DNA of 52,816 nt from Bacteroidales bacterium. GTDB taxonomy: Bacteria; Bacteroidota; Bacteroidia; Bacteroidales; Tenuifilaceae. Both the position numbers and the translations under genes were made by a program. Shown piece by piece: positions 1 to 52,816 of this stretch (within the stretch, counting starts at the first letter, position 1; each line of letters starts with the position of its first letter). Below the pieces are notes generated by a model. It did not search any database. It saw only the letters and a list, made by a program, of their open reading frames with translations, and had not been told where the DNA came from. The stretch covers positions 1-52,816 of the forward strand of contig JABFRB010000036.1 of assembly GCA_013141385.1 (NCBI GenBank), in the 5' to 3' direction.

Positions 1-65
1 AAGCACGAAAAGTCGTCTTTAAACCTGCCTGAAAATTCTATTATGTTTTCCCCTGTAAACTTCAT
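1..65 (-). CDS. Partial 5' end of a possible IS1595/ISXO2-like transposase
   Basis: An open frame starts with ATG at 65 and runs off the left edge, giving 21 complete residues beginning MKFTGENIIEF and reaching a cysteine at residue 21. The pattern of an N-terminal Phe-rich helix, an Arg-Phe pair, an acidic stretch and then Cys resembles the start of ISXO2-like (IS1595 family) transposases, whose zinc finger begins this way. Too little is present to be sure. It could equally be the start of an unrelated gene. No inverted repeat was recognised next to it. Confidence 0.35.
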   Translation of the reverse strand, partial: MKFTGENIIEFSGRFKDDFSC

Positions 66-145
66 GCGTTCTATGGTTAGAATGCAAATCTAATAATAGT
101 ATTTAAATAAACACCTCAATAATTTTTTTTGGACTTTTAAAATAA

Positions 146-272
146 CGTGAATTCGATCTAAGCATAACATATTGATTTTAAGCAGAGCATTAGATTGTTA
201 CTTTGTCATGCCGAACAGAGTTAAGCACCTAGTCTATAGATAATTATATCCTTCACTTCGCTCAGGATGACA
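146..272. repeat. Dispersed intergenic repeat with TGTCAT-type inverted ends
   Basis: Bases 146-212 match, in reverse complement and at roughly 80 percent by eye, bases 8492-8558. The adjoining part, 204-272, begins with TGTCATGCCGAAC and ends with CTTCGCTCAGGATGACA, whose reverse complement starts TGTCATCCTGAGC. The part is therefore bounded by imperfect inverted ends. Elements of this TGTCAT...ATGACA type are common between genes in Bacteroidota. No protein is encoded. The rest of the gap from 66 to 390 shows nothing else I can name. Confidence 0.55.
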
Positions 273-390
273 CCTTACATCAAACTGACGTTAAATTAGA
301 ATATCGTACTATTAAGAGATAAGAACTTATCTAAAATAGTTAAATTGAATAAAAAGGCCGAAGATAGTTAAGCGGTTGAATTATTAGAAA

Positions 391-1320
391 CTAATTACCC
401 CTAAAAATATAGACAAATCCTTTAGTGTTTTCGTAGAAACCATCAAGATCCTCTATTATGTAATAGTATATACCCTCTGGAAGATCTTTTCCATTATCGT
501 TTTTCCCATCCCATTTAATGTAGTAGGATTGATTTTGATAGACCAAAGAACCTGATCGTGAGAAAACTTTGAATACAAGCCTTGATAATCCACTGGTTGA
601 TACCTCAAAAAAGTCAAAGATATTATCGCCATTTGGAGTAAAAACATTTGGAACGTCTGTGAACTTAGCTTTATCTGTACCGGGATTTGGTAGAATATTA
701 AATTGTCTGGTAAATGATATTGTTTGGGCAGGATTTAAAATATTCCAAGCTTTAAGAGTTACTGTATTAATCCCACCGCTTTCGAATGTGTAGCGAATAT
801 TTGGATACTGACCGAAAGGGCTATCAAAGTCAATATTACTCAAGACAACTCCATTTACTGACCACTCAAAACGCATGTTAGCCAATAATAAATTGTCGTT
901 TTGGGGGAATAGAAAAGCACTTCTAAATATGCGGACATAAGTTGCTTTGGTATTTGTATCTAATCTATCGTAAAAAGCTGCAGAGTTTGCAAAAACTTTT
1001 CGGGTTATAGTTGAATCAATTGAGTTAATCTTGAATTTGAATGAAACATCAAAAGTATCAACAGTTCCATATGAGTGAATTGCAATTGAATCGGTGGTTG
1101 AAGTATTTCCATCACCAAAATCCCAACTAGTGAATTCTGATGGAGCAGATATAAGAGGTGTAAATTGAATTTTTGCCCCAGTGGTTGGATCTGGTACCTC
1201 TAAAAGTTTCCACTTGAACCCCAATGTATCAGCCGCAGTTTGGGCAAATAATGAATTGCTTGTACCAAAGCAGATCATTAAAACCAGAATGGTGATTCTA
1301 CGAAATCCGGTCTTTTGCAT
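391..1320 (-). CDS. Secreted PKD-domain protein with type B T9SS sorting domain (CHU_C)
   Basis: This 309-residue protein begins with a signal peptide (about residues 1-27, ending SLFAQ). A PKD-like region follows at about 45-115, with the typical WDFGDGNTSTTD motif. The C-terminal 85-90 residues form a gliding-motility-associated C-terminal domain, recognisable by the motifs VFTPNGDNIFD, KVFSRSG, WDGKNDNGKDLPEG and IYYYII. In Bacteroidota such domains direct export through the type IX secretion system and attachment to the cell surface. The protein is short for the family and has only one obvious PKD domain. It is therefore probably a small surface protein or adhesin-like factor whose ligand cannot be inferred. 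It is transcribed alone, 48 bases downstream of the AI-2E permease gene on the same strand. Confidence 0.85.
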   Translation of the reverse strand: MQKTGFRRITILVLMICFGTSNSLFAQTAADTLGFKWKLLEVPDPTTGAKIQFTPLISAPSEFTSWDFGDGNTSTTDSIAIHSYGTVDTFDVSFKFKINSIDSTITRKVFANSAAFYDRLDTNTKATYVRIFRSAFLFPQNDNLLLANMRFEWSVNGVVLSNIDFDSPFGQYPNIRYTFESGGINTVTLKAWNILNPAQTISFTRQFNILPNPGTDKAKFTDVPNVFTPNGDNIFDFFEVSTSGLSRLVFKVFSRSGSLVYQNQSYYIKWDGKNDNGKDLPEGIYYYIIEDLDGFYENTKGFVYIFRGN

Positions 1321-1368
1321 TTTATGCCATTTAGTTGTGTAAATATAGTGAAAGCGATTTATCCAAAT

Positions 1369-2469
1369 TTAAATTTTTCGAGTTAATTTCTCAACAACCC
1401 TGAATTTGTTAAAAAACTCTTTGGCAAATACCCTAATTACAGTATAAGCGGGTATTGCCAGTAGCATACCAAGTATTCCAGCAATGCTCCCAGCAATGAG
1501 TATTACAATAAATATTTCGAGAGGGTGCGCATTAACGCTACTCGAATAGATGAGTGGCTGAAAAAGTATATCATCAATAATACGAGTCACTACAAAAACT
1601 AATAGTATATAACCTATCATTGGTAGGAGTTGAGTGGAGAAATCGAGTTGCAGGTTTGTAGCAACCCCAATTAGTACACCCATAATTGCACCAGTCAATG
1701 GCCCCACATATGGTATAACATTCAGTATTCCTGCAACTAAACCAATTACAATTGCAGTATCAAATTTAATCCCAACAATCATTAACCCAATGGTATCTAG
1801 CGTCATTATACATAAACTCTGAATGATAATACCGATGAAATATCTCCTAAGAAGTTGGTTTACACTAACAAGAGCATGTTCTATCTGTTGCTCATATTTT
1901 TCGGGGAAAAGCATAAGTAATCCTTCGAAAAAAAGTTTCTCCTCCTTTAGGAAAAAAAATGTGATAAAGGATATTGAAAAAGCAGCAATAAAAAGGTTCA
2001 TCAGTAGATTTGCTGTGGAACTGAATAGGTCCGAAACCATTGATATGCTGAACATATGCGTTAGCTTATCTGATAAGAATTCTTTTACAGCGAAATTATT
2101 GGATGAGGGTAAGTATTCACGCACAAATTTTTCTATATCCGCAATAGGTTGCGAGAAATTATTGATCATCTGTGAGACATTTACCTCTCCAAGCTCGTTG
2201 GCTTGATTAATAACCAATGGGATCATTACTCTAAAAAAAGAATAGAATAGGATCCAAATCACAATCAATGCAACTGCAGCACCAAATGCCTTTGGGGGAT
2301 GCCATGATTTTATTTTTATTTTTGAGATGAGATCAACAATAGGTTTTCCCATCAGAGAAAGCACGGTCGATATTAGGATGTATGCAATTATTGACGAAAA
2401 ATACCAAAGTAAAAAGCCAATAATGGTTACTATTGCACCGATTATTATGTACTTAGCTAAAGTGTTCAT
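1369..2469 (-). CDS. AI-2E family transporter (putative permease, PF01594)
   Basis: A 366-residue polytopic membrane protein with about seven or eight hydrophobic segments. Two lie near the N-terminus (residues about 8-45), one at about 60-85, and a cluster spans about 155-180 and 205-340. The family signature GIINVIPYVGP-like loop is visible as AGILNVIPYVGPLTGA, and the C-terminal part IAGILGMLLAIPAYTVIRV is also typical. Members are called AI-2E or PerM permeases. Some export autoinducer-2, and others act as sodium/proton antiporters or have no known substrate, so the exact cargo is open. The length matches the family (340-370). It sits upstream of the CHU_C protein and divergently from the EamA permease, with a 129-base gap between them. 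Confidence 0.85.
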   Translation of the reverse strand: MNTLAKYIIIGAIVTIIGFLLWYFSSIIAYILISTVLSLMGKPIVDLISKIKIKSWHPPKAFGAAVALIVIWILFYSFFRVMIPLVINQANELGEVNVSQMINNFSQPIADIEKFVREYLPSSNNFAVKEFLSDKLTHMFSISMVSDLFSSTANLLMNLFIAAFSISFITFFFLKEEKLFFEGLLMLFPEKYEQQIEHALVSVNQLLRRYFIGIIIQSLCIMTLDTIGLMIVGIKFDTAIVIGLVAGILNVIPYVGPLTGAIMGVLIGVATNLQLDFSTQLLPMIGYILLVFVVTRIIDDILFQPLIYSSSVNAHPLEIFIVILIAGSIAGILGMLLAIPAYTVIRVFAKEFFNKFRVVEKLTRKI

Positions 2470-2598
2470 TACTAACTATTTTTCTCAAACCTACACCAAA
2501 TCTACTAAATTTCAAAATTGGATGTTTTATTTTTTATTTTTGATGATAGCTAAACTAGTTCCCTCCTTTGTTCTCTAATAGTTGTTTAAAAATCAATT

Positions 2599-3522
2599 AT
2601 GTTTAGTAATCATATCGGCGAGTACGCAGCATTATTAACAGCCATATTCTGGACTGTAACAGCATTAGCATTCGAATCTGCTAGTAAAAAGGTTGGTTCT
2701 CTTTCAGTGAACCTGATAAGACTTTGCATGGCCTTGGTTTTCCTAAGTATTTATTCATGGGTCTCAAGGGGATTGATTTTGCCTACGGATGCTACTAATT
2801 ATCAATGGGTATGGCTTTCCTTGTCTGGGTTGGTAGGATTTGTTTTAGGCGATCTTTTCCTTTTTAAATCCTATGAGGTAATTAGCGCAAGAATTTCGAT
2901 GCTGATAATGGCTCTTGCTCCACCCATTGCGGCTCTAATTGGTTGGGTTGCGCTAGGTGAACATTTAAACGCTAAGCAGGGAATAGGAATGTTACTTACC
3001 TTTGTTGGTATTGCACTTGTTATTCTAAAAAGAGAATTTAATCCAGATGAGGAGGTCTCCGATACAAATAATAAAAAGTTTAAGTTAAACTATCCTATCT
3101 CAGGTCTTTTGCTTGCATTTGGAGGTGCAGTGGGACAGGCAGGAGGTCTGGTCCTGAGTAAAATAGGGATGCAGAATTATGATGTGATAGCTTCTGTTCA
3201 AATAAGAGTAATAACAGGTATTATTGGTTTTGTAGCAATATTTTTCTTTTTAAATAGTTGGAAATCACTTCTAATCGCGATTAAAGACTCAAAAGCAATC
3301 ACAAAAATTTCCATTGGTGCTATTTTTGGCCCTTTTCTTGGTGTTTCGTTCTCGCTTTTATCCATAAAATATACTTCAACGGGTGTGGCATCTGCCATTA
3401 TGTCAATAGTGCCAGTTATAATAATTGCACCCGCTGTTTTAATCTTTAAGGAAAAATTTAATTCAAAAGAGTTGATTGGGGCTTTAATTACTGTTGGAGG
3501 GGTAATGTTGTTTTTCCTGTAA
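2599..3522 (+). CDS. EamA/DMT-family transporter
   Basis: A 307-residue integral membrane protein with ten predicted hydrophobic helices arranged as two EamA repeats (about residues 8-145 and 165-305), separated by a charged loop at 146-164. Typical features are the inner-repeat end IGWVALGEHLNAKQGIG and its second-half counterpart IIAPAVLIFKEKFNSKE, where a conserved Glu in a helix boundary marks the drug/metabolite transporter fold. Such proteins export amino acids or other metabolites. The substrate cannot be deduced here. The gene is monocistronic or is followed after about 70 bases by a lipoprotein gene on the same strand. Confidence 0.88.
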   Translation: MFSNHIGEYAALLTAIFWTVTALAFESASKKVGSLSVNLIRLCMALVFLSIYSWVSRGLILPTDATNYQWVWLSLSGLVGFVLGDLFLFKSYEVISARISMLIMALAPPIAALIGWVALGEHLNAKQGIGMLLTFVGIALVILKREFNPDEEVSDTNNKKFKLNYPISGLLLAFGGAVGQAGGLVLSKIGMQNYDVIASVQIRVITGIIGFVAIFFFLNSWKSLLIAIKDSKAITKISIGAIFGPFLGVSFSLLSIKYTSTGVASAIMSIVPVIIIAPAVLIFKEKFNSKELIGALITVGGVMLFFL

Positions 3523-3593
3523 ACTGTTTTTTATCTTAGAATTTGTTCTCATCACCTAAATGGGTTAACTTCGCTTATCATAAATCCCTGAAA

Positions 3594-4109
3594 ATGCGTA
3601 AGATATTATTTCTAATTCTCATTATTTCTCTTGTGTTTGCTTGTAGATCATTAAAAAATGGTTTGGTAACCGAAAGCAAGCAATCCGTAGCAGTGGACCA
3701 ATTTTTAGAGAAACCATTTGGTGAAAGCGAAACTATTGCATCTTTAAAAAAACAGTTTAGTAAAGATGTAAAACTTAAGCGAATGATACGCAGAAATAAA
3801 CACGATTCACAGAAGGTAGATACAATATTCCAGTTCTATTATCGAAAATCGGAGGTGTTTGTCTATAAAACTTATTTCAATAGGGAAATGCTTTTGGGTG
3901 GTGTTATAACCGATAACAAGTTTCCCTTGCTCAATGGAGTTGTTCCGGGAATGAGTAGGGATAATTTTTTTAAATCCTTTAAGGATTTAAATACTAATCA
4001 AGCAGATTCTATTAATTTGTATAGTAAAGAGTTAATGCGAAAATTTATTTTTATTTTCGATAAAAAAGGGGTTTTGAAAAAGATAGATTTTTCGTCTTAC
4101 GTTGATTAA
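3594..4109 (+). CDS. Hypothetical lipoprotein
   Basis: Family not recognised. An upstream TTG at 3543 would add 17 residues, but the ATG at 3594 is preferred because it places a textbook lipoprotein signal at the very start (MRKILFLILIISLVFAC, with Cys at residue 17 as the lipidated residue). The mature 155 residues are basic and hydrophilic in the first half (KLKRMIRRNKHD) and look like a small single-domain globular protein with alternating strands. It is probably anchored in the outer membrane or periplasmic face. It converges with the psd gene, with only four bases between the two stops. Confidence 0.7.
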   Translation: MRKILFLILIISLVFACRSLKNGLVTESKQSVAVDQFLEKPFGESETIASLKKQFSKDVKLKRMIRRNKHDSQKVDTIFQFYYRKSEVFVYKTYFNREMLLGGVITDNKFPLLNGVVPGMSRDNFFKSFKDLNTNQADSINLYSKELMRKFIFIFDKKGVLKKIDFSSYVD

Positions 4110-4113
4110 AGCG

Positions 4114-4776
4114 CTAAACTCTTTCCGCTACTTCAGCAACAATAGTTTGAGTACCAGTCACCTTTTGGTTAAGTTTAACTTTAATAACGGCATCAAGGGG
4201 TAGAAAAAGGTCAACCCTAGATCCAAATTTAATAAAACCTAACTGTTCACATTGATTGACGGGTTTACCTTCCTCTGCATAGCAAATAATCCTTCGAGCA
4301 ACAGCACCTGCTATTTGGCGCATCATAAGAGGCATACCATCTTTACGCTCAATGGCTACAGAGGTGCGTTCATTGTGTGTTGATGACTTTGGATGCCAAG
4401 CCAGATAGTAATTCCCAGGATGGTATTTGAAATATTTTACGGTTCCGTTTATTGGAAACCAATTAATATGAACATTCCAAACCGACATGAATATTGAAAC
4501 CTGAATACACTTCGATTTAATATATTCATTCTCTTCAACCTCTTCAATGGTCACAACAGTGCCATCTGCCGGGGCATATATGCAATTATTCTTTGTTTCA
4601 ATACTCCTTTTGGGCACTCTAAAGAAGCGCAAAATAAAACCTAGTAATAATAGTGACGGTAAAAGTATGACATAAACTCCTACCTTACCAAAAAAGAAAT
4701 AGATTATCAGATTGATAATCAGGGTTGCAAAAAATGCTACTGAAATTATTGTATATCCTTCTTTGTGAACTTTCAC
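4114..4776 (-). CDS. psd: Phosphatidylserine decarboxylase family protein
   Basis: This enzyme removes CO2 from phosphatidylserine to give phosphatidylethanolamine, the last step of the main phospholipid route. The 220-residue form is the short type found in Bacteroidota and archaea. It has two N-terminal membrane segments (about residues 9-50), the conserved PADGTVV motif at 69-75, the histidine-bearing MSVWNVHINWFP stretch at 97-108, and the autocatalytic processing site FGSR at 184-187. Cleavage there between Gly185 and Ser186 makes the pyruvoyl group. It lies 28 bases after cdsA on the same strand, which makes sense because CdsA supplies CDP-diacylglycerol upstream in the same pathway. 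Confidence 0.93.
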   Translation of the reverse strand: MKVHKEGYTIISVAFFATLIINLIIYFFFGKVGVYVILLPSLLLLGFILRFFRVPKRSIETKNNCIYAPADGTVVTIEEVEENEYIKSKCIQVSIFMSVWNVHINWFPINGTVKYFKYHPGNYYLAWHPKSSTHNERTSVAIERKDGMPLMMRQIAGAVARRIICYAEEGKPVNQCEQLGFIKFGSRVDLFLPLDAVIKVKLNQKVTGTQTIVAEVAERV

Positions 4777-4804
4777 GAGAATAAAATTAGATTATGAGAT
4801 TGAT

Positions 4805-5632
4805 TTATATTAACATCATTATTTTTAAGTAAGCAAAAACTATAGGTGCAGATAAAAAAACTGCATCAAACCTATCAAGCACTCCACCATGTCCTGGTAA
4901 AAACTTGCCCGAATCTTTTACGTCAATGCTGCGTTTGAACATCGATTCAATTAAATCACCAAAAACACCTATTATGGCACTGAGTAATCCGATTGCGATC
5001 CAGTGCGCAAAGTTAATATTAGAATAGTTAAGTGAAATGATCCACGCAACAATTGTTGTGAAAATTAATCCTCCTATAAAACCTTCCCACGATTTTTTTG
5101 GTGAAATCCTAGGAAATATCTTATGCTTCCCAATACTTACGCCAAAAAGATATGCACCAGTGTCGTTTGCCCAAATAAGTATAAAATAGCTTAAAAGTAT
5201 TTCATAAGAGAATGTATGTTGAAGTGTCTCCGCTTTAAAAGCGATGAGATTGAAAAGGGAAAGGGGAATGGCAATATAGAAAACTCCTAAAAGAGTGTAA
5301 GCTATATTATGAAAGGGTTGCTTGTGTTTACGGTAAAGTTCAAAGATAAATACACTGGTAATCAATGGTGTAAATCCAAGTAGATATATTGCTTCAATAT
5401 GCCCTGTTGCATATAAATATGTTCCGATGAAAACAGTAAGGCCAATTAGGAGGCCAAGCGAAAACTGTGGTTTTATTCTAGCCTTTAAACTTAAACTATA
5501 AAACTCATACATAGCGAGAATCAATATCCCTCCAATAACGATTAGGAAGGGAATTTCCCCAATAATCAGCGCACCAACAAGGCTAGTAACAAAGAGTATC
5601 CCACTAATTGTTCTTAAAACAAAATTGCTCAA
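4805..5632 (-). CDS. cdsA: Phosphatidate cytidylyltransferase
   Basis: A 275-residue integral membrane enzyme that makes CDP-diacylglycerol from phosphatidic acid and CTP, the branch point for phosphatidylethanolamine and phosphatidylglycerol. About eight hydrophobic helices are visible. The family signature is clear in the C-terminal third: SPKKSWEGFIGGL, then GDLIESMFKRSIDVKDSG, then LPGHGGVLDRFDA, with the conserved acidic and glycine residues intact. Length and order of motifs are standard. The first four bases overlap the end of the DUF2007 gene (5629-5632), which indicates translational coupling inside the ftsH-DUF2007-cdsA-psd run. Confidence 0.95.
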   Translation of the reverse strand: MSNFVLRTISGILFVTSLVGALIIGEIPFLIVIGGILILAMYEFYSLSLKARIKPQFSLGLLIGLTVFIGTYLYATGHIEAIYLLGFTPLITSVFIFELYRKHKQPFHNIAYTLLGVFYIAIPLSLFNLIAFKAETLQHTFSYEILLSYFILIWANDTGAYLFGVSIGKHKIFPRISPKKSWEGFIGGLIFTTIVAWIISLNYSNINFAHWIAIGLLSAIIGVFGDLIESMFKRSIDVKDSGKFLPGHGGVLDRFDAVFLSAPIVFAYLKIMMLI

Positions 5633-5835
5633 TTTTCAATATTCTTTAAGAGTTCTTTACTTTTTTCAGCTTCATCTTGGGATACATAAACTTCTACATC
5701 GCCAAATGAGGTATAGGATGAATCCTGTTTATTGATAACTACAGCTTCGATACCATTCTCAAACAAAACCTGTTTGGCAATTTCTGCCTGCCATGGTTTA
5801 TTGCTTGAGAAAATTGACACCCAATTATCTTCCAT
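5629..5835 (-). CDS. DUF2007 domain protein
   Basis: A 68-residue protein with the DUF2007 pattern: an initial strand (VSIFSSNKPWQAEIAKQ), a middle strand (GIEAVVINKQDSSY) and a final FGDVEVYVSQDEAEKSKELL segment. The family has a ferredoxin-like fold and is described as a putative signal-transducing or regulatory domain. No reaction is known. The gene starts one base after the ftsH stop and overlaps cdsA by four bases. It is a fixed part of this cluster, and its product may tune FtsH or the phospholipid enzymes, though that is only suggested by position. Confidence 0.82.
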   Translation of the reverse strand: MEDNWVSIFSSNKPWQAEIAKQVLFENGIEAVVINKQDSSYTSFGDVEVYVSQDEAEKSKELLKNIEN

Positions 5836-5836
5836 C

Positions 5837-7879
5837 CTAATTGTTATCTAGTTCCTTTTTTTCTCCGTTTTGATCTTTTTGAGCTTGAAGAATTTCCTTT
5901 TCAAACTCCTCCTCACGACTTAAAGATTTGCGCGGGCCAAATATAGTTACAAGATCTTCACTAAATATCACTTCACGTTCAAGAAGGAGCTCTGCGAGTT
6001 TGGTTAAACCCTCTTTATTCTCAATAAGTATTGTTTTTGAATGTGCGTAAGCATTATCAATTAATTCCTTTACCTCTTTATCAATCAATTCTGCTGTTTT
6101 TTCGCTGTAAGGTTTGGAAAATGAGTACTCGTTTTGTCCCGATGAATCGTAAAAACTAACATTTCCAGTTGCTTTACCCATACCAAAGTAGGCAATCATT
6201 GCGTACGCCTGTTTTGTAACTTTTTCGAGATCGTTGAGTGCTCCTGTTGATATTTTATTAAATGTAACTTCTTCTGAAGCTCTGCCTCCAAGGCCTGAAC
6301 ACATCTCATCAAATAGTTGCTCTGTGGTAGTTATCTGTCTTTCCTCAGGTAGATACCATGCTGCACCTAGAGAGCGACCGCGTGGTATAATTGAGACTTT
6401 AAGCAAGGGGTTTGCATGTTCAAGTAACCAGCTTACAGTAGCATGACCTGCTTCGTGATACGCAATTGTCCGTTTTTCGTCTAATGAAATAATCTTATTC
6501 TTTTTCTCAAGACCCCCAATTATCCTGTCGATAGCATCCAAGAAGTCCTGTTTTTGAACCGATTGCTTGTTTTTTCTTGCTGCAATAAGTGCGGACTCAT
6601 TACAAACATTAGCAATATCTGCACCTGAAAAACCTGGTGTTTGCTTTGCAAGGAATGTGATATCAAGTCCTTCCTCAAGTTTTAATGGTCGTAAGTGTAC
6701 TTTAAATATTTCGAGTCTCTCTTTACTGTCTGGTAGCTCAACATGGATTTGTCTGTCAAAACGTCCAGCACGCAATAACGCTCTATCAAGGATATCGGCA
6801 CGATTAGTTGCAGCCATTATTATTACACCTTGGTTCGAAGCAAAGCCATCCATCTCGGTGAGCAGCTGATTAAGTGTATTTTCACGCTCGTCATTTGACG
6901 AGAAATTGGAGTTTTTGCCTCTTGCACGCCCAATAGCATCAATCTCATCAATAAAAACGATACAAGGAGCTTTGTCTTTTGCTTGTTTAAAAAGGTCACG
7001 AACTCTTGATGCTCCAACCCCAACAAACATTTCAACAAAATCAGAACCTGACATGCTGAAGAATGGAACATTTGCTTCACCCGCAACTGCTTTTGCAAGT
7101 AATGTTTTACCAGTACCTGGAGGTCCAACGAGTAGTGCTCCTTTAGGGATCTTGCCACCTAAGTCGGTGTATTTTTTTGGATTTTTGAGGAAATCAACAA
7201 TTTCCATTACCTCAACCTTAGCTTCTTCTAAACCTGCTACATCCTTGAAATCTGTTCTTGAGGTAGATTCTCTATCGAAAAGTTGAGCTTTTGATTTTCC
7301 AACATTAAAAATATTCCCAGCACCACCACCTCCGCCACGGCTCATCCGGCGGAATATAAATATCCAGATACCAATTAGGATCAGAGGGAAAAGTAGCCAA
7401 CTGAGGATATCACTGAAGTAGTTTGGTCTTTCTTCGTACTGTGGGTATATTTTATCGGCTTCAGCTAAAGTAGTTTGGGCTTCAGAAAGTTGCTTTTCAA
7501 ATGTTTCAATTGAACCAATAGTGAAGTAGAAGTGGGGTCCTGTTTTAGGAACAGCATTAAAACCTTTTCCAAGTCTTTCAGCATATTTGGTAAGGTCTTT
7601 TTCTTTAATGAAAACCTCAACCTTTCCTTGATTGCGGACAACTATTAGTTTTGCAACCTCCCCCTTTGCTAACATCTGATTTTTAACCTCTTGCCAGTTC
7701 GATTCAATGGCATTTCGTCCGCTATAGAAAAAGTTAAGAAAGAAAATGGCTGCAATTATTAGGATGTAAACCCAGTACACATTGAATTTTGGGGTCTTCT
7801 TCACACTACCGCCATCGCCACCAAAAAAGGGGTCATTATTATCCTGATTCTTATCTTGTTTATTGTTTTTTTCGGCCAT
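5837..7879 (-). CDS. ftsH: ATP-dependent zinc metalloprotease FtsH
   Basis: Membrane-bound AAA+ protease that degrades misfolded membrane proteins and short-lived regulators. The 680 residues follow the standard order. Two membrane segments lie at about 34-52 and 157-176, enclosing a periplasmic domain, and the Walker A motif GPPGTGKT is at 252-259. The Walker B motif [11 protein letters not shown] is near 307, with the second region of homology ([21 protein letters not shown]) near 357, and the zinc-binding HEAGH is at 475-479. All catalytic residues are present. A glycine-rich linker follows the second membrane helix. It is 37 bases downstream of rsfS and one base upstream of the DUF2007 gene, so the four genes are probably cotranscribed. 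Confidence 0.97.
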
Positions 7880-7916
7880 AATATTTAAAAATCACAAATT
7901 GTTAAAATTCGAATGT

Positions 7917-8345
7917 TTATTTGGTAAGTCTTTTCGATCTTACTTTTGGCTTGACAACTTCAGACACAGGTTCATCTGTGTAACGCTTAGTCTGAGCATC
8001 TGCCCAAAGTTCTTCAATTTTATAAAATGTTCTCCACTCAGTTTGGAAAATATGTACTACAACATTTACATAGTCTAATACCACCCAAATTGAATTATCG
8101 TAACCCGCAGATTTCCAAACTTTTTCGTTAAGGTTTTGGCTAATTTTAACCTCAATATTTTCAGCTATAGCATGAACTTGTGTTGTAGAATCGGCATGAC
8201 ATATAATGAAATAATCACAAACAGAATTTGGAAGTTTTCCTATTGCAAGTGATGTAACCTCTTTCCCCTTCTTATCTAGTATTGCATCAACTATTGATTC
8301 AACCAGAGATTCAACATCTAATACTTTTCTTTTTTTCCCCATCAA
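7917..8345 (-). CDS. rsfS: Ribosome silencing factor RsfS
   Basis: RsfS binds ribosomal protein L14 and blocks joining of the two subunits when nutrients are scarce. The 142-residue protein shows the expected core: LVESIVDAILDKKGKEV, then CDYFIICHADSTTQVHAIAENI, then SAGYDNSIWVVLDYVNVVVHIF and YKIEELWADA near the end. A basic tail (VRSKRLTK) follows, which is common in Bacteroidota versions. It is the first gene of the run leading into ftsH. The start is ATG at 8345. The 440 bases upstream contain no gene. Confidence 0.93.
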   Translation of the reverse strand: MMGKKRKVLDVESLVESIVDAILDKKGKEVTSLAIGKLPNSVCDYFIICHADSTTQVHAIAENIEVKISQNLNEKVWKSAGYDNSIWVVLDYVNVVVHIFQTEWRTFYKIEELWADAQTKRYTDEPVSEVVKPKVRSKRLTK

Positions 8346-8788
8346 ATAGATTTATTCATTTTAATTGACAAAGGTAATTATTTTTTTATTTAGTCAAGTT
8401 TGGAAGGATTCTAAAACCACATAAATCTCATTGAGTATTTATTATTTAGAATAGATTAGGGGTGAAGCATAAATATCATGCCATTATTATTGGCATGACA
8501 AAATAACAATCTAATGTTGTGCTGAAATTCAAGATGATATGCTTATATCTAACTCATGTTATTACGGAATTTGGCTTATAATGCTGCCCTTATTTGTAGT
8601 TAGGTGGAACTTTAACCCAAAATTTTAGATTGACACTTGAAGAGGGAAGCCATTTTTAAGTACTTATGTTTTGTGCTAACTCCTTACAAGAGATTATTGT
8701 ACATGTCTTAGCTAAGCGAAATGGATTATTCTCTATAATATAAAAAGAAGTTATCTGCCAGATAAATTCTTGATTTGATGATTTTTGT
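8346..8788. repeat. Non-coding gap with a dispersed-repeat copy and a vestige of the peptide-gene repeat
   Basis: No gene was found. Bases 8492-8558 are an inverted copy of the repeat at 146-212. Just beside it, TCATGCCA (8476-8483) and TGGCATGA (8491-8498) form a perfect 8-base hairpin stem. Bases 8664-8700 resemble the leader that precedes each peptide gene (compare TGTGCTAACTCCTTACAAGAG with the stretch near 9390). This suggests that a fourth peptide unit once stood here and lost its coding part. Bases 8709-8757 match 9063-9117, which is the 3' flank of the middle peptide gene. Confidence 0.5.
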
Positions 8789-8968
8789 CTAATGGCACAA
8801 TATAAGAAATGTTTCTCTAGTATAACAAGACAAACGCTGTATACAACAGTACGAATCTACTGGGCAATAATAACCATCTTCGGGATCACAAGCAATGCCT
8901 CCAGTGATGGCTTTTTGTTCGTTTTTGCTGAGTACTTTAACACCTGTTAATTCTTTTAAATTTTTCAT
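8789..8968 (-). CDS. Double-glycine leader, cysteine-rich precursor peptide (copy 1, promoter-distal)
   Basis: This 59-residue frame was read by hand. It opens with the leader MKNLKELTGVKVLSKNEQK and the processing-type pair Gly23-Gly24 (AITGG). The core holds six cysteines at residues 27, 35, 41, 42, 48 and 58, with a CP...YCC block shared with copy 2. Leaders of this kind are the hallmark of Bacteroidota natural-product precursors and are normally cut after GG during export by C39 peptidase transporters. The last dozen residues (TRETFLILCH) do not align with copy 2, so the tail may have diverged or be frameshifted. Two sister genes and the VKOR fusion protein lie upstream on the same strand. 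Confidence 0.82.
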   Translation of the reverse strand: MKNLKELTGVKVLSKNEQKAITGGIACDPEDGYYCPVDSYCCIQRLSCYTRETFLILCH

Positions 8969-9105
8969 AGCAAATTAAATTAAAGATTAAAATATAGCCT
9001 GATCATTTAAAGATACTCAGGGTTTGTGTCTTCTCTTCTCAAGGGAATACCTTATGTATCTTCGCTAAGTGTAATGGATTATTCTTTATCTCAAATATTT
9101 ATAAA

Positions 9106-9137
9106 GAAGTTATCTGAAATATTTTTCAAATAACTTC
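9106..9137 (-). terminator. Hairpin after peptide copy 2
   Basis: GAAGTTAT and ATAACTTC pair perfectly, and after one mismatch the inner TGAAA/TTTCA also pair, leaving a four-base loop. In the coding direction it starts 22 bases after the stop of copy 2 and is followed by an AT-rich, U-containing stretch. A weaker hairpin sits in the same place after copy 1 (8747-8769). Confidence 0.5.
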
Positions 9138-9158
9138 TAGTGAGTCTTAATTGGTTTA

Positions 9159-9332
9159 CTAACAAGGATATCCTTCGACTTTACAGATGTGATAATCAGC
9201 ACCTCTATGACAACAATAGGTACCCTCGGGACACCAATAACCTGGTTCTACACAAGCGTATCCGCCAATAATGGATTTTTGTTCGTTTTTACTGAGTACT
9301 TTAACACCTGTTAATTCTTTTAAATTTTTCAT
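9159..9332 (-). CDS. Double-glycine leader, cysteine-rich precursor peptide (copy 2, middle)
   Basis: A 57-residue peptide with almost the same leader as copy 1 (ending SIIGG, Gly23-Gly24) and a 33-residue core. Cysteines are at 27, 34, 40, 41, 50 and 57, six in all, so three disulfides are possible. The core also contains YWCPEGTYCCHRG, aromatic and glycine-rich like many disulfide-stabilised bacteriocins. A long hairpin at 9106-9137 follows the stop, consistent with a defined transcript end. ATG was chosen because the 24-residue leader is then identical in length in all three copies. Mature activity is unknown. A secreted antimicrobial or signalling peptide is the likeliest reading. Confidence 0.85.
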   Translation of the reverse strand: MKNLKELTGVKVLSKNEQKSIIGGYACVEPGYWCPEGTYCCHRGADYHICKVEGYPC

Positions 9333-9458
9333 AGCAAATTAAATTAAAGATTAAAATATAGCCTGATCATTTATAGACACTCAGGTTTTATGTCTACTCC
9401 TTGCAAGAGAAGAAGTTATTTCTTTACCTTAACTGTTAATCTGTTTTTTTCTGAATAA

Positions 9459-9490
9459 GAAACTATCAGGGAAAAGAGCCCGATAGTTTC
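9459..9490 (-). terminator. Hairpin after peptide copy 3
   Basis: GAAACTATC and GATAGTTTC pair, with a GGG/CCC extension after one mismatch and a seven-base loop. It begins nine bases after the stop of copy 3. No U run follows on the coding strand, so it may protect or process the RNA rather than end it, or act as a partial terminator. Confidence 0.4.
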
Positions 9491-9498
9491 TAGAATAC

Positions 9499-9663
9499 TT
9501 ACAAGGGAACACAACGACCATCCCCGTATTCATTAAAAATATAACAATACGAATAAGGAGGACATGTTGGATCTTCTATTGAACAACCCAAACCTCCTTT
9601 AATTAATTTTTGCTCATTTTTGGCGAGTACTTTAACGCCAGTTAATTCTTTTAAATTTTTCAT
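9499..9663 (-). CDS. Double-glycine leader, cysteine-rich precursor peptide (copy 3, promoter-proximal)
   Basis: A 54-residue peptide with the shared leader (MKNLKELTGVKVLAKNEQK) ending LIKGG at residues 20-24. The core has four cysteines at 27, 34, 40 and 51 and the sequence CPPYSYCY in place of the CP...YCC block. It is thus the most divergent core on the best conserved leader, a pattern expected when leaders are under selection for recognition and cores diversify. Its start is 85 bases after the stop of the C39-like/VKOR gene on the same strand, making it the first of three in transcription order. A hairpin at 9459-9490 follows the stop. Confidence 0.83.
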   Translation of the reverse strand: MKNLKELTGVKVLAKNEQKLIKGGLGCSIEDPTCPPYSYCYIFNEYGDGRCVPL

Positions 9664-9747
9664 AACAAATTAAATTAAAGATTAAAATATAACCTGATCA
9701 TTTAAAGACACTCAAGTTCTGTGTCTACTCCTCGCGAGAGAATATTG

Positions 9748-11385
9748 TTAATTATCTTGATTTATTAAGTTTAGTTCAGGTGTATGATTGTTGACTTTTT
9801 CAGTCTCCTCTTCAATAATATCATCGACAAAATTTACCAAGTCAATTCTATCATATTCTCTAGGAAATGATCTCCCGTTAACTAAAATCTCTGGGGTAAA
9901 GTTGATATTGTGCTGTTCGCACCACCCTTTCTCGTTTGTTAGTATGGGTATATATTCAGATTTGCTGGGCTCTCCCCATTTGAGTAACCAATCTTTAGGA
10001 AGTGTTGTGCTATAGATATCATGCATTGCATCTAGGCAAATTTGATCTCCATTAATGTTGTAGATTTCTAGTAATCGCCATGATATTTTTGCATCAATAG
10101 AGTCAAGATCGGCCTTTACATTAAATCGGATGATGATATTTATGCTCTTTCCCTTTATTTTTATTAGTTTTTCAACTAATCGATGAGCTTCTTTACAGAA
10201 TCCGCATAAAGGATTAGTTATCACAACAACTTCAAGAAGTGCGTTTTCTTTGCTGTCGCCCAAAACAATTTCATTAGTAATATTTATGCGCGTATTGATT
10301 TGATTAGAGTTACCAATAAGTGATTTGAAAATGTTATAGCTACGCTTAAATTTAAAATGCTCAATTCTTAACGTATTTAATTCTTGTTCCTTCTTAAATT
10401 TCGGTGAAATAAATCGCCAAAAAGCAAAGGAAATGAGGAAGCAAAGAGTCGTTATCAGTATGGCGTTTAGGTTGAACTGTAATTCATTGAAACGAAAATT
10501 GCTAAAAATAATAGCTATTGCTTGCAACCAAAGAATTGAAACAACACTCAAACAAAGCAAACACCACTTTCTAACAATTTTAAATTGATAAAAAATGGAA
10601 AAGAAGGTAAATGGTAGCGCAAGTAGAGAAATTATGATTAAGGGATAATTGCTATAGCCACTATTTTTCACTAAAATCCAGGATAGGATTAAGGATGCAA
10701 AATAGATAATTCCAACATCGCTTAATTTGAAATAACCGAAAAGATTAGCTCCTTTCGATTTTAATACTTCATCACAACTTGTTTTTTTATTACCCTCAGA
10801 GCAAAATTTACTGAGCACTTTGGAGCTAATACCTAAATCATGGTGTAGTATAAGGATACACACAGCAAGTCCCACTAACGATAAAAGAAAATGAACTGTT
10901 GGAAATAACGTGTTTTTATAAACAAAGAAGACCGTGATTAATGCAATGGTTGCTATTAAGATATTCCTGTTCGTAAAGTTTTCTTTCTTTGAATCTTGGA
11001 TGATTACTTTGTTATCTTCCTCAATAATCACTACAATTCCAGACCAAATATCTATAAACTCATTTTCAGATATTATCTTCTTTTTATTATCGTTATAAAA
11101 TATTTGAAGTCTTTGGTTAAGCCTACTAACCAATACAAATCCATTGAACTGCTCTTCCTTTATGAGGGCTAAAAAGTTACTTGGCAAAAGACCTAATGTT
11201 TCAGCATTTTTAGGAACTTCTAATGCGTAATTCTTTATCGAAAAATGATCAAGTACTCCTGTAATGGAATGTAAACTCGGGTATGTAGGGTGAGAGCGAA
11301 GTTGAAATTCCAACTCCTCAAAATCTATTTTAATTTTGTTGCTTTTTAAAAGCATTTTGACAACGGATACAAGGAGATCTTTCAT
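9748..11385 (-). CDS. Degenerate C39-like / VKOR / thioredoxin fusion membrane protein
   Basis: The 545 residues show three parts. Residues about 1-125 resemble the C39 peptidase fold of peptide exporters (FQLRSHPTYPSLHSITGVLDHF, then a hydrophobic strand, then WSGIVVIIEED), but the catalytic Cys near the N-terminus and the usual Gly-His before the strand (here NGFVLVS) are missing. Residues about 140-325 are a vitamin K epoxide reductase domain with several membrane helices, loop cysteines 195 and 204, and the CLLC motif at 275-278. Residues about 370-525 are a thioredoxin domain with CGFC at 394-397 and the cis-proline Thr-Pro at 497-498. VKOR-thioredoxin pairs make disulfides in exported proteins. 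Its neighbours, three cysteine-rich double-glycine peptides, are the obvious candidate substrates. Confidence 0.85.
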   Translation of the reverse strand: MKDLLVSVVKMLLKSNKIKIDFEELEFQLRSHPTYPSLHSITGVLDHFSIKNYALEVPKNAETLGLLPSNFLALIKEEQFNGFVLVSRLNQRLQIFYNDNKKKIISENEFIDIWSGIVVIIEEDNKVIIQDSKKENFTNRNILIATIALITVFFVYKNTLFPTVHFLLSLVGLAVCILILHHDLGISSKVLSKFCSEGNKKTSCDEVLKSKGANLFGYFKLSDVGIIYFASLILSWILVKNSGYSNYPLIIISLLALPFTFFSIFYQFKIVRKWCLLCLSVVSILWLQAIAIIFSNFRFNELQFNLNAILITTLCFLISFAFWRFISPKFKKEQELNTLRIEHFKFKRSYNIFKSLIGNSNQINTRINITNEIVLGDSKENALLEVVVITNPLCGFCKEAHRLVEKLIKIKGKSINIIIRFNVKADLDSIDAKISWRLLEIYNINGDQICLDAMHDIYSTTLPKDWLLKWGEPSKSEYIPILTNEKGWCEQHNINFTPEILVNGRSFPREYDRIDLVNFVDDIIEEETEKVNNHTPELNLINQDN

Positions 11386-11685
11386 TTTATGAATATTTAT
11401 GGTTAATATTTAATAATAATTTGATCTGTGAGTGGAAAATTGCCAATTCATTATTGTTTATCTTAGATAGATCTCTTGATAGTCAATCATCTAAATTAAA
11501 CACCAAAATTTGTGTCACTAAATAAATTAAATGTATTGCAACTATTTTGTTTAAATTTAAAATTGCAATGCAATATATTGTCAATCATTTATCAGTTAAA
11601 TACAAACTTGTTTTAGCCAAAATTAAAGAGCAGGAGTGCAACCTCATTGCACTTCAATGAGAAAATAGATGTTGTAGAACATGTA
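11386..11685 (-). promoter_or_regulatory. Control region between the HTH gene and the fusion gene, with competing hairpins
   Basis: No gene. Two overlapping hairpins cannot form together: GTGCAA/TTGCAC (11636-11652) and CTCATTG/CAATGAG (11643-11661). On the minus strand they lie about 25-50 bases after the HTH stop, followed by a U-rich stretch, so they may end the HTH transcript or form an attenuator. Nearer the fusion gene, ATTGCAA at 11535 and ATTGCAATGCAAT at 11562-11574 repeat a TTGCAA box that could bind a regulator. The rest is very AT-rich and would suit a promoter. Confidence 0.4.
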
Positions 11686-11994
11686 TTAATTATATAGAAT
11701 TTGGAAGTATGAAGTGATTTTATTTTGAGAAATGCTTCTGCCACCTTTTATTTCTGACATCTCCTTGGCATCGAAGCCAAAGAAAATCCTGCCTTTTTGT
11801 GAGTACTTATAGGTTCTTTTGTAATGATCATAAATTACATCTATTCCCATCCCACGAAGTTGTTGTAGATGGTTTTGAAGAGTGCGTTCGCTTATCCCAA
11901 GTTTTTGTGCAAACTCGTCGGCGGTACCAGTGCATTCCTTTCCTATTAGAGAGTCTAAATGTTCAATGTAGGTTTTAAACTTCGTGAGTTCCAT
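11686..11994 (-). CDS. Small HTH regulator beside the peptide locus
   Basis: A 102-residue protein with an N-terminal winged-helix or HTH_11 type domain (residues about 5-65: ADEFAQKLGISERTLQNHLQQLRGMGIDVIYDHYKRTYKY). A short tail follows, containing FFGFDAKEMSEIKGGRS. Such single-domain regulators are often found next to double-glycine peptide genes in Bacteroidota. The tail stretch ending in IKGG at about 82-85 is oddly like the end of the peptide leaders in this locus (NEQKLIKGG). It probably controls the downstream fusion gene and peptides, from which it is separated by 300 bases. No effector domain is present. Confidence 0.7.
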   Translation of the reverse strand: MELTKFKTYIEHLDSLIGKECTGTADEFAQKLGISERTLQNHLQQLRGMGIDVIYDHYKRTYKYSQKGRIFFGFDAKEMSEIKGGRSISQNKITSYFQILYN

Positions 11995-12198
11995 AATGAT
12001 TTTATATTAGACTAATATCTTATATAAAATTAAACAAAAAAAACAGATATTTATTCTATGAATTGTTAAAATATATTATAAGAATAGTAAGTGCTTAGGC
12101 GTAATTAATAAGTAGTATTATATTTTTATCAATGATAATAGGGTTGATCATTGTTGTTAGCATTAAACAACCATTACCTTTGCTAAATAAAATTTACT

Positions 12199-12942
12199 AT
12201 GGATAGGGTATTTGAACCTCAGTATATTTGGCTCGAAAGTGTAGATTCAACAAATAGCTATTGTATGAAATTGGCTCAAGAAGGGGAGCAAGAGGGGTTG
12301 GCAGTTGCTGCTTTTTTTCAGGAGAAAGGTAGAGGTCAAAGGGGTAACACTTGGGAGAGCAAAAGAGGTGAGAATCTTACATTTAGTTTACTGCTTCGTC
12401 CTAACTTTTTAAGGGTTGAGGAGCAATTCATGATTTCAAAAGCAATCGCACTATCAATTTGCGATTGGCTTAAAAATAATAAAGTTGATGCCTGTGTTAA
12501 GTGGCCTAACGATATTTATATTGGTGAGAAAAAAATAGCAGGTGTTTTAATCGAGAATAGTTTTAGCACACCGTTTCTAGATGTCTCAATAATAGGTATA
12601 GGTATAAATCTGAACCAAGTTGTGTTTTCTTCTAACATCCCAAACCCTATATCAATGACACTTTTAACAGGTTTGCAGTATCGTCCTGAGGTTGTGCTAA
12701 GTGAACTTGTTGTTTCAATCCAAATGAGATATCTTCAGCTACAATGCGGGTTAAAAGAAAAAATATCTGAAGATTATTTAAAATCTCTTTATCGATTTCA
12801 GAACTTTTATAATTATAGCAGTGTGGATGGCTTCTTTAAGGCCAGAATTACTGGCATAAAACCAACAGGCGAAATTATCCTCGAAATGGAGGATGGTCAA
12901 AAAAAATCATTTGGGTTCAAAGAGATAGCCTTCGAAATTTAG
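12199..12942 (+). CDS. birA: Biotin--[acetyl-CoA-carboxylase] ligase
   Basis: The enzyme activates biotin with ATP and attaches it to the carrier protein of carboxylases. The 247 residues form the catalytic domain alone, with no N-terminal DNA-binding domain, so it is the non-regulatory type. Visible motifs are VDSTNSY near residue 15, the ATP/biotin loop GRGQRG at 44-49, TFSLLLRP near 61, KWPND at 101-105 and KKIAGVLIEN just after. A short C-terminal SH3-like part follows. It starts about 205 bases from the HTH gene, divergently, and its stop overlaps the stop of the convergent START-like gene by four bases. Confidence 0.93.
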   Translation: MDRVFEPQYIWLESVDSTNSYCMKLAQEGEQEGLAVAAFFQEKGRGQRGNTWESKRGENLTFSLLLRPNFLRVEEQFMISKAIALSICDWLKNNKVDACVKWPNDIYIGEKKIAGVLIENSFSTPFLDVSIIGIGINLNQVVFSSNIPNPISMTLLTGLQYRPEVVLSELVVSIQMRYLQLQCGLKEKISEDYLKSLYRFQNFYNYSSVDGFFKARITGIKPTGEIILEMEDGQKKSFGFKEIAFEI

Positions 12943-13352
12943 ATACCCCGATTGAACGCAGCTGCAATTTGCTCCGCCAACATATTTATTCCTTCCTCAA
13001 GCTGCTTTTGAAGCATCATTTTAAACATTACATTAAGATCCGCTTTAAGAGTCAGTTTCATTCTTGTATCGTAAGGAGTTGCTTCTTTAAGTTGAATCCA
13101 CAGAAAGAATTCGAATGGTAGTTTACCATCACCAGTAATTTTTACCGTTTTGTAAGGATCTTTCTCTACAATTTTTAATCCTGTTTGCCCAATTCCTTTA
13201 ACGTTAAAGCGGCAGCAATCCTCTTCTGCCTCCCATCCCTCCAGTTTATCTTGGGGGATAAAAGGGGTAAATAGTCTAAAGTCAGATATTACTCTAAAAA
13301 TATCCTGTGGAGTTCTTTGAATGGAAACTATTTTACTTTCAAATTCGGTCAT
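12939..13352 (-). CDS. SRPBCC/START-like family protein
   Basis: A 137-residue single-domain protein. It starts with the typical short strand and helix of the START-like fold (SKIVSIQRTPQDIFRVISDFRLFTPFIPQ), then alternating strands (CCRFNVKGIGQTGLKIVEKDPYKTVKITG), and ends in a long C-terminal helix (QKQLEEGINMLAEQIAAAF). These folds bind lipids or other hydrophobic ligands or act as aromatase/cyclase-like proteins. No ligand can be named. Family assignment is from fold pattern rather than a diagnostic motif. It lies convergent to birA. Confidence 0.72.
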   Translation of the reverse strand: MTEFESKIVSIQRTPQDIFRVISDFRLFTPFIPQDKLEGWEAEEDCCRFNVKGIGQTGLKIVEKDPYKTVKITGDGKLPFEFFLWIQLKEATPYDTRMKLTLKADLNVMFKMMLQKQLEEGINMLAEQIAAAFNRGI

Positions 13353-13436
13353 GGGTTATTAGGGTTGATGGTTGTTTGTTATGAGCTGTTAAAAACTTTG
13401 AAAATAATGTAAAAAAAAGGATATTCAAATTGCAAT

Positions 13437-14063
13437 TTACATTCCCCAATTTTCGGGGTCATTGCGCCACGATTTGAGAAGATTTAAATGATCTTTGCTG
13501 ACAAATCCTTGCTCTATTGCAATATCAATAAGTTGAGAGTAATTAGCGAGGGTGTCAATTTTAACATCAGATTTTTTAAAATTGTCGGCTGCATGATTGA
13601 ATCCGTAAGTAAATATAGCTAGCATTCCAAGGACATCACAACCAGCATTTCTCAGGGCTTCAACCGCATTTAAACTGCTTTGCCCGGTTGATATTAAATC
13701 CTCAATTACAACCACTTTTTGCCCAGCTTTAACATCCCCCTCAACAAGGTTTTCAAGCCCGTGCTTTTTGGGTGCTGAGCGAACGTAAACAAAAGGTAAG
13801 TTAAGTCTATCGGCTACAAGCATTCCATGTGCGATTGCACCAGTAGCTACTCCAGCAATTATTTCAACATCTGGGTATTTTTCTATAATCTGTTGCTTAA
13901 ACCCTTCGCAGATTAGATTGCGAACCACTGGATATGAGAGTGTTTTTCGGTTATCACAGTAAATTGGCGATTTCCAACCCGAAGCCCATGTAAAAGGATT
14001 TGCAGGATTTAGTTTAATTGCATTAATTTGGAGAAGGTTAAGCACAACTGAATTTTGTATCAT
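13437..14063 (-). CDS. pyrE: Orotate phosphoribosyltransferase
   Basis: Transfers phosphoribose from PRPP to orotate in pyrimidine synthesis. The 208-residue protein has the family pattern FTWASGWKSPIYCDNRKTLS at 24-43, GVATGAIAHG at 71-80, a flexible loop KKHG at 99-102 and the PRPP-binding loop VVVIEDLISTGQSS at 117-130. The N-terminus is a little shorter than in relatives. No other ATG, GTG or TTG lies upstream in frame before the divergent neighbour, so 14063 is the best start. Its start codon overlaps the start codon of the Nudix gene on the other strand. Confidence 0.94.
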   Translation of the reverse strand: MIQNSVVLNLLQINAIKLNPANPFTWASGWKSPIYCDNRKTLSYPVVRNLICEGFKQQIIEKYPDVEIIAGVATGAIAHGMLVADRLNLPFVYVRSAPKKHGLENLVEGDVKAGQKVVVIEDLISTGQSSLNAVEALRNAGCDVLGMLAIFTYGFNHAADNFKKSDVKIDTLANYSQLIDIAIEQGFVSKDHLNLLKSWRNDPENWGM

Positions 14064-14685
14064 GTCGAAAGAGTGTTCAATTTATTTTGATAAACGTAAA
14101 ATTGTTCTCACAAATAGTGTAGAGTTGAATTTTAATAGTCAAAATGGGTTATTCACCAGTTACAATTCTTTACAAGAACTCTCAAAAATACTCGAATTTT
14201 TTCAATCAGCGGTTCAAGTAGAAAATGTTTTTATTTCTGGAAAGAATGTTCAATCTATGCTTAAGGACTTTTGTAAAATGTTCCGCATCATTAAAGCGTC
14301 AGGAGGACTTGTACAGAATAGCAAAGGGGAGTATTTGTTCATCTTTAGGTATGGGAAATGGGATTTGCCAAAGGGAAAGTTAGAGCCTGATGAGAAAATT
14401 GAAGACGCTGCCGTTCGTGAGGTTTCTGAAGAAACGGGAATATCCAATTTAATTTTAGGGGAACATATTAAAAATACCTACCATACCTACAAGCAAGGGG
14501 GTTCAATTATTTTAAAGGAAACACATTGGTTTAACATGCTATATAGTGGCAATGAACCACTTGTTCCTCAACAGGCAGAAGATATTTCTGTAGCAAAATG
14601 GTTTCCTGCAAATCGCTTAGATGAAATATTGAATAATACTTATGATACAATTCGTGAGGTTCTAATTGCTAAAGGCATAGTTTAA
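14062..14685 (+). CDS. Nudix hydrolase
   Basis: A 207-residue protein whose C-terminal two-thirds is a Nudix domain. A perfect Nudix box spans about residues 105-127 (Gly, five residues, Glu, seven residues, REVSEETGI), so the metal-binding glutamates are all present. It should hydrolyse a nucleoside diphosphate linked to some group, but the substrate is not set by the box. The first 75 residues form a separate small domain (ECSIYFDKRKIVLTNSVEL) seen in Bacteroidota relatives. It starts two bases within the pyrE start codon on the opposite strand and overlaps the end of the downstream convergent gene by four bases. Confidence 0.88.
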   Translation: MSKECSIYFDKRKIVLTNSVELNFNSQNGLFTSYNSLQELSKILEFFQSAVQVENVFISGKNVQSMLKDFCKMFRIIKASGGLVQNSKGEYLFIFRYGKWDLPKGKLEPDEKIEDAAVREVSEETGISNLILGEHIKNTYHTYKQGGSIILKETHWFNMLYSGNEPLVPQQAEDISVAKWFPANRLDEILNNTYDTIREVLIAKGIV

Positions 14686-16100
14686 ATTTCTCCTTTAGAA
14701 CGGAGTATTTTAAAAAATTGGATCTCAAAATTTTCACGAGGAGAGGGGGCGGGCGATAGCAAAAGTTTCCTATCTGGTGCAATAAGAAAATATGTAGGGT
14801 AAGCCCTAATATCAAAATCCTTCACAATTTCCGGTTTATTTCCATAGTGGAGGAATGTCCAATCATAACCAGCATTTTTTAGCAGATTGCTCATGTCTTG
14901 CTTATCCTTATCAACACAAATTGTGACAATCTCAAGCATTTGCTTATGCTTATCGTAGAGTTTTTTTAGTAAAGTAAATTCTTGCAAACAGGTATAACTT
15001 GTACTTGTACAAAAATTTAGGTAGATATATTTCCCTTTGAAATCATCAAGTTTTATGAGACTTCTTTTAGAATCGTATAGTTCAAAAGGTGCTGGCACAA
15101 ATCCTGCTAAAAGGTGTGTTACTTTTGTCCGAATATTTTGAGCAATGACAAGATGTTCGGGTATTTTAGAAGTAAAGTAAAGTGAATCCAGAATTGTTAG
15201 AAGTGCAGATCTCGAAAATTTATCGTCGAAAAAGCCATCGTGCAAACCTTTTAAAATCACTAGTTCTTTAAGCGTATCGTTTGCAAGGACATTGTCTGTG
15301 GCTAACGTTTTCTTCAAATTGTATAAACTTTTTTCCTGTGTTATATTCTTGAAAACAGCATTTCCTGTCTCTGTTCGTGAGAAAAAGATGAAGTATTTAT
15401 CGTAAACGAGGTTGAATAACTCCATGAAGGCGGTGTTATTATACTGAACAGGCTTGTTAAGAAAGTAATGCTCCGATGTGCTTTTCGCCTTTTGTATATA
15501 GGTAATCTGCTTAAGCAATCCATAGCGGTAGTACCTATAAGTGTCAAAGTATGTTTGTTTTTGGTTAGTGTAGCGACTCTCGATAGTATTTATCATTGAA
15601 TCGATATTGATATTGCTTTTGCCCTTATAAGAATCATTTATAATAGCATCAAACTTCTCATTAAACGATAAATCGAAAGAGTTAATAAGGAAGTTGATAT
15701 CATTTTTAACAATGTTGGTGATTCCTACAAATAAATCGGTTTCCCTAAAATAGGGGTTTAACCTTTGTGCTTCAGTTTTATCTTCCTTTTCAGGTAGAGC
15801 AAGATTGTAAGTTTTCCCTGGTTCAATAAAAAGGTAAACTCGGTAAATTCCAAGATGGCTAAATAGAAATGTTGTTTCGTTTATTTTGAACTGACAGCTA
15901 AAATTGCCTTTATCATCGACCTTACAACGACCCATTTCTTCCTCAGACATAGTGATAAGATCTGAATATCGATAAAAAACAATTTCGTCGTTTGAGTAAA
16001 ATTTTGAATTACCAATGATGGTTGCTTGTTGCGAGAATACAGCATTAACAAAGAAAAGTAAGGAAAAGACTATAAGGGGTTTTATAAGAATTTTAATCAT
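14682..16100 (-). CDS. Secreted thioredoxin-fold (TlpA-like) protein lacking CXXC
   Basis: A 472-residue protein with a signal peptide (about 1-23, ending FSQQ) and an N-terminal DUF4369-like beta region up to about 120. A long helical middle follows, then a C-terminal thioredoxin/AhpC-TSA domain (about 335-470), seen in FKGKYIYLNF, EFTLLKKLYDKHK, LEIVTICVDKDK and the cis-proline AYPTYFLI. The usual CXXC position reads SYTC, with an extra cysteine in the run FCTSTSYTC. The first active-site cysteine is thus replaced by serine, so ordinary thiol-disulfide exchange is doubtful unless the earlier cysteine takes over. It is eleven bases upstream of nothing else on this strand but follows coaD by ten bases. 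Confidence 0.78.
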   Translation of the reverse strand: MIKILIKPLIVFSLLFFVNAVFSQQATIIGNSKFYSNDEIVFYRYSDLITMSEEEMGRCKVDDKGNFSCQFKINETTFLFSHLGIYRVYLFIEPGKTYNLALPEKEDKTEAQRLNPYFRETDLFVGITNIVKNDINFLINSFDLSFNEKFDAIINDSYKGKSNINIDSMINTIESRYTNQKQTYFDTYRYYRYGLLKQITYIQKAKSTSEHYFLNKPVQYNNTAFMELFNLVYDKYFIFFSRTETGNAVFKNITQEKSLYNLKKTLATDNVLANDTLKELVILKGLHDGFFDDKFSRSALLTILDSLYFTSKIPEHLVIAQNIRTKVTHLLAGFVPAPFELYDSKRSLIKLDDFKGKYIYLNFCTSTSYTCLQEFTLLKKLYDKHKQMLEIVTICVDKDKQDMSNLLKNAGYDWTFLHYGNKPEIVKDFDIRAYPTYFLIAPDRKLLLSPAPSPRENFEIQFFKILRSKGEI

Positions 16101-16110
16101 CGATATATTA

Positions 16111-16590
16111 CTATGAGTGTGGGAAATAATCCTTTATATTGATAGATTTGGGTAAGAATAGGGATGGATCCCCATTATGTATTAAGATATCTCTTACTAT
16201 TGTTGAGTTGATGAATGAGTGCTCAGGGGCTGTTAATAGGAAAACAGATTCGATTTCATGATGCATTGCTTTATTGACCTGACCTATAGCACGTTCAAAC
16301 TCAAAATCGTCAGAAGTACGAAGGCCACGGAGAATGTAGTAAACGTTTATTCTTTTACAGAGTTCAACCGTTAACCCTTCGTAGCTTATCACTTCAATAC
16401 GTGACTCATTATCAAAAACCTTTCTAATAATTGCAAGCCTCTGTTCTATTGAAAAGAACGATTTTTTGTTAGTATTATAGCCAACGGCAATAATTATCTT
16501 ATCGAAGAGAGAAAGGGCACGCAAAACAATCGATTCGTGACCTACAGTGAATGGATCAAATGATCCAGGGAATACGGCAACCTTTTCCAT
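16111..16590 (-). CDS. coaD: Phosphopantetheine adenylyltransferase
   Basis: Catalyses the fourth step of coenzyme A synthesis, joining 4'-phosphopantetheine to AMP. The 159 residues match the family length. The N-terminal signature FPGSFDPFTVGH (residues 7-18) includes the His of the HXGH-type motif, with TVGH here. Further on are the RGLRTSDDFEFE loop at about 89-100 and the SSTIVRDI-like NSTIVRDI at about 128-135. The gene is 10 bases upstream of the TlpA-like gene and about 75 bases downstream of lon on the same strand. Confidence 0.95.
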   Translation of the reverse strand: MEKVAVFPGSFDPFTVGHESIVLRALSLFDKIIIAVGYNTNKKSFFSIEQRLAIIRKVFDNESRIEVISYEGLTVELCKRINVYYILRGLRTSDDFEFERAIGQVNKAMHHEIESVFLLTAPEHSFINSTIVRDILIHNGDPSLFLPKSINIKDYFPHS

Positions 16591-16664
16591 TCGGTAAATA
16601 TTTGTATAAAAGATAACTTTAATAAGTCCAAAACACCACCCTTCTCCGATTGAGCGAAATTGCT

Positions 16665-19121
16665 CTAATCGATGGTTAAAGGATTTTCTGTTTTTTCCTC
16701 TAGCAGAGCATACTTAAACACATCCATGATATTCTCAACGTAAACGAATTTAAGCCCTTTGATGTAAATATCTTTTATTTCAGAGATATCTTTTCTGTTC
16801 TCTTCTGATAAAATAATCTCGGTTATATTTGCACGCTTTGCTGCTAGTATTTTTTCTTTGATACCCCCTACTGGCAAAACTTTTCCTCGTAAAGTTATTT
16901 CGCCTGTCATTGCGACACCTTTACGAACTTTTCGCTGTGTATATGCCGAAGCCATTGACGTTGCCATAGTGATACCTGCCGAAGGGCCATCTTTAGGAAT
17001 TGCACCCTCAGGAACATGTAGGTGAACGTTCCATTTTTCAAAAATCTCAGGTTTAATGTCCAATAGATCTGAATGCGCTTTAATATACTCAAGGGCAATA
17101 ACAGTTGATTCTTTCATTACATCGCCAAGGTTTCCTGTTATTGTAAGATTCCCTTTTCCACGGCTAAGGCTCGTTTCAACAAATAGAATTTCGCCACCAG
17201 TTTCGGTCCAAGCAAGTCCAGTTACCACACCAGCCAAATCATTACCTTGATAAAGATCCTTAACATATCTAGGTATACCCAGTATTGTTTGTACCTCTTT
17301 AACGGTTAGATTTTTATGAAACTTCTCTTCAAAGGCAATCTTTTTGGCTATCTGCCTAACAACTTTTGCAATTTTTTGGTTAAGACTCCTGACACCACTT
17401 TCACGGGTGTAATTTTGAACCATTGTTTCAATTACCTTGTTGCTGAAAGCAACATTATCAGGGGTTAGTCCATGCTCAGTAAGTTGATTAGGAATGAGAT
17501 GACGCTTAGCAATTTCAACTTTTTCCTCCATTATATAACCGCTAACATCAATTAGTTCCATTCTATCGCGAAGTGCGGAGCTAATAGTTGAAATATTATT
17601 GGCTGTTGTAATAAAAAGTACTCTGGATAGATCGTACTCAATCTCAAGATAGTTGTCGTGGAAAGCGTTATTTTGTTCAGGATCTAAAACCTCAAGTAGG
17701 GCAGAGGCCGGATCTCCATGAAAATCTTTTCCAACCTTATCAACCTCATCAAGGATGAATACTGGATTCGAAGATTTTACTCGTTTTAGGTTTTGGATAA
17801 TACGTCCGGGCATTGCCCCGATATATGTTTTCCTATGACCACGGATCTCCGCTTCATCATGAAGACCTCCTAGTGAAATTCTAGCATACTTACGATCGAG
17901 TGCTCGTGCAACTGATTTTCCGAGAGATGTTTTTCCAACGCCAGGAGGGCCATATAGGCAGATAATAGGTGCCTTCATGTCACCTTTGAGTTTTAATACT
18001 GCTAGATGTTCAAGAATTCGCTCCTTTACCTGTTCAAGACCAAAATGATCCTCATCAAGGACGGTTTTGGCACGTTTTAGGTCAAAGTTATCGGTTGTAT
18101 ATTCATTCCAAGGGAGGTCAAGTAGTAGCTGAACGTAATTGAGTTGTACGGAATACTCACCAGCCATCGGGTTCATACGATGTAATTTTTCGAGCTCCTT
18201 TTCGAAGACTTCTGCAACCTCTTTCCCCCATTTTTTTTCTAAAGCACGCTTTTTAAGATCCTCAATCTCTTTTTCAGTAGGGTTTCCACCAAGCTCATCC
18301 TGAATAGTTTTCATTTGTTGATGCAGGAAGTATTCCCTTTGCTGTTGATCCATATCCTGCTTAACCTTGGTTTGTATGTCGTTCTTTAGTTCAAGCAGTT
18401 GAACCTCTCTTGTAAGATATTGAAGTAATTGAACTCCGCGCTCTTTAAGAACATTTTTCTCAAGTAACCCTTGTTTCTCGGTATTTTGGATATCTGCGTT
18501 GGAGCAAATAAAATTTACAAGAAAATGGTTGCTTTCAATGTTTTTAATCGCAAACGAAGCTTCGTGTGGGATATTGGGTGATAGATTGATAACCTTTAGA
18601 GATAAATCTCTGATTGATCCTACAATTGCTTTGAATTCTCTATCATCATCATGAGGATAGACATCCTTTAAAAAGTTTATTTTTGCTGTAAAGTATGGAT
18701 CTTCTCCAAGAAATTCCTCAACCTCAAATCTGCGAATACCTTGAAGGATAACAGAAGTGCTTCCATCAGGCATTTCAAGAACCTTGAGAACTTGAGCAAT
18801 GGTACCAACTTTAAATAAATCCTTAGTCTCGGGTTCCTCAATTTTAGAATCAATCTGGGATATTGCACCTAATATTTTTTTCTTTGTACTCAGTTCACGA
18901 ATAAGATTCACCGATTTAGAACGACCAATGGTAATTGGAATTACTACTCCGGGGAATAATACCGTGTTTCGAAGTGCAAGTATTGGTATTACTCTTGGAA
19001 TGTCTGCATCTTTAATGGTCGGTGCATTTTCATCAGTTATTATTGGAATAAAATCTGAATCTTGATCTATCGAATCAATAAATATTGGGTTGCCAATTTT
19101 TATTTCAAATTTTCTACTCAT
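16665..19121 (-). CDS. lon: ATP-dependent Lon protease
   Basis: Cytosolic AAA+ serine protease for damaged and regulatory proteins. The N-terminal substrate-binding domain ([19 protein letters not shown]) is followed by a long coiled region, the Walker A motif [19 protein letters not shown] as Walker B, and the C-terminal protease domain. That domain carries the catalytic serine in KDGPSAGIT and the lysine in [13 protein letters not shown] chose the ATG at 19121 (818 residues) over the in-frame ATG at 19136, because GGAG sits eight bases before the former and the product then starts [10 protein letters not shown]. The longer form would be 823 residues. A GTGACA/TGTCAC palindrome at 19146-19160 lies just upstream. 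Confidence 0.95.
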
Positions 19122-19296
19122 CTTAAAAATCTCCATCTAAACGAGGTGACAACATGTCACGCTCAAGCATTTCAACAATAGGAAGTATAGGTCTGCAATG
19201 TATGTGCCAATAAAATGTAATTGGCTATTAACCCAAGTTTTTGGAATAATTTTATCGTTAAAGTTAAATATCTTTTAGAGACAATTAGTTGATAAA

Positions 19297-20493
19297 TTAA
19301 AACTTTCTGAACTCTTCAGTAAGTTCAAAGACACGTTGAAGGATACTTTTCTCAATAGAGTTAAAGGACAACCCTCTACGCTCAAAAACTAATCTTGCTG
19401 TTTCAAAGGCTTTGTCTATACTATAGGTACTAAATCCTTGAGCGCCTCCCCATGAAAAGCTGGGAATAAAATTTCGGGGGAAACCACTACCAAAAATATT
19501 TGCGCTAACTCCCACAACTGTTCCAGTGTTAAACATAGTATTGATACCACATTTTGAGTGATCACCCATAATTAATCCACAAAACAGTAAACCAGTATCC
19601 ACAAAACTTTTCTTTTGATAGTTCCAAAGTTTTACATTTGCGTAGTTGTTTTTGAGATTGGAGTTATTTGAGTCTGCCCCAATATTACACCATTCTCCTA
19701 TAACCGAATTTCCAAGAAAACCATCGTGAGCCTTATTTGAGCAACCTATAAACACTGAGTTATTAATCTCACCCCCTACCTTAGAATGTGGGCCAATGGT
19801 AGTTGGTCCATAAATTTTGACACCCATCTTTAGAATTGAATTATTGCATAGTGCTAAAGGGCCACGTATAATTGAACCTTCCATAATCTCAGAGTCAGCA
19901 CCAATGTAAATAGGACCACTATTAGCATTTAGTATAGCACACTCAACTTTTGCCCCTTTCTCAACAAATACATTCTCGGGATTTATAACCTGATTAGTTT
20001 TTGATATTGGCTCTGATATTCGATTTTTGGTTAGTAACTCAAAATCTTGCTCTATTGCTTTTTTGTTTTGAGAAAAGATATCCCAGGGATTTAAGACCAT
20101 AAAGGGCTTCTCTAAAAGATATTTTCTTTCTTTAAAATCTTCAAATAAAGGTATGTAGGATGGATTTGGAGTTGATGGTAGAATGGCTGCTATAACCATT
20201 TCCTTCCACACCAATGCTTCACCAACTCTTAGTTTTATTATTGAATCGAATAATTCTTGATCAGGAATTACACCCCCATTAATTAAACACGATTCCATTT
20301 CGCCATTAGCGGGATGAAACTTTTCACGAAGATAATCGGCGGTTAAGTAGGAACAGGAAGCGTTTAGAAACTTCTCCCATTTCTCCTTAATGGTCAGAAT
20401 TCCTATGCGAATTTCTGCAACAGGGCGGGTGAAGGTCAAAGGTAGTAGGTTTAGCCTACGCGAATCATCAAATAATATGTGGTGTCTTTGCAT
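19297..20493 (-). CDS. GlmU-related sugar-nucleotidyltransferase-like protein
   Basis: A 398-residue protein built like GlmU but with a reduced N-terminal half. The first 170 residues start with ILFDDSRRLNLLPLTFTRPVAEIRIG, which is typical of the Bacteroidota GlmU-like family (TIGR03991). The second half is a left-handed beta-helix with hexapeptide turns (GPIYIGADSEIMEGSIIRGPLA, NNSILKMGVKIYGPTTIGPHSKVGGEI). It likely handles a UDP-sugar or acetyl transfer to an amino sugar for cell-wall or surface sugar synthesis, but the classical pyrophosphorylase loop LAAGxGTRM is absent. Enzymatic activity is therefore uncertain. It lies upstream of lon with a 160-base gap and follows rpmE2. Confidence 0.85.
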   Translation of the reverse strand: MQRHHILFDDSRRLNLLPLTFTRPVAEIRIGILTIKEKWEKFLNASCSYLTADYLREKFHPANGEMESCLINGGVIPDQELFDSIIKLRVGEALVWKEMVIAAILPSTPNPSYIPLFEDFKERKYLLEKPFMVLNPWDIFSQNKKAIEQDFELLTKNRISEPISKTNQVINPENVFVEKGAKVECAILNANSGPIYIGADSEIMEGSIIRGPLALCNNSILKMGVKIYGPTTIGPHSKVGGEINNSVFIGCSNKAHDGFLGNSVIGEWCNIGADSNNSNLKNNYANVKLWNYQKKSFVDTGLLFCGLIMGDHSKCGINTMFNTGTVVGVSANIFGSGFPRNFIPSFSWGGAQGFSTYSIDKAFETARLVFERRGLSFNSIEKSILQRVFELTEEFRKF

Positions 20494-20563
20494 AACTATA
20501 TCCGTTAAAGCAGATAAATAATAAACTGTAAAGTTTTAAAAATGTTATAAATATACAAATAAA

Positions 20564-20585
20564 AAAGCTCCATTCCTGGAGCTTT
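20564..20585 (-). terminator. Rho-independent terminator of rpmE2
   Basis: Stem AAAGCTCC/GGAGCTTT of eight pairs with a six-base loop. On the minus strand it is followed by a run of six T. It lies about 34 bases after the rpmE2 stop and 70 bases before the next gene on the same strand. Confidence 0.85.
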
Positions 20586-20618
20586 CAATATCCTAACAAT
20601 GTAGGTGATATTAAATGC

Positions 20619-20882
20619 CTACTTTTTCTTTTTGTCGATATGATCCTTGTAACGGTTCAAGTACTTATCAACGCGACCTGCGGTGTCAACAAGTTTCATC
20701 TTACCGGTATAGAAAGGATGTGAAGTGTTCGAAATTTCTACTTTAACCACAGGATATTCAACGCCATCAACGGTGATGGTTTCCCGGGTTGCTACGGTTG
20801 ACTTGGTGATAAAAACTTGCTCGTTAGACATGTCCTTGAATGCCACCAGTCGATAATTTTCCGGATGTATTCCCTTTTTCAT
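20619..20882 (-). CDS. rpmE2: Ribosomal protein L31, type B (C-minus form)
   Basis: Structural protein of the large ribosomal subunit. The 87 residues begin MKKGIHPENYRLVAFKDMS. The conserved SNTSHPFYTGKMKLVDTAGRVDKYLNRY block and lysine-rich end are clear. The zinc-binding cysteines of the C-plus form are absent, so this is the zinc-independent type that is standard in Bacteroidota. The ATG at 20882 is preferred over an in-frame start at 20930, since the extra 16 residues are not part of the family. A strong terminator follows. Confidence 0.96.
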   Translation of the reverse strand: MKKGIHPENYRLVAFKDMSNEQVFITKSTVATRETITVDGVEYPVVKVEISNTSHPFYTGKMKLVDTAGRVDKYLNRYKDHIDKKKK

Positions 20883-21004
20883 TGTTTGTATCTGTTTATT
20901 TAACTGTAAATTCCGAATATCGGGCTGCAAAGTTATTAACTATTATGAAAATAACAAACCCACACCTCGAAAAAATTTCTATGCCAGTCAGAACCTTTTC
21001 CTAT

Positions 21005-21784
21005 TTAGTCGCGACTATAGAGTTTTGATAAAAGCCTTAAGAATTCGATGTAAAGCCAAATTAAGGTAACCATGAGACCGAAAGCACCAAACCATTCCAT
21101 ATATTTTGGTGCACCCTGAGCCGATGCTCTGTCGATGAAATCGAAATCGAGCAAGAGGTTTAAAGCAGCAACTGCAATAATTACAACGCTGATGCCAATT
21201 CCGATAGGACCACTGCTATGGATAAATCCAACGTTTACACCAAAGAATCCTAAAATAAAGGTTAGGAAATACATCAAGGCAATAGCCCCTGTTGCAGCAA
21301 GTATAATTGTTCTGAATTTCTCAGTTACCTTAATCCAACCTGAGCGATAAGCTGTAAACATCAAGAAAAAGGTTAAAAAGGTTAGCCCAACTGCTTGAAT
21401 AATTATGTTGCCAGTATATTGAGCAGCAAATATTGCAGATATTCCGCCTAAGAATAGGCCTTCAAGCACAGCGTAAATAGGGGCTGCGATAGGAGAACTT
21501 TTTGGGGCAAAGATAACTACTAATGAAGTTATAAATCCCCCAATTCCGCCTACGGCCATCCATATTATAACAGAAGTTGGGATGGATGGATGTAACGGAT
21601 CTACAGGAATACTTTCAAAGAAAGCTCTCCATGTGAAAGCGGCGCCTAAAACAACTAAAATCAGCATTAACAATGCCTTATTCATAGTCCCCTGAACAGT
21701 CATTGTTTCATCAGAGGTGAAAACCCTTTCTTTAGAGAAAATTTTCTCGGAGAATGCTGGGTTTGAAGAACGAAATAAATCCAT
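21005..21784 (-). CDS. Bax1-inhibitor-1/YccA family membrane protein
   Basis: A 259-residue integral membrane protein with seven hydrophobic helices and a hydrophilic N-terminus (MDLFRSSNPAFSEKIFSKE). The family marks are the GG near the third helix (MAVGGIGGFITSLVVIFAP), the AVLEGLFLGGISAIF stretch and the acidic C-terminal helix LLDFDFIDRASAQGAPKYMEWFGAFG. Related bacterial proteins form pH-sensitive calcium leak channels. A role here is assumed from the family alone. It is transcribed alone, 75 bases upstream of rpmE2. Confidence 0.9.
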   Translation of the reverse strand: MDLFRSSNPAFSEKIFSKERVFTSDETMTVQGTMNKALLMLILVVLGAAFTWRAFFESIPVDPLHPSIPTSVIIWMAVGGIGGFITSLVVIFAPKSSPIAAPIYAVLEGLFLGGISAIFAAQYTGNIIIQAVGLTFLTFFLMFTAYRSGWIKVTEKFRTIILAATGAIALMYFLTFILGFFGVNVGFIHSSGPIGIGISVVIIAVAALNLLLDFDFIDRASAQGAPKYMEWFGAFGLMVTLIWLYIEFLRLLSKLYSRD

Positions 21785-21864
21785 ATTTATTTATTTTTAG
21801 TTTTTGCGGTTAATAATTATTCAAATAATATGCCTTAGCTGTAAACTGACAAAGCGACATGACT

Positions 21865-22521
21865 CTACTCTTCGGTAAATTCAAATATTAATTGACTTCC
21901 AATCCAAGCAGCAATTCCAAAGTCTGATTCTGCCATCCGTTCAGCGGCTTCTAATACTTTTTCTTTAAGCGATTCGCTTTTTTTTCCTATTTCACGCAAA
22001 GCGAAGATTGCAGAGTTGCTAACCAATTCATCATCGGTTTCAACAAGTTTTTCAACAATATCAATATAGGGCTCAAAAATTGAATCCTTAATTGTTTTAT
22101 CAGAGGCTCTATTACCTGCAATTAGTAATCCGGCTTTTTGAAGAAGATTGTCGTCCTCTAAGCACCATTCTACACTACGAGGTAAAGCAAAATCGGATTT
22201 CCAGAAGAGATTACTACAAACCTGCTCAACAATTTCGATATTTATAAAATCATTACTCCAATTATCAATCTGCTCCCCTGTTACCTTGTCAGAGGTATCA
22301 ATTATTGATGCAATAATCTTACACTCCCTTATATCCTCCTCGAATAAACGGATGGCAAGGTGGTGATCCCCTTTATATGGTTGAGCAATTTGTTGTAGTT
22401 CAGGTATAGTAACCCCGTAGTTTACTTTATATATAATACCTGATTCTTGCATGGAGTTAACTACTGTTCCATTCATGCGATGTTTAATCTGCATGATTAT
22501 GTCCATTACTTTTTCTTCCAT
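21865..22521 (-). CDS. DNA alkylation repair (AlkD-like) HEAT-repeat protein
   Basis: A helical protein of 218 residues starting MEEKVMDIIMQIKHRMNG. The segment GIIYKVNYGVTIPELQQIAQPYKGDHHLAIRLFEEDIRECKIIASII is typical of the AlkD/AlkC-like family. These proteins wrap DNA with HEAT-like repeats and remove or bind alkylated bases. The family is inferred from this stretch. Catalytic residues of AlkD were not individually confirmed, so it may only bind DNA or protein. An earlier in-frame TTG at 22575 would add 18 residues; the ATG at 22521 is preferred. It is alone, divergent from the flippase gene. Confidence 0.7.
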   Translation of the reverse strand: MEEKVMDIIMQIKHRMNGTVVNSMQESGIIYKVNYGVTIPELQQIAQPYKGDHHLAIRLFEEDIRECKIIASIIDTSDKVTGEQIDNWSNDFINIEIVEQVCSNLFWKSDFALPRSVEWCLEDDNLLQKAGLLIAGNRASDKTIKDSIFEPYIDIVEKLVETDDELVSNSAIFALREIGKKSESLKEKVLEAAERMAESDFGIAAWIGSQLIFEFTEE

Positions 22522-22666
22522 GTCATAAGCAGAATTTGGATTGGCAAACCTACAACTTTTTTTAAAACCCAACAAGGATAGTACTATAAATGGCTATTTG
22601 AGCGTTGTTTATTTTTTTACCTTTAGGAAGTTTATTATTAGCCGTTTTTCAACAGCACCTTAGCCA

Positions 22667-23950
22667 ATGAATTCAAAAATCAAATCAATTCTTTCGAATG
22701 AATTTGTTAAAAATGTGTTTTCCCTTTTTACGGGAAATGCATTGGCTCAAAGCATTTCATTAGTTTCGATTCCAATCCTAACAAGAATGTACACGCCTGA
22801 AGAATTTGGTGCTGTAGCCCTATTTATTGGAATGGTAAATGTTTTTTCAATTGCTTCGAATGGCAGGTACGATATGGCTATTGTTCTGCCTAAAAGGAAT
22901 GGGCAAGCATTTCATTTACTCATTGGTAGTATTGCCATAACATTAATCTTTTCGATTATTAGTCTTTTGATAGTATTATTATTCTTCAACAGGCTAACTG
23001 GAATGTTTGAGGCGCATATCTACAAAAAAATAATATGGCTTTTACCTTTATGTATATTCCTACTTGGAAGTCATAAAAGTCTTACATATTGGTTTAATCG
23101 CTCACGTTCTTTTAGATTGATTGGAGTTAATCGGGTTATTCAAAATGCTGGACAAACGGGAGTAAGGTTATGTAGAGAAATGTTTTCAAATGGACATTGG
23201 GGTCAAGTTGTTGGATTCATTGCTGGCGAAGTTCTTTCTTGGGGTACAATGGTGGTTCAACTTTTCCGAAGGGAGTTTTGGAGATTTAAATACCTGTCAA
23301 TAAAAACTACATTTAAATCCTTTCGTGAATACTTTAACTTTCCGCTATACCTAATGCCGATGGGGATTTTAAATACCTTTTCAACATACCTATTGGTGTT
23401 CGCTTTATCACTAATAACCTCAAGTGCTTTGGTTGGTCATTATGAGCGGGCATGGAGGGTTATCAATTTTCCGCTATCCTTAATTAGTTCCTCCTTTGGA
23501 AGTGTGTTTTACGAAAAGATGAATAGAACAGCAAATCGACGTCGGTTCTACGTTTACTCATATTTTGGAAATCTCTGTTTAGCATTATTGATTCTATTCC
23601 CCATTGCATTTTGGGGCGAAGCTATTTTCTGCTTTGTGCTAGGGAACGATTGGGCTGTGGCAGGACGTATTTCTCGATTTATTCTTCCTTTAACGATATT
23701 TAGTTTTGCAACGCAGTGCGTCAGCACAGTTTTTTCGATCATCAAAAAAAATCAACTTTTGTTAATTTGGCAAATTGTTTATCTTGTATTAGCGATTGGT
23801 TGGATCGTTTTTGCACGTGAATTTGATGTCTACTTTCTTTTAAAAATATACTCTTTGGGTGGGGCGTTTATGTATATACTGCTTGCCTATATAGGTTTTA
23901 TAAATATAGAAAAGACAGATTTTAACAAATCGATTGTATCATCGTGTTAA
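22667..23950 (+). CDS. Polysaccharide flippase (Wzx/MATE-type, MviN-like superfamily)
   Basis: A 427-residue integral membrane protein with about twelve helices, a basic N-terminus and the ISLVSIPILTRMYTPEEFGAVALF start that is typical of oligosaccharide-repeat flippases. It would move undecaprenyl-linked sugar units to the periplasmic face. No glycosyltransferase genes stand next to it, only an acyltransferase 140 bases downstream on the same strand, so this may be a fragment of a surface polysaccharide locus or a stand-alone flippase. The substrate is unknown. Confidence 0.83.
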   Translation: MNSKIKSILSNEFVKNVFSLFTGNALAQSISLVSIPILTRMYTPEEFGAVALFIGMVNVFSIASNGRYDMAIVLPKRNGQAFHLLIGSIAITLIFSIISLLIVLLFFNRLTGMFEAHIYKKIIWLLPLCIFLLGSHKSLTYWFNRSRSFRLIGVNRVIQNAGQTGVRLCREMFSNGHWGQVVGFIAGEVLSWGTMVVQLFRREFWRFKYLSIKTTFKSFREYFNFPLYLMPMGILNTFSTYLLVFALSLITSSALVGHYERAWRVINFPLSLISSSFGSVFYEKMNRTANRRRFYVYSYFGNLCLALLILFPIAFWGEAIFCFVLGNDWAVAGRISRFILPLTIFSFATQCVSTVFSIIKKNQLLLIWQIVYLVLAIGWIVFAREFDVYFLLKIYSLGGAFMYILLAYIGFINIEKTDFNKSIVSSC

Positions 23951-24092
23951 ATGCATAAGTAATGTAAGCCTTTTAAATAAGCGAAATAATGAAATTGAAA
24001 GAGTTAAGAATATATAGATGTTTGATTAACATGATTATATAGAATGAAGTAGCAAGTAAAAACAGTTAAATAAAATTGAAAAATCGCTACAG

Positions 24093-24635
24093 ATGAAAAG
24101 GTTTATTGTTTCAATCTTCGGGATTCTTTTCTTCCGTTGGGCTTACCCCGGATTTGATTTTCATCGATTCCCTTTTAGGAGACTTATGAAATGTTTTATT
24201 GCTCAAAAGATAATGAGGATAAATAGCCATGTGCCTTGGCCTGTTAGTTGGACATCGGAGATAAAGGGACATGAAAAGATTGTAAGGGGTACGGAAACAC
24301 CTGGCTCAGCATTGGGATGCTACATAGATGGTCGTAATGGCATTGTGTTGGAGGAGAATGTCTGGATTGGGCCAAAGGTTTCGATTATCAGCATGAATCA
24401 TGATTTGCTAAATTACAATCAATACAAGAGCGAAGAACCAATATGCATTGGTCGCGATTCGCTGCTTGCCACAGGTTGTATTATTCTTCCAGGGGTTGTA
24501 ATTGGCCCTCATACTGTCGTTGGGGCAGGAGCAGTTGTTACTAAATCTTTTCCTGAAGGGAATCAAATTCTTGCTGGGAATCCAGCGGGAGTGATAAAAA
24601 AAATAGCCAGTTATGCCACATTTACAAGCAAATAA
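24093..24635 (+). CDS. Hexapeptide-repeat (LbH) acyltransferase
   Basis: A 180-residue protein with an N-terminal hydrophobic helix (about 1-20) and a left-handed beta-helix from about residue 70. The hexapeptide turns are visible in GIVLEENVWIGPKVSIISMNH, IGRDSLLATGCIILPGVVIGPHTVVGAGAVVTKS and the C-terminal ILAGNPAGVIKKI, with the catalytic-type His in SMNHD at about residue 104. This is the xenobiotic/NodL/WecD-type O-acetyltransferase pattern, probably acting on a sugar of a surface polysaccharide. It follows the flippase gene and precedes tRNA-His. Confidence 0.87.
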   Translation: MKRFIVSIFGILFFRWAYPGFDFHRFPFRRLMKCFIAQKIMRINSHVPWPVSWTSEIKGHEKIVRGTETPGSALGCYIDGRNGIVLEENVWIGPKVSIISMNHDLLNYNQYKSEEPICIGRDSLLATGCIILPGVVIGPHTVVGAGAVVTKSFPEGNQILAGNPAGVIKKIASYATFTSK

Positions 24636-24708
24636 GACATTTTAAAACTTTTTGGTAGGCAGTTTGATAAATATATTCGAATTTTATTATCTTTGCAGCC
24701 TCTAAATG

Positions 24709-24782
24709 GTGGGGGTAGCTCAGCTGGTTAGAGCATCAGATTGTGGTTCTGAGGGTCGTGGGTTCGAGCCCCATTCTCCACC
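24709..24782 (+). tRNA. tRNA-His (anticodon GTG)
   Basis: The cloverleaf reads with acceptor strand GTGGGGG pairing (with two G-U pairs) to TCTCCAC at 24775-24781. The D arm is TAGCTCAGCTGGTTAGAGCA, the anticodon stem TCAGA/TCTGA encloses TTGTGGT with anticodon 24743-24745 GTG, and the T arm is GTGGG TTCGAGC CCCAT. The base before position 1 is G (24708) and the discriminator is C, the pair required for histidine identity. CCA is not encoded. Confidence 0.97.
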
Positions 24783-24784
24783 CA

Positions 24785-24812
24785 AACCTCGACGAAAGTC
24801 GGGGTTTTTTTT
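24785..24812 (+). terminator. Rho-independent terminator after tRNA-His
   Basis: A nine-pair stem, AACCTCGAC with GTCGGGGTT (one T-G pair), a GAAA tetraloop and a following run of eight T. It starts three bases after the tRNA. Confidence 0.93.
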
Positions 24813-24924
24813 ATTTTAACCAAAAGGTCTTCTCAATCATTTTTTTTATTGATGTAAATCAATGAAAAAATAGTTGTATTATGACATTTATTTTCATAAT
24901 TTGTCTATTGAAAGTAAACAGACA

Positions 24925-25158
24925 ATGAAGAAGACAAAAACATTAGTAGATCGTATTTGCAGCAGTTATATGATGCATAATCCCTACTTTTTTTATAGGG
25001 AAGTGATCTTTTTTAACCTTGAAGAACCAATTAGACCTAATCCAGAGTTTCTTTCATTTTATGACATGTTTGTCCGTCAGGTTGATATAAAACTTCTTGA
25101 GGAGCAATCGGAAGAAGATCTGAGAAGGACTAAAGCCTGCTTTTTTTTTAAAAGTTAA
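24925..25158 (+). CDS. Hypothetical small protein
   Basis: Not recognised. The ATG at 24925 gives 77 residues beginning MKKTKTLVDRICSSYMM; the in-frame TTG at 24874 is less likely. The protein is aromatic and helical in the middle (NPYFFYREVIFFNLEEPIRP) and acidic near the end (LLEEQSEEDLRRTK), with no signal peptide. A perfect ten-pair terminator-like hairpin follows 24 bases after the stop, and this supports it as a real gene. It stands between the tRNA-His gene and the secreted hydrolase gene. Confidence 0.55.
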   Translation: MKKTKTLVDRICSSYMMHNPYFFYREVIFFNLEEPIRPNPEFLSFYDMFVRQVDIKLLEEQSEEDLRRTKACFFFKS

Positions 25159-25182
25159 ATTATACAGCCCAACATCAGTCGA

Positions 25183-25208
25183 AAAGGTAACCTTTTTTGG
25201 TTACCTTT
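25183..25208 (+). terminator. Hairpin after the small ORF
   Basis: AAAGGTAACC and GGTTACCTTT form a perfect ten-pair stem around six T. The stem ends in TTT on the plus strand, followed by GTTGTT, so it is a plausible but not textbook terminator. Confidence 0.65.
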
Positions 25209-25277
25209 GTTGTTATATGGTACTGATGTTTTTAAGTTGAGGTTTCCCAATCGCATAATATTAAACTTGAAGGACAA

Positions 25278-25862
25278 ATGAAAAAAATTCTAACCCTTAT
25301 AGTCATCGCTCTAGCTGCACAAAACCTATATTCACAGAATAGCGATACTAGTAAAACAGCATTATTAATCATTGATGTTCAAGATTTCTATTTTCCTGGA
25401 GGCGATATGGAATTAGTTAACCCACAGGCTGCTGCCGATAATGCGGCATTGCTTCTTGCATCATTCCGTCAAAAGGGAATGCCTATTATTCATATTAAGC
25501 ATGCTGCAGATGCACGAACCGATATACAATCTACGGTTAAACCTATAGAGGGAGAGAAAATTTTCACTAAAAGTGAGATAAGTTCCTTTAATGGTACAGG
25601 GTTAAACGATTATTTAAAAAGTATTGGTGTGAAAAACCTTGTTATATGTGGCATGCAAACCCACATGTGCGTTGAGGGTGCTGTAAGAGCAGGGTATGAT
25701 TTAGGTTATAAAATTACACTGGTTCATGATGCCTGTGCAACCCGCGATTTGAGATGGGGTGATGAGGTTATTCCAGCAAAGATGGTGCATCTTTCAACTT
25801 TATCTACACTAAGAAGTTACGCTAAGATTGTAAGCACCAATGAGTTTCTAGCTGGAAAATAG
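25278..25862 (+). CDS. Secreted isochorismatase-family hydrolase
   Basis: A 194-residue cysteine hydrolase of the isochorismatase/nicotinamidase superfamily. It begins with a signal peptide (about 1-19, ending YSQ), unusual for the family and suggesting periplasmic or secreted action. The catalytic Asp is in LLIIDVQDFY, a Lys/His-bearing strand is HIKHAADART, and the nucleophilic Cys is in GMQTHMCVEGAVRAG, followed by HDACATRDL. All three parts of the triad are in place. The substrate is unknown; nicotinamide-like amides and N-carbamoyl compounds are usual for relatives. Confidence 0.87.
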   Translation: MKKILTLIVIALAAQNLYSQNSDTSKTALLIIDVQDFYFPGGDMELVNPQAAADNAALLLASFRQKGMPIIHIKHAADARTDIQSTVKPIEGEKIFTKSEISSFNGTGLNDYLKSIGVKNLVICGMQTHMCVEGAVRAGYDLGYKITLVHDACATRDLRWGDEVIPAKMVHLSTLSTLRSYAKIVSTNEFLAGK

Positions 25863-26171
25863 TTTTAGAAGGTAAAGGGTTTTATTGCTTAAGTCTTCTA
25901 ATATTCTTTTACTCCATTAACAAGGAGCGGTAGGAAATTATTTTTTAATTAACGTCAGTTTGAAATAAGGAGTTATATTGAAGAGTTAAGAGTTTAAGAT
26001 ATTACACATTTTTGATTTTGCATTTATGCAAAATCAAAAAAAATCTCTGTATCCTCTGTGTTTCTTAGTGCCAATAAATATTATTATGGCATGTTTGTAT
26101 CTTATTAAAACGACCATTTTTGTTAGACACAGAACTTAAAATCTCTGTGTTAAAACTATATTGACCACAGG
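25863..26171. other. Gene-free stretch with dispersed-repeat debris
   Basis: No gene is seen. A short piece near 25946-25966 (AACGTCAGTTTGAAAT) is the reverse complement of part of the gap at 270-295. Two related pieces, CTCTGTATCCTCTGTGTTT near 26044 and the GACACAGAACTTAAAATCTC segment near 26127, look like parts of an intergenic repeat. The rest is AT-rich and featureless. Confidence 0.4.
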
Positions 26172-26651
26172 TTAATTACTACTCCTATTCTCAAAACTAT
26201 TCATTATTTCTCTTAAATCATTAATATAATTTTTAACCGCATTAGGTTCATTGTAATATTCAAATGTTACTTTGTGCATTTCTCCATTTGCTAGTTCTAT
26301 TTCAATCCACTCTGCACCACCATCGGCACAATCGGGACAACCAATGGTGGTTGGAAGTGCTGAAAATGAAGCAATATCAAGTTTTCCTTTAATAAGATCC
26401 CAACTATTTTCTTCTAAAATATCTGTAAAGGTAATAGGCTCTATTGTTTCTGTCCATCCATAGCGTTTATATGAAACAGAACCAGATTTCAAAGTCAAAT
26501 CCTTTTTGCAATATCCAATGCACTCACCAAACGAGGTGCCATATTTGACTTGAACTAATCCACTACTATTCTCATTTTTTGAGCAGCATGTTAAAAGGCT
26601 CAGGATGAAAATGAAAAAGAGGATAGTCCTTGTTTTTATTATACTTTGCAT
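26172..26651 (-). CDS. Hypothetical lipoprotein with a cysteine-rich middle
   Basis: A 159-residue protein with a lipoprotein signal ending LSLLTCC, so Cys 22 is probably lipidated. The mature part has two cysteine pairs, one at FGECIGYC and one at IGCPDCADGG, plus a strand-rich C-terminal half (AEWIEIELANGEMHKVTFEYYNEP). The arrangement resembles the small DUF6438 type, but I am not certain of that. Expected location is the outer or inner membrane, facing outward. It lies 120 bases upstream of nothing on its strand and follows the methyltransferase gene by about 119 bases. Confidence 0.65.
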   Translation of the reverse strand: MQSIIKTRTILFFIFILSLLTCCSKNENSSGLVQVKYGTSFGECIGYCKKDLTLKSGSVSYKRYGWTETIEPITFTDILEENSWDLIKGKLDIASFSALPTTIGCPDCADGGAEWIEIELANGEMHKVTFEYYNEPNAVKNYINDLREIMNSFENRSSN

Positions 26652-26770
26652 AGAATTGTTTTTCTATAAGATATTTTTATATGATAAAAGGTTGCGTTGT
26701 AGATGCTCGAATCCAAAGTATCAAAAGAAAGTACAAATACGTAACAACCTAGCAAGTATTGGTATAACGG

Positions 26771-27373
26771 TTATTTTTTGGCTTTCACAAAATATCCATT
26801 ATCAAAATAATAACCTACCTCTTTGAAACCAGCCAGTTTCAGAGCATCTTGAATTTGCTCAATTGTATATTTGTTGAAAATATCATCTTCGGCAAATGTA
26901 ACTTTTGATAAATCTTCTTTACTATCCATATAAATGTAAAACAGTCCATCATTCTTGAGAAGTGAATTGGCCTTTTCAAATGGCTTTTGGAGATTATCCC
27001 AAAAGTAAACAACGTTTAGACAGAACACTTTATCAAAATTCCTAGCATCAATTTCGGTTTCAAGAAAATCACCAAACATTAGGTTCACCCTATTACTATT
27101 AACAAATTGCTTGTTCCGTTTTGTTGCCCTTAAGTACATCAATTCAGAGAAATCTATTCCATAAACCTGACATGATTCATACTCCTTCGATATCAAATTA
27201 ATCCCTAGTCCCGGACCATATCCAATCTCAAATAATTTATCATTTGGTTGTATTTTAAGATCGTTAATCAAGACTTCATAACGATTTCTATTCCACTTAA
27301 TCAACATTGCTGACACAATTTTTCCGAAAAAACCCGATGGTTTTCTTAATTGCAATCCGAGACTTCTAAGCAT
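26771..27373 (-). CDS. Class I SAM-dependent methyltransferase
   Basis: A 200-residue protein with the S-adenosylmethionine-binding motif FEIGYGPGLGINLI (about residues 46-59), an acidic residue ending the second strand (YGIDFSELM), and a motif near VFCLNVVYFWDN. It belongs to the Methyltransf_11/25 type. The substrate is unknown. It is adjacent to the large TPR lipoprotein gene on the same strand (16 bases apart), so it may be cotranscribed with it. Confidence 0.83.
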   Translation of the reverse strand: MLRSLGLQLRKPSGFFGKIVSAMLIKWNRNRYEVLINDLKIQPNDKLFEIGYGPGLGINLISKEYESCQVYGIDFSELMYLRATKRNKQFVNSNRVNLMFGDFLETEIDARNFDKVFCLNVVYFWDNLQKPFEKANSLLKNDGLFYIYMDSKEDLSKVTFAEDDIFNKYTIEQIQDALKLAGFKEVGYYFDNGYFVKAKK

Positions 27374-27389
27374 AACTTGTATGTTTATT

Positions 27390-29660
27390 CTATTTTTTCA
27401 GACCAATAAACCTTCTAAAATACCCGCATTCGCTGATAATTTCCTGATAGTACTTTGTTTTTGAATAGGTGTCACGTAGTTGCTTAAAATAGACTCCGCT
27501 TCGTATAGATGCTCGATAGGTAAATTCATCAGATGAATAATATTGGTTTTGCTCACATTTGGCAGCCATAAAGCAGCATTTTGCCTTAAATTCTTTATCG
27601 GTTGATGCTTCCATTGCTTTGTTGTAGTACTCCAAGGCTTTTGCACAATCGAAGTATGGTTTATATCTAGGTGATTTTTGCTCGTCACGATAAATATATC
27701 CTACCGACAAACCTAGTATTGGTGATGAGAAAACATCGTGGGCATTACCATAATATGTCATATTGTATAAACCATTTGCCAGTAAAAAGTAGTATTGGGC
27801 TGCATTTTTAGGATCTGAAATCGCCTTGTTTTGTAGTTCTAGCAATCGTTGTACAAAAGTGTACTGCGAGAACACCTCGTTATTTTCCAAACGGAAATCA
27901 CAATCGTGGCAATCGTTGATATGAATTATAAATGGATCGGCTTGCAAACCACCATTCCCGGAATTTGGACAAGCGTCAATCATATCAAGTGCCTCTTGAA
28001 ACTTGTATTGATAAATCAAGCGAATTGCTTTGTAGGTAAATAGCGTAGCTCTTGAGTAAGGATGCAAACCGATGATGAACTTCTCAAAATCTGTTTTGTT
28101 GGGTTTGTCAATTAATACAATCAGCGAATTTATGTTTTCCTGATTATCGTAAAAAAGTTTATTTTGGTTATAATCCAAACATTGCGCTTTTACTGAATCG
28201 CCCCAGTTGCGGTATTTCTCACTTAGGCGACTCAATGCCCAGCTATTAATACACCCACTGCGTAGCGAAGGGTTATGACTCTCTTTTCCAAGCCAGATTA
28301 GCTCTTTAGCTAATTCACCCTCTGTTTTAGTTTCTGGTTTTGTGTATTGTTCAATTCTACTCATTATTCGGAAAGCACGAATTTGTTCGTTGACAAGCTC
28401 ATCGCCTTTTGAGGTGGATTCTGCCTTTGACAGATATTTTTCGGACTGTTTATAACTTCCCTGTGCTAGATTCAGATAACCTGCCACCAAATTCCACAGA
28501 TATGGTTTATTGGAATTGCCCTCATTAGCTACTTTCTGAGAGAAATTAAGCAGATCGATATCTACCTTTTTTGTGCGCAAAGCATAGCCCGAATCGGGTT
28601 TGCTCCAATAGTCTTGATTTTTAATGAAATACTCCTCGTTAATATTTACGGCACGCACCAGAAGCAAATCAAGTAGATTCGATTTTGGATTAAGTTTATA
28701 AATCTCCTGCATTGCACGCAATGGGTCAACATAAATACCCAGCAGATGCCATAGAACCTCCTTTTCGTGAGTGTTTTGTGCCAATGCCAGTGAACCTTCC
28801 CAATCGGACTCTTCTTGCGGGTGAAAACTCATGAAACTTATTTTCTTCATCACCTCGCACTGGTCGAATATAATGGAATACAGGTAATTGGCTTGACTGA
28901 AATTTTTTAACTTATAGTTTGAGGCTGCCACGTATCCCATTGCACGGTAAACAATGGTATTTTTTGATGTGAAAAGATTTAAATTCTGATTATAAAAATT
29001 GATACAATCCTCGTACAAACCTGCCTGATAAAGCAGTCGTGTATTCTGGAAAGCGTAACGTTCTTTAATAAAAGGAGATTTGGTAACGGTCATTGACTTT
29101 TTCCCACCAACCAAAAGTTTTTCCATTGTTGCCTTATCATTTCGAGGGTCAATTGTGTTTTCATCTGTCCACCATCCGGGAGCATAAGTAGTAAAGGGTT
29201 CGCAGCGTTTTGCAAAACCAAGGTAGAAAAGAAATTCTTTGGATAATGCTTTATCATCGAATGCTAGAAGTGAATTGCTTTTCAGTTCACTTTTTATGGG
29301 AAATGTATTGTTTCTCAGAAAGAATATGCAAGTATCAATTTCACCAATTCTTGATTTGTAGACTATTGAATTCAAATCCTTGGCTTTGACTTTATCAGCA
29401 AAAAAGGTTTTCCACTCTTCAATATTGGTTGAATCCATTATATGCACTGCATCCCGGTAATAATCGCTACTATAGAAGTTTTGCACGGATCTGTAAAAAG
29501 GTTTCGATTCGGGAGTATTGCTGGTTTCGGGCGCAAAAAAGGAGTTGTAGAAATCGCTAAAATCTTCTCCACCAGTACAAGCCAGTACAATTCCAGTGGT
29601 TACTAGAAGAGCAGCACTAATGGTAAGTGCCAAAAATTTTTTCGAAATCTTGCTTTTCAT
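27390..29660 (-). CDS. Large helical (TPR-like) lipoprotein of unknown function
   Basis: Not recognised beyond the general type. The 756-residue protein starts with a signal peptide and lipobox VLAC (Cys 28 followed by TGGEDFSDFYNSFF). The rest is rich in helical pairs, with TPR-like stretches (NTRLLYQAGLYEDCINFYNQNL, GYVAASNYKLKNFSQANYLYSII, LAQGSYKQSEKYLSKAES, CAKALEYYNKAMEAS). A Cys-containing section HINDCHDCDF lies near residue 590. The gene overlaps the preceding TIM-barrel-like gene by 44 bases in another frame, so the two are tightly coupled. The pair may form a surface complex, but no function can be stated. Confidence 0.7.
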   Translation of the reverse strand: MKSKISKKFLALTISAALLVTTGIVLACTGGEDFSDFYNSFFAPETSNTPESKPFYRSVQNFYSSDYYRDAVHIMDSTNIEEWKTFFADKVKAKDLNSIVYKSRIGEIDTCIFFLRNNTFPIKSELKSNSLLAFDDKALSKEFLFYLGFAKRCEPFTTYAPGWWTDENTIDPRNDKATMEKLLVGGKKSMTVTKSPFIKERYAFQNTRLLYQAGLYEDCINFYNQNLNLFTSKNTIVYRAMGYVAASNYKLKNFSQANYLYSIIFDQCEVMKKISFMSFHPQEESDWEGSLALAQNTHEKEVLWHLLGIYVDPLRAMQEIYKLNPKSNLLDLLLVRAVNINEEYFIKNQDYWSKPDSGYALRTKKVDIDLLNFSQKVANEGNSNKPYLWNLVAGYLNLAQGSYKQSEKYLSKAESTSKGDELVNEQIRAFRIMSRIEQYTKPETKTEGELAKELIWLGKESHNPSLRSGCINSWALSRLSEKYRNWGDSVKAQCLDYNQNKLFYDNQENINSLIVLIDKPNKTDFEKFIIGLHPYSRATLFTYKAIRLIYQYKFQEALDMIDACPNSGNGGLQADPFIIHINDCHDCDFRLENNEVFSQYTFVQRLLELQNKAISDPKNAAQYYFLLANGLYNMTYYGNAHDVFSSPILGLSVGYIYRDEQKSPRYKPYFDCAKALEYYNKAMEASTDKEFKAKCCFMAAKCEQNQYYSSDEFTYRASIRSGVYFKQLRDTYSKTKYYQEIISECGYFRRFIGLKK

Positions 29661-30648
29661 AGTGAGATATTATTAATGAGTCGAGATGAAAAATGGCTAC
29701 AGATCCTACATGTTTAGACAGTTTGCTTTTGAGTTGTTGAGCAGCTGTATTGCATTGTGATGGTGTGATTTCTTCAACTTTTACCACATCGTTTTTCATA
29801 AAGTAAAAACCTCGGAAAAAGAACGATTTAGAAGAGGTAAAGGTTGAAGAATTGAACCGTGTAAAATTAGCGTTATTTTCAAAATCCGATGAATTCATGC
29901 TGTTTAAAAGCTCAATTACCTTGCCATTGCGAACATGAATGCCCCACGAAAAGGCTGGCAAGGCTACATTGAGGGGTAGGGGATAGTCTGGCAGATAATC
30001 AATGTATTTGGCTGCATCCATGGTATTAAAAACAGAATTTGGTGAGGCATCAGGGATTATTTTGCCCATGTTGTAGTACATCAACATACCCCTATCTACG
30101 GGCGGTATGCCAGTAATATTTTTATATTTTACCTGATGTAGGCGAATAGTTGCCGAAAGTGTTTTTCCTTGTTCGTGCAGTTTCGTTCTGAGAACATCAA
30201 GTAATGCGAAGTAATTGCTATGAGTATTATCACTCCAGTCACAATCCATTTGAAGTTCGCAAAATGCGATATTTTTGCTTGATGCTATATTTTGAACCTG
30301 CGTTAGGATTTTTATAGCCAAATCGGTAATGTCTTGATATTTTGATTTTTGCAGCGTTTTATTTACGATGTATACAACGGGTACAACTTCGTAGCGTGGC
30401 AATACATCATCAACAAAACGAATTTTTGCAATTGGTACTGCTTTTCCCGATGGTTCGTCCAAATCAACATCAAAAAAGCGGATGTAGAGTTTCGAGATGT
30501 TTAGCTCTTCCAAGCATTTCCTTTCCGATTGGGAAAGATGGTAAACCGATTTCCAGTAATAGAATGATCGATGCGTTTCATGCTTACAAGCATTGGTAAG
30601 CAGTATGGTAATGAATGTAATGGTGATTTTTAAGCGGTATCGGTTCAT
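29617..30648 (-). CDS. Putative TIM-barrel-like lipoprotein
   Basis: A 343-residue protein with a lipoprotein signal (LLTNAC, Cys 21). The mature part looks like an alpha/beta barrel: repeated strands (LYIRFFDVDLD, VVPVVYIVNK, ELQMDCDWSDN, LSATIRLHQVKY, GMLMYYNMGK, NVALPAFSWGIH) alternate with helices. The acidic strand QMDCDWS resembles catalytic strands of glycosidase-like or DUF3142-like barrels, but no catalytic motif is firm. It ends 44 bases into the next gene, which is also a lipoprotein, so they are likely partners. No function is claimed. Confidence 0.68.
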   Translation of the reverse strand: MNRYRLKITITFITILLTNACKHETHRSFYYWKSVYHLSQSERKCLEELNISKLYIRFFDVDLDEPSGKAVPIAKIRFVDDVLPRYEVVPVVYIVNKTLQKSKYQDITDLAIKILTQVQNIASSKNIAFCELQMDCDWSDNTHSNYFALLDVLRTKLHEQGKTLSATIRLHQVKYKNITGIPPVDRGMLMYYNMGKIIPDASPNSVFNTMDAAKYIDYLPDYPLPLNVALPAFSWGIHVRNGKVIELLNSMNSSDFENNANFTRFNSSTFTSSKSFFFRGFYFMKNDVVKVEEITPSQCNTAAQQLKSKLSKHVGSVAIFHLDSLIISHYEKQDFEKIFGTYH

Positions 30649-30687
30649 CCTTTAATTAATCGGTAAAAATAAAGATGCAATTTTATT

Positions 30688-31155
30688 TTAAGGATGTTCA
30701 ATGATTCCTAGCCCTAGTTGTTTGCTCAATTTTTCAATTTCGATTTTGGCAGAATCAAGTGTTTCTGATTTTTTTACAGGCATTATCTGTTTGTTGGCTG
30801 AATCGTAAAGGATTATTCTAAAATCTTGATTAGATATATCAAGGGATCTACTGCCCTGACTATATGTTCTCCATGTTTTATTCGATTTCTTGATTCCAAT
30901 TTTCATATCTGTTGAAATTTCTAACCATTTCCCAACGCTGATTATTCCAAACAGGTTATTTGAGAACTTAATCCGTTTTTTATCAAAATCAATAAGCGTA
31001 CTTGTTGAACTAAACCCAACAAATGCACCAAGGATAATTAAGAATAGTCCAGATAGGGAAAAAAATACCAGTATTATTCCTGTTACAAATATTGTTATTC
31101 CTGCCACCATTCCAATTGGACCGAATGATTTGTCGAGTTTGTTGTTTGTTGTCAT
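30688..31155 (-). CDS. Hypothetical two-helix membrane protein
   Basis: Not recognised. The ATG at 31155 gives a protein of about 155 residues starting MTTNNKLDKSFGPIG, with two close hydrophobic helices (about 12-55), then a soluble part with strands (KKRIKFSNNLFGIISVGKWLEIS) and a helical C-terminus (AKIEIEKLSKQLGLGII). An in-frame ATG at 31182 would overlap the Fic gene. It follows the Fic gene by ten bases on the same strand and may be transcribed with it. Confidence 0.62.
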   Translation of the reverse strand: MTTNNKLDKSFGPIGMVAGITIFVTGIILVFFSLSGLFLIILGAFVGFSSTSTLIDFDKKRIKFSNNLFGIISVGKWLEISTDMKIGIKKSNKTWRTYSQGSRSLDISNQDFRIILYDSANKQIMPVKKSETLDSAKIEIEKLSKQLGLGIIEHP

Positions 31156-31165
31156 TTTTTTTATT

Positions 31166-32263
31166 TTAGTTATATAGTTCATAGTTAGTGCTTCTTCCTC
31201 CTGATGGTTCCTTACGAAGTATACTTTTGCTCATTAAATCCTGAATATCCCTAAGTGCGGTATCCTGAGAACATTTTGAAATCTTCGCCCATTTTGATGT
31301 TGTTAGTTTACCATCAAAACCTTCCAGTAAATGATTAATTATCAGTTGTTGGCGTTCGTTAAATATTGTTGTTGCATGTTGTTTCCAAAACTGCGCCTTC
31401 CCGAGCACTTTGGCAAGTATAGTATCCGATGAATTCAGTGCATTCAGCAGACAATTTAGGAACCAATAAAGCCAATCGGTAACATTCAAATTACCTTTTT
31501 GTGTGCTTTCTAGGATATTATAATAACTTTTTCTCTCAATTCTGATTTGAGCCGACATGCTGTAAAAACGCTGATGACTTTCGTCTGCTCTTGCCAGTAG
31601 CATATCGGTTAAGGCACGTGCAATTCTTCCATCCCCATCGTCAAATGGGTGAATTGTAACAAACCACAAATGTCCTAATCCAGCTTTAATTACTGGTTCG
31701 AGATGCTCATTTGCATTAAACCAGTTGATAAAAGCATCCATCTCTTTTGCAACGATTGATGAATCAGGAGCTTGAAAATGAACCTTTTCTTTCCCCATTG
31801 CTCCAGATACAACCTGCATAGGCCCAGTTGAATCATTACGCCAATTGCCAACAGTTATTTTATGCAAACTGCTTCTTCCCGCTGGAAATAGAGCCGAATG
31901 CCAACCAAATAATCTATCGTCGGATAGGGGAGAGTTAAAATTACGTGTTGCATCCATCATTAAATCGACCATCCCATCAACATTTCTATCGGATACTACC
32001 AACCCTGCAATATCCATCCCTAAATGCTTGGCAACTGATGAACGAACTTGTTCTGGGTTTAAAAACTCCCCCTCGATTTCGGTTGACTTAAGTACATCTA
32101 AAGTCATTGTTTCCAAAATGGCTTCATTCCTTAAATCAAAACCTAGGTTTTCCATTTTACCTATCACTTTTCCCTGTAAATTTCTTACCTTACTTAGGGT
32201 TGATAGTAAAACATCATTATTCCATGTAAAATTGGGCCAATCCTTAAGTTGATGTATATACAT
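31166..32263 (-). CDS. Fic family protein with DUF4172 and a C-terminal winged helix
   Basis: Fic enzymes transfer AMP or similar groups to target proteins. The ATG at 32263 starts MYIHQLKDW and gives 365 residues. The N-terminal DUF4172 region (WPNFTWNNDVLLSTL) is followed by an inhibitory-helix-type motif STEIEG (residues about 60-65), which fits the self-inhibited class II pattern [S/T]xxxE[G/N]. The active-site motif HPFDDGDGRIAR has Asp where Asn is the classical residue. The C-terminal 70 residues form a winged helix (KLTTSKWAKISKCSQDTALRDI). A DNA-binding end suits the palindrome cluster just upstream, suggesting autoregulation. Confidence 0.87.
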   Translation of the reverse strand: MYIHQLKDWPNFTWNNDVLLSTLSKVRNLQGKVIGKMENLGFDLRNEAILETMTLDVLKSTEIEGEFLNPEQVRSSVAKHLGMDIAGLVVSDRNVDGMVDLMMDATRNFNSPLSDDRLFGWHSALFPAGRSSLHKITVGNWRNDSTGPMQVVSGAMGKEKVHFQAPDSSIVAKEMDAFINWFNANEHLEPVIKAGLGHLWFVTIHPFDDGDGRIARALTDMLLARADESHQRFYSMSAQIRIERKSYYNILESTQKGNLNVTDWLYWFLNCLLNALNSSDTILAKVLGKAQFWKQHATTIFNERQQLIINHLLEGFDGKLTTSKWAKISKCSQDTALRDIQDLMSKSILRKEPSGGRSTNYELYN

Positions 32264-32367
32264 GATTATTCTCCGCAAAATATGCGGTAAATATAAACCT
32301 TATTCTCCGCATCACAAAATATTTTCCGCAAATTTTGCGGATTAAATGAGGATTATTCTCCGCAAGG
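32264..32367 (-). promoter_or_regulatory. Cluster of CCGCA-type operator candidates upstream of Fic
   Basis: Two palindromes, CCGCAAAATATGCGG at 32273-32287 and TCCGCAAATTTTGCGGA at 32325-32341, lie next to three direct copies of TATTCTCCGCA beginning near 32267, 32301 and 32354. Five such sites in 100 bases right upstream of the Fic start are far more than chance. The winged helix at the end of the Fic protein, or another regulator, is the likely ligand. Confidence 0.7.
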
Positions 32368-32497
32368 TGAACTTTGGTTTAATAATTTATAATGGTTGAC
32401 CATAAGGAATATTGATGCATCTTGGTTGTGCTTGTATTTTTCTTAAATAAATTATGAAGGCTTTTTGTCTATCGGCTTTCTAGATAATGAGCGGGCG

Positions 32498-33607
32498 TTA
32501 GTTTTTTAAATTCTTTATATAACCTTCAACTCCATCGTAAAACATATTTATTTCTCTTTTACCAAAAAATGATTTAAATCGATATTCAGCAGATAAATTA
32601 TCTTTATTGTCTTTAGGTTTATCAGTAGAATGTAATACTACATCAATTTTAGCATTATGCCTAACATTTCTTGCTAACAATTGCCTTAACTCAAAATCTG
32701 CCATTGGGAAAGAATAACCCATGAAAATTATTTTTGAAGCTTCCGAAAGTTCAATACCAGCATTTTGCCAAATTAATTTTAACTGGACATTATTTAAATC
32801 CTTTAGAAATGTTGGCATTATCAATTGACTACCTAATAATGCGCCACCATCACTAGTATGTTCATTGCTGAAATTTCGTTCACATATTCTACAAATAGGT
32901 TTATTTACATATTCGTCAATTGCTATTTTTTCAAAAAATGTTACGAATAATCTTTGGCAACGTTTACAATGTAACCAGTTCATTGAACCATGTAATTTAA
33001 GCAATTTTATATTATATAATCCCATGCCTAAAGCAAGTAAGCCAGGTATTACTTGTTCGTTTCTGTCATATGGAGTTGTATAACAACAATAGTCAACTAT
33101 GCCTTCGGAGTTTTCTATTTTACGTTTAAAGGAATTATCAATTAAAATATCCCAGTTAGTTGATATTAATGCGAAAGGATCATTTTTTTTATGTGATTTT
33201 CTCAAGGTTATTAGATAGTCAGTGAAATTTTCAATATGTCCACCTTTTGTTCGAGTAAAATGAAGTTTATTATTCAACATCATAATGATTAGACCATTAA
33301 TTTTTTGCCTTAGATCAATCAAATCTTTAGGAGAAATATTTCTAAACGCCAGATTATCAATAATACATCTGTCTATTGGTGTATATATATCTTCAAGACT
33401 TATTTTCCCAAAGTTATTTTCATCCATAAACATTGTATCTAAAAGGAAATTTTTAAAATCATTTCTATATTGTATAAATATTTGTCGATAATCAGAAGGT
33501 AGTTTATCATTTTTAATCTTGAATATTTCATCTATGAGTTCAGATTGCAATGGAGCATTTGCGCTTTTAGAAAAACCTGCTCCTAGGATATAGATTGTTT
33601 TATTCAT
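32498..33607 (-). CDS. SIR2-family NAD-binding protein with zinc-ribbon cysteines
   Basis: A 369-residue SIR2-like protein. The NAD-binding Rossmann start is YILGAGFSKSANAPL (residues 6-20), the STNWD motif is at 149-153 and LHGSMNW at 205-211, where the usual catalytic His sits in sirtuins. Two CXXC pairs (214-217 and 239-242) in the classical zinc-ribbon position follow. GYSF at 297-300 is the C-terminal NAD contact. SIR2-like proteins in such islands often degrade NAD during phage infection, while classical sirtuins deacetylate proteins. The zinc pairs make it closer to the classical layout, so either role is possible. It lies among Fic and AbiE genes. Confidence 0.83.
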   Translation of the reverse strand: MNKTIYILGAGFSKSANAPLQSELIDEIFKIKNDKLPSDYRQIFIQYRNDFKNFLLDTMFMDENNFGKISLEDIYTPIDRCIIDNLAFRNISPKDLIDLRQKINGLIIMMLNNKLHFTRTKGGHIENFTDYLITLRKSHKKNDPFALISTNWDILIDNSFKRKIENSEGIVDYCCYTTPYDRNEQVIPGLLALGMGLYNIKLLKLHGSMNWLHCKRCQRLFVTFFEKIAIDEYVNKPICRICERNFSNEHTSDGGALLGSQLIMPTFLKDLNNVQLKLIWQNAGIELSEASKIIFMGYSFPMADFELRQLLARNVRHNAKIDVVLHSTDKPKDNKDNLSAEYRFKSFFGKREINMFYDGVEGYIKNLKN

Positions 33608-33814
33608 CTTGATGTAATCTTTTGTAGTTATAATACTTTGCCAAATTGCCTTTTAATGCCTGCTAACAAATTATTTTTTCATACAACACTCCCATTCTGA
33701 AAGAATGTATATGAGTTCTTGATATTTCACCTACTAAGTTACCAATTAATTTCATCCTTCCAGTCCAAAAACCTAAACAAAAAAATGAAATATAGTTGAC
33801 TGTAAGTAATAAAG

Positions 33815-34882
33815 TTAATTTTTAGAAATTTCGTAAATCTTATACCAATAGAAAAAGGCTTCGGGGTTTGATTTTTTTAATCGATTCAATTTTGAATTCA
33901 GGGATTCACCTATAATCCAATCTTTCATTTGTAATGGATTACCATATTTTTCAATGGTTTTGGCATCGTTCTTTATTAAAGTGGCAAGATAAGCTGCTTT
34001 TGAGGCATGCGTTATGGCTTTTTCCAAATGGTAACTTTCGGAAAATACAAACCGTGTAACTCTTTGAATACCCTGTTGTAATTGGTTGAGGTCGCCTTTG
34101 CCGTCTACTCCTCTTGTTACTATGCATAGAGCAGTCTGAAAAATATCCTCCAGTACATCCTGTTCCAAAATGGTATTGTTTGCCCTATAATCAAGTTCGG
34201 TTGATGCAAATTTTTTAAATGTTGCTTTAATTGTTTCAATATCATTAACACTATCAAATAGGTTGCCAATATCGTATAGCTGTTTAATAATCTCCATACT
34301 CATGCTATCCCCGTTTTTGAAGTAGGGAATTCCTGTGGTATTCGGTGCAAAAGCAGTTAGCTTATCTCCTGTAATATCATCCAAACTAGGCGATTTAACG
34401 GTTAAGGGAGTGCCAACCTCAGGTGCAAATAGTGATTGAATATTAATTTGAACAATGTTTTGATAATGTATATCCTCAAACAGGATATCGAGCAGAACAA
34501 ATTCTTCGTCTTTACTGGTCTTATGTAAGGGGTTGTAAAAGAATTTATAGTGGGTTTTATCAATCTTCGAATTTGCATTTCGGTGATGCAACTCTTTTCT
34601 TAAGAAACCTTGTTCGGTTGCAAGTATATCCAGCAACTTATCCAAGTTGTTAGGTTTCTCAGGTATTATGATATCAATATCTATAGATAATCTTTTGTAT
34701 GAATTAAAATGAAGCATTAACGCTGTACCACCCTTAAATACAAACGACAGTTCTTGTTTTACAAGCCCTTCTAATAGCAAAAGGGCACGAATTACCTTTT
34801 CAACCAGTATTTTATCGGCATTACGATTTGCTTTTGAAACCTTGTTTATCCAGTCAATCGTTAAATTTTCTTTGTCAATCAT
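33815..34882 (-). CDS. Nucleotidyltransferase toxin of the AbiEii/AbiGii family
   Basis: A 355-residue protein with the nucleotidyltransferase signature FKGGTALMLHF at 49-59 and the metal-binding D-x-D (IDID, Asp 68 and 70). The later DUF1814 region carries DDITGDKLTAFAPNTTG near residue 185. This is the toxin half of a type IV toxin-antitoxin/abortive infection pair, believed to modify tRNA or nucleotides when phage infection removes its antagonist. It begins only three bases after the stop of the AbiEi gene, so the two are translated together. No frameshift is seen in this gene. Confidence 0.9.
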   Translation of the reverse strand: MIDKENLTIDWINKVSKANRNADKILVEKVIRALLLLEGLVKQELSFVFKGGTALMLHFNSYKRLSIDIDIIIPEKPNNLDKLLDILATEQGFLRKELHHRNANSKIDKTHYKFFYNPLHKTSKDEEFVLLDILFEDIHYQNIVQINIQSLFAPEVGTPLTVKSPSLDDITGDKLTAFAPNTTGIPYFKNGDSMSMEIIKQLYDIGNLFDSVNDIETIKATFKKFASTELDYRANNTILEQDVLEDIFQTALCIVTRGVDGKGDLNQLQQGIQRVTRFVFSESYHLEKAITHASKAAYLATLIKNDAKTIEKYGNPLQMKDWIIGESLNSKLNRLKKSNPEAFFYWYKIYEISKN

Positions 34883-34885
34883 ATT

Positions 34886-35638
34886 CTATATATTGGCAGC
34901 AAATCGGTTTTGCTGCCGTAAATTTGTTGTTAAGTATTCTATTAAACTGTCTTTTTTTCTTCTTCTGTCGGCATAACGTAGCATACGGTTTTCATTTACG
35001 GCGTATTTACTCATTGCCTCCTGAAAAATATTCCTCATCTCTGAACCCTGTTGAGCAGCAAAGATTGTATCATCACAAAAAATGTCGACCAACATTTTCT
35101 CAATGGTGGGGGTATTGATACGATCTATTATCTGTACGGGGGCTTCGGAAACCAGTGATTTTACAATTAAAGTTTCTTTCTCATTAGGTAAGTATTTTTC
35201 AATAATATCCTTAGTGGGTTCAATGAATACAGAGTATTTATTCTCCTTTAAATAAAAGAAAACGGATTGAGTTGCTTCTTTTTCAACTTCAATAAGTATA
35301 TAGAAGCGTCCAGGTTGATGAATCATAAATTCATTGAAGGAGGATGTACTCCAAATACATATCTTTAAATATGGAAATTCCTTCTTGAGTTTAGAGTGAA
35401 TTGATTTTATTTTGGTTGAAATTGTTGGGATATATTTTTTACCCGTACCTATCGCAAATTTTCCTCTTCCAATTCTTTTTAAAATCCCGGTTTGAACTAA
35501 ATTATAAACCCTCCAATTTGTGGTTGTAGTTTTAATTTGAGGTTCAATTTTTTCGTAAAATACGCTAATATCAGATGTTTCAAAGACTTTCTCATCTTTG
35601 AAATAATCTTTAAGTTGGTCAATATATAATTTATTGAT
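34886..35638 (-). CDS. AbiEi-family antitoxin/DUF6577 protein (start codon not canonical)
   Basis: Frame reading from 35638 to 34886 gives about 250 residues. The first part (LYIDQLKDYFKDEKV, then TNWRVYNLVQTGILKRIG) is a winged-helix DNA-binding domain; the second half contains FMIHQPGRFYILIEVEK and a helical tail. An ATG occurs only at 35326, which would remove the winged helix. Upstream of the conserved part there is no in-frame ATG, GTG or TTG before a TAG, so the real start must be ATC, ATT or ATA, or the start codon has been lost. The ATC at 35638 is one guess. AbiEi antitoxins repress their own operon by binding inverted repeats such as the one upstream. Confidence 0.72.
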   Translation of the reverse strand: MNKLYIDQLKDYFKDEKVFETSDISVFYEKIEPQIKTTTTNWRVYNLVQTGILKRIGRGKFAIGTGKKYIPTISTKIKSIHSKLKKEFPYLKICIWSTSSFNEFMIHQPGRFYILIEVEKEATQSVFFYLKENKYSVFIEPTKDIIEKYLPNEKETLIVKSLVSEAPVQIIDRINTPTIEKMLVDIFCDDTIFAAQQGSEMRNIFQEAMSKYAVNENRMLRYADRRRKKDSLIEYLTTNLRQQNRFAANI

Positions 35639-35677
35639 TGCGATATTGAAATTAGTTTGGGAACAAATATAATAAAA

Positions 35678-35722
35678 AACTATATATCGGCACTAAAAAT
35701 AAATTGCTGCCGATATATAGTT
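35678..35722. promoter_or_regulatory. Perfect 15-base inverted repeat, likely AbiEi operator
   Basis: AACTATATATCGGCA at 35678-35692 and TGCCGATATATAGTT at 35708-35722 are exact reverse complements across a 15-base spacer. The repeat lies directly upstream of the AbiEi frame. AbiEi proteins are known to bind paired inverted repeats upstream of their operon, so this is a strong operator candidate. The 35723-35908 stretch has no other feature that can be recognised except a likely promoter for the next gene. Confidence 0.78.
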
Positions 35723-35908
35723 AAGAAAAAAGATGTTACTCCTCAAAATATTTAGCACTATAGTTTCCCCATCCGTTAAACTTGGTTAAAAACTGTTAAG
35801 TAGTTTTTAATGCTATTGATTGTTGGCTAATACTGTTTTTATTTTGCTATTCGTAAAGTATATCTAGTTAATGAAGTTTGTTTTGAAGTTGTTTTTTTGA
35901 AAAAATTA

Positions 35909-36559
35909 ATGGCTATGGAAACAAAAAAATCTTTTCGGGCAATCTTGGCTCTGATAATAGTTATTGCAGGATTTTGCTGCTTTGCACAGCAAATAAATGC
36001 TCAAGAGGTTACAAAAAAACCCAACAAACCCGATGTAAAAATTAAGGTCAACAAGCAGTTTGACGATAAGGGTAATGTTACCCGCTACGATTCAACCTAT
36101 TCCTACTCATGGTCGGGCAATGGACAGATGCCCACGGATGTAGATTCGATACTAAGAGGGTTTAATAAAAACTTCTTTTTTAGGAGCAATTCCGATTCAT
36201 TGTTCAACGGTATGGGGTTTGGCTGGCCAATGGAGGATGATCCCTTTTTCAACCATCCATTTTCACATGACTTTAATAAGCAATTCGAAGAGTTTTTTAG
36301 GGGTGGTAATATGTTCCCATCCGATTCTTCCTCTGGGAATAACCCGAACGATCTTCTTCGTAAGGATTATAGGGAGATCTTAAAACAGCAGCAGCAAAGA
36401 ATGGAGCAATTCTTTAGGCAACTTCACCAAAATCGGCAGCCATTGATCCCTGCACCCGATGACACAATTCCTCAGAAGCAATTGCCAAAAGAGAAGGTTA
36501 AGCCTGAAAATCAAAATAGTAATCGCATTAAAAAAACCGAAAAGATAATTACCGTATAG
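35909..36559 (+). CDS. Hypothetical secreted protein ahead of gldA
   Basis: Not recognised. The TTG at 35897 is possible, but the ATGs at 35909 (MAMETKKSF) or 35915 are better. A signal peptide ends near INAQ. The mature part is hydrophilic and rich in Asp, Ser, Asn, Phe and Gln (FFFRSNSDSLFNGMGFGWPM, FNKQFEEFFRGGNMFPSD), with a glutamine-rich helix (KQQQQRMEQFFRQ) and a basic end. Probably periplasmic. It sits 44 bases upstream of gldA on the same strand and may share regulation. Confidence 0.6.
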   Translation: MAMETKKSFRAILALIIVIAGFCCFAQQINAQEVTKKPNKPDVKIKVNKQFDDKGNVTRYDSTYSYSWSGNGQMPTDVDSILRGFNKNFFFRSNSDSLFNGMGFGWPMEDDPFFNHPFSHDFNKQFEEFFRGGNMFPSDSSSGNNPNDLLRKDYREILKQQQQRMEQFFRQLHQNRQPLIPAPDDTIPQKQLPKEKVKPENQNSNRIKKTEKIITV

Positions 36560-36603
36560 GAACACCCTAAAAATCTACAATCAAAATACAAACCCAATTT
36601 TCT

Positions 36604-37533
36604 ATGGATATTAAAATTGAAAATCTAACCAAAAAGTATGGTTACCAGAAAGCCGTTGACAATATCTCGTTCAACGTAAAGACGGGCGAAATCGTCGGTT
36701 TTCTTGGCCCAAACGGTGCCGGGAAAACCACCACCATGAAAATTATCACCAACTACCTGAATTGCGAGGAGGGTGAGATAACAATTGGTGGAAAATCGAT
36801 TAAGACCAATGCTGAGGAGATCAAGAAACACATTGGTTACCTGCCCGAAAGCAACCCGCTGTATAACGATATGCCAGTTATCGATTATCTCGAATTCTGC
36901 GCAGCACTACAAGGGATTGAGGATAAATTCATCCCCGGACGTGTAAGGGAGATGGTAAAAGTTTGCGGGTTGAACGCCGAAAAGCACAAAAAAATTGGCG
37001 AACTCAGCAAGGGGTATCGTCAGAGGGTGGGATTGGCGCAAGCTATGATTCACGATCCCGAAATCCTAATCCTCGATGAGCCTACAACGGGTCTTGACCC
37101 AAACCAGATTGTTGAAATCCGTCGGTTGATCCGTGAGCTGGGAAAGGAGAAAACGGTTATCCTAAGCACCCATATCCTCTCGGAGGTTGAGGCTACATGC
37201 GATAGGATTTTGATTATTAACAACGGTGCAATTGTTGCCGATGGAACAGCCGAATCGCTACGTAAAAAGGCCAAGGGCAATGAGGTGCTTTCTGTTCGAA
37301 TTGAGGATGGAGATGCCGATGCTATCTACAAAACCCTAAAGGCAATATCAACTATTGATTCTGTTGATTTTACCGATCGATCCAAAAATCGATTTGAAAT
37401 TCAGAGCAGCGTGGGTAGTTCCTCGAAAAGAGAGATCTTCAATGTATGCGTTAAGAATGGTTGGGTTCTCACCGAAATGACCCCATCCGAAACCAAACTT
37501 GAGGATATTTTCAGGGAACTAACTCTTAACTAA
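36604..37533 (+). CDS. gldA: GldA-type ABC transporter ATP-binding protein
   Basis: ATPase part of the GldAFG exporter, associated with gliding motility in Flavobacteria and conserved in many non-gliders. The 309 residues contain Walker A at 35-43 (GPNGAGKTT), the Q-loop region, signature LSKGYRQRVGLAQAM and Walker B ILILDEPTTGLDP. A C-terminal extension of about 85 residues ends KLEDIFRELTLN, typical of ABC-2 exporter ATPases. It is followed after 210 bases by gldF; the gap contains a 14-base tandem repeat, so cotranscription is plausible but unproven. Confidence 0.87.
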   Translation: MDIKIENLTKKYGYQKAVDNISFNVKTGEIVGFLGPNGAGKTTTMKIITNYLNCEEGEITIGGKSIKTNAEEIKKHIGYLPESNPLYNDMPVIDYLEFCAALQGIEDKFIPGRVREMVKVCGLNAEKHKKIGELSKGYRQRVGLAQAMIHDPEILILDEPTTGLDPNQIVEIRRLIRELGKEKTVILSTHILSEVEATCDRILIINNGAIVADGTAESLRKKAKGNEVLSVRIEDGDADAIYKTLKAISTIDSVDFTDRSKNRFEIQSSVGSSSKREIFNVCVKNGWVLTEMTPSETKLEDIFRELTLN

Positions 37534-37551
37534 TAATGTGTTTTTATAAAA

Positions 37552-37621
37552 AATGATTAACGAATAATGATTAACGAATAATGATTAACGAATAATGATT
37601 AACGAATAATGATTAACGAAT
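37552..37621. repeat. Five perfect tandem copies of a 14-base unit between gldA and gldF
   Basis: The unit AATGATTAACGAAT is repeated five times without change, followed by a degraded sixth start (ATTGATTTA). It lies in the 210-base gap after gldA, before gldF. Such short arrays can slip and change length between strains. Confidence 0.9.
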
Positions 37622-37688
37622 ATTGATTTATGAAGATGTAAAAAACAATAAAGTTCGCTTTAAGGATTCTATAAACTTCAAAAATCTG

Positions 37689-37716
37689 AAATCGTTATTC
37701 CTTGTTCTTAAATCAA
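37689..37716 (+). repeat. 28-base interspersed repeat, copy A
   Basis: This 28-base string occurs again at 42393-42420 in exact reverse complement. Near each copy are further partial matches to the same neighbourhood (for example AAATCGTTA...TCCTTGTTC near 42477). It is non-coding and lies 28 bases before gldF. Confidence 0.75.
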
Positions 37717-37743
37717 TTATAAATTTAAATAGAAGTAAATAAA

Positions 37744-38478
37744 ATGAAATCTATTCTAATAATCACACTACGAGAATTAAATTCATTCTTCGATTCGCTG
37801 ATTGCCTACATAATTCTGGCTCTTTTACTGGGCTTTACTGGATTCCTAACTTGGATTAGAGGATTTGGTAATTCGGATGTATTTATGCTAAATCAAGCAA
37901 CCCTTGCTCAATTTATTGGGGTTGCATACTGGACACTCTTTTTTATTATCCCTGCATTAACTATGCGACTAATTGCTGAGGAGAAAAAAACGGGTACAAT
38001 AGAACTCCTTCTGACCAAAGCAATTTCGGACAGACAGGTTGTTATTGGCAAATTTTTATCAACGTTACTTCTGATTTGTATTGCATTGCTGCTTACACTG
38101 CCATACGTTATTACAATCGCTTCTATTGGAAATTTGGATTTAGGCGAAGTAATTTGTGGGTATCTAGGGCTGATCCTGATGAGCGCAACCTATATCAGCA
38201 TTGGTCTTTACGCTAGCAGTATTACAAGTAATCAGATTGTTGCTTTTCTGGCAACTCTCTTTATCGGTCTCTTCTTCCACATCATCTTTGACCTTTTGAA
38301 AGGTGCTGCAACAGGCTTTATTGGCGATTTCTTTAGTATGCTCAGCCTTTCCACCCATTTCGAGAGTATCGCACGAGGTGTGGTCGATAGCAAGGATATC
38401 ATCTACTTCCTATCCATTATCATCCTTGGGCTATTCCTAACCGAGGTGTCGCTATCGAAACGAAAAATTTCAGGATAA
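37744..38478 (+). CDS. gldF: GldF-type ABC transporter permease
   Basis: A 244-residue membrane protein with six hydrophobic helices in the ABC-2 pattern: two near the start, a pair after a charged loop (RLIAEEKKTGTIELLLTKAISDRQVVIGK), then two at the end. The loop EEKKTGTIELLLTKP-type is diagnostic of the permease family that works with ATPase GldA and the GldG periplasmic subunit. It is followed by gldG after 23 bases. The transported substrate is unknown; the complex is linked to gliding in some relatives. Confidence 0.9.
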   Translation: MKSILIITLRELNSFFDSLIAYIILALLLGFTGFLTWIRGFGNSDVFMLNQATLAQFIGVAYWTLFFIIPALTMRLIAEEKKTGTIELLLTKAISDRQVVIGKFLSTLLLICIALLLTLPYVITIASIGNLDLGEVICGYLGLILMSATYISIGLYASSITSNQIVAFLATLFIGLFFHIIFDLLKGAATGFIGDFFSMLSLSTHFESIARGVVDSKDIIYFLSIIILGLFLTEVSLSKRKISG

Positions 38479-38501
38479 GACCGAATAATCAATCTATAAT
38501 C

Positions 38502-40022
38502 ATGGAGAAAATGAAAAATAAACTATATATCACCACACTATTGGTAGTAGCGATAGTGCTGATAGTAAATCTGATATCGCAAGATTTTTTTGTCCGACTC
38601 GATTTTACCCAAAATGGACAGTACACTTTGAGCAAAGCAACAAAGGATATTCTAAGGAATCTTCCAGAACCAGTAACGGTTAAGGCCTACTATTCCGAAA
38701 ATCTTCCACCCGATGTGGCACGAGGAAAAAAGGATATCAAGGAGATTCTGATTGAGTACAATAATATATCGAAGGGTAACCTTGTTTACGAATTTATCAA
38801 CCCAAATAAAGATGAAAACTCCGAGCGTGATGCTACACAGGCTGGTGTTCGCCCAGTGATGATAAACGTTAGGGAGAAGGATCAGGTAAAGCAGCAGAAA
38901 GCCTACATGGGCGTTGTTGTATCAATTGGCGAAAGGAAAGAGGTTGTTCCATTTATTCAACCTGGAAGCGCAATTGAATATACCCTTACAACTGCCATTA
39001 AAAAGGTTTCTATTGCTGATAAACCAACAGTCGGTCTTTTGCAGGGACATGGAGAACCTGGAGTTGGGGATATCACCCAAGCATATAACGAGCTATCCAT
39101 TTTGTATCATGTTGAGCCATTGACTCTAACCGATACAACCAAAATCCCCGATAGATTTAAAACCATTATCGTTATGCGTCCCGAGGATAGCATTTCACCA
39201 CGACATCTTGCTCAACTCGATAACTTCATAGCAAAAGGCGGCAAAATGGCTGTTGCCATTAGTAGGGTAAAAGCCGATTTGCAGAATGGCAATGGATTGG
39301 TTAAAAATACTGGGCTTGAATCGTGGTTGAAAAATAAAGGAATTGTTGTTGACGATAATGTTGTAGTTGATGCCCATTGCGCTTCGGTTCAGGTGCAGCA
39401 ACAGCAGGGTACTTTTAGTTTTGTAACAAGTATGCAATTTCCATACATTCCAATTGTATCGAAATTTGCCAAACATCCGATAAGTAGTGGTCTCGAAAAT
39501 GTTGTAATGCAATTCCCCAGTACCATAACTTATACAGGCGATTCAAACATAAATTACACTCCAATAGCTTTTTCGTCGGATAAATCGGGAACTGAAAAGG
39601 CACCTATTTATTTCAACATCCAACGCCAATGGACACAGACCGATTTTCCAAAGAAGGGTGTTGTTCTAGGAGCAATTTTCGAAGGGAAACTGTCTGGTAA
39701 CTCCAACTCAAAGATGGTTGTAATTGGTAGTGGCGATTTTGCCATAAATGGATCAGGTGAAAGGCGGCAGCAACTCCAACCCGATAATGTAAACCTTTTG
39801 GTTAACAGCGTGGATTGGCTTTCCGATGATACTGGATTAATTGGCCTGAGAACAAAGGGAATATCATCACGCCCTCTCGATGAGAAATCGGATGCAACCA
39901 AAGCCATTCTAAAATGGCTAAACTTCCTACTGCCAATTTTGCTGATATTGGGCTATGGCTTTGTTAGATCGCAGGTAAACAGGAATAAACGTATTAAACG
40001 CATGGAGGAAAGTTATGTCTAA
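38502..40022 (+). CDS. gldG: GldG-type ABC transporter subunit
   Basis: A 506-residue protein with an N-terminal membrane helix (about 6-25), a large periplasmic region, and a second helix near the C-terminus (WLNFLLPILLILGYGFVRSQVNR). The start FVRLDFTQNGQYTLSKATKDIL and the domain with QVKQQKAYMGVVVSIGERKEVVPFIQPG and VGLLQGHGEPGV are typical of the GldG/ABC_transp_aux family. An ATG three codons in (MKNKLYI) is an alternative start. It overlaps the DUF4340 gene by eight bases. Confidence 0.92.
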   Translation: MEKMKNKLYITTLLVVAIVLIVNLISQDFFVRLDFTQNGQYTLSKATKDILRNLPEPVTVKAYYSENLPPDVARGKKDIKEILIEYNNISKGNLVYEFINPNKDENSERDATQAGVRPVMINVREKDQVKQQKAYMGVVVSIGERKEVVPFIQPGSAIEYTLTTAIKKVSIADKPTVGLLQGHGEPGVGDITQAYNELSILYHVEPLTLTDTTKIPDRFKTIIVMRPEDSISPRHLAQLDNFIAKGGKMAVAISRVKADLQNGNGLVKNTGLESWLKNKGIVVDDNVVVDAHCASVQVQQQQGTFSFVTSMQFPYIPIVSKFAKHPISSGLENVVMQFPSTITYTGDSNINYTPIAFSSDKSGTEKAPIYFNIQRQWTQTDFPKKGVVLGAIFEGKLSGNSNSKMVVIGSGDFAINGSGERRQQLQPDNVNLLVNSVDWLSDDTGLIGLRTKGISSRPLDEKSDATKAILKWLNFLLPILLILGYGFVRSQVNRNKRIKRMEESYV

Positions 40023-40992
40023 AAAATTTAACAATAAGTATTTGCTAATTGCCTTTGCAGCGCTGATACTACTATTCGTTTTTGTAAAGTTTTACAGATC
40101 GGTAAAAACGGAAAGCACCCTTAAAACCGATATCGTTAAAATTGATACCGTTAAGATTAGCAAAATTCTTCTCTACCCATTGTCCGAAAAGGGGATGGAG
40201 ATAGTATTCTCCAAGGAGGGAAAAGAGTGGAAAGCAAGTAATGGTAAGATTACTACCGAAACCCAGAAGAATACTTTAGGGAATTTATTATATCAGCTTA
40301 TTGATATTAAGCCAAAACGATTGGCTTCGCGATCAAAGGATAAATGGGCTGAATATCAGGTAACTGATACCAGTGCAATACGGGTAAAGGTTTTTGAAGG
40401 AGAGAAAGAGGTACTCAACTTATATATCGGAAAATTCACCTACCAGCAGGTTAGTGATCCTTCTGGCAGTGGGAGAAATGGTGTGGTTGGAACATCTTAT
40501 GTAAGGCTTGCCGATGAGAAAGAGGTTTATGCCGTTGATGGATTTTTATCATTCGGTTTTAACCAACCCTTTAATAGTTGGCGTAACCAATCCTTTGTTC
40601 ACTTTAACAAATCGGATATAACCAAGATAACTTTCAGATATCCGGGCGATAGCAGCTTTGTTGCAGAGTTAAAGGCTAAGAAATGGACGGTTAACAATCA
40701 ACCAGTTGATTCCATAAAACTCAATAATTACCTAGCGATGCTGGGAAACAAGACTGCATCTACCTTTGATGATAATTATACTCCAGTAGGAAATTCACAA
40801 TTTCAGATAACCATTGAGGGCAACAACATGAGCAATATTACGGTTGATGGGTTTGCCAAGGATAATAGTAATTTCGTTATCAACTCATCGCTAAACCCAA
40901 AATCGTGGTTTACATCGGATACGAAAGGGTTATTTAAGGAGGTTTTTGTAGGTATGAAGGGATTTATGCCGGGTAAGAAAAAGCAGAAGTAA
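40015..40992 (+). CDS. DUF4340 domain protein
   Basis: A 325-residue protein with one N-terminal membrane helix (about 8-26) and a periplasmic part. The middle has the DUF4340 pattern (GKEWKASNGKITTETQKNTLGNLLYQLIDIKP, VRVKVFEGEKEVLNLYIGK, EVYAVDGFLSFGFNQPFNSWRNQS). In many Bacteroidota and cyanobacteria this protein follows GldG-like genes and is probably an accessory periplasmic part of the same transporter. Start overlaps the end of gldG by eight bases, supporting coupled translation. Confidence 0.9.
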   Translation: MSKKFNNKYLLIAFAALILLFVFVKFYRSVKTESTLKTDIVKIDTVKISKILLYPLSEKGMEIVFSKEGKEWKASNGKITTETQKNTLGNLLYQLIDIKPKRLASRSKDKWAEYQVTDTSAIRVKVFEGEKEVLNLYIGKFTYQQVSDPSGSGRNGVVGTSYVRLADEKEVYAVDGFLSFGFNQPFNSWRNQSFVHFNKSDITKITFRYPGDSSFVAELKAKKWTVNNQPVDSIKLNNYLAMLGNKTASTFDDNYTPVGNSQFQITIEGNNMSNITVDGFAKDNSNFVINSSLNPKSWFTSDTKGLFKEVFVGMKGFMPGKKKQK

Positions 40993-41010
40993 TCAGTTTT
41001 TAAAGGCAAA

Positions 41011-41133
41011 AAGATTTAACGCAAAGTACGCAAAGTACGCCAAGTTTTCGCTAAGTTCGCAAAGGATGTTATTCATTAAATAAAATCTTTGCGATCTTAG
41101 CGTTTTCCCTTTGTGCACTTTGCGTTAAATCTT
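41011..41133. repeat. Intergenic repeat with 17-base perfect terminal inverted repeats
   Basis: AAGATTTAACGCAAAGT (41011-41027) and ACTTTGCGTTAAATCTT (41117-41133) are exact reverse complements. Inside are further GCAAAGT/TTCGCAAAG motifs. A related fragment lies at about 41897-41940. This type of AACGCAAAG element is seen between genes in many Bacteroidota. Lying between the DUF4340 stop and the end of the inhibitor gene, it may also act as a transcript end for both sides. Confidence 0.82.
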
Positions 41134-41148
41134 TATATAAATCGAAGA

Positions 41149-41580
41149 TTAAACTTTAAACTCAAACGACCCGTTATACGCACCTTTTGATATAACATTT
41201 ACATCATATTCCTTTACAGGTGCAACGTTTTCCCAAGCTCTTTTATAAACAAATTTTAGATTGGCTGTCCTCCCATCCGCTATTCCTTTAAAAACAAAGC
41301 TTTTTTCCATTGCCGCACCCGGCATTGGAGATGCAACTACAACCTCAAAAGCCAATTCCAGAACACTTTCGTACCCCGATTTTAGTATCCACTGATATCC
41401 AGTTGAGGGGACTCCTTTTGTAGTTACCACCAAAATGTTATTAATGGTAAGTTCAATATTTGCTACATTCTTAGCACTATTCTGGTCTGAAGATTCATAA
41501 CCAAATTGAACTACTTGCTTATTTGGTTCAGCTTTTATTGCGATAACCAATTTATCGTTTGCTTCCTGGTTTAGTTCCAT
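41149..41580 (-). CDS. Chagasin-type protease inhibitor (I42 family) domain protein
   Basis: A 143-residue protein without a signal peptide. The three chagasin inhibitory loops can be matched: PSTGYQW (related to NPTTGY), PMPGAAMEKSFVFKG in the middle loop region, and KRAWENVAP (related to RPW). The family blocks papain-like cysteine proteases. Because no export signal is present, it should act in the cytosol or be moved by another route. It begins MELNQEANDKLVIAIKAEPN, a short extension before the domain. Confidence 0.8.
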   Translation of the reverse strand: MELNQEANDKLVIAIKAEPNKQVVQFGYESSDQNSAKNVANIELTINNILVVTTKGVPSTGYQWILKSGYESVLELAFEVVVASPMPGAAMEKSFVFKGIADGRTANLKFVYKRAWENVAPVKEYDVNVISKGAYNGSFEFKV

Positions 41581-42298
41581 TTTTTTTAATTATTATATTT
41601 CGATAGCTTGTTAAAGTTTTATTATTGATTTGTAACAAATTGTTTTTGTGATATTTTGTGTTTTCGTGTTTTGGTGGCAAAGTTTTATAATAGCCACAAA
41701 ATCACCAAGTCACCAAAATACACCAAAACGATTACCGAACTATTGTTTTTTAAAGATATATATAAATTAAGCATATCCAGTATAATACCCATAAGCAAAG
41801 CATAATGATAACTCTACCTCGCTAACAGGATTGCATTTAAATCAAAATAATGGGATTTTAAAGAGGGGTTCTATGGTAGAGACAAACCAAAAAGAGTTTT
41901 TAACGCAAAGACCGCCAAGTTTTTGCAAAGTTCGCAAAGGGTAATATTCATTGTATAAACACATTGACTTTTTGCAATTTATAATATTTTGCGGCTAAAT
42001 TTTTAAAAAATTACCCCCTGCCCCCTAAAATAGGGGGTAAAACAGATTTTCGTGTATGCATTAATTTTCTTTCCACCCATTCACCAAAAAACAACACCAA
42101 TTCCAATACTCAATTAGCCCTCTTTTCCCATTTAGGAAAAATCAAACAAATTACAAAAATCTGTTAAAGCCCCCTATTTAGGGGGTTGGGGGTTGATTGT
42201 AATTAGGAAGAAAAAAATATATCGCAGTTTGCGATAGTTATAAATACCCTTGTGTTTAGGTTCTTTCCAAAATATGGAGATTTAAATAAAATTAAAAA

Positions 42299-42335
42299 AA
42301 TCACTCCTATCCGAATGTTAGAAATAGGAGTGATT
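42299..42335 (-). terminator. Terminator-like hairpin downstream of the 1249-residue gene
   Basis: AATCACTCCTAT and ATAGGAGTGATT form a perfect twelve-pair stem with a 13-base loop. On the minus strand it is followed by a run of T, and it lies about 200 bases after the stop codon at 42534. Confidence 0.7.
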
Positions 42336-42392
42336 CTGTAAATGATCTTAAATCAGAATTTATTTAATGCTTGTCTTTAACGTGATATTTTT

Positions 42393-42420
42393 TTGATTTA
42401 AGAACAAGGAATAACGATTT
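42393..42420 (-). repeat. 28-base interspersed repeat, copy B
   Basis: Exact reverse complement of 37689-37716. It sits in the non-coding gap about 115 bases downstream of the DUF3857 gene stop. Confidence 0.75.
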
Positions 42421-42533
42421 ACGATTTCTGATGTTTGCAAAATCAGCTTGTTTCCTGAAATCTTCTAAAATCTCAAATCGTTAATCCTTGTTCGATATTC
42501 AATTGGATTTAAGTTTCTGACTTTATGGGCACA

Positions 42534-45500
42534 TTATTTAAATGCCAAATAGATATCCTCGGCCTTTAATATTACTTTCATTGTTTGCTTAAAGTCGGTG
42601 TAAATGCTTGCTGGTAAAGTGGCATTATTTACACTTACTTTTCTTATAAGTTTTACCTTGTTTCCGGCTAGTTTTACAATTTCCAGCGAGTATTTTATGT
42701 AAGATTTATCGAGTTTAAAGTTTGCTGGGAGATCCATAAAGTTTAAGCCATTAGGTAATTCTAAAGTAACCTCAGTTTCATAGTAATCGCAATCCTCGTA
42801 TTTCCAGTAAAGAATTGGTTGTGTTCTTTTTTCCTCAAGGAAGGCATTGGTTGTAAAAATATCCTCGAAGAAAACGGGCTTAATTGCCTTAAGGCCTCCA
42901 AGTTCAATTATCTTATTCTCAATGGTATAATCACTCGAAATGGTTACAGTTTCGTTTCTGTTATCGAGATTCTCAATGTTATACGAATTTAGCTTAGGTG
43001 CTCCAGAATACTCATTACTAATCCTTTTAACTATCTTTTCCTTTATCTCATCGTTTGTTAGGCCAGAATAGTCGTAACGATAGCTTTCAGCCAGATTTCC
43101 GAAAGCGGTAAGTTTTGTAGTGGCTTTTAATTGATCATCCTCAATTTTAACGTTAATTTCCCGTTTATACTTGCTCTTATCAATAGAGGTATTAGGAATA
43201 TGTATCAGCGAGTTACCCACGGTATCCGTTTCGGAGTTAGGTATTATTAAGGCCTGAGAGTTTTGCAATTTTGTTGGTACATAGCCAAATGGCAGATAGT
43301 TGTCGGTTAGCTCTTGGAATAAGGTTTTTCCATCGATATCAATTTTAACAATACAATGATTGAAATTAATGGATGGAAGTTTTATCGCCTCCTCGCCTTT
43401 GTCCCTAGTATTAACAAGCACTAAGTTTGTTTTAATTCCTGCTTTTCGGGCAAGGGTAAAAAACAATGTTGATAAGTCCTTGCAATCACCTAACTGCGTG
43501 CTTACTGTAACCATTGGTTTAAGAGGCACGAAACTACTTTGACGGAAATCTACGGAGCTATATCTTATATTGGTACAGATGAATTCGTAGATAGCCTTTG
43601 CTTTTTCAAAATTGCTTAGCTCAATCTTATTCTCAAAAATCTTATTGTAGATTTCATTCACGTTATAATCCTCTTTGGCAATAGGCATAACCAAATCGCT
43701 GTACCAATGCGAAATGGTTTTCCAATCCTTAACGGTAGAAATACTCAATGTCATACCAACCTCACTTAACGTTGGCATGTATGATTCACTAATACATTTT
43801 TTAGGATCAGCAAAACTCCATTCGTAGCATTTGTAATCATCTACTGAATAAGTTTTTGGCTTAGTGTCGATTAAATTGGTTTTTATCTCGAATTTATAGT
43901 CTTGAGGTGTAAAAATCTTAAACATCGATTTGCGGGTTGGCACATAATCGTTGAAAACAAAATCGTTCCAAAACTCTTTTCTGAGTTTGCCATAGGTGTA
44001 TCGTTCAATTCTGTATTCGTAATATATTGCATCGCCAACCTCAAGCGAAGGGAAAACAAGATCGTTGTAGTTTTGCTCAGCTGTAACTTTTTCGCCATTC
44101 TTTTTTACTACTTCCGCTTTCTCAATAATCAGATTATCAGTTGATCTATTATACGGAATAGAAGTTTCCTTCCACTTTTCAATACCACTATTGTTAAGCA
44201 TCCTTATTGATGAGCTAGAATATTCAACTGAAGCACCTTCTGGGAACACAACAAAGCTTTGATTGTAGAAGATATATTCGTAATTATCATCGCTTTTTAG
44301 AGGATCTGCCAACGCCTTTTCGATGTCTTTATATGCATCTTCAATTTTAAAATAGGACACAAGCGGTTTCTTACCTTGATATTCCCTTAGCTTTTCACGT
44401 GCTTCGAATAAATTAGGGTTATAATTTATTGCCTTTTCAAGATCGGCGATAGCCTCAGCCTTCATCCCCAATGCTTCCTGAAAGAAGGCTTTATCGTGCC
44501 AATATGATGGACTATAGGGTATATTCAGTAGTGCTTTCTCAACAATTTCCAATCCTTTCTTAAACTTTTCGTTTTTATAGTAAAATGAAGTTAGATTATT
44601 TGTTGATTTAGTTTCTTCGGGGAAAAATTGGTACTGCTTAATCAGCAGCTGTTCAATCTTTGATTTTTTTCCTAAGTTCTCGTATTCCTTTACAAGTAAT
44701 TCTAGAATCTCATAATTGAAATTCTTAGCAAGGTACGCTTCGAGGAACTTAGCAGCATCATCGGTTGATTTACTTTGCTCTTTTATTAGATAATAACCAA
44801 CCGTGGTAAAATATTGATTTTCGGGGTAGCTGTTTAGTGCATCCCTTAAAACTGAAATAAGCTTTTGATAGTCTTTCTTGGCTGCCAAAACTTTCATTTG
44901 ACATTGTATGTAATCTTCATTAAATGCTCCCGATAACTCCTTGATTTTATTAAGATGTTCTTCGGCTTCAACGTAATTACCTTTATTGTAGGAGATATTA
45001 TAATCATAAACAGCAAAGAAATAGAGGTTCGGATCAATCTTTCTTAATCGTTCTATTTGCTTCAACAGCTCAGTTCTATTATCAATTTTATTGTAGTTTA
45101 ATATCAGCTCATAGTTGGTAAGAATATTATTGGGATAAATCTTTAACGCTTTATTGAGAACATCAATAGCTTTATTTACATCACTTCTGCGGAAATAAGC
45201 CTTAGAGAGCAGTATGTAGTTAATTATGTTGTTGGGTTGCTCAGCTATTTTCTTCTTAAAAAATGATTCTGCAAAATGTTCAATCTTTGGATTGGTTACT
45301 TCTTCCTTTGCTTTTGGGTATGGCTTATAAATGCTTGAATACGTAAGACCCTTAATTGGTTGATATTTTGAATCAACAACTCTTAAAATATAGTTTGGAT
45401 ATGCAGTATTTTGGGTGTATCCAAGCTGAATTAATATTCTATTGTTGCCCTTTTTAAGTTTTACTTTACTATTATAGATGTCGAGTTCGGTTACAAATTC

Positions 45501-46283
45501 ATCCTCATTTTCAATAACCATATTATCATTAATCCAAAGTTTTAAAGATCCACTGCCTCCCAAGCTAAGGGTAACATCCATGTCCATTGGGCTATTCAAA
45601 AATGTTTGAGCGTAAACTATTGCCTGACCTGCAACAACGTGGTTTCCTATTGCAGTCCAAGGATCTTTTTGAAACGCTGCTGACCTAAACCAGCCTATTT
45701 TTGAGTTAGTTGCCGAAATAAATGATGCATCGGGTTGTGGTTGATCAATTGGTGGGTACTTTTTATTAAATCCACTCCCTGAGGTATTATCGAATGGGCC
45801 TGTCATTTGCCATTCTTTTATGGAACCAACCTCCGACCAAACTTTTTGAGCTTCCTCAAAATTGTTCGAGAAAAGATAATGCGCTCCAATAACGTATTTA
45901 GCTGCTGCTTGAATACTTCCCGAGGCTTTTGGCCCTAAAAGCATTTTTTTAATAGTTTCCAATCTACCGGTTTCCTTTTTGCCATAACCACCTGTTAGAG
46001 CATCGGTAAACCATAAGGAATAGAGGTAAGGTGAAGGATCGGACAATGATGGGTATGCTTTCTCCATCACTTTATAAATATCTTTTTTATTATCAATTAT
46101 ATTCAAAAGCATTAAAATAAACTGAGCATCTACCTTGGATTCAGGTTTAAGAATTGCTTGATCTATAAGAGTACGAGCCTGTTTTCTATCCCCCGTCTCT
46201 AGTGCTTTATAAATATCATCAATTATTGAAGCTTGAATATTTAGGCTTAATAATAGTAGTGAAAAAAGAATCAGTTTCTTCAT
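42534..46283 (-). CDS. Large secreted TPR, DUF3857 and transglutaminase-like protein
   Basis: A 1249-residue protein with a signal peptide (about 1-18). The N-terminal third holds a solute/jelly-roll-like region (MDVTLSLGGSGSLKLWINDNMV), followed by TPR helices from about 340 to 640 (KIAEQPNNIINYILLSKAYF, KALKIYPNNILTNYELIL, DKAFFQEALGMKAEAIADLEKAI). The rest is the DUF3857 domain and a transglutaminase-like core with catalytic-type Cys at 934 (QLGDCKDLS) and His at 976 (NFNHCIV). The C-terminal DUF region ends in repeated strands. Transglutaminase-like enzymes of this type probably cleave or cross-link proteins or peptides in the periplasm. No partner gene is clear. Confidence 0.85.
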   Translation of the reverse strand: MKKLILFSLLLLSLNIQASIIDDIYKALETGDRKQARTLIDQAILKPESKVDAQFILMLLNIIDNKKDIYKVMEKAYPSLSDPSPYLYSLWFTDALTGGYGKKETGRLETIKKMLLGPKASGSIQAAAKYVIGAHYLFSNNFEEAQKVWSEVGSIKEWQMTGPFDNTSGSGFNKKYPPIDQPQPDASFISATNSKIGWFRSAAFQKDPWTAIGNHVVAGQAIVYAQTFLNSPMDMDVTLSLGGSGSLKLWINDNMVIENEDEFVTELDIYNSKVKLKKGNNRILIQLGYTQNTAYPNYILRVVDSKYQPIKGLTYSSIYKPYPKAKEEVTNPKIEHFAESFFKKKIAEQPNNIINYILLSKAYFRRSDVNKAIDVLNKALKIYPNNILTNYELILNYNKIDNRTELLKQIERLRKIDPNLYFFAVYDYNISYNKGNYVEAEEHLNKIKELSGAFNEDYIQCQMKVLAAKKDYQKLISVLRDALNSYPENQYFTTVGYYLIKEQSKSTDDAAKFLEAYLAKNFNYEILELLVKEYENLGKKSKIEQLLIKQYQFFPEETKSTNNLTSFYYKNEKFKKGLEIVEKALLNIPYSPSYWHDKAFFQEALGMKAEAIADLEKAINYNPNLFEAREKLREYQGKKPLVSYFKIEDAYKDIEKALADPLKSDDNYEYIFYNQSFVVFPEGASVEYSSSSIRMLNNSGIEKWKETSIPYNRSTDNLIIEKAEVVKKNGEKVTAEQNYNDLVFPSLEVGDAIYYEYRIERYTYGKLRKEFWNDFVFNDYVPTRKSMFKIFTPQDYKFEIKTNLIDTKPKTYSVDDYKCYEWSFADPKKCISESYMPTLSEVGMTLSISTVKDWKTISHWYSDLVMPIAKEDYNVNEIYNKIFENKIELSNFEKAKAIYEFICTNIRYSSVDFRQSSFVPLKPMVTVSTQLGDCKDLSTLFFTLARKAGIKTNLVLVNTRDKGEEAIKLPSINFNHCIVKIDIDGKTLFQELTDNYLPFGYVPTKLQNSQALIIPNSETDTVGNSLIHIPNTSIDKSKYKREINVKIEDDQLKATTKLTAFGNLAESYRYDYSGLTNDEIKEKIVKRISNEYSGAPKLNSYNIENLDNRNETVTISSDYTIENKIIELGGLKAIKPVFFEDIFTTNAFLEEKRTQPILYWKYEDCDYYETEVTLELPNGLNFMDLPANFKLDKSYIKYSLEIVKLAGNKVKLIRKVSVNNATLPASIYTDFKQTMKVILKAEDIYLAFK

Positions 46284-46499
46284 ATAAAAATTGTTAAAAT
46301 ATTTAGGGATTGAAGATATAAATAAATATTGCTTTTTTATTGGGATAATATTTTATTGATAAAAAATTTCTCAAAGATTTAATAATGACACCTAGTGCGA
46401 TTTGAAAGAATGATTTTTGGATGATTGTTATACAATTATTGATTGGGATTGTGGTGGGATGAGGAAAAGTGCGGGAGGGTAGAAGAGGGTTATAGGCAA

Positions 46500-47636
46500 T
46501 TAATTTTTCTTTTTTAGTCTTTTATCATATTTTAAAAACCAATCATATAATTCTTGATTTGGATACACTAACCAATTAATCCAATGCCCTGCTTTAGGCT
46601 CAACTGAAAATTTTAAATCCTTGTTTTTCCCTTCTAGTTTCTTTACTATTCTTTCAGTTTCTTCAAATGGAACAACAATGTCAATTTTCCCATGGAAAGC
46701 CCATATTGGCATATCAATTAGCCTGTCAATATTAATATCTATATAATCCATTTGACTTGTAAACCCACTCATTGGTGCAATGGCTGCAAATTTATTGGAA
46801 TACTTTGCTGCAATATACCATGTGCCCGCACCTCCTAAACTGAAACCAGTTAGGTAAACTCTATTGGTGTCAATCCTAAACTTGTCGTTTACTTCTTTAT
46901 AAAGATTTTCAAACCAATTATCTGTAGACCACCTAATATGTTCGGGGCATTGTGGGGCAATGATAATAAAAGGAAAATCTCTGCCTCTGTATATTTGGTC
47001 TGGGATTCCATCGGCATATAATTTGGTTAAATCTGTTCCTCTGCGTGATCCTCCATGCAAATAAATAATAAGAGGCCATTTCTTCAGTGAATCCTTGTTA
47101 TAATCTTTCGGTGTGTACGATAAATATTGATAATTTACATTCTTTGGATTTTGATTTATACCATGGTAGAACGTTAAATCAAACTGCAAATCCCCTTTTT
47201 CTGTCCAATATTTTACTGTACCATTTAGCTGACCATTTAACCAGTTCTCATCCGCCTCCTTTTGTCCACTTTTATACCAACTTAAACATAGCCCATTGCG
47301 TAATCCATTTTTATAATTTCCAGTAAATTCAATCTGCCCATTATCATACCATTCCATGTATTTTCCCTCTTTTGTGTTAGAATGGTAATTACATTGATAA
47401 TCTTCTTTAACATTCTTGTCAAACGAGCTATAGAAAGCATCCATTTGAATTTGTCCATTTTCAAAATAATCCCTTACGTGATATAGTTTGCTATTCCTAT
47501 TAAACTCAATGATTCGTTTATAAATAATCGTATCATTTTTAGAAACCCCTTGTTTCAAAATAAGAGTATCAATATCTTGAGCTTGTAATAATCCTAAGCT
47601 AAATATCAATAATATGATTGTGGTAGTGTGCTTCAT
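46500..47636 (-). CDS. YwqK/MORN-type repeats fused to an alpha/beta-hydrolase esterase
   Basis: A 378-residue secreted protein (signal to about residue 19, LLQAQ). Residues about 45-145 contain repeated NGQ motifs of the YwqK/MORN type (YFENGQIQMDAF, WYDNGQIEFTGNYKNGLRNG, WYKSGQKEADENWLNG). The C-terminal part is a dienelactone-hydrolase/feruloyl-esterase-like fold with IIYLHGGSRRG, the nucleophile elbow GFSLGG, an Asp in GKIDIVVPFEE and a His in KAGHWINW. All three residues of a Ser-Asp-His triad can be placed. The repeats may bind a partner or surface; substrate unknown. Confidence 0.82.
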   Translation of the reverse strand: MKHTTTIILLIFSLGLLQAQDIDTLILKQGVSKNDTIIYKRIIEFNRNSKLYHVRDYFENGQIQMDAFYSSFDKNVKEDYQCNYHSNTKEGKYMEWYDNGQIEFTGNYKNGLRNGLCLSWYKSGQKEADENWLNGQLNGTVKYWTEKGDLQFDLTFYHGINQNPKNVNYQYLSYTPKDYNKDSLKKWPLIIYLHGGSRRGTDLTKLYADGIPDQIYRGRDFPFIIIAPQCPEHIRWSTDNWFENLYKEVNDKFRIDTNRVYLTGFSLGGAGTWYIAAKYSNKFAAIAPMSGFTSQMDYIDINIDRLIDMPIWAFHGKIDIVVPFEETERIVKKLEGKNKDLKFSVEPKAGHWINWLVYPNQELYDWFLKYDKRLKKKN

Positions 47637-47768
47637 TTTAAAAGGTCAAATTGTACGTTGTAAATTCAAGTGGGCATATAAATGTACTGAAAAATATTAT
47701 TGCTCTATTATTCAAATTTATGAAACTACATTTACCACCCGCTTGAAATTATAGTATATTATTGACAT

Positions 47769-49226
47769 TTATTCATTATAGAGTGCCTGTATTTCTTGTA
47801 AATTTAAAACTCTATCATAAATGCGCACTTCATCCAACGATATTTCACTCATACCCCAATCGCAGCTGGTTTGTAAGGCTCCATGAAATGTTAGAGGTTG
47901 TGAGTTAGCAATTAAACCCACGCTATCCATAACAGATCCTATTTCAATACCATTTATATAAAACTTTAATTGATTTCCATCATTTAAGGTGCCAACTAAA
48001 TGATACCAACTATCACATGGGTAAGTTTGTTGTGTATAGACATATTTTTGAGGCGAAAAAGCATCAGATATTGAAAATCCAAAAATATAATTTGAACTGT
48101 TACCAGGGTCTGGTTGTGACCACATATAAAAACCTGGACCATAACGATGAAGTCCCCATTTTGCTATTATATAAGTTGGCGACCAGGTACCGGGAGGACA
48201 GCTTGGTTTTATCCAAACGGAGATAGTAAAAGTTTCGAGATTTGGGAAACTATCTGCTCTTGCGCCTACTTGATTAGAACAAGCCATGTTTCCATGTAAT
48301 CCATAATTTGTTTTTCCACTTGTAAAACTACCCGAAGGTCCCATTGTAGCATTATAATTACCCAACTCATCATCAAGATTTCCATCAAATAGATAATGCG
48401 CTATTAATCCTTGTGTAGGAAATAAAGTTTTTTCAAGTTCCACAATAAGTGGAATACTATCATACTTTTTCAGTTCACTATTTGTCAATGTGTCAATAAA
48501 TGTTTGATACCCTTCGCTTTCAATAGTTAGGATGTAGTCAGTGTATCCATCTTTAACGGTAGCAATATTATCAACTATTGAGTCTAGCTCTTGGGTATAA
48601 CTGTAAATACCACTGGTGATATTCATATTTGCTTGTAACAATTGATCTGTACCAAATTCTGATGCATTAATTAAAAATTGGAAAGTTTCAACTTCTACTA
48701 ATGGAAATCGAATCAATCCGAAATCTTCAGGCTTAAGTTTTTTAGTGCTTATCACTTCAATATTAACAGATTTGCTTTTCTTTTCTGCTACTTCAAACAA
48801 TACTGGCAAGGGATCAGAGACATTTTGTGCCATTAATGAACCTTCAAGTGGGCTAGCATAAATAATACTATCCAAAGCATCAATAACATAAAACTCTGTT
48901 ACTTTATAATTACCAACTGGAAGAGTTATTTTTTTTGTAATTGACGCATCAACCATTTTAAATAAATCCAACTCATATAAAGTATAATCTGTTGGACTTC
49001 CATTCTCTTTTTGAACAGTAATAATTACCTTTTCCGCATCATTTAAACTAAAGGTTTGGGAACTCTTAAGTCCGAGAGATTTTATTAAATCATTACCATT
49101 AGAGCTAACATTGAAGCTTACTTCAACTTTTTCAAGATTGTCAGGCTCTTTTTGGCATGAGTACCAAATTGTTGAGACGACAATTAGGCAAGTTAATGCT
49201 GTAATTGTCAGAGTTTGTTTTTTCAT
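47769..49226 (-). CDS. Lipoprotein with C-terminal LamG/concanavalin-like domain
   Basis: A 485-residue protein with lipobox YSC (Cys 24). Residues about 30-260 are strand-rich and resemble DUF4493 or fimbrillin-like N-terminal domains (VSFNVSSNGNDL, ITVQKENGSPTDYTLYEL). From about 270 a LamG/laminin-G-type lectin fold follows (GLIAHYLFDGNLDDELGNYNA, FTISVWIKPSC, WYHLVGTLNDGNQLKFYINGIEIG, ISLDEVRIYDRVLN). Such proteins bind sugars or surfaces. It is alone, with a repeat-rich gap on its upstream side. Confidence 0.8.
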   Translation of the reverse strand: MKKQTLTITALTCLIVVSTIWYSCQKEPDNLEKVEVSFNVSSNGNDLIKSLGLKSSQTFSLNDAEKVIITVQKENGSPTDYTLYELDLFKMVDASITKKITLPVGNYKVTEFYVIDALDSIIYASPLEGSLMAQNVSDPLPVLFEVAEKKSKSVNIEVISTKKLKPEDFGLIRFPLVEVETFQFLINASEFGTDQLLQANMNITSGIYSYTQELDSIVDNIATVKDGYTDYILTIESEGYQTFIDTLTNSELKKYDSIPLIVELEKTLFPTQGLIAHYLFDGNLDDELGNYNATMGPSGSFTSGKTNYGLHGNMACSNQVGARADSFPNLETFTISVWIKPSCPPGTWSPTYIIAKWGLHRYGPGFYMWSQPDPGNSSNYIFGFSISDAFSPQKYVYTQQTYPCDSWYHLVGTLNDGNQLKFYINGIEIGSVMDSVGLIANSQPLTFHGALQTSCDWGMSEISLDEVRIYDRVLNLQEIQALYNE

Positions 49227-49710
49227 GGTTTTAAGTTATTAAGGTTAGTAAACAACCACCCTCAAAGAGGATGTCTTTAATATTTAGGATAACGCCAAAG
49301 GCGTTAGTTAGCCTACAATTAAAAGAACCTCCAAAAACAAAAAACTAAGAAATTTGGCAGCCAATTAAACCGTCACTAGTTACTTAAAAATAACAAACTT
49401 ATTTACTGAGCTACCATAAAAGGCGGGATTTTTAAGTAACAATAAATTGGATTATGATGATTAAATATTGCCCATAATCATTTATCTGTTCGAATATTCT
49501 AAAATACACGCCAAATTTTGGCGTAGTTTATTTTTATATCAAAGATAATCCATTTTATAAACTGTCAAATGAACTTCGGATTCTAAGTTCTTAATATATG
49601 TAGATATGCCTCTTGTCGCACAAGCGATTACTATAAATAAAATGATATTATTGAATGGAGCGTTTTGAAATAATCATTTGTAATGCATTCACCTTTTTTG
49701 ATAAATTTGT
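49227..49710. other. Gene-free region upstream of the LamG lipoprotein
   Basis: No gene, RNA or clear repeat family is recognised. It is AT-rich, and the part nearest the LamG start probably contains its promoter. The adjoining 49711-49873 element is listed separately. Confidence 0.4.
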
Positions 49711-49873
49711 ATTAATTCTACTTTGACAGATTAGCAAAACACACGAAAAATCAACCTAATTTACCCCTATCCCTAAAGGGTGTAGGTTGATTTTTCTGCT
49801 TTCTCCCTTTAGGGCAAGGGGTAAAAAAGCAGGAAAATCAAGTACAAAGTTAATATGGCAAAGTAGAATTAAT
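49711..49873. repeat. MITE-like element with 15-base terminal inverted repeats
   Basis: ATTAATTCTACTTTG (49711-49725) and CAAAGTAGAATTAAT (49859-49873) are exact reverse complements bounding 163 bases. Nested inside are AAAATCAACCTA...TAGGTTGATTTT arms and AAGGGTGTAGG-type palindromes around 49750-49795. There is no coding frame. Structure and size are those of a miniature inverted-repeat element or a long folded RNA. Confidence 0.65.
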
Positions 49874-49908
49874 CAGGATCCTATAAAAAATTAGTATAAA
49901 ATAAAGCT

Positions 49909-52146
49909 ATGATTAAAAGGATTATCCTAGTATCTATTTGCACTGTGTTTAATCTGGTTTCACTATCGCAGAGCGAGCAAAGCAAACAGATTAATCAACT
50001 AAAAGGCATTTTACTATACGCTTTAAAGAACAATAAACCCGATACGGTATCGTCCTTAATATCAAGTAGTGCGGGAAACGATGCTGAGATTATTAAAAAT
50101 ATCTGGAATAAAATATGCAATGAAATTCCGTACAGCGACACTTCACGAATTAATCTTCAAGTAAATCTCCTAGGAAATTATAACGATACAATTTACCTAC
50201 AGTTTATCCCTTACTTCTCAAACCCAAAACCCATCGAAATGTCTTTCGAATCCTATAGCCCAATCTATAAGCTGATAAGGAAAAATCAATCGCTATTTAT
50301 TAGTAAAGTTTCTTTTATCAACAGGGAAATCGATCATATTAAGTACGATACAAAAGTAAAGATTACTCCCTCCAATAGCTTTGCTGAGGTTAGATGTTCT
50401 CTTAATTTTAAATGGAAGCGAAACGGATACCGAAAGGCCGTTTTCAACCTTTATCCAGATTTGAAAATAAAGGAATTACTACTGAATAATCGAAAAATTG
50501 AATACAGCTATAGCTTCTACAACCTAATACTTTCAATTCCCGATGATATTGCGAATTCAGAGATATTCCATTTAGAAATATCGTACGAAGGGAAGATTAA
50601 CGACGAGGATTATATGTTTATCCTCAAGGATGAAGGGATGCTATGCTTCAGACCATGGCTTCCTAATGCGAATAACCTTGCCGAATACTGGTTGAATACC
50701 GAAAATGCTTATGGCGATGATGATTTTGAGCAGAACTATGAGGTTACAATACCATCGGAATTTTACACTATTGCTGATTTTGGGCAGCTAACCGATTCAA
50801 AGATAATTGGTAACCAACGGGTAGAACAATGGAAAAGCACAGCGGGTGATCATCTGGGAATTATCTATGGGAAATGGAAAAAGCATGAAATAAAATCGGT
50901 TGGAAATATTAAGCCTATTATTTACCTAACGGATTATTCTGAGCCAATGCTCGATACGTTGACCCGAACGGTAAGCAATCTCATAGCTTTTTATAGCAAT
51001 ACATTTGGTGAGCCATCCAACAAAACATTTAGAATTGTTGATGCTCCCGTTTACTGGAATTGCGAAAATTACATCACTTCAAATTTGGGGATTATCGATC
51101 ACGAGATGGCACATTACTGGTGGTACTCGCTAAAACAGAACTGGTTTTTTCATGGGTTAACGGAGTATAGCATTGCCCTTTTCTACCAGAATAAATATGG
51201 CGATGAAAATCTTTATAAGAGATTGGCAAAGTATTGGGATGAGTACTATGCTTATATCACCAGTAATCCCGGAGCATTGCTGAATAATAATCCCATGCTA
51301 GTTTACTACCTCAGCCCGATAATGCACTACAACTTGATGTGCGAAATGGGGCGCGATAATTATTTAAGGATGTGCCGAAAGCTTATTGAGATAAATTATG
51401 ATAGGAAACGGTACTCGTATGAAGAACTTCTGGCACTTATTAAAGAGATAACCGGGCAGGATTACGATTGGTTCTTTAAGCAATGGCGGTATTCTACCGT
51501 AAAACCAATTTACACCCTCAATTACACATCAAAAGGGCAAGGAAAGGATTATGAAGTAACTTGCAACATCCATCAAAAATCAGGAAAATATAGATTCTCT
51601 TTAGATATTGCAGTTTACACAGATGTGGATACAACCTACAAAGCTGTGGAAATTCAAGATACTCTTACCACAATTGTTTTCAGTACCACCCATCCAGTGA
51701 GGAATATCGGCATAAACCCTTCAAATTCGCTACTGGCCTATAGAACCAAACGGGTAAAAAGCATTATTGATTTTACATCAAAGGAAAAAGAGTACAGTAA
51801 AGAGGGGCGATGGAGCAACATAATCGCACTTTGCGATACTATTATTTCAACCAAACCTCCAGCGCTATCGAAGTGGTATAAGGCGAAAGCCAATTATCAG
51901 GCAAAGAATAACCAGTTCCTTGAGGCTAAAAACTCTTACGAAAATGCCATAAAATGCTTCGATCCAACTATTGAGCGGTTGGATATGCAATCGAGTATCT
52001 ATTTAGAGCTAGGAAAAACCTGCGATTTGCTAAAGCAGAGGGATACAGCAATATTTTACTACAATAAAATTATCCAATCCATGAATAGCCGACCCGAGGC
52101 AAAGGCAATGGCTTTGAAATATTTGAAGGAGGGGTATGTGAGGTAG
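49909..52146 (+). CDS. M1-family-like metallopeptidase with C-terminal TPR
   Basis: A 745-residue protein with a signal peptide (about 1-20). The N-terminal half is the beta-rich domain of M1 peptidases (residues about 145-330). The active-site region has HEMAH at 398-402, the third zinc ligand Glu 419 in LTEY, and NCEN in place of the usual GAMEN motif. Only 16 residues separate HEMAH from Glu 419; M1 peptidases usually have 18. The last 110 residues hold two TPR-like pairs (WSNIIALCDTIISTKPP, LEAKNSYENAIKCF). It is a likely exported aminopeptidase relative; activity needs the zinc ligands, all of which are there. Confidence 0.83.
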   Translation: MIKRIILVSICTVFNLVSLSQSEQSKQINQLKGILLYALKNNKPDTVSSLISSSAGNDAEIIKNIWNKICNEIPYSDTSRINLQVNLLGNYNDTIYLQFIPYFSNPKPIEMSFESYSPIYKLIRKNQSLFISKVSFINREIDHIKYDTKVKITPSNSFAEVRCSLNFKWKRNGYRKAVFNLYPDLKIKELLLNNRKIEYSYSFYNLILSIPDDIANSEIFHLEISYEGKINDEDYMFILKDEGMLCFRPWLPNANNLAEYWLNTENAYGDDDFEQNYEVTIPSEFYTIADFGQLTDSKIIGNQRVEQWKSTAGDHLGIIYGKWKKHEIKSVGNIKPIIYLTDYSEPMLDTLTRTVSNLIAFYSNTFGEPSNKTFRIVDAPVYWNCENYITSNLGIIDHEMAHYWWYSLKQNWFFHGLTEYSIALFYQNKYGDENLYKRLAKYWDEYYAYITSNPGALLNNNPMLVYYLSPIMHYNLMCEMGRDNYLRMCRKLIEINYDRKRYSYEELLALIKEITGQDYDWFFKQWRYSTVKPIYTLNYTSKGQGKDYEVTCNIHQKSGKYRFSLDIAVYTDVDTTYKAVEIQDTLTTIVFSTTHPVRNIGINPSNSLLAYRTKRVKSIIDFTSKEKEYSKEGRWSNIIALCDTIISTKPPALSKWYKAKANYQAKNNQFLEAKNSYENAIKCFDPTIERLDMQSSIYLELGKTCDLLKQRDTAIFYYNKIIQSMNSRPEAKAMALKYLKEGYVR

Positions 52147-52205
52147 TGGTGATAAGAGTTTTGGATTTTTGGAAGTTTGGAGAGTAGAGGTTGTTTATAA
52201 TTAAA

Positions 52206-52692
52206 CCACCCAACCCTCCTTAAAAAGGAGGGCTAATTGAGTACTGGAAATGGGTTTGTTTTCTGGTTAATGGGTTGGAGAAAAATCAAGGGATATACGA
52301 AAATCTGTTCAACCCCCTATTTTTAGGAGCAGGGGGTGAAATTTGAGAAATAACCTCCCAACCCTCCTTGAAAAGGAGGGCTAATAGAGTATTGGAGGTA
52401 GGGCTAATTTCTTGAAGAAAGTTTTGGAATATACATGAATCTGTTAAAGCCCCCTATTTTAGGGGGTTGGGGGTAAATGAAAACAGTTAATAGAGTACTG
52501 GAAATGGATTTATTTTCTGTGAATGGGTAAAAGGAAACCAATGTGTATACGTAAATCTGTTCAACCCCCTATTTTTAGGAGCAGGGGGTAAATTAAAAGA
52601 AAAACCTCCCAACCCTCCTTAAAAAGGAGGGCTAATTGAGTATCGGGAATGGATTTATTTTCTGTGAATGGGTAAAAGGAAACCAATGTATG
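52206..52692. repeat. Cluster of duplicated C-rich hairpin repeats
   Basis: The string CCCAACCCTCCTTA (or G) plus AAAAGGAGGGCTAAT occurs three times (near 52210, 52358 and 52608), each able to fold as CCCTCCTT/AAGGAGGG. The segment CCCCCTATTTTTAGGAGCAGG occurs twice (near 52313 and 52566), and the 50-base stretch with GGATTTATTTTCTGTGAATG occurs twice (near 52505 and 52650). These are rearranged copies of one family, also found in reverse near 42012-42195. No gene is encoded. Confidence 0.78.
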
Positions 52693-52695
52693 TCT

Positions 52696-52816
52696 TGTCC
52701 TAAAATAGGTTGACAAAAAACCAAACAAAATGTCAACTTAAAACAGGATTAACATGAGAACAGTAAACCGCTACACGGACGAATTCAAGAAAAATGTGGT
52801 AAAAGAAGTTTTGGAG
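52696..52816 (+). mobile_element. Left end of an IS3-family insertion sequence (partial)
   Basis: From about 52696 the sequence changes from the C-rich repeats to TGTCCTAAAATAGGTTGAC, a TG-starting end that fits IS3 elements, followed by a short untranslated leader and the transposase frame. The repeat copy just before it is cut off after ACCAATGTATG, compared with the longer copy at 52540. The insertion thus lies inside the repeat cluster. The exact boundary and the other end are not in the window. Confidence 0.75.
52754..52816 (+). CDS. IS3-family transposase OrfA, N-terminal fragment
   Basis: The ATG at 52754 starts MRTVNRYTDEFKKNVVKEVL, 21 residues, open at the right edge. The YTDEFK...VV pattern is the typical opening of the HTH_Tnp_1 domain of IS3/IS911 OrfA, which binds the element ends. 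Only the first helix is present. Confidence 0.8.
   Translation, partial: MRTVNRYTDEFKKNVVKEVLE

What the first reader, a model, noticed from the sequence alone, without database searches (positions are those of the whole stretch)
8789..11385. Self-contained locus pairing double-glycine cysteine-rich peptides with a C39-like/VKOR/thioredoxin fusion
Three short genes share a 24-residue GG leader and have cores with six, six and four cysteines. They sit just downstream of a single protein joining a C39-like leader-recognition fold, a disulfide-generating VKOR domain and a thioredoxin domain. Seen: the gene order, leaders, cysteines, CLLC and CGFC motifs. Known: C39 domains bind GG leaders and VKOR-thioredoxin pairs oxidise exported cysteines. 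Inferred: the protein uses the leader to recruit each precursor and fold it with disulfides before or during export, a role normally split among several proteins. No RiPP modifying enzyme or exporter is in the window.
Basis: partly seen in the sequence, partly recalled or inferred. Interest (0 to 1): 0.88.

Follow-up and report, generated by a model that had tools for sequence, protein, structure and literature searches.

The report
Leader-guided disulfide-making enzyme for small peptides
A membrane enzyme that appears to grab small cysteine-rich secreted peptides by their shared tag and lock them with sulfur bridges, probably inside the cell before export; it sits beside such peptide genes in many Bacteroidota, and none of this has been tested at the bench.

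Summary
In detail: three genes (6, 6 and 4 core cysteines, shared 24-residue GG leader) follow a C39-like/VKOR/thioredoxin protein. The pairing is systematic. GG/AGS-leader peptides with >=4 cysteines lie at 44 of 54 fusion loci and 66 of 79 in a partly overlapping second set, against 1 of 40 control stretches and 0 of 33 C39 loci without the fusion. Cysteine number is even in 256 of 293 distinct peptides. The C39-like domain lost its catalytic residues but keeps the fold; the redox cysteines are conserved. New here: the model has six membrane helices, one more than a canonical VKOR-thioredoxin, and membrane charges reversed relative to 25 ordinary Bacteroidota VKORs. By the positive-inside rule all active sites face the cytoplasm. 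Best reading: a leader-guided disulfide synthase acting before a separate C39-ABC exporter cleaves and exports the peptide. The locus is not self-contained: the probable exporter is on another contig. Leader binding, oxidation and topology remain untested.

The parts
9748..11385 (-). C39-like / VKOR / thioredoxin fusion protein, 545 aa
   Evidence: ORF; Pfam; AF2 model (mean pLDDT 89.5)
11023..11382 (-). degenerate C39-like (presumed leader-binding) domain, residues 2-121, without the catalytic Cys, His and Asp of exporter C39 domains
   Evidence: fold match to PCAT1 and ComA peptidase domains
10924..10977 (-). extra TM helix 1 (residues 137-154) ahead of the VKOR core; brings the total to six
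   Evidence: helix; mean hydropathy 1.55 over 54 sequences
10513..10890 (-). VKOR core (residues 166-291) with loop Cys pair C195/C204 (10774-10803) and CLLC C275/C278 (10552-10563)
   Evidence: loop pair in 128 of 128 fusions, CxxC in 127 of 128 with one ambiguous
9787..10269 (-). DsbA/thioredoxin-like domain (residues 373-533) with CGFC (10195-10206)
   Evidence: C394 and C397 invariant in alignment A5 of 54 sequences
9499..9663 (-). GG-leader precursor, 4-Cys core, first gene after the fusion
9159..9332 (-). GG-leader precursor, 6-Cys core with C-C-CC-C-C spacing
8789..8968 (-). GG-leader precursor, 6-Cys core with C-C-CC-C-C spacing
8887..9767 (-). three direct-repeat copies of 186 nt (8887-9072, 9251-9436, 9582-9767; 85% and 76% identical to the first) over upstream region plus leader codons: precursor genes probably arose by duplication
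11686..11994 (-). possible part: 102-aa HTH protein 300 bp upstream whose C-terminal tail resembles a GG leader; a homologue lies just before the fusion in L150

Best explanation
The 545-aa protein is a leader-guided disulfide synthase for secreted Cys-rich peptides. Its catalytically dead C39-like domain binds the double-glycine leader of each precursor (inferred from fold, lost catalytic residues and linkage). Its DsbA-like domain (CGFC) oxidises the core cysteines and is re-oxidised by the fused VKOR core (C195/C204, CLLC), which hands electrons to a quinone (general knowledge of VKOR-Trx pairs; inferred here). Six TM helices put the C39-like and thioredoxin domains on the same side, and the charge pattern makes that side the cytoplasm, so disulfides are made before export (inferred). 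A separate C39-ABC exporter with HlyD, here probably the pair on contig C16, then removes the leader and exports the cross-linked peptide.
For: Linkage: GG/AGS peptides with >=4 Cys at 44 of 54 fusion loci against 1 of 40 control stretches (stricter first pass 35 of 54 against 1 of 40), at 66 of 79 in a second, partly overlapping set, and at 0 of 33 C39 loci without the fusion, where 27 GG-type ORFs were found. Same strand in 109 of 109 and 213 of 214, downstream in 101 of 109 and 201 of 214. Even Cys number in 256 of 293. Leader-blind test: 38 of 51 and 61 of 78 against 10 of 175 control ORFs. Leaders more alike than cores in 834 of 837 within-locus pairs. Catalytic Cys in 1 of 128 fusions against 78 of 78 exporters; fold like PCAT1 and ComA peptidase domains. 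Topology: more K/R on the CxxC side in 107 of 128 fusions, 16 tied, 5 opposite; in 25 canonical VKORs 0, 1 tied, 24 opposite; 17.5 against 0.96 K/R per protein, same sense in 54 of 54; six TM helices. Exporter: L150 has fusion, peptides, a C39-ABC 87% and an HlyD 64% identical to the C16 pair.
Against: No biochemical data. Topology rests on hydropathy, AF2 and the positive-inside rule; the 128 fusions form one clade and the 25 controls include near-duplicates, so counts are not independent. 10 of 54 and 13 of 79 loci gave no peptide under the pattern. The C41 fusion sits by grasp-with-spasm genes with peptides of 0 and 2 Cys. Six loci with another exporter type (five Aquimarina records and L217) gave no >=4-Cys peptide on the fusion strand, and the two I looked into have GG peptides of 0-2 Cys, so substrates are not always disulfide-rich. 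37 of 293 peptides have odd Cys numbers. 21 of the 33 C39 control loci had no GG-type ORF at all and six were shorter than 16 kb. The peptide AF2 model is poor (mean pLDDT 65.1). Foldseek's 50 listed matches include no VKOR structure, though a sequence profile finds them. The bacterial cytoplasm is generally reducing.
Confidence: 0.68

Rival explanations
1. Canonical orientation: the C39-like domain is cytoplasmic while VKOR and thioredoxin are periplasmic (helix 1 does not span), so the precursor is caught inside and oxidised as it emerges.
For: Usual VKOR-Trx geometry (general knowledge); helix 1 has the lowest mean hydropathy of the six segments (1.55 against 1.60-2.16).
Against: AF2 gives six TM helices. 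It would place about 17.5 K/R outside and 1 inside, opposite to 24 of 25 canonical VKORs of the phylum.
Confidence: 0.17
2. Everything periplasmic (N-out, C-out): the C39-like domain acts on something other than the uncleaved precursor, such as the exporter or a released leader.
For: Six TM helices allow it.
Against: A domain of about 137 residues with no evident signal peptide (inspection only) would have to cross the membrane; charges oppose it; leader cleavage by C39-ABC exporters is cytoplasmic (general knowledge).
Confidence: 0.05
3. A disulfide isomerase, reductase or redox chaperone that keeps precursors reduced until export rather than an oxidase.
For: The same Cys motifs could run in reverse; the cytoplasm is reducing.
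Against: VKOR fused to a CxxC domain is an oxidising pair in the cases I recall; even Cys counts fit fully bonded products.
Confidence: 0.06
4. Hitch-hiking: a general redox enzyme that happens to lie in peptide gene clusters.
For: It occurs in varied contexts, including grasp-with-spasm and LanC-like neighbours.
Against: The association is with >=4-Cys GG peptides and absent from C39 loci without the fusion; the C39-like domain is retained across the family.
Confidence: 0.04

Closest known systems
Bacteroidetocins, class IIf bacteriocins (PMC6671954, passages seen)
   Same: Bacteroidota GG-leader peptides with Cys pairs, gel behaviour consistent with disulfides, a thiol oxidoreductase and a peptidase-ABC exporter in the locus; deleting the oxidoreductase or the five-TM protein attenuates toxin
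   Different: Leaders of 15-16 aa; oxidoreductase and five-TM protein are separate genes; the text held has no occurrence of VKOR, thioredoxin or C39
Canonical VKOR-thioredoxin fusions (e.g. 3kp9, 4nv5)
   Same: Two Cys pairs in VKOR plus a CxxC thioredoxin; profile match
   Different: No C39-like domain or extra N-terminal helix; opposite charge pattern in phylum relatives
Degenerate C39-like domains of toxin exporters (PMC6363468, abstract and passages seen)
   Same: C39 fold without catalysis, proposed to recruit substrate
   Different: There part of an ABC exporter; here fused to a redox enzyme
Aeropyrum pernix VKOR, disulfide formation in two compartments (Hibender 2017; title seen only in the reference list of PMC12453122, text not held)
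   Same: Apparent precedent for VKOR activity towards the cytoplasm (recalled)
   Different: Archaeal, no leader-binding domain (recalled)
Sublancin BdbB and pediocin PedC (recalled; 'PedC/BrcD' named in a passage of PMC13289728)
   Same: Disulfide enzyme dedicated to a GG-leader bacteriocin
   Different: Separate proteins, act outside, no leader-binding domain (recalled)

Membership tests
VKOR family (PF07884) | profile match and two conserved Cys pairs | tested here: met
   55.1 bits against 27.5; loop pair in 128 of 128, CxxC in 127 of 128 with one ambiguous
Canonical periplasm-facing VKOR-Trx | active-site loops on the K/R-poor (outer) side | tested here: not met
   more K/R on the CxxC side in 107 of 128 fusions against 0 of 25 canonical
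Canonical periplasm-facing VKOR-Trx | five TM helices (recalled from solved structures) | tested here: not met
   six in the AF2 model; no experimental topology
C39 peptidase | catalytic Cys-His-Asp | tested here: not met
   Cys in 1, His in 0, Asp in 11 of 128 fusions at the aligned columns, against 78, 72 and 78 of 78 exporters
Non-catalytic C39-like domain | C39 fold without catalysis | tested here: met
Non-catalytic C39-like domain | binds the substrate leader | not testable with these tools
   needs a binding assay or co-structure
Double-glycine leader peptides | leader ending in GG (or GS/GA) with hydrophobic residues at -4 and -12 | tested here: met
   over 292 aligned leaders I or V at -4 in 258 and L at -12 in 245; positions as described for LahT
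Bacteroidetocin | leader of 15-16 aa | tested here: not met
   24 aa in the window
Bacteroidetocin | sequence similarity to bacteroidetocins A/B | not tested
   their sequences were not in the passages seen
Grasp-with-spasm | TIGR04192/TIGR04193 neighbours | tested here: inconclusive
   seen only at C41 (L020): TIGR04193 265.9 bits (cut-off 175), TIGR04192 167.8 bits (cut-off 230); not searched for in the window

The most novel reading that the evidence does not exclude
A bacterial, leader-guided cytoplasmic disulfide synthase: an inverted VKOR fused to its own substrate-recognition domain that folds many different Cys-rich, partly knottin-like peptides inside the reducing cytoplasm before export, making disulfide installation a leader-directed modification across Bacteroidota.
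Probability: 0.55. Interest if true: 0.88.

Novelty: new variant of a known kind. Interest (0 to 1): 0.77.

Why it matters
Disulfides are normally made outside the cytoplasm by enzymes that read no substrate tag. A single protein that recruits by leader and oxidises inside the cell would make disulfide bonding a leader-directed modification, as lanthionine formation is. It would explain how Bacteroidota, some of which are said to lack general disulfide machinery (stated for Bacteroides in PMC6671954), make Cys-rich peptides, and could serve as a production tool. The fusion is also a marker for small peptide genes: 293 distinct ones were collected here.

Tried and rejected
Chance small ORFs: rejected by random-stretch, C39-only and leader-blind controls. 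Active protease: rejected. A radical SAM modifying enzyme on this contig: no PF04055 match there. Homology of the peptides to solved structures: nothing credible (best E 3.3). Peptide fold: AF2 too weak. Rfam: only a tRNA in the window. Promoter scan: 21 found, 17.4 expected by chance. Mobility: eight plasmid records of PLSDB carry relatives. Literature: ten searches of the held open-access library showed no description of this fusion with GG peptides; some searches listed only 20 of 26, 71 and 346 papers, and most subscription papers are not held, so this does not prove absence.

How counts were made. Peptides seen by eye but missed by both patterns (for example L061/L199, L074, L222) were not counted. 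The two locus sets overlap by at least three loci (L059/L175, L060/L182, L061/L199, judged from contig lengths). The one positive control stretch is L110, in a fusion-carrying genome. Of the 33 C39 control loci, 29 have an open frame of 700 aa or more at the C39 match; only 13 exporter genes from them passed my pattern, 2 of 13 with a hit; two fusions were skipped there for lack of room. Canonical VKOR controls: from the 30 loci that one search returned (of more matches) I left out three fusions (L237, L248, L256), two unclear loci (L233, L249) and two wrong-frame ORFs. Fusion ORFs under 480 aa were left out of the 128. One search scored only three candidates per genome.
Full report
WHAT IS THERE. 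On the minus strand, 9748-11385 encodes a 545-aa protein; three small genes follow at 9499-9663, 9159-9332 and 8789-8968. The three products share a 24-residue leader ending in GG and have 4, 6 and 6 core cysteines. Pfam finds Peptidase_C39 at 2-125 and VKOR at 166-291 above cut-off and a thioredoxin below it. NCBIfam gives the window protein nothing above a cut-off; 23 of 54 relatives match a general VKOR model, and NCBI annotates relatives on plasmids as 'vitamin K epoxide reductase family protein'. The peptide genes look like duplicates: three 186-nt repeats cover upstream region and leader codons.

THE SAME GENOME. It has four VKOR matches, all in frames of 545-578 aa. The C11 copy has two GG Cys-rich genes just downstream and the C5 copy one with six cysteines. 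The C41 copy lies beside a SPASM protein above the grasp-with-spasm cut-off and an ATP-grasp protein below it. Three more peptides of the family are orphans, two on C26 and one on C16. Three C39-ABC exporters lie on C2, C16 and C22, none on the window's contig.

THE ASSOCIATION. A profile of the four fusions found relatives in 41 of 395 genomes of the phylum (three candidates scored per genome, so copy numbers are lower bounds). I fetched 50 stretches; with the window and three more from its genome that makes 54 loci. A first leader pattern found GG peptides with >=4 Cys in 35 of 54, against 1 of 40 stretches elsewhere in fusion-carrying genomes. After reading the misses I widened the pattern to GG/AGS leaders: 44 of 54 against 1 of 40 (Fisher p 7e-16). 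All 109 peptides are on the fusion's strand, 101 downstream. A second set from named genomes (79 loci, at least three shared with the first) gave 66 of 79, with 213 of 214 peptides on the same strand. As a sharper control I took 33 loci with a C39 match but no fusion: they held 27 GG-type ORFs, none with >=4 Cys; 21 of the 33 had no GG-type ORF at all and six were shorter than 16 kb. A test that ignores leaders found a >=4-Cys small ORF within 600 bp downstream of 38 of 51 and 61 of 78 fusions, 10 of 175 control ORFs and 2 of 13 exporters. The p values ignore shared ancestry.

THE PEPTIDES. Of 293 distinct peptides, 256 have even Cys numbers (142 with six, 80 with four). Leaders are more alike than cores in 834 of 837 within-locus pairs. 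Over 292 aligned leaders, -4 is I or V in 258 and -12 is L in 245, which fits the groove contacts described for LahT, while -7 is Q in 208. 28 of 142 distinct six-Cys cores have C-C-CC-C-C spacing, against a mean of 2.3 and a maximum of 8 in 200 shuffles. A model of one precursor was poor.

THE FUSION. At the columns of the exporter catalytic residues, Cys is present in 78 of 78 exporters and 1 of 128 fusions, His in 72 of 78 and 0 of 128, Asp in 78 of 78 and 11 of 128 (that these are the catalytic residues is general knowledge). An AF2 model from 54 sequences has mean pLDDT 89.5. Foldseek matches it to PCAT1, the PCAT1 and ComA peptidase domains and DsbA-like proteins; no VKOR structure is among the 50 listed, but a sequence profile of the family finds solved VKORs. 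The VKOR loop pair is present in 128 of 128 fusions and the CxxC in 127 with one ambiguous; the thioredoxin CxxC is invariant in the 54 of alignment A5.

TOPOLOGY. The model has six long hydrophobic helices: 137-154, 160-183, 221-242, 247-271 (kinked), 276-294 and the start of 306-347. The first precedes the VKOR match. With six spanning helices the C39-like and thioredoxin domains share a side with both VKOR Cys pairs. Membrane-flanking K/R average 17.5 on that side and 0.96 on the other, in the same sense in 54 of 54. As control I took 25 Bacteroidota VKORs without a C39 domain: 24 have more K/R on the loops opposite the CxxC, one ties. In the fusions 107 of 128 have more on the CxxC side, 16 tie and 5 go the other way. 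The fusions form one clade (support 0.924, midpoint root), so this may be a single inversion, and the controls include close relatives of one another. I infer cytoplasmic active sites.

EXPORT. A C39-ABC exporter is near the fusion in 34 and an HlyD in 30 of the 54 loci (identified by inspection), and in 53 and 48 of the 79 (by similarity to the own-genome proteins). The window lacks them. A relative, L150, has the fusion, at least eight peptides, a C39-ABC and an HlyD together; the last two are 87% and 64% identical to the pair on C16 of the window's genome. I take C16 as the likely exporter.

PRIOR KNOWLEDGE. Bacteroidetocin loci pair a GG peptide (4 Cys in A and B) with a thiol oxidoreductase, a five-TM protein and a peptidase-ABC exporter, and deleting the oxidoreductase or five-TM gene attenuates toxin (PMC6671954, passages). 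Degenerate C39-like domains as substrate recruiters are discussed for toxin exporters (PMC6363468, abstract and passages). In PMC10352776, PMC8939145, PMC13289728, PMC4555120 and PMC12453122 I saw only passages found by term; none of those passages describes this fusion. The inverted-VKOR precedent (Hibender 2017) I know by title and memory only. So the parts are known; the fusion as a widespread partner of Cys-rich GG peptides, and its apparent inversion, I found in none of my ten searches.

LIMITS. No experiment supports leader binding, oxidation, topology or peptide activity. What the mature peptides do is unknown; bacteriocin-like is the obvious guess.

Noticed in passing
window 11686-11994 (-); L150 3596-3907; L025 4821-5162; also L217, L219, L220, L221, L224, L226: Small HTH proteins near fusion or exporter genes whose C-terminal tail resembles a GG leader; possibly regulators that mimic the leader.
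   Followed up: partly
L020 (G000 C41) 957-7108: A fusion copy beside grasp-with-spasm maturase genes and GG peptides with 0 and 2 Cys.
   Followed up: partly
L065, L066, L069, L070, L071, L074, L077: One to six Cys-free GG peptides with short glycine-rich cores, divergent from the fusion, in loci of one genus.
   Followed up: no
L257 5908-13113: Parabacteroides distasonis plasmid with the fusion, a 6-Cys AGS-leader peptide, a LanC-like protein, glycosyltransferases and a peptidase-ABC exporter.
   Followed up: partly
L217, L219: Loci whose fusion lies with GG peptides of 0-2 Cys and a C2-type exporter.
   Followed up: no
L023 3851-4272; L024 6864-7043: Orphan 6-Cys GG peptides of the same family on contigs of the window's genome without a VKOR match.
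   Followed up: no
L083, L099, L106, L107: Fusion copies split into two ORFs; left as they are.
   Followed up: no
window 24709-24782 (+): A tRNA gene.
   Followed up: no
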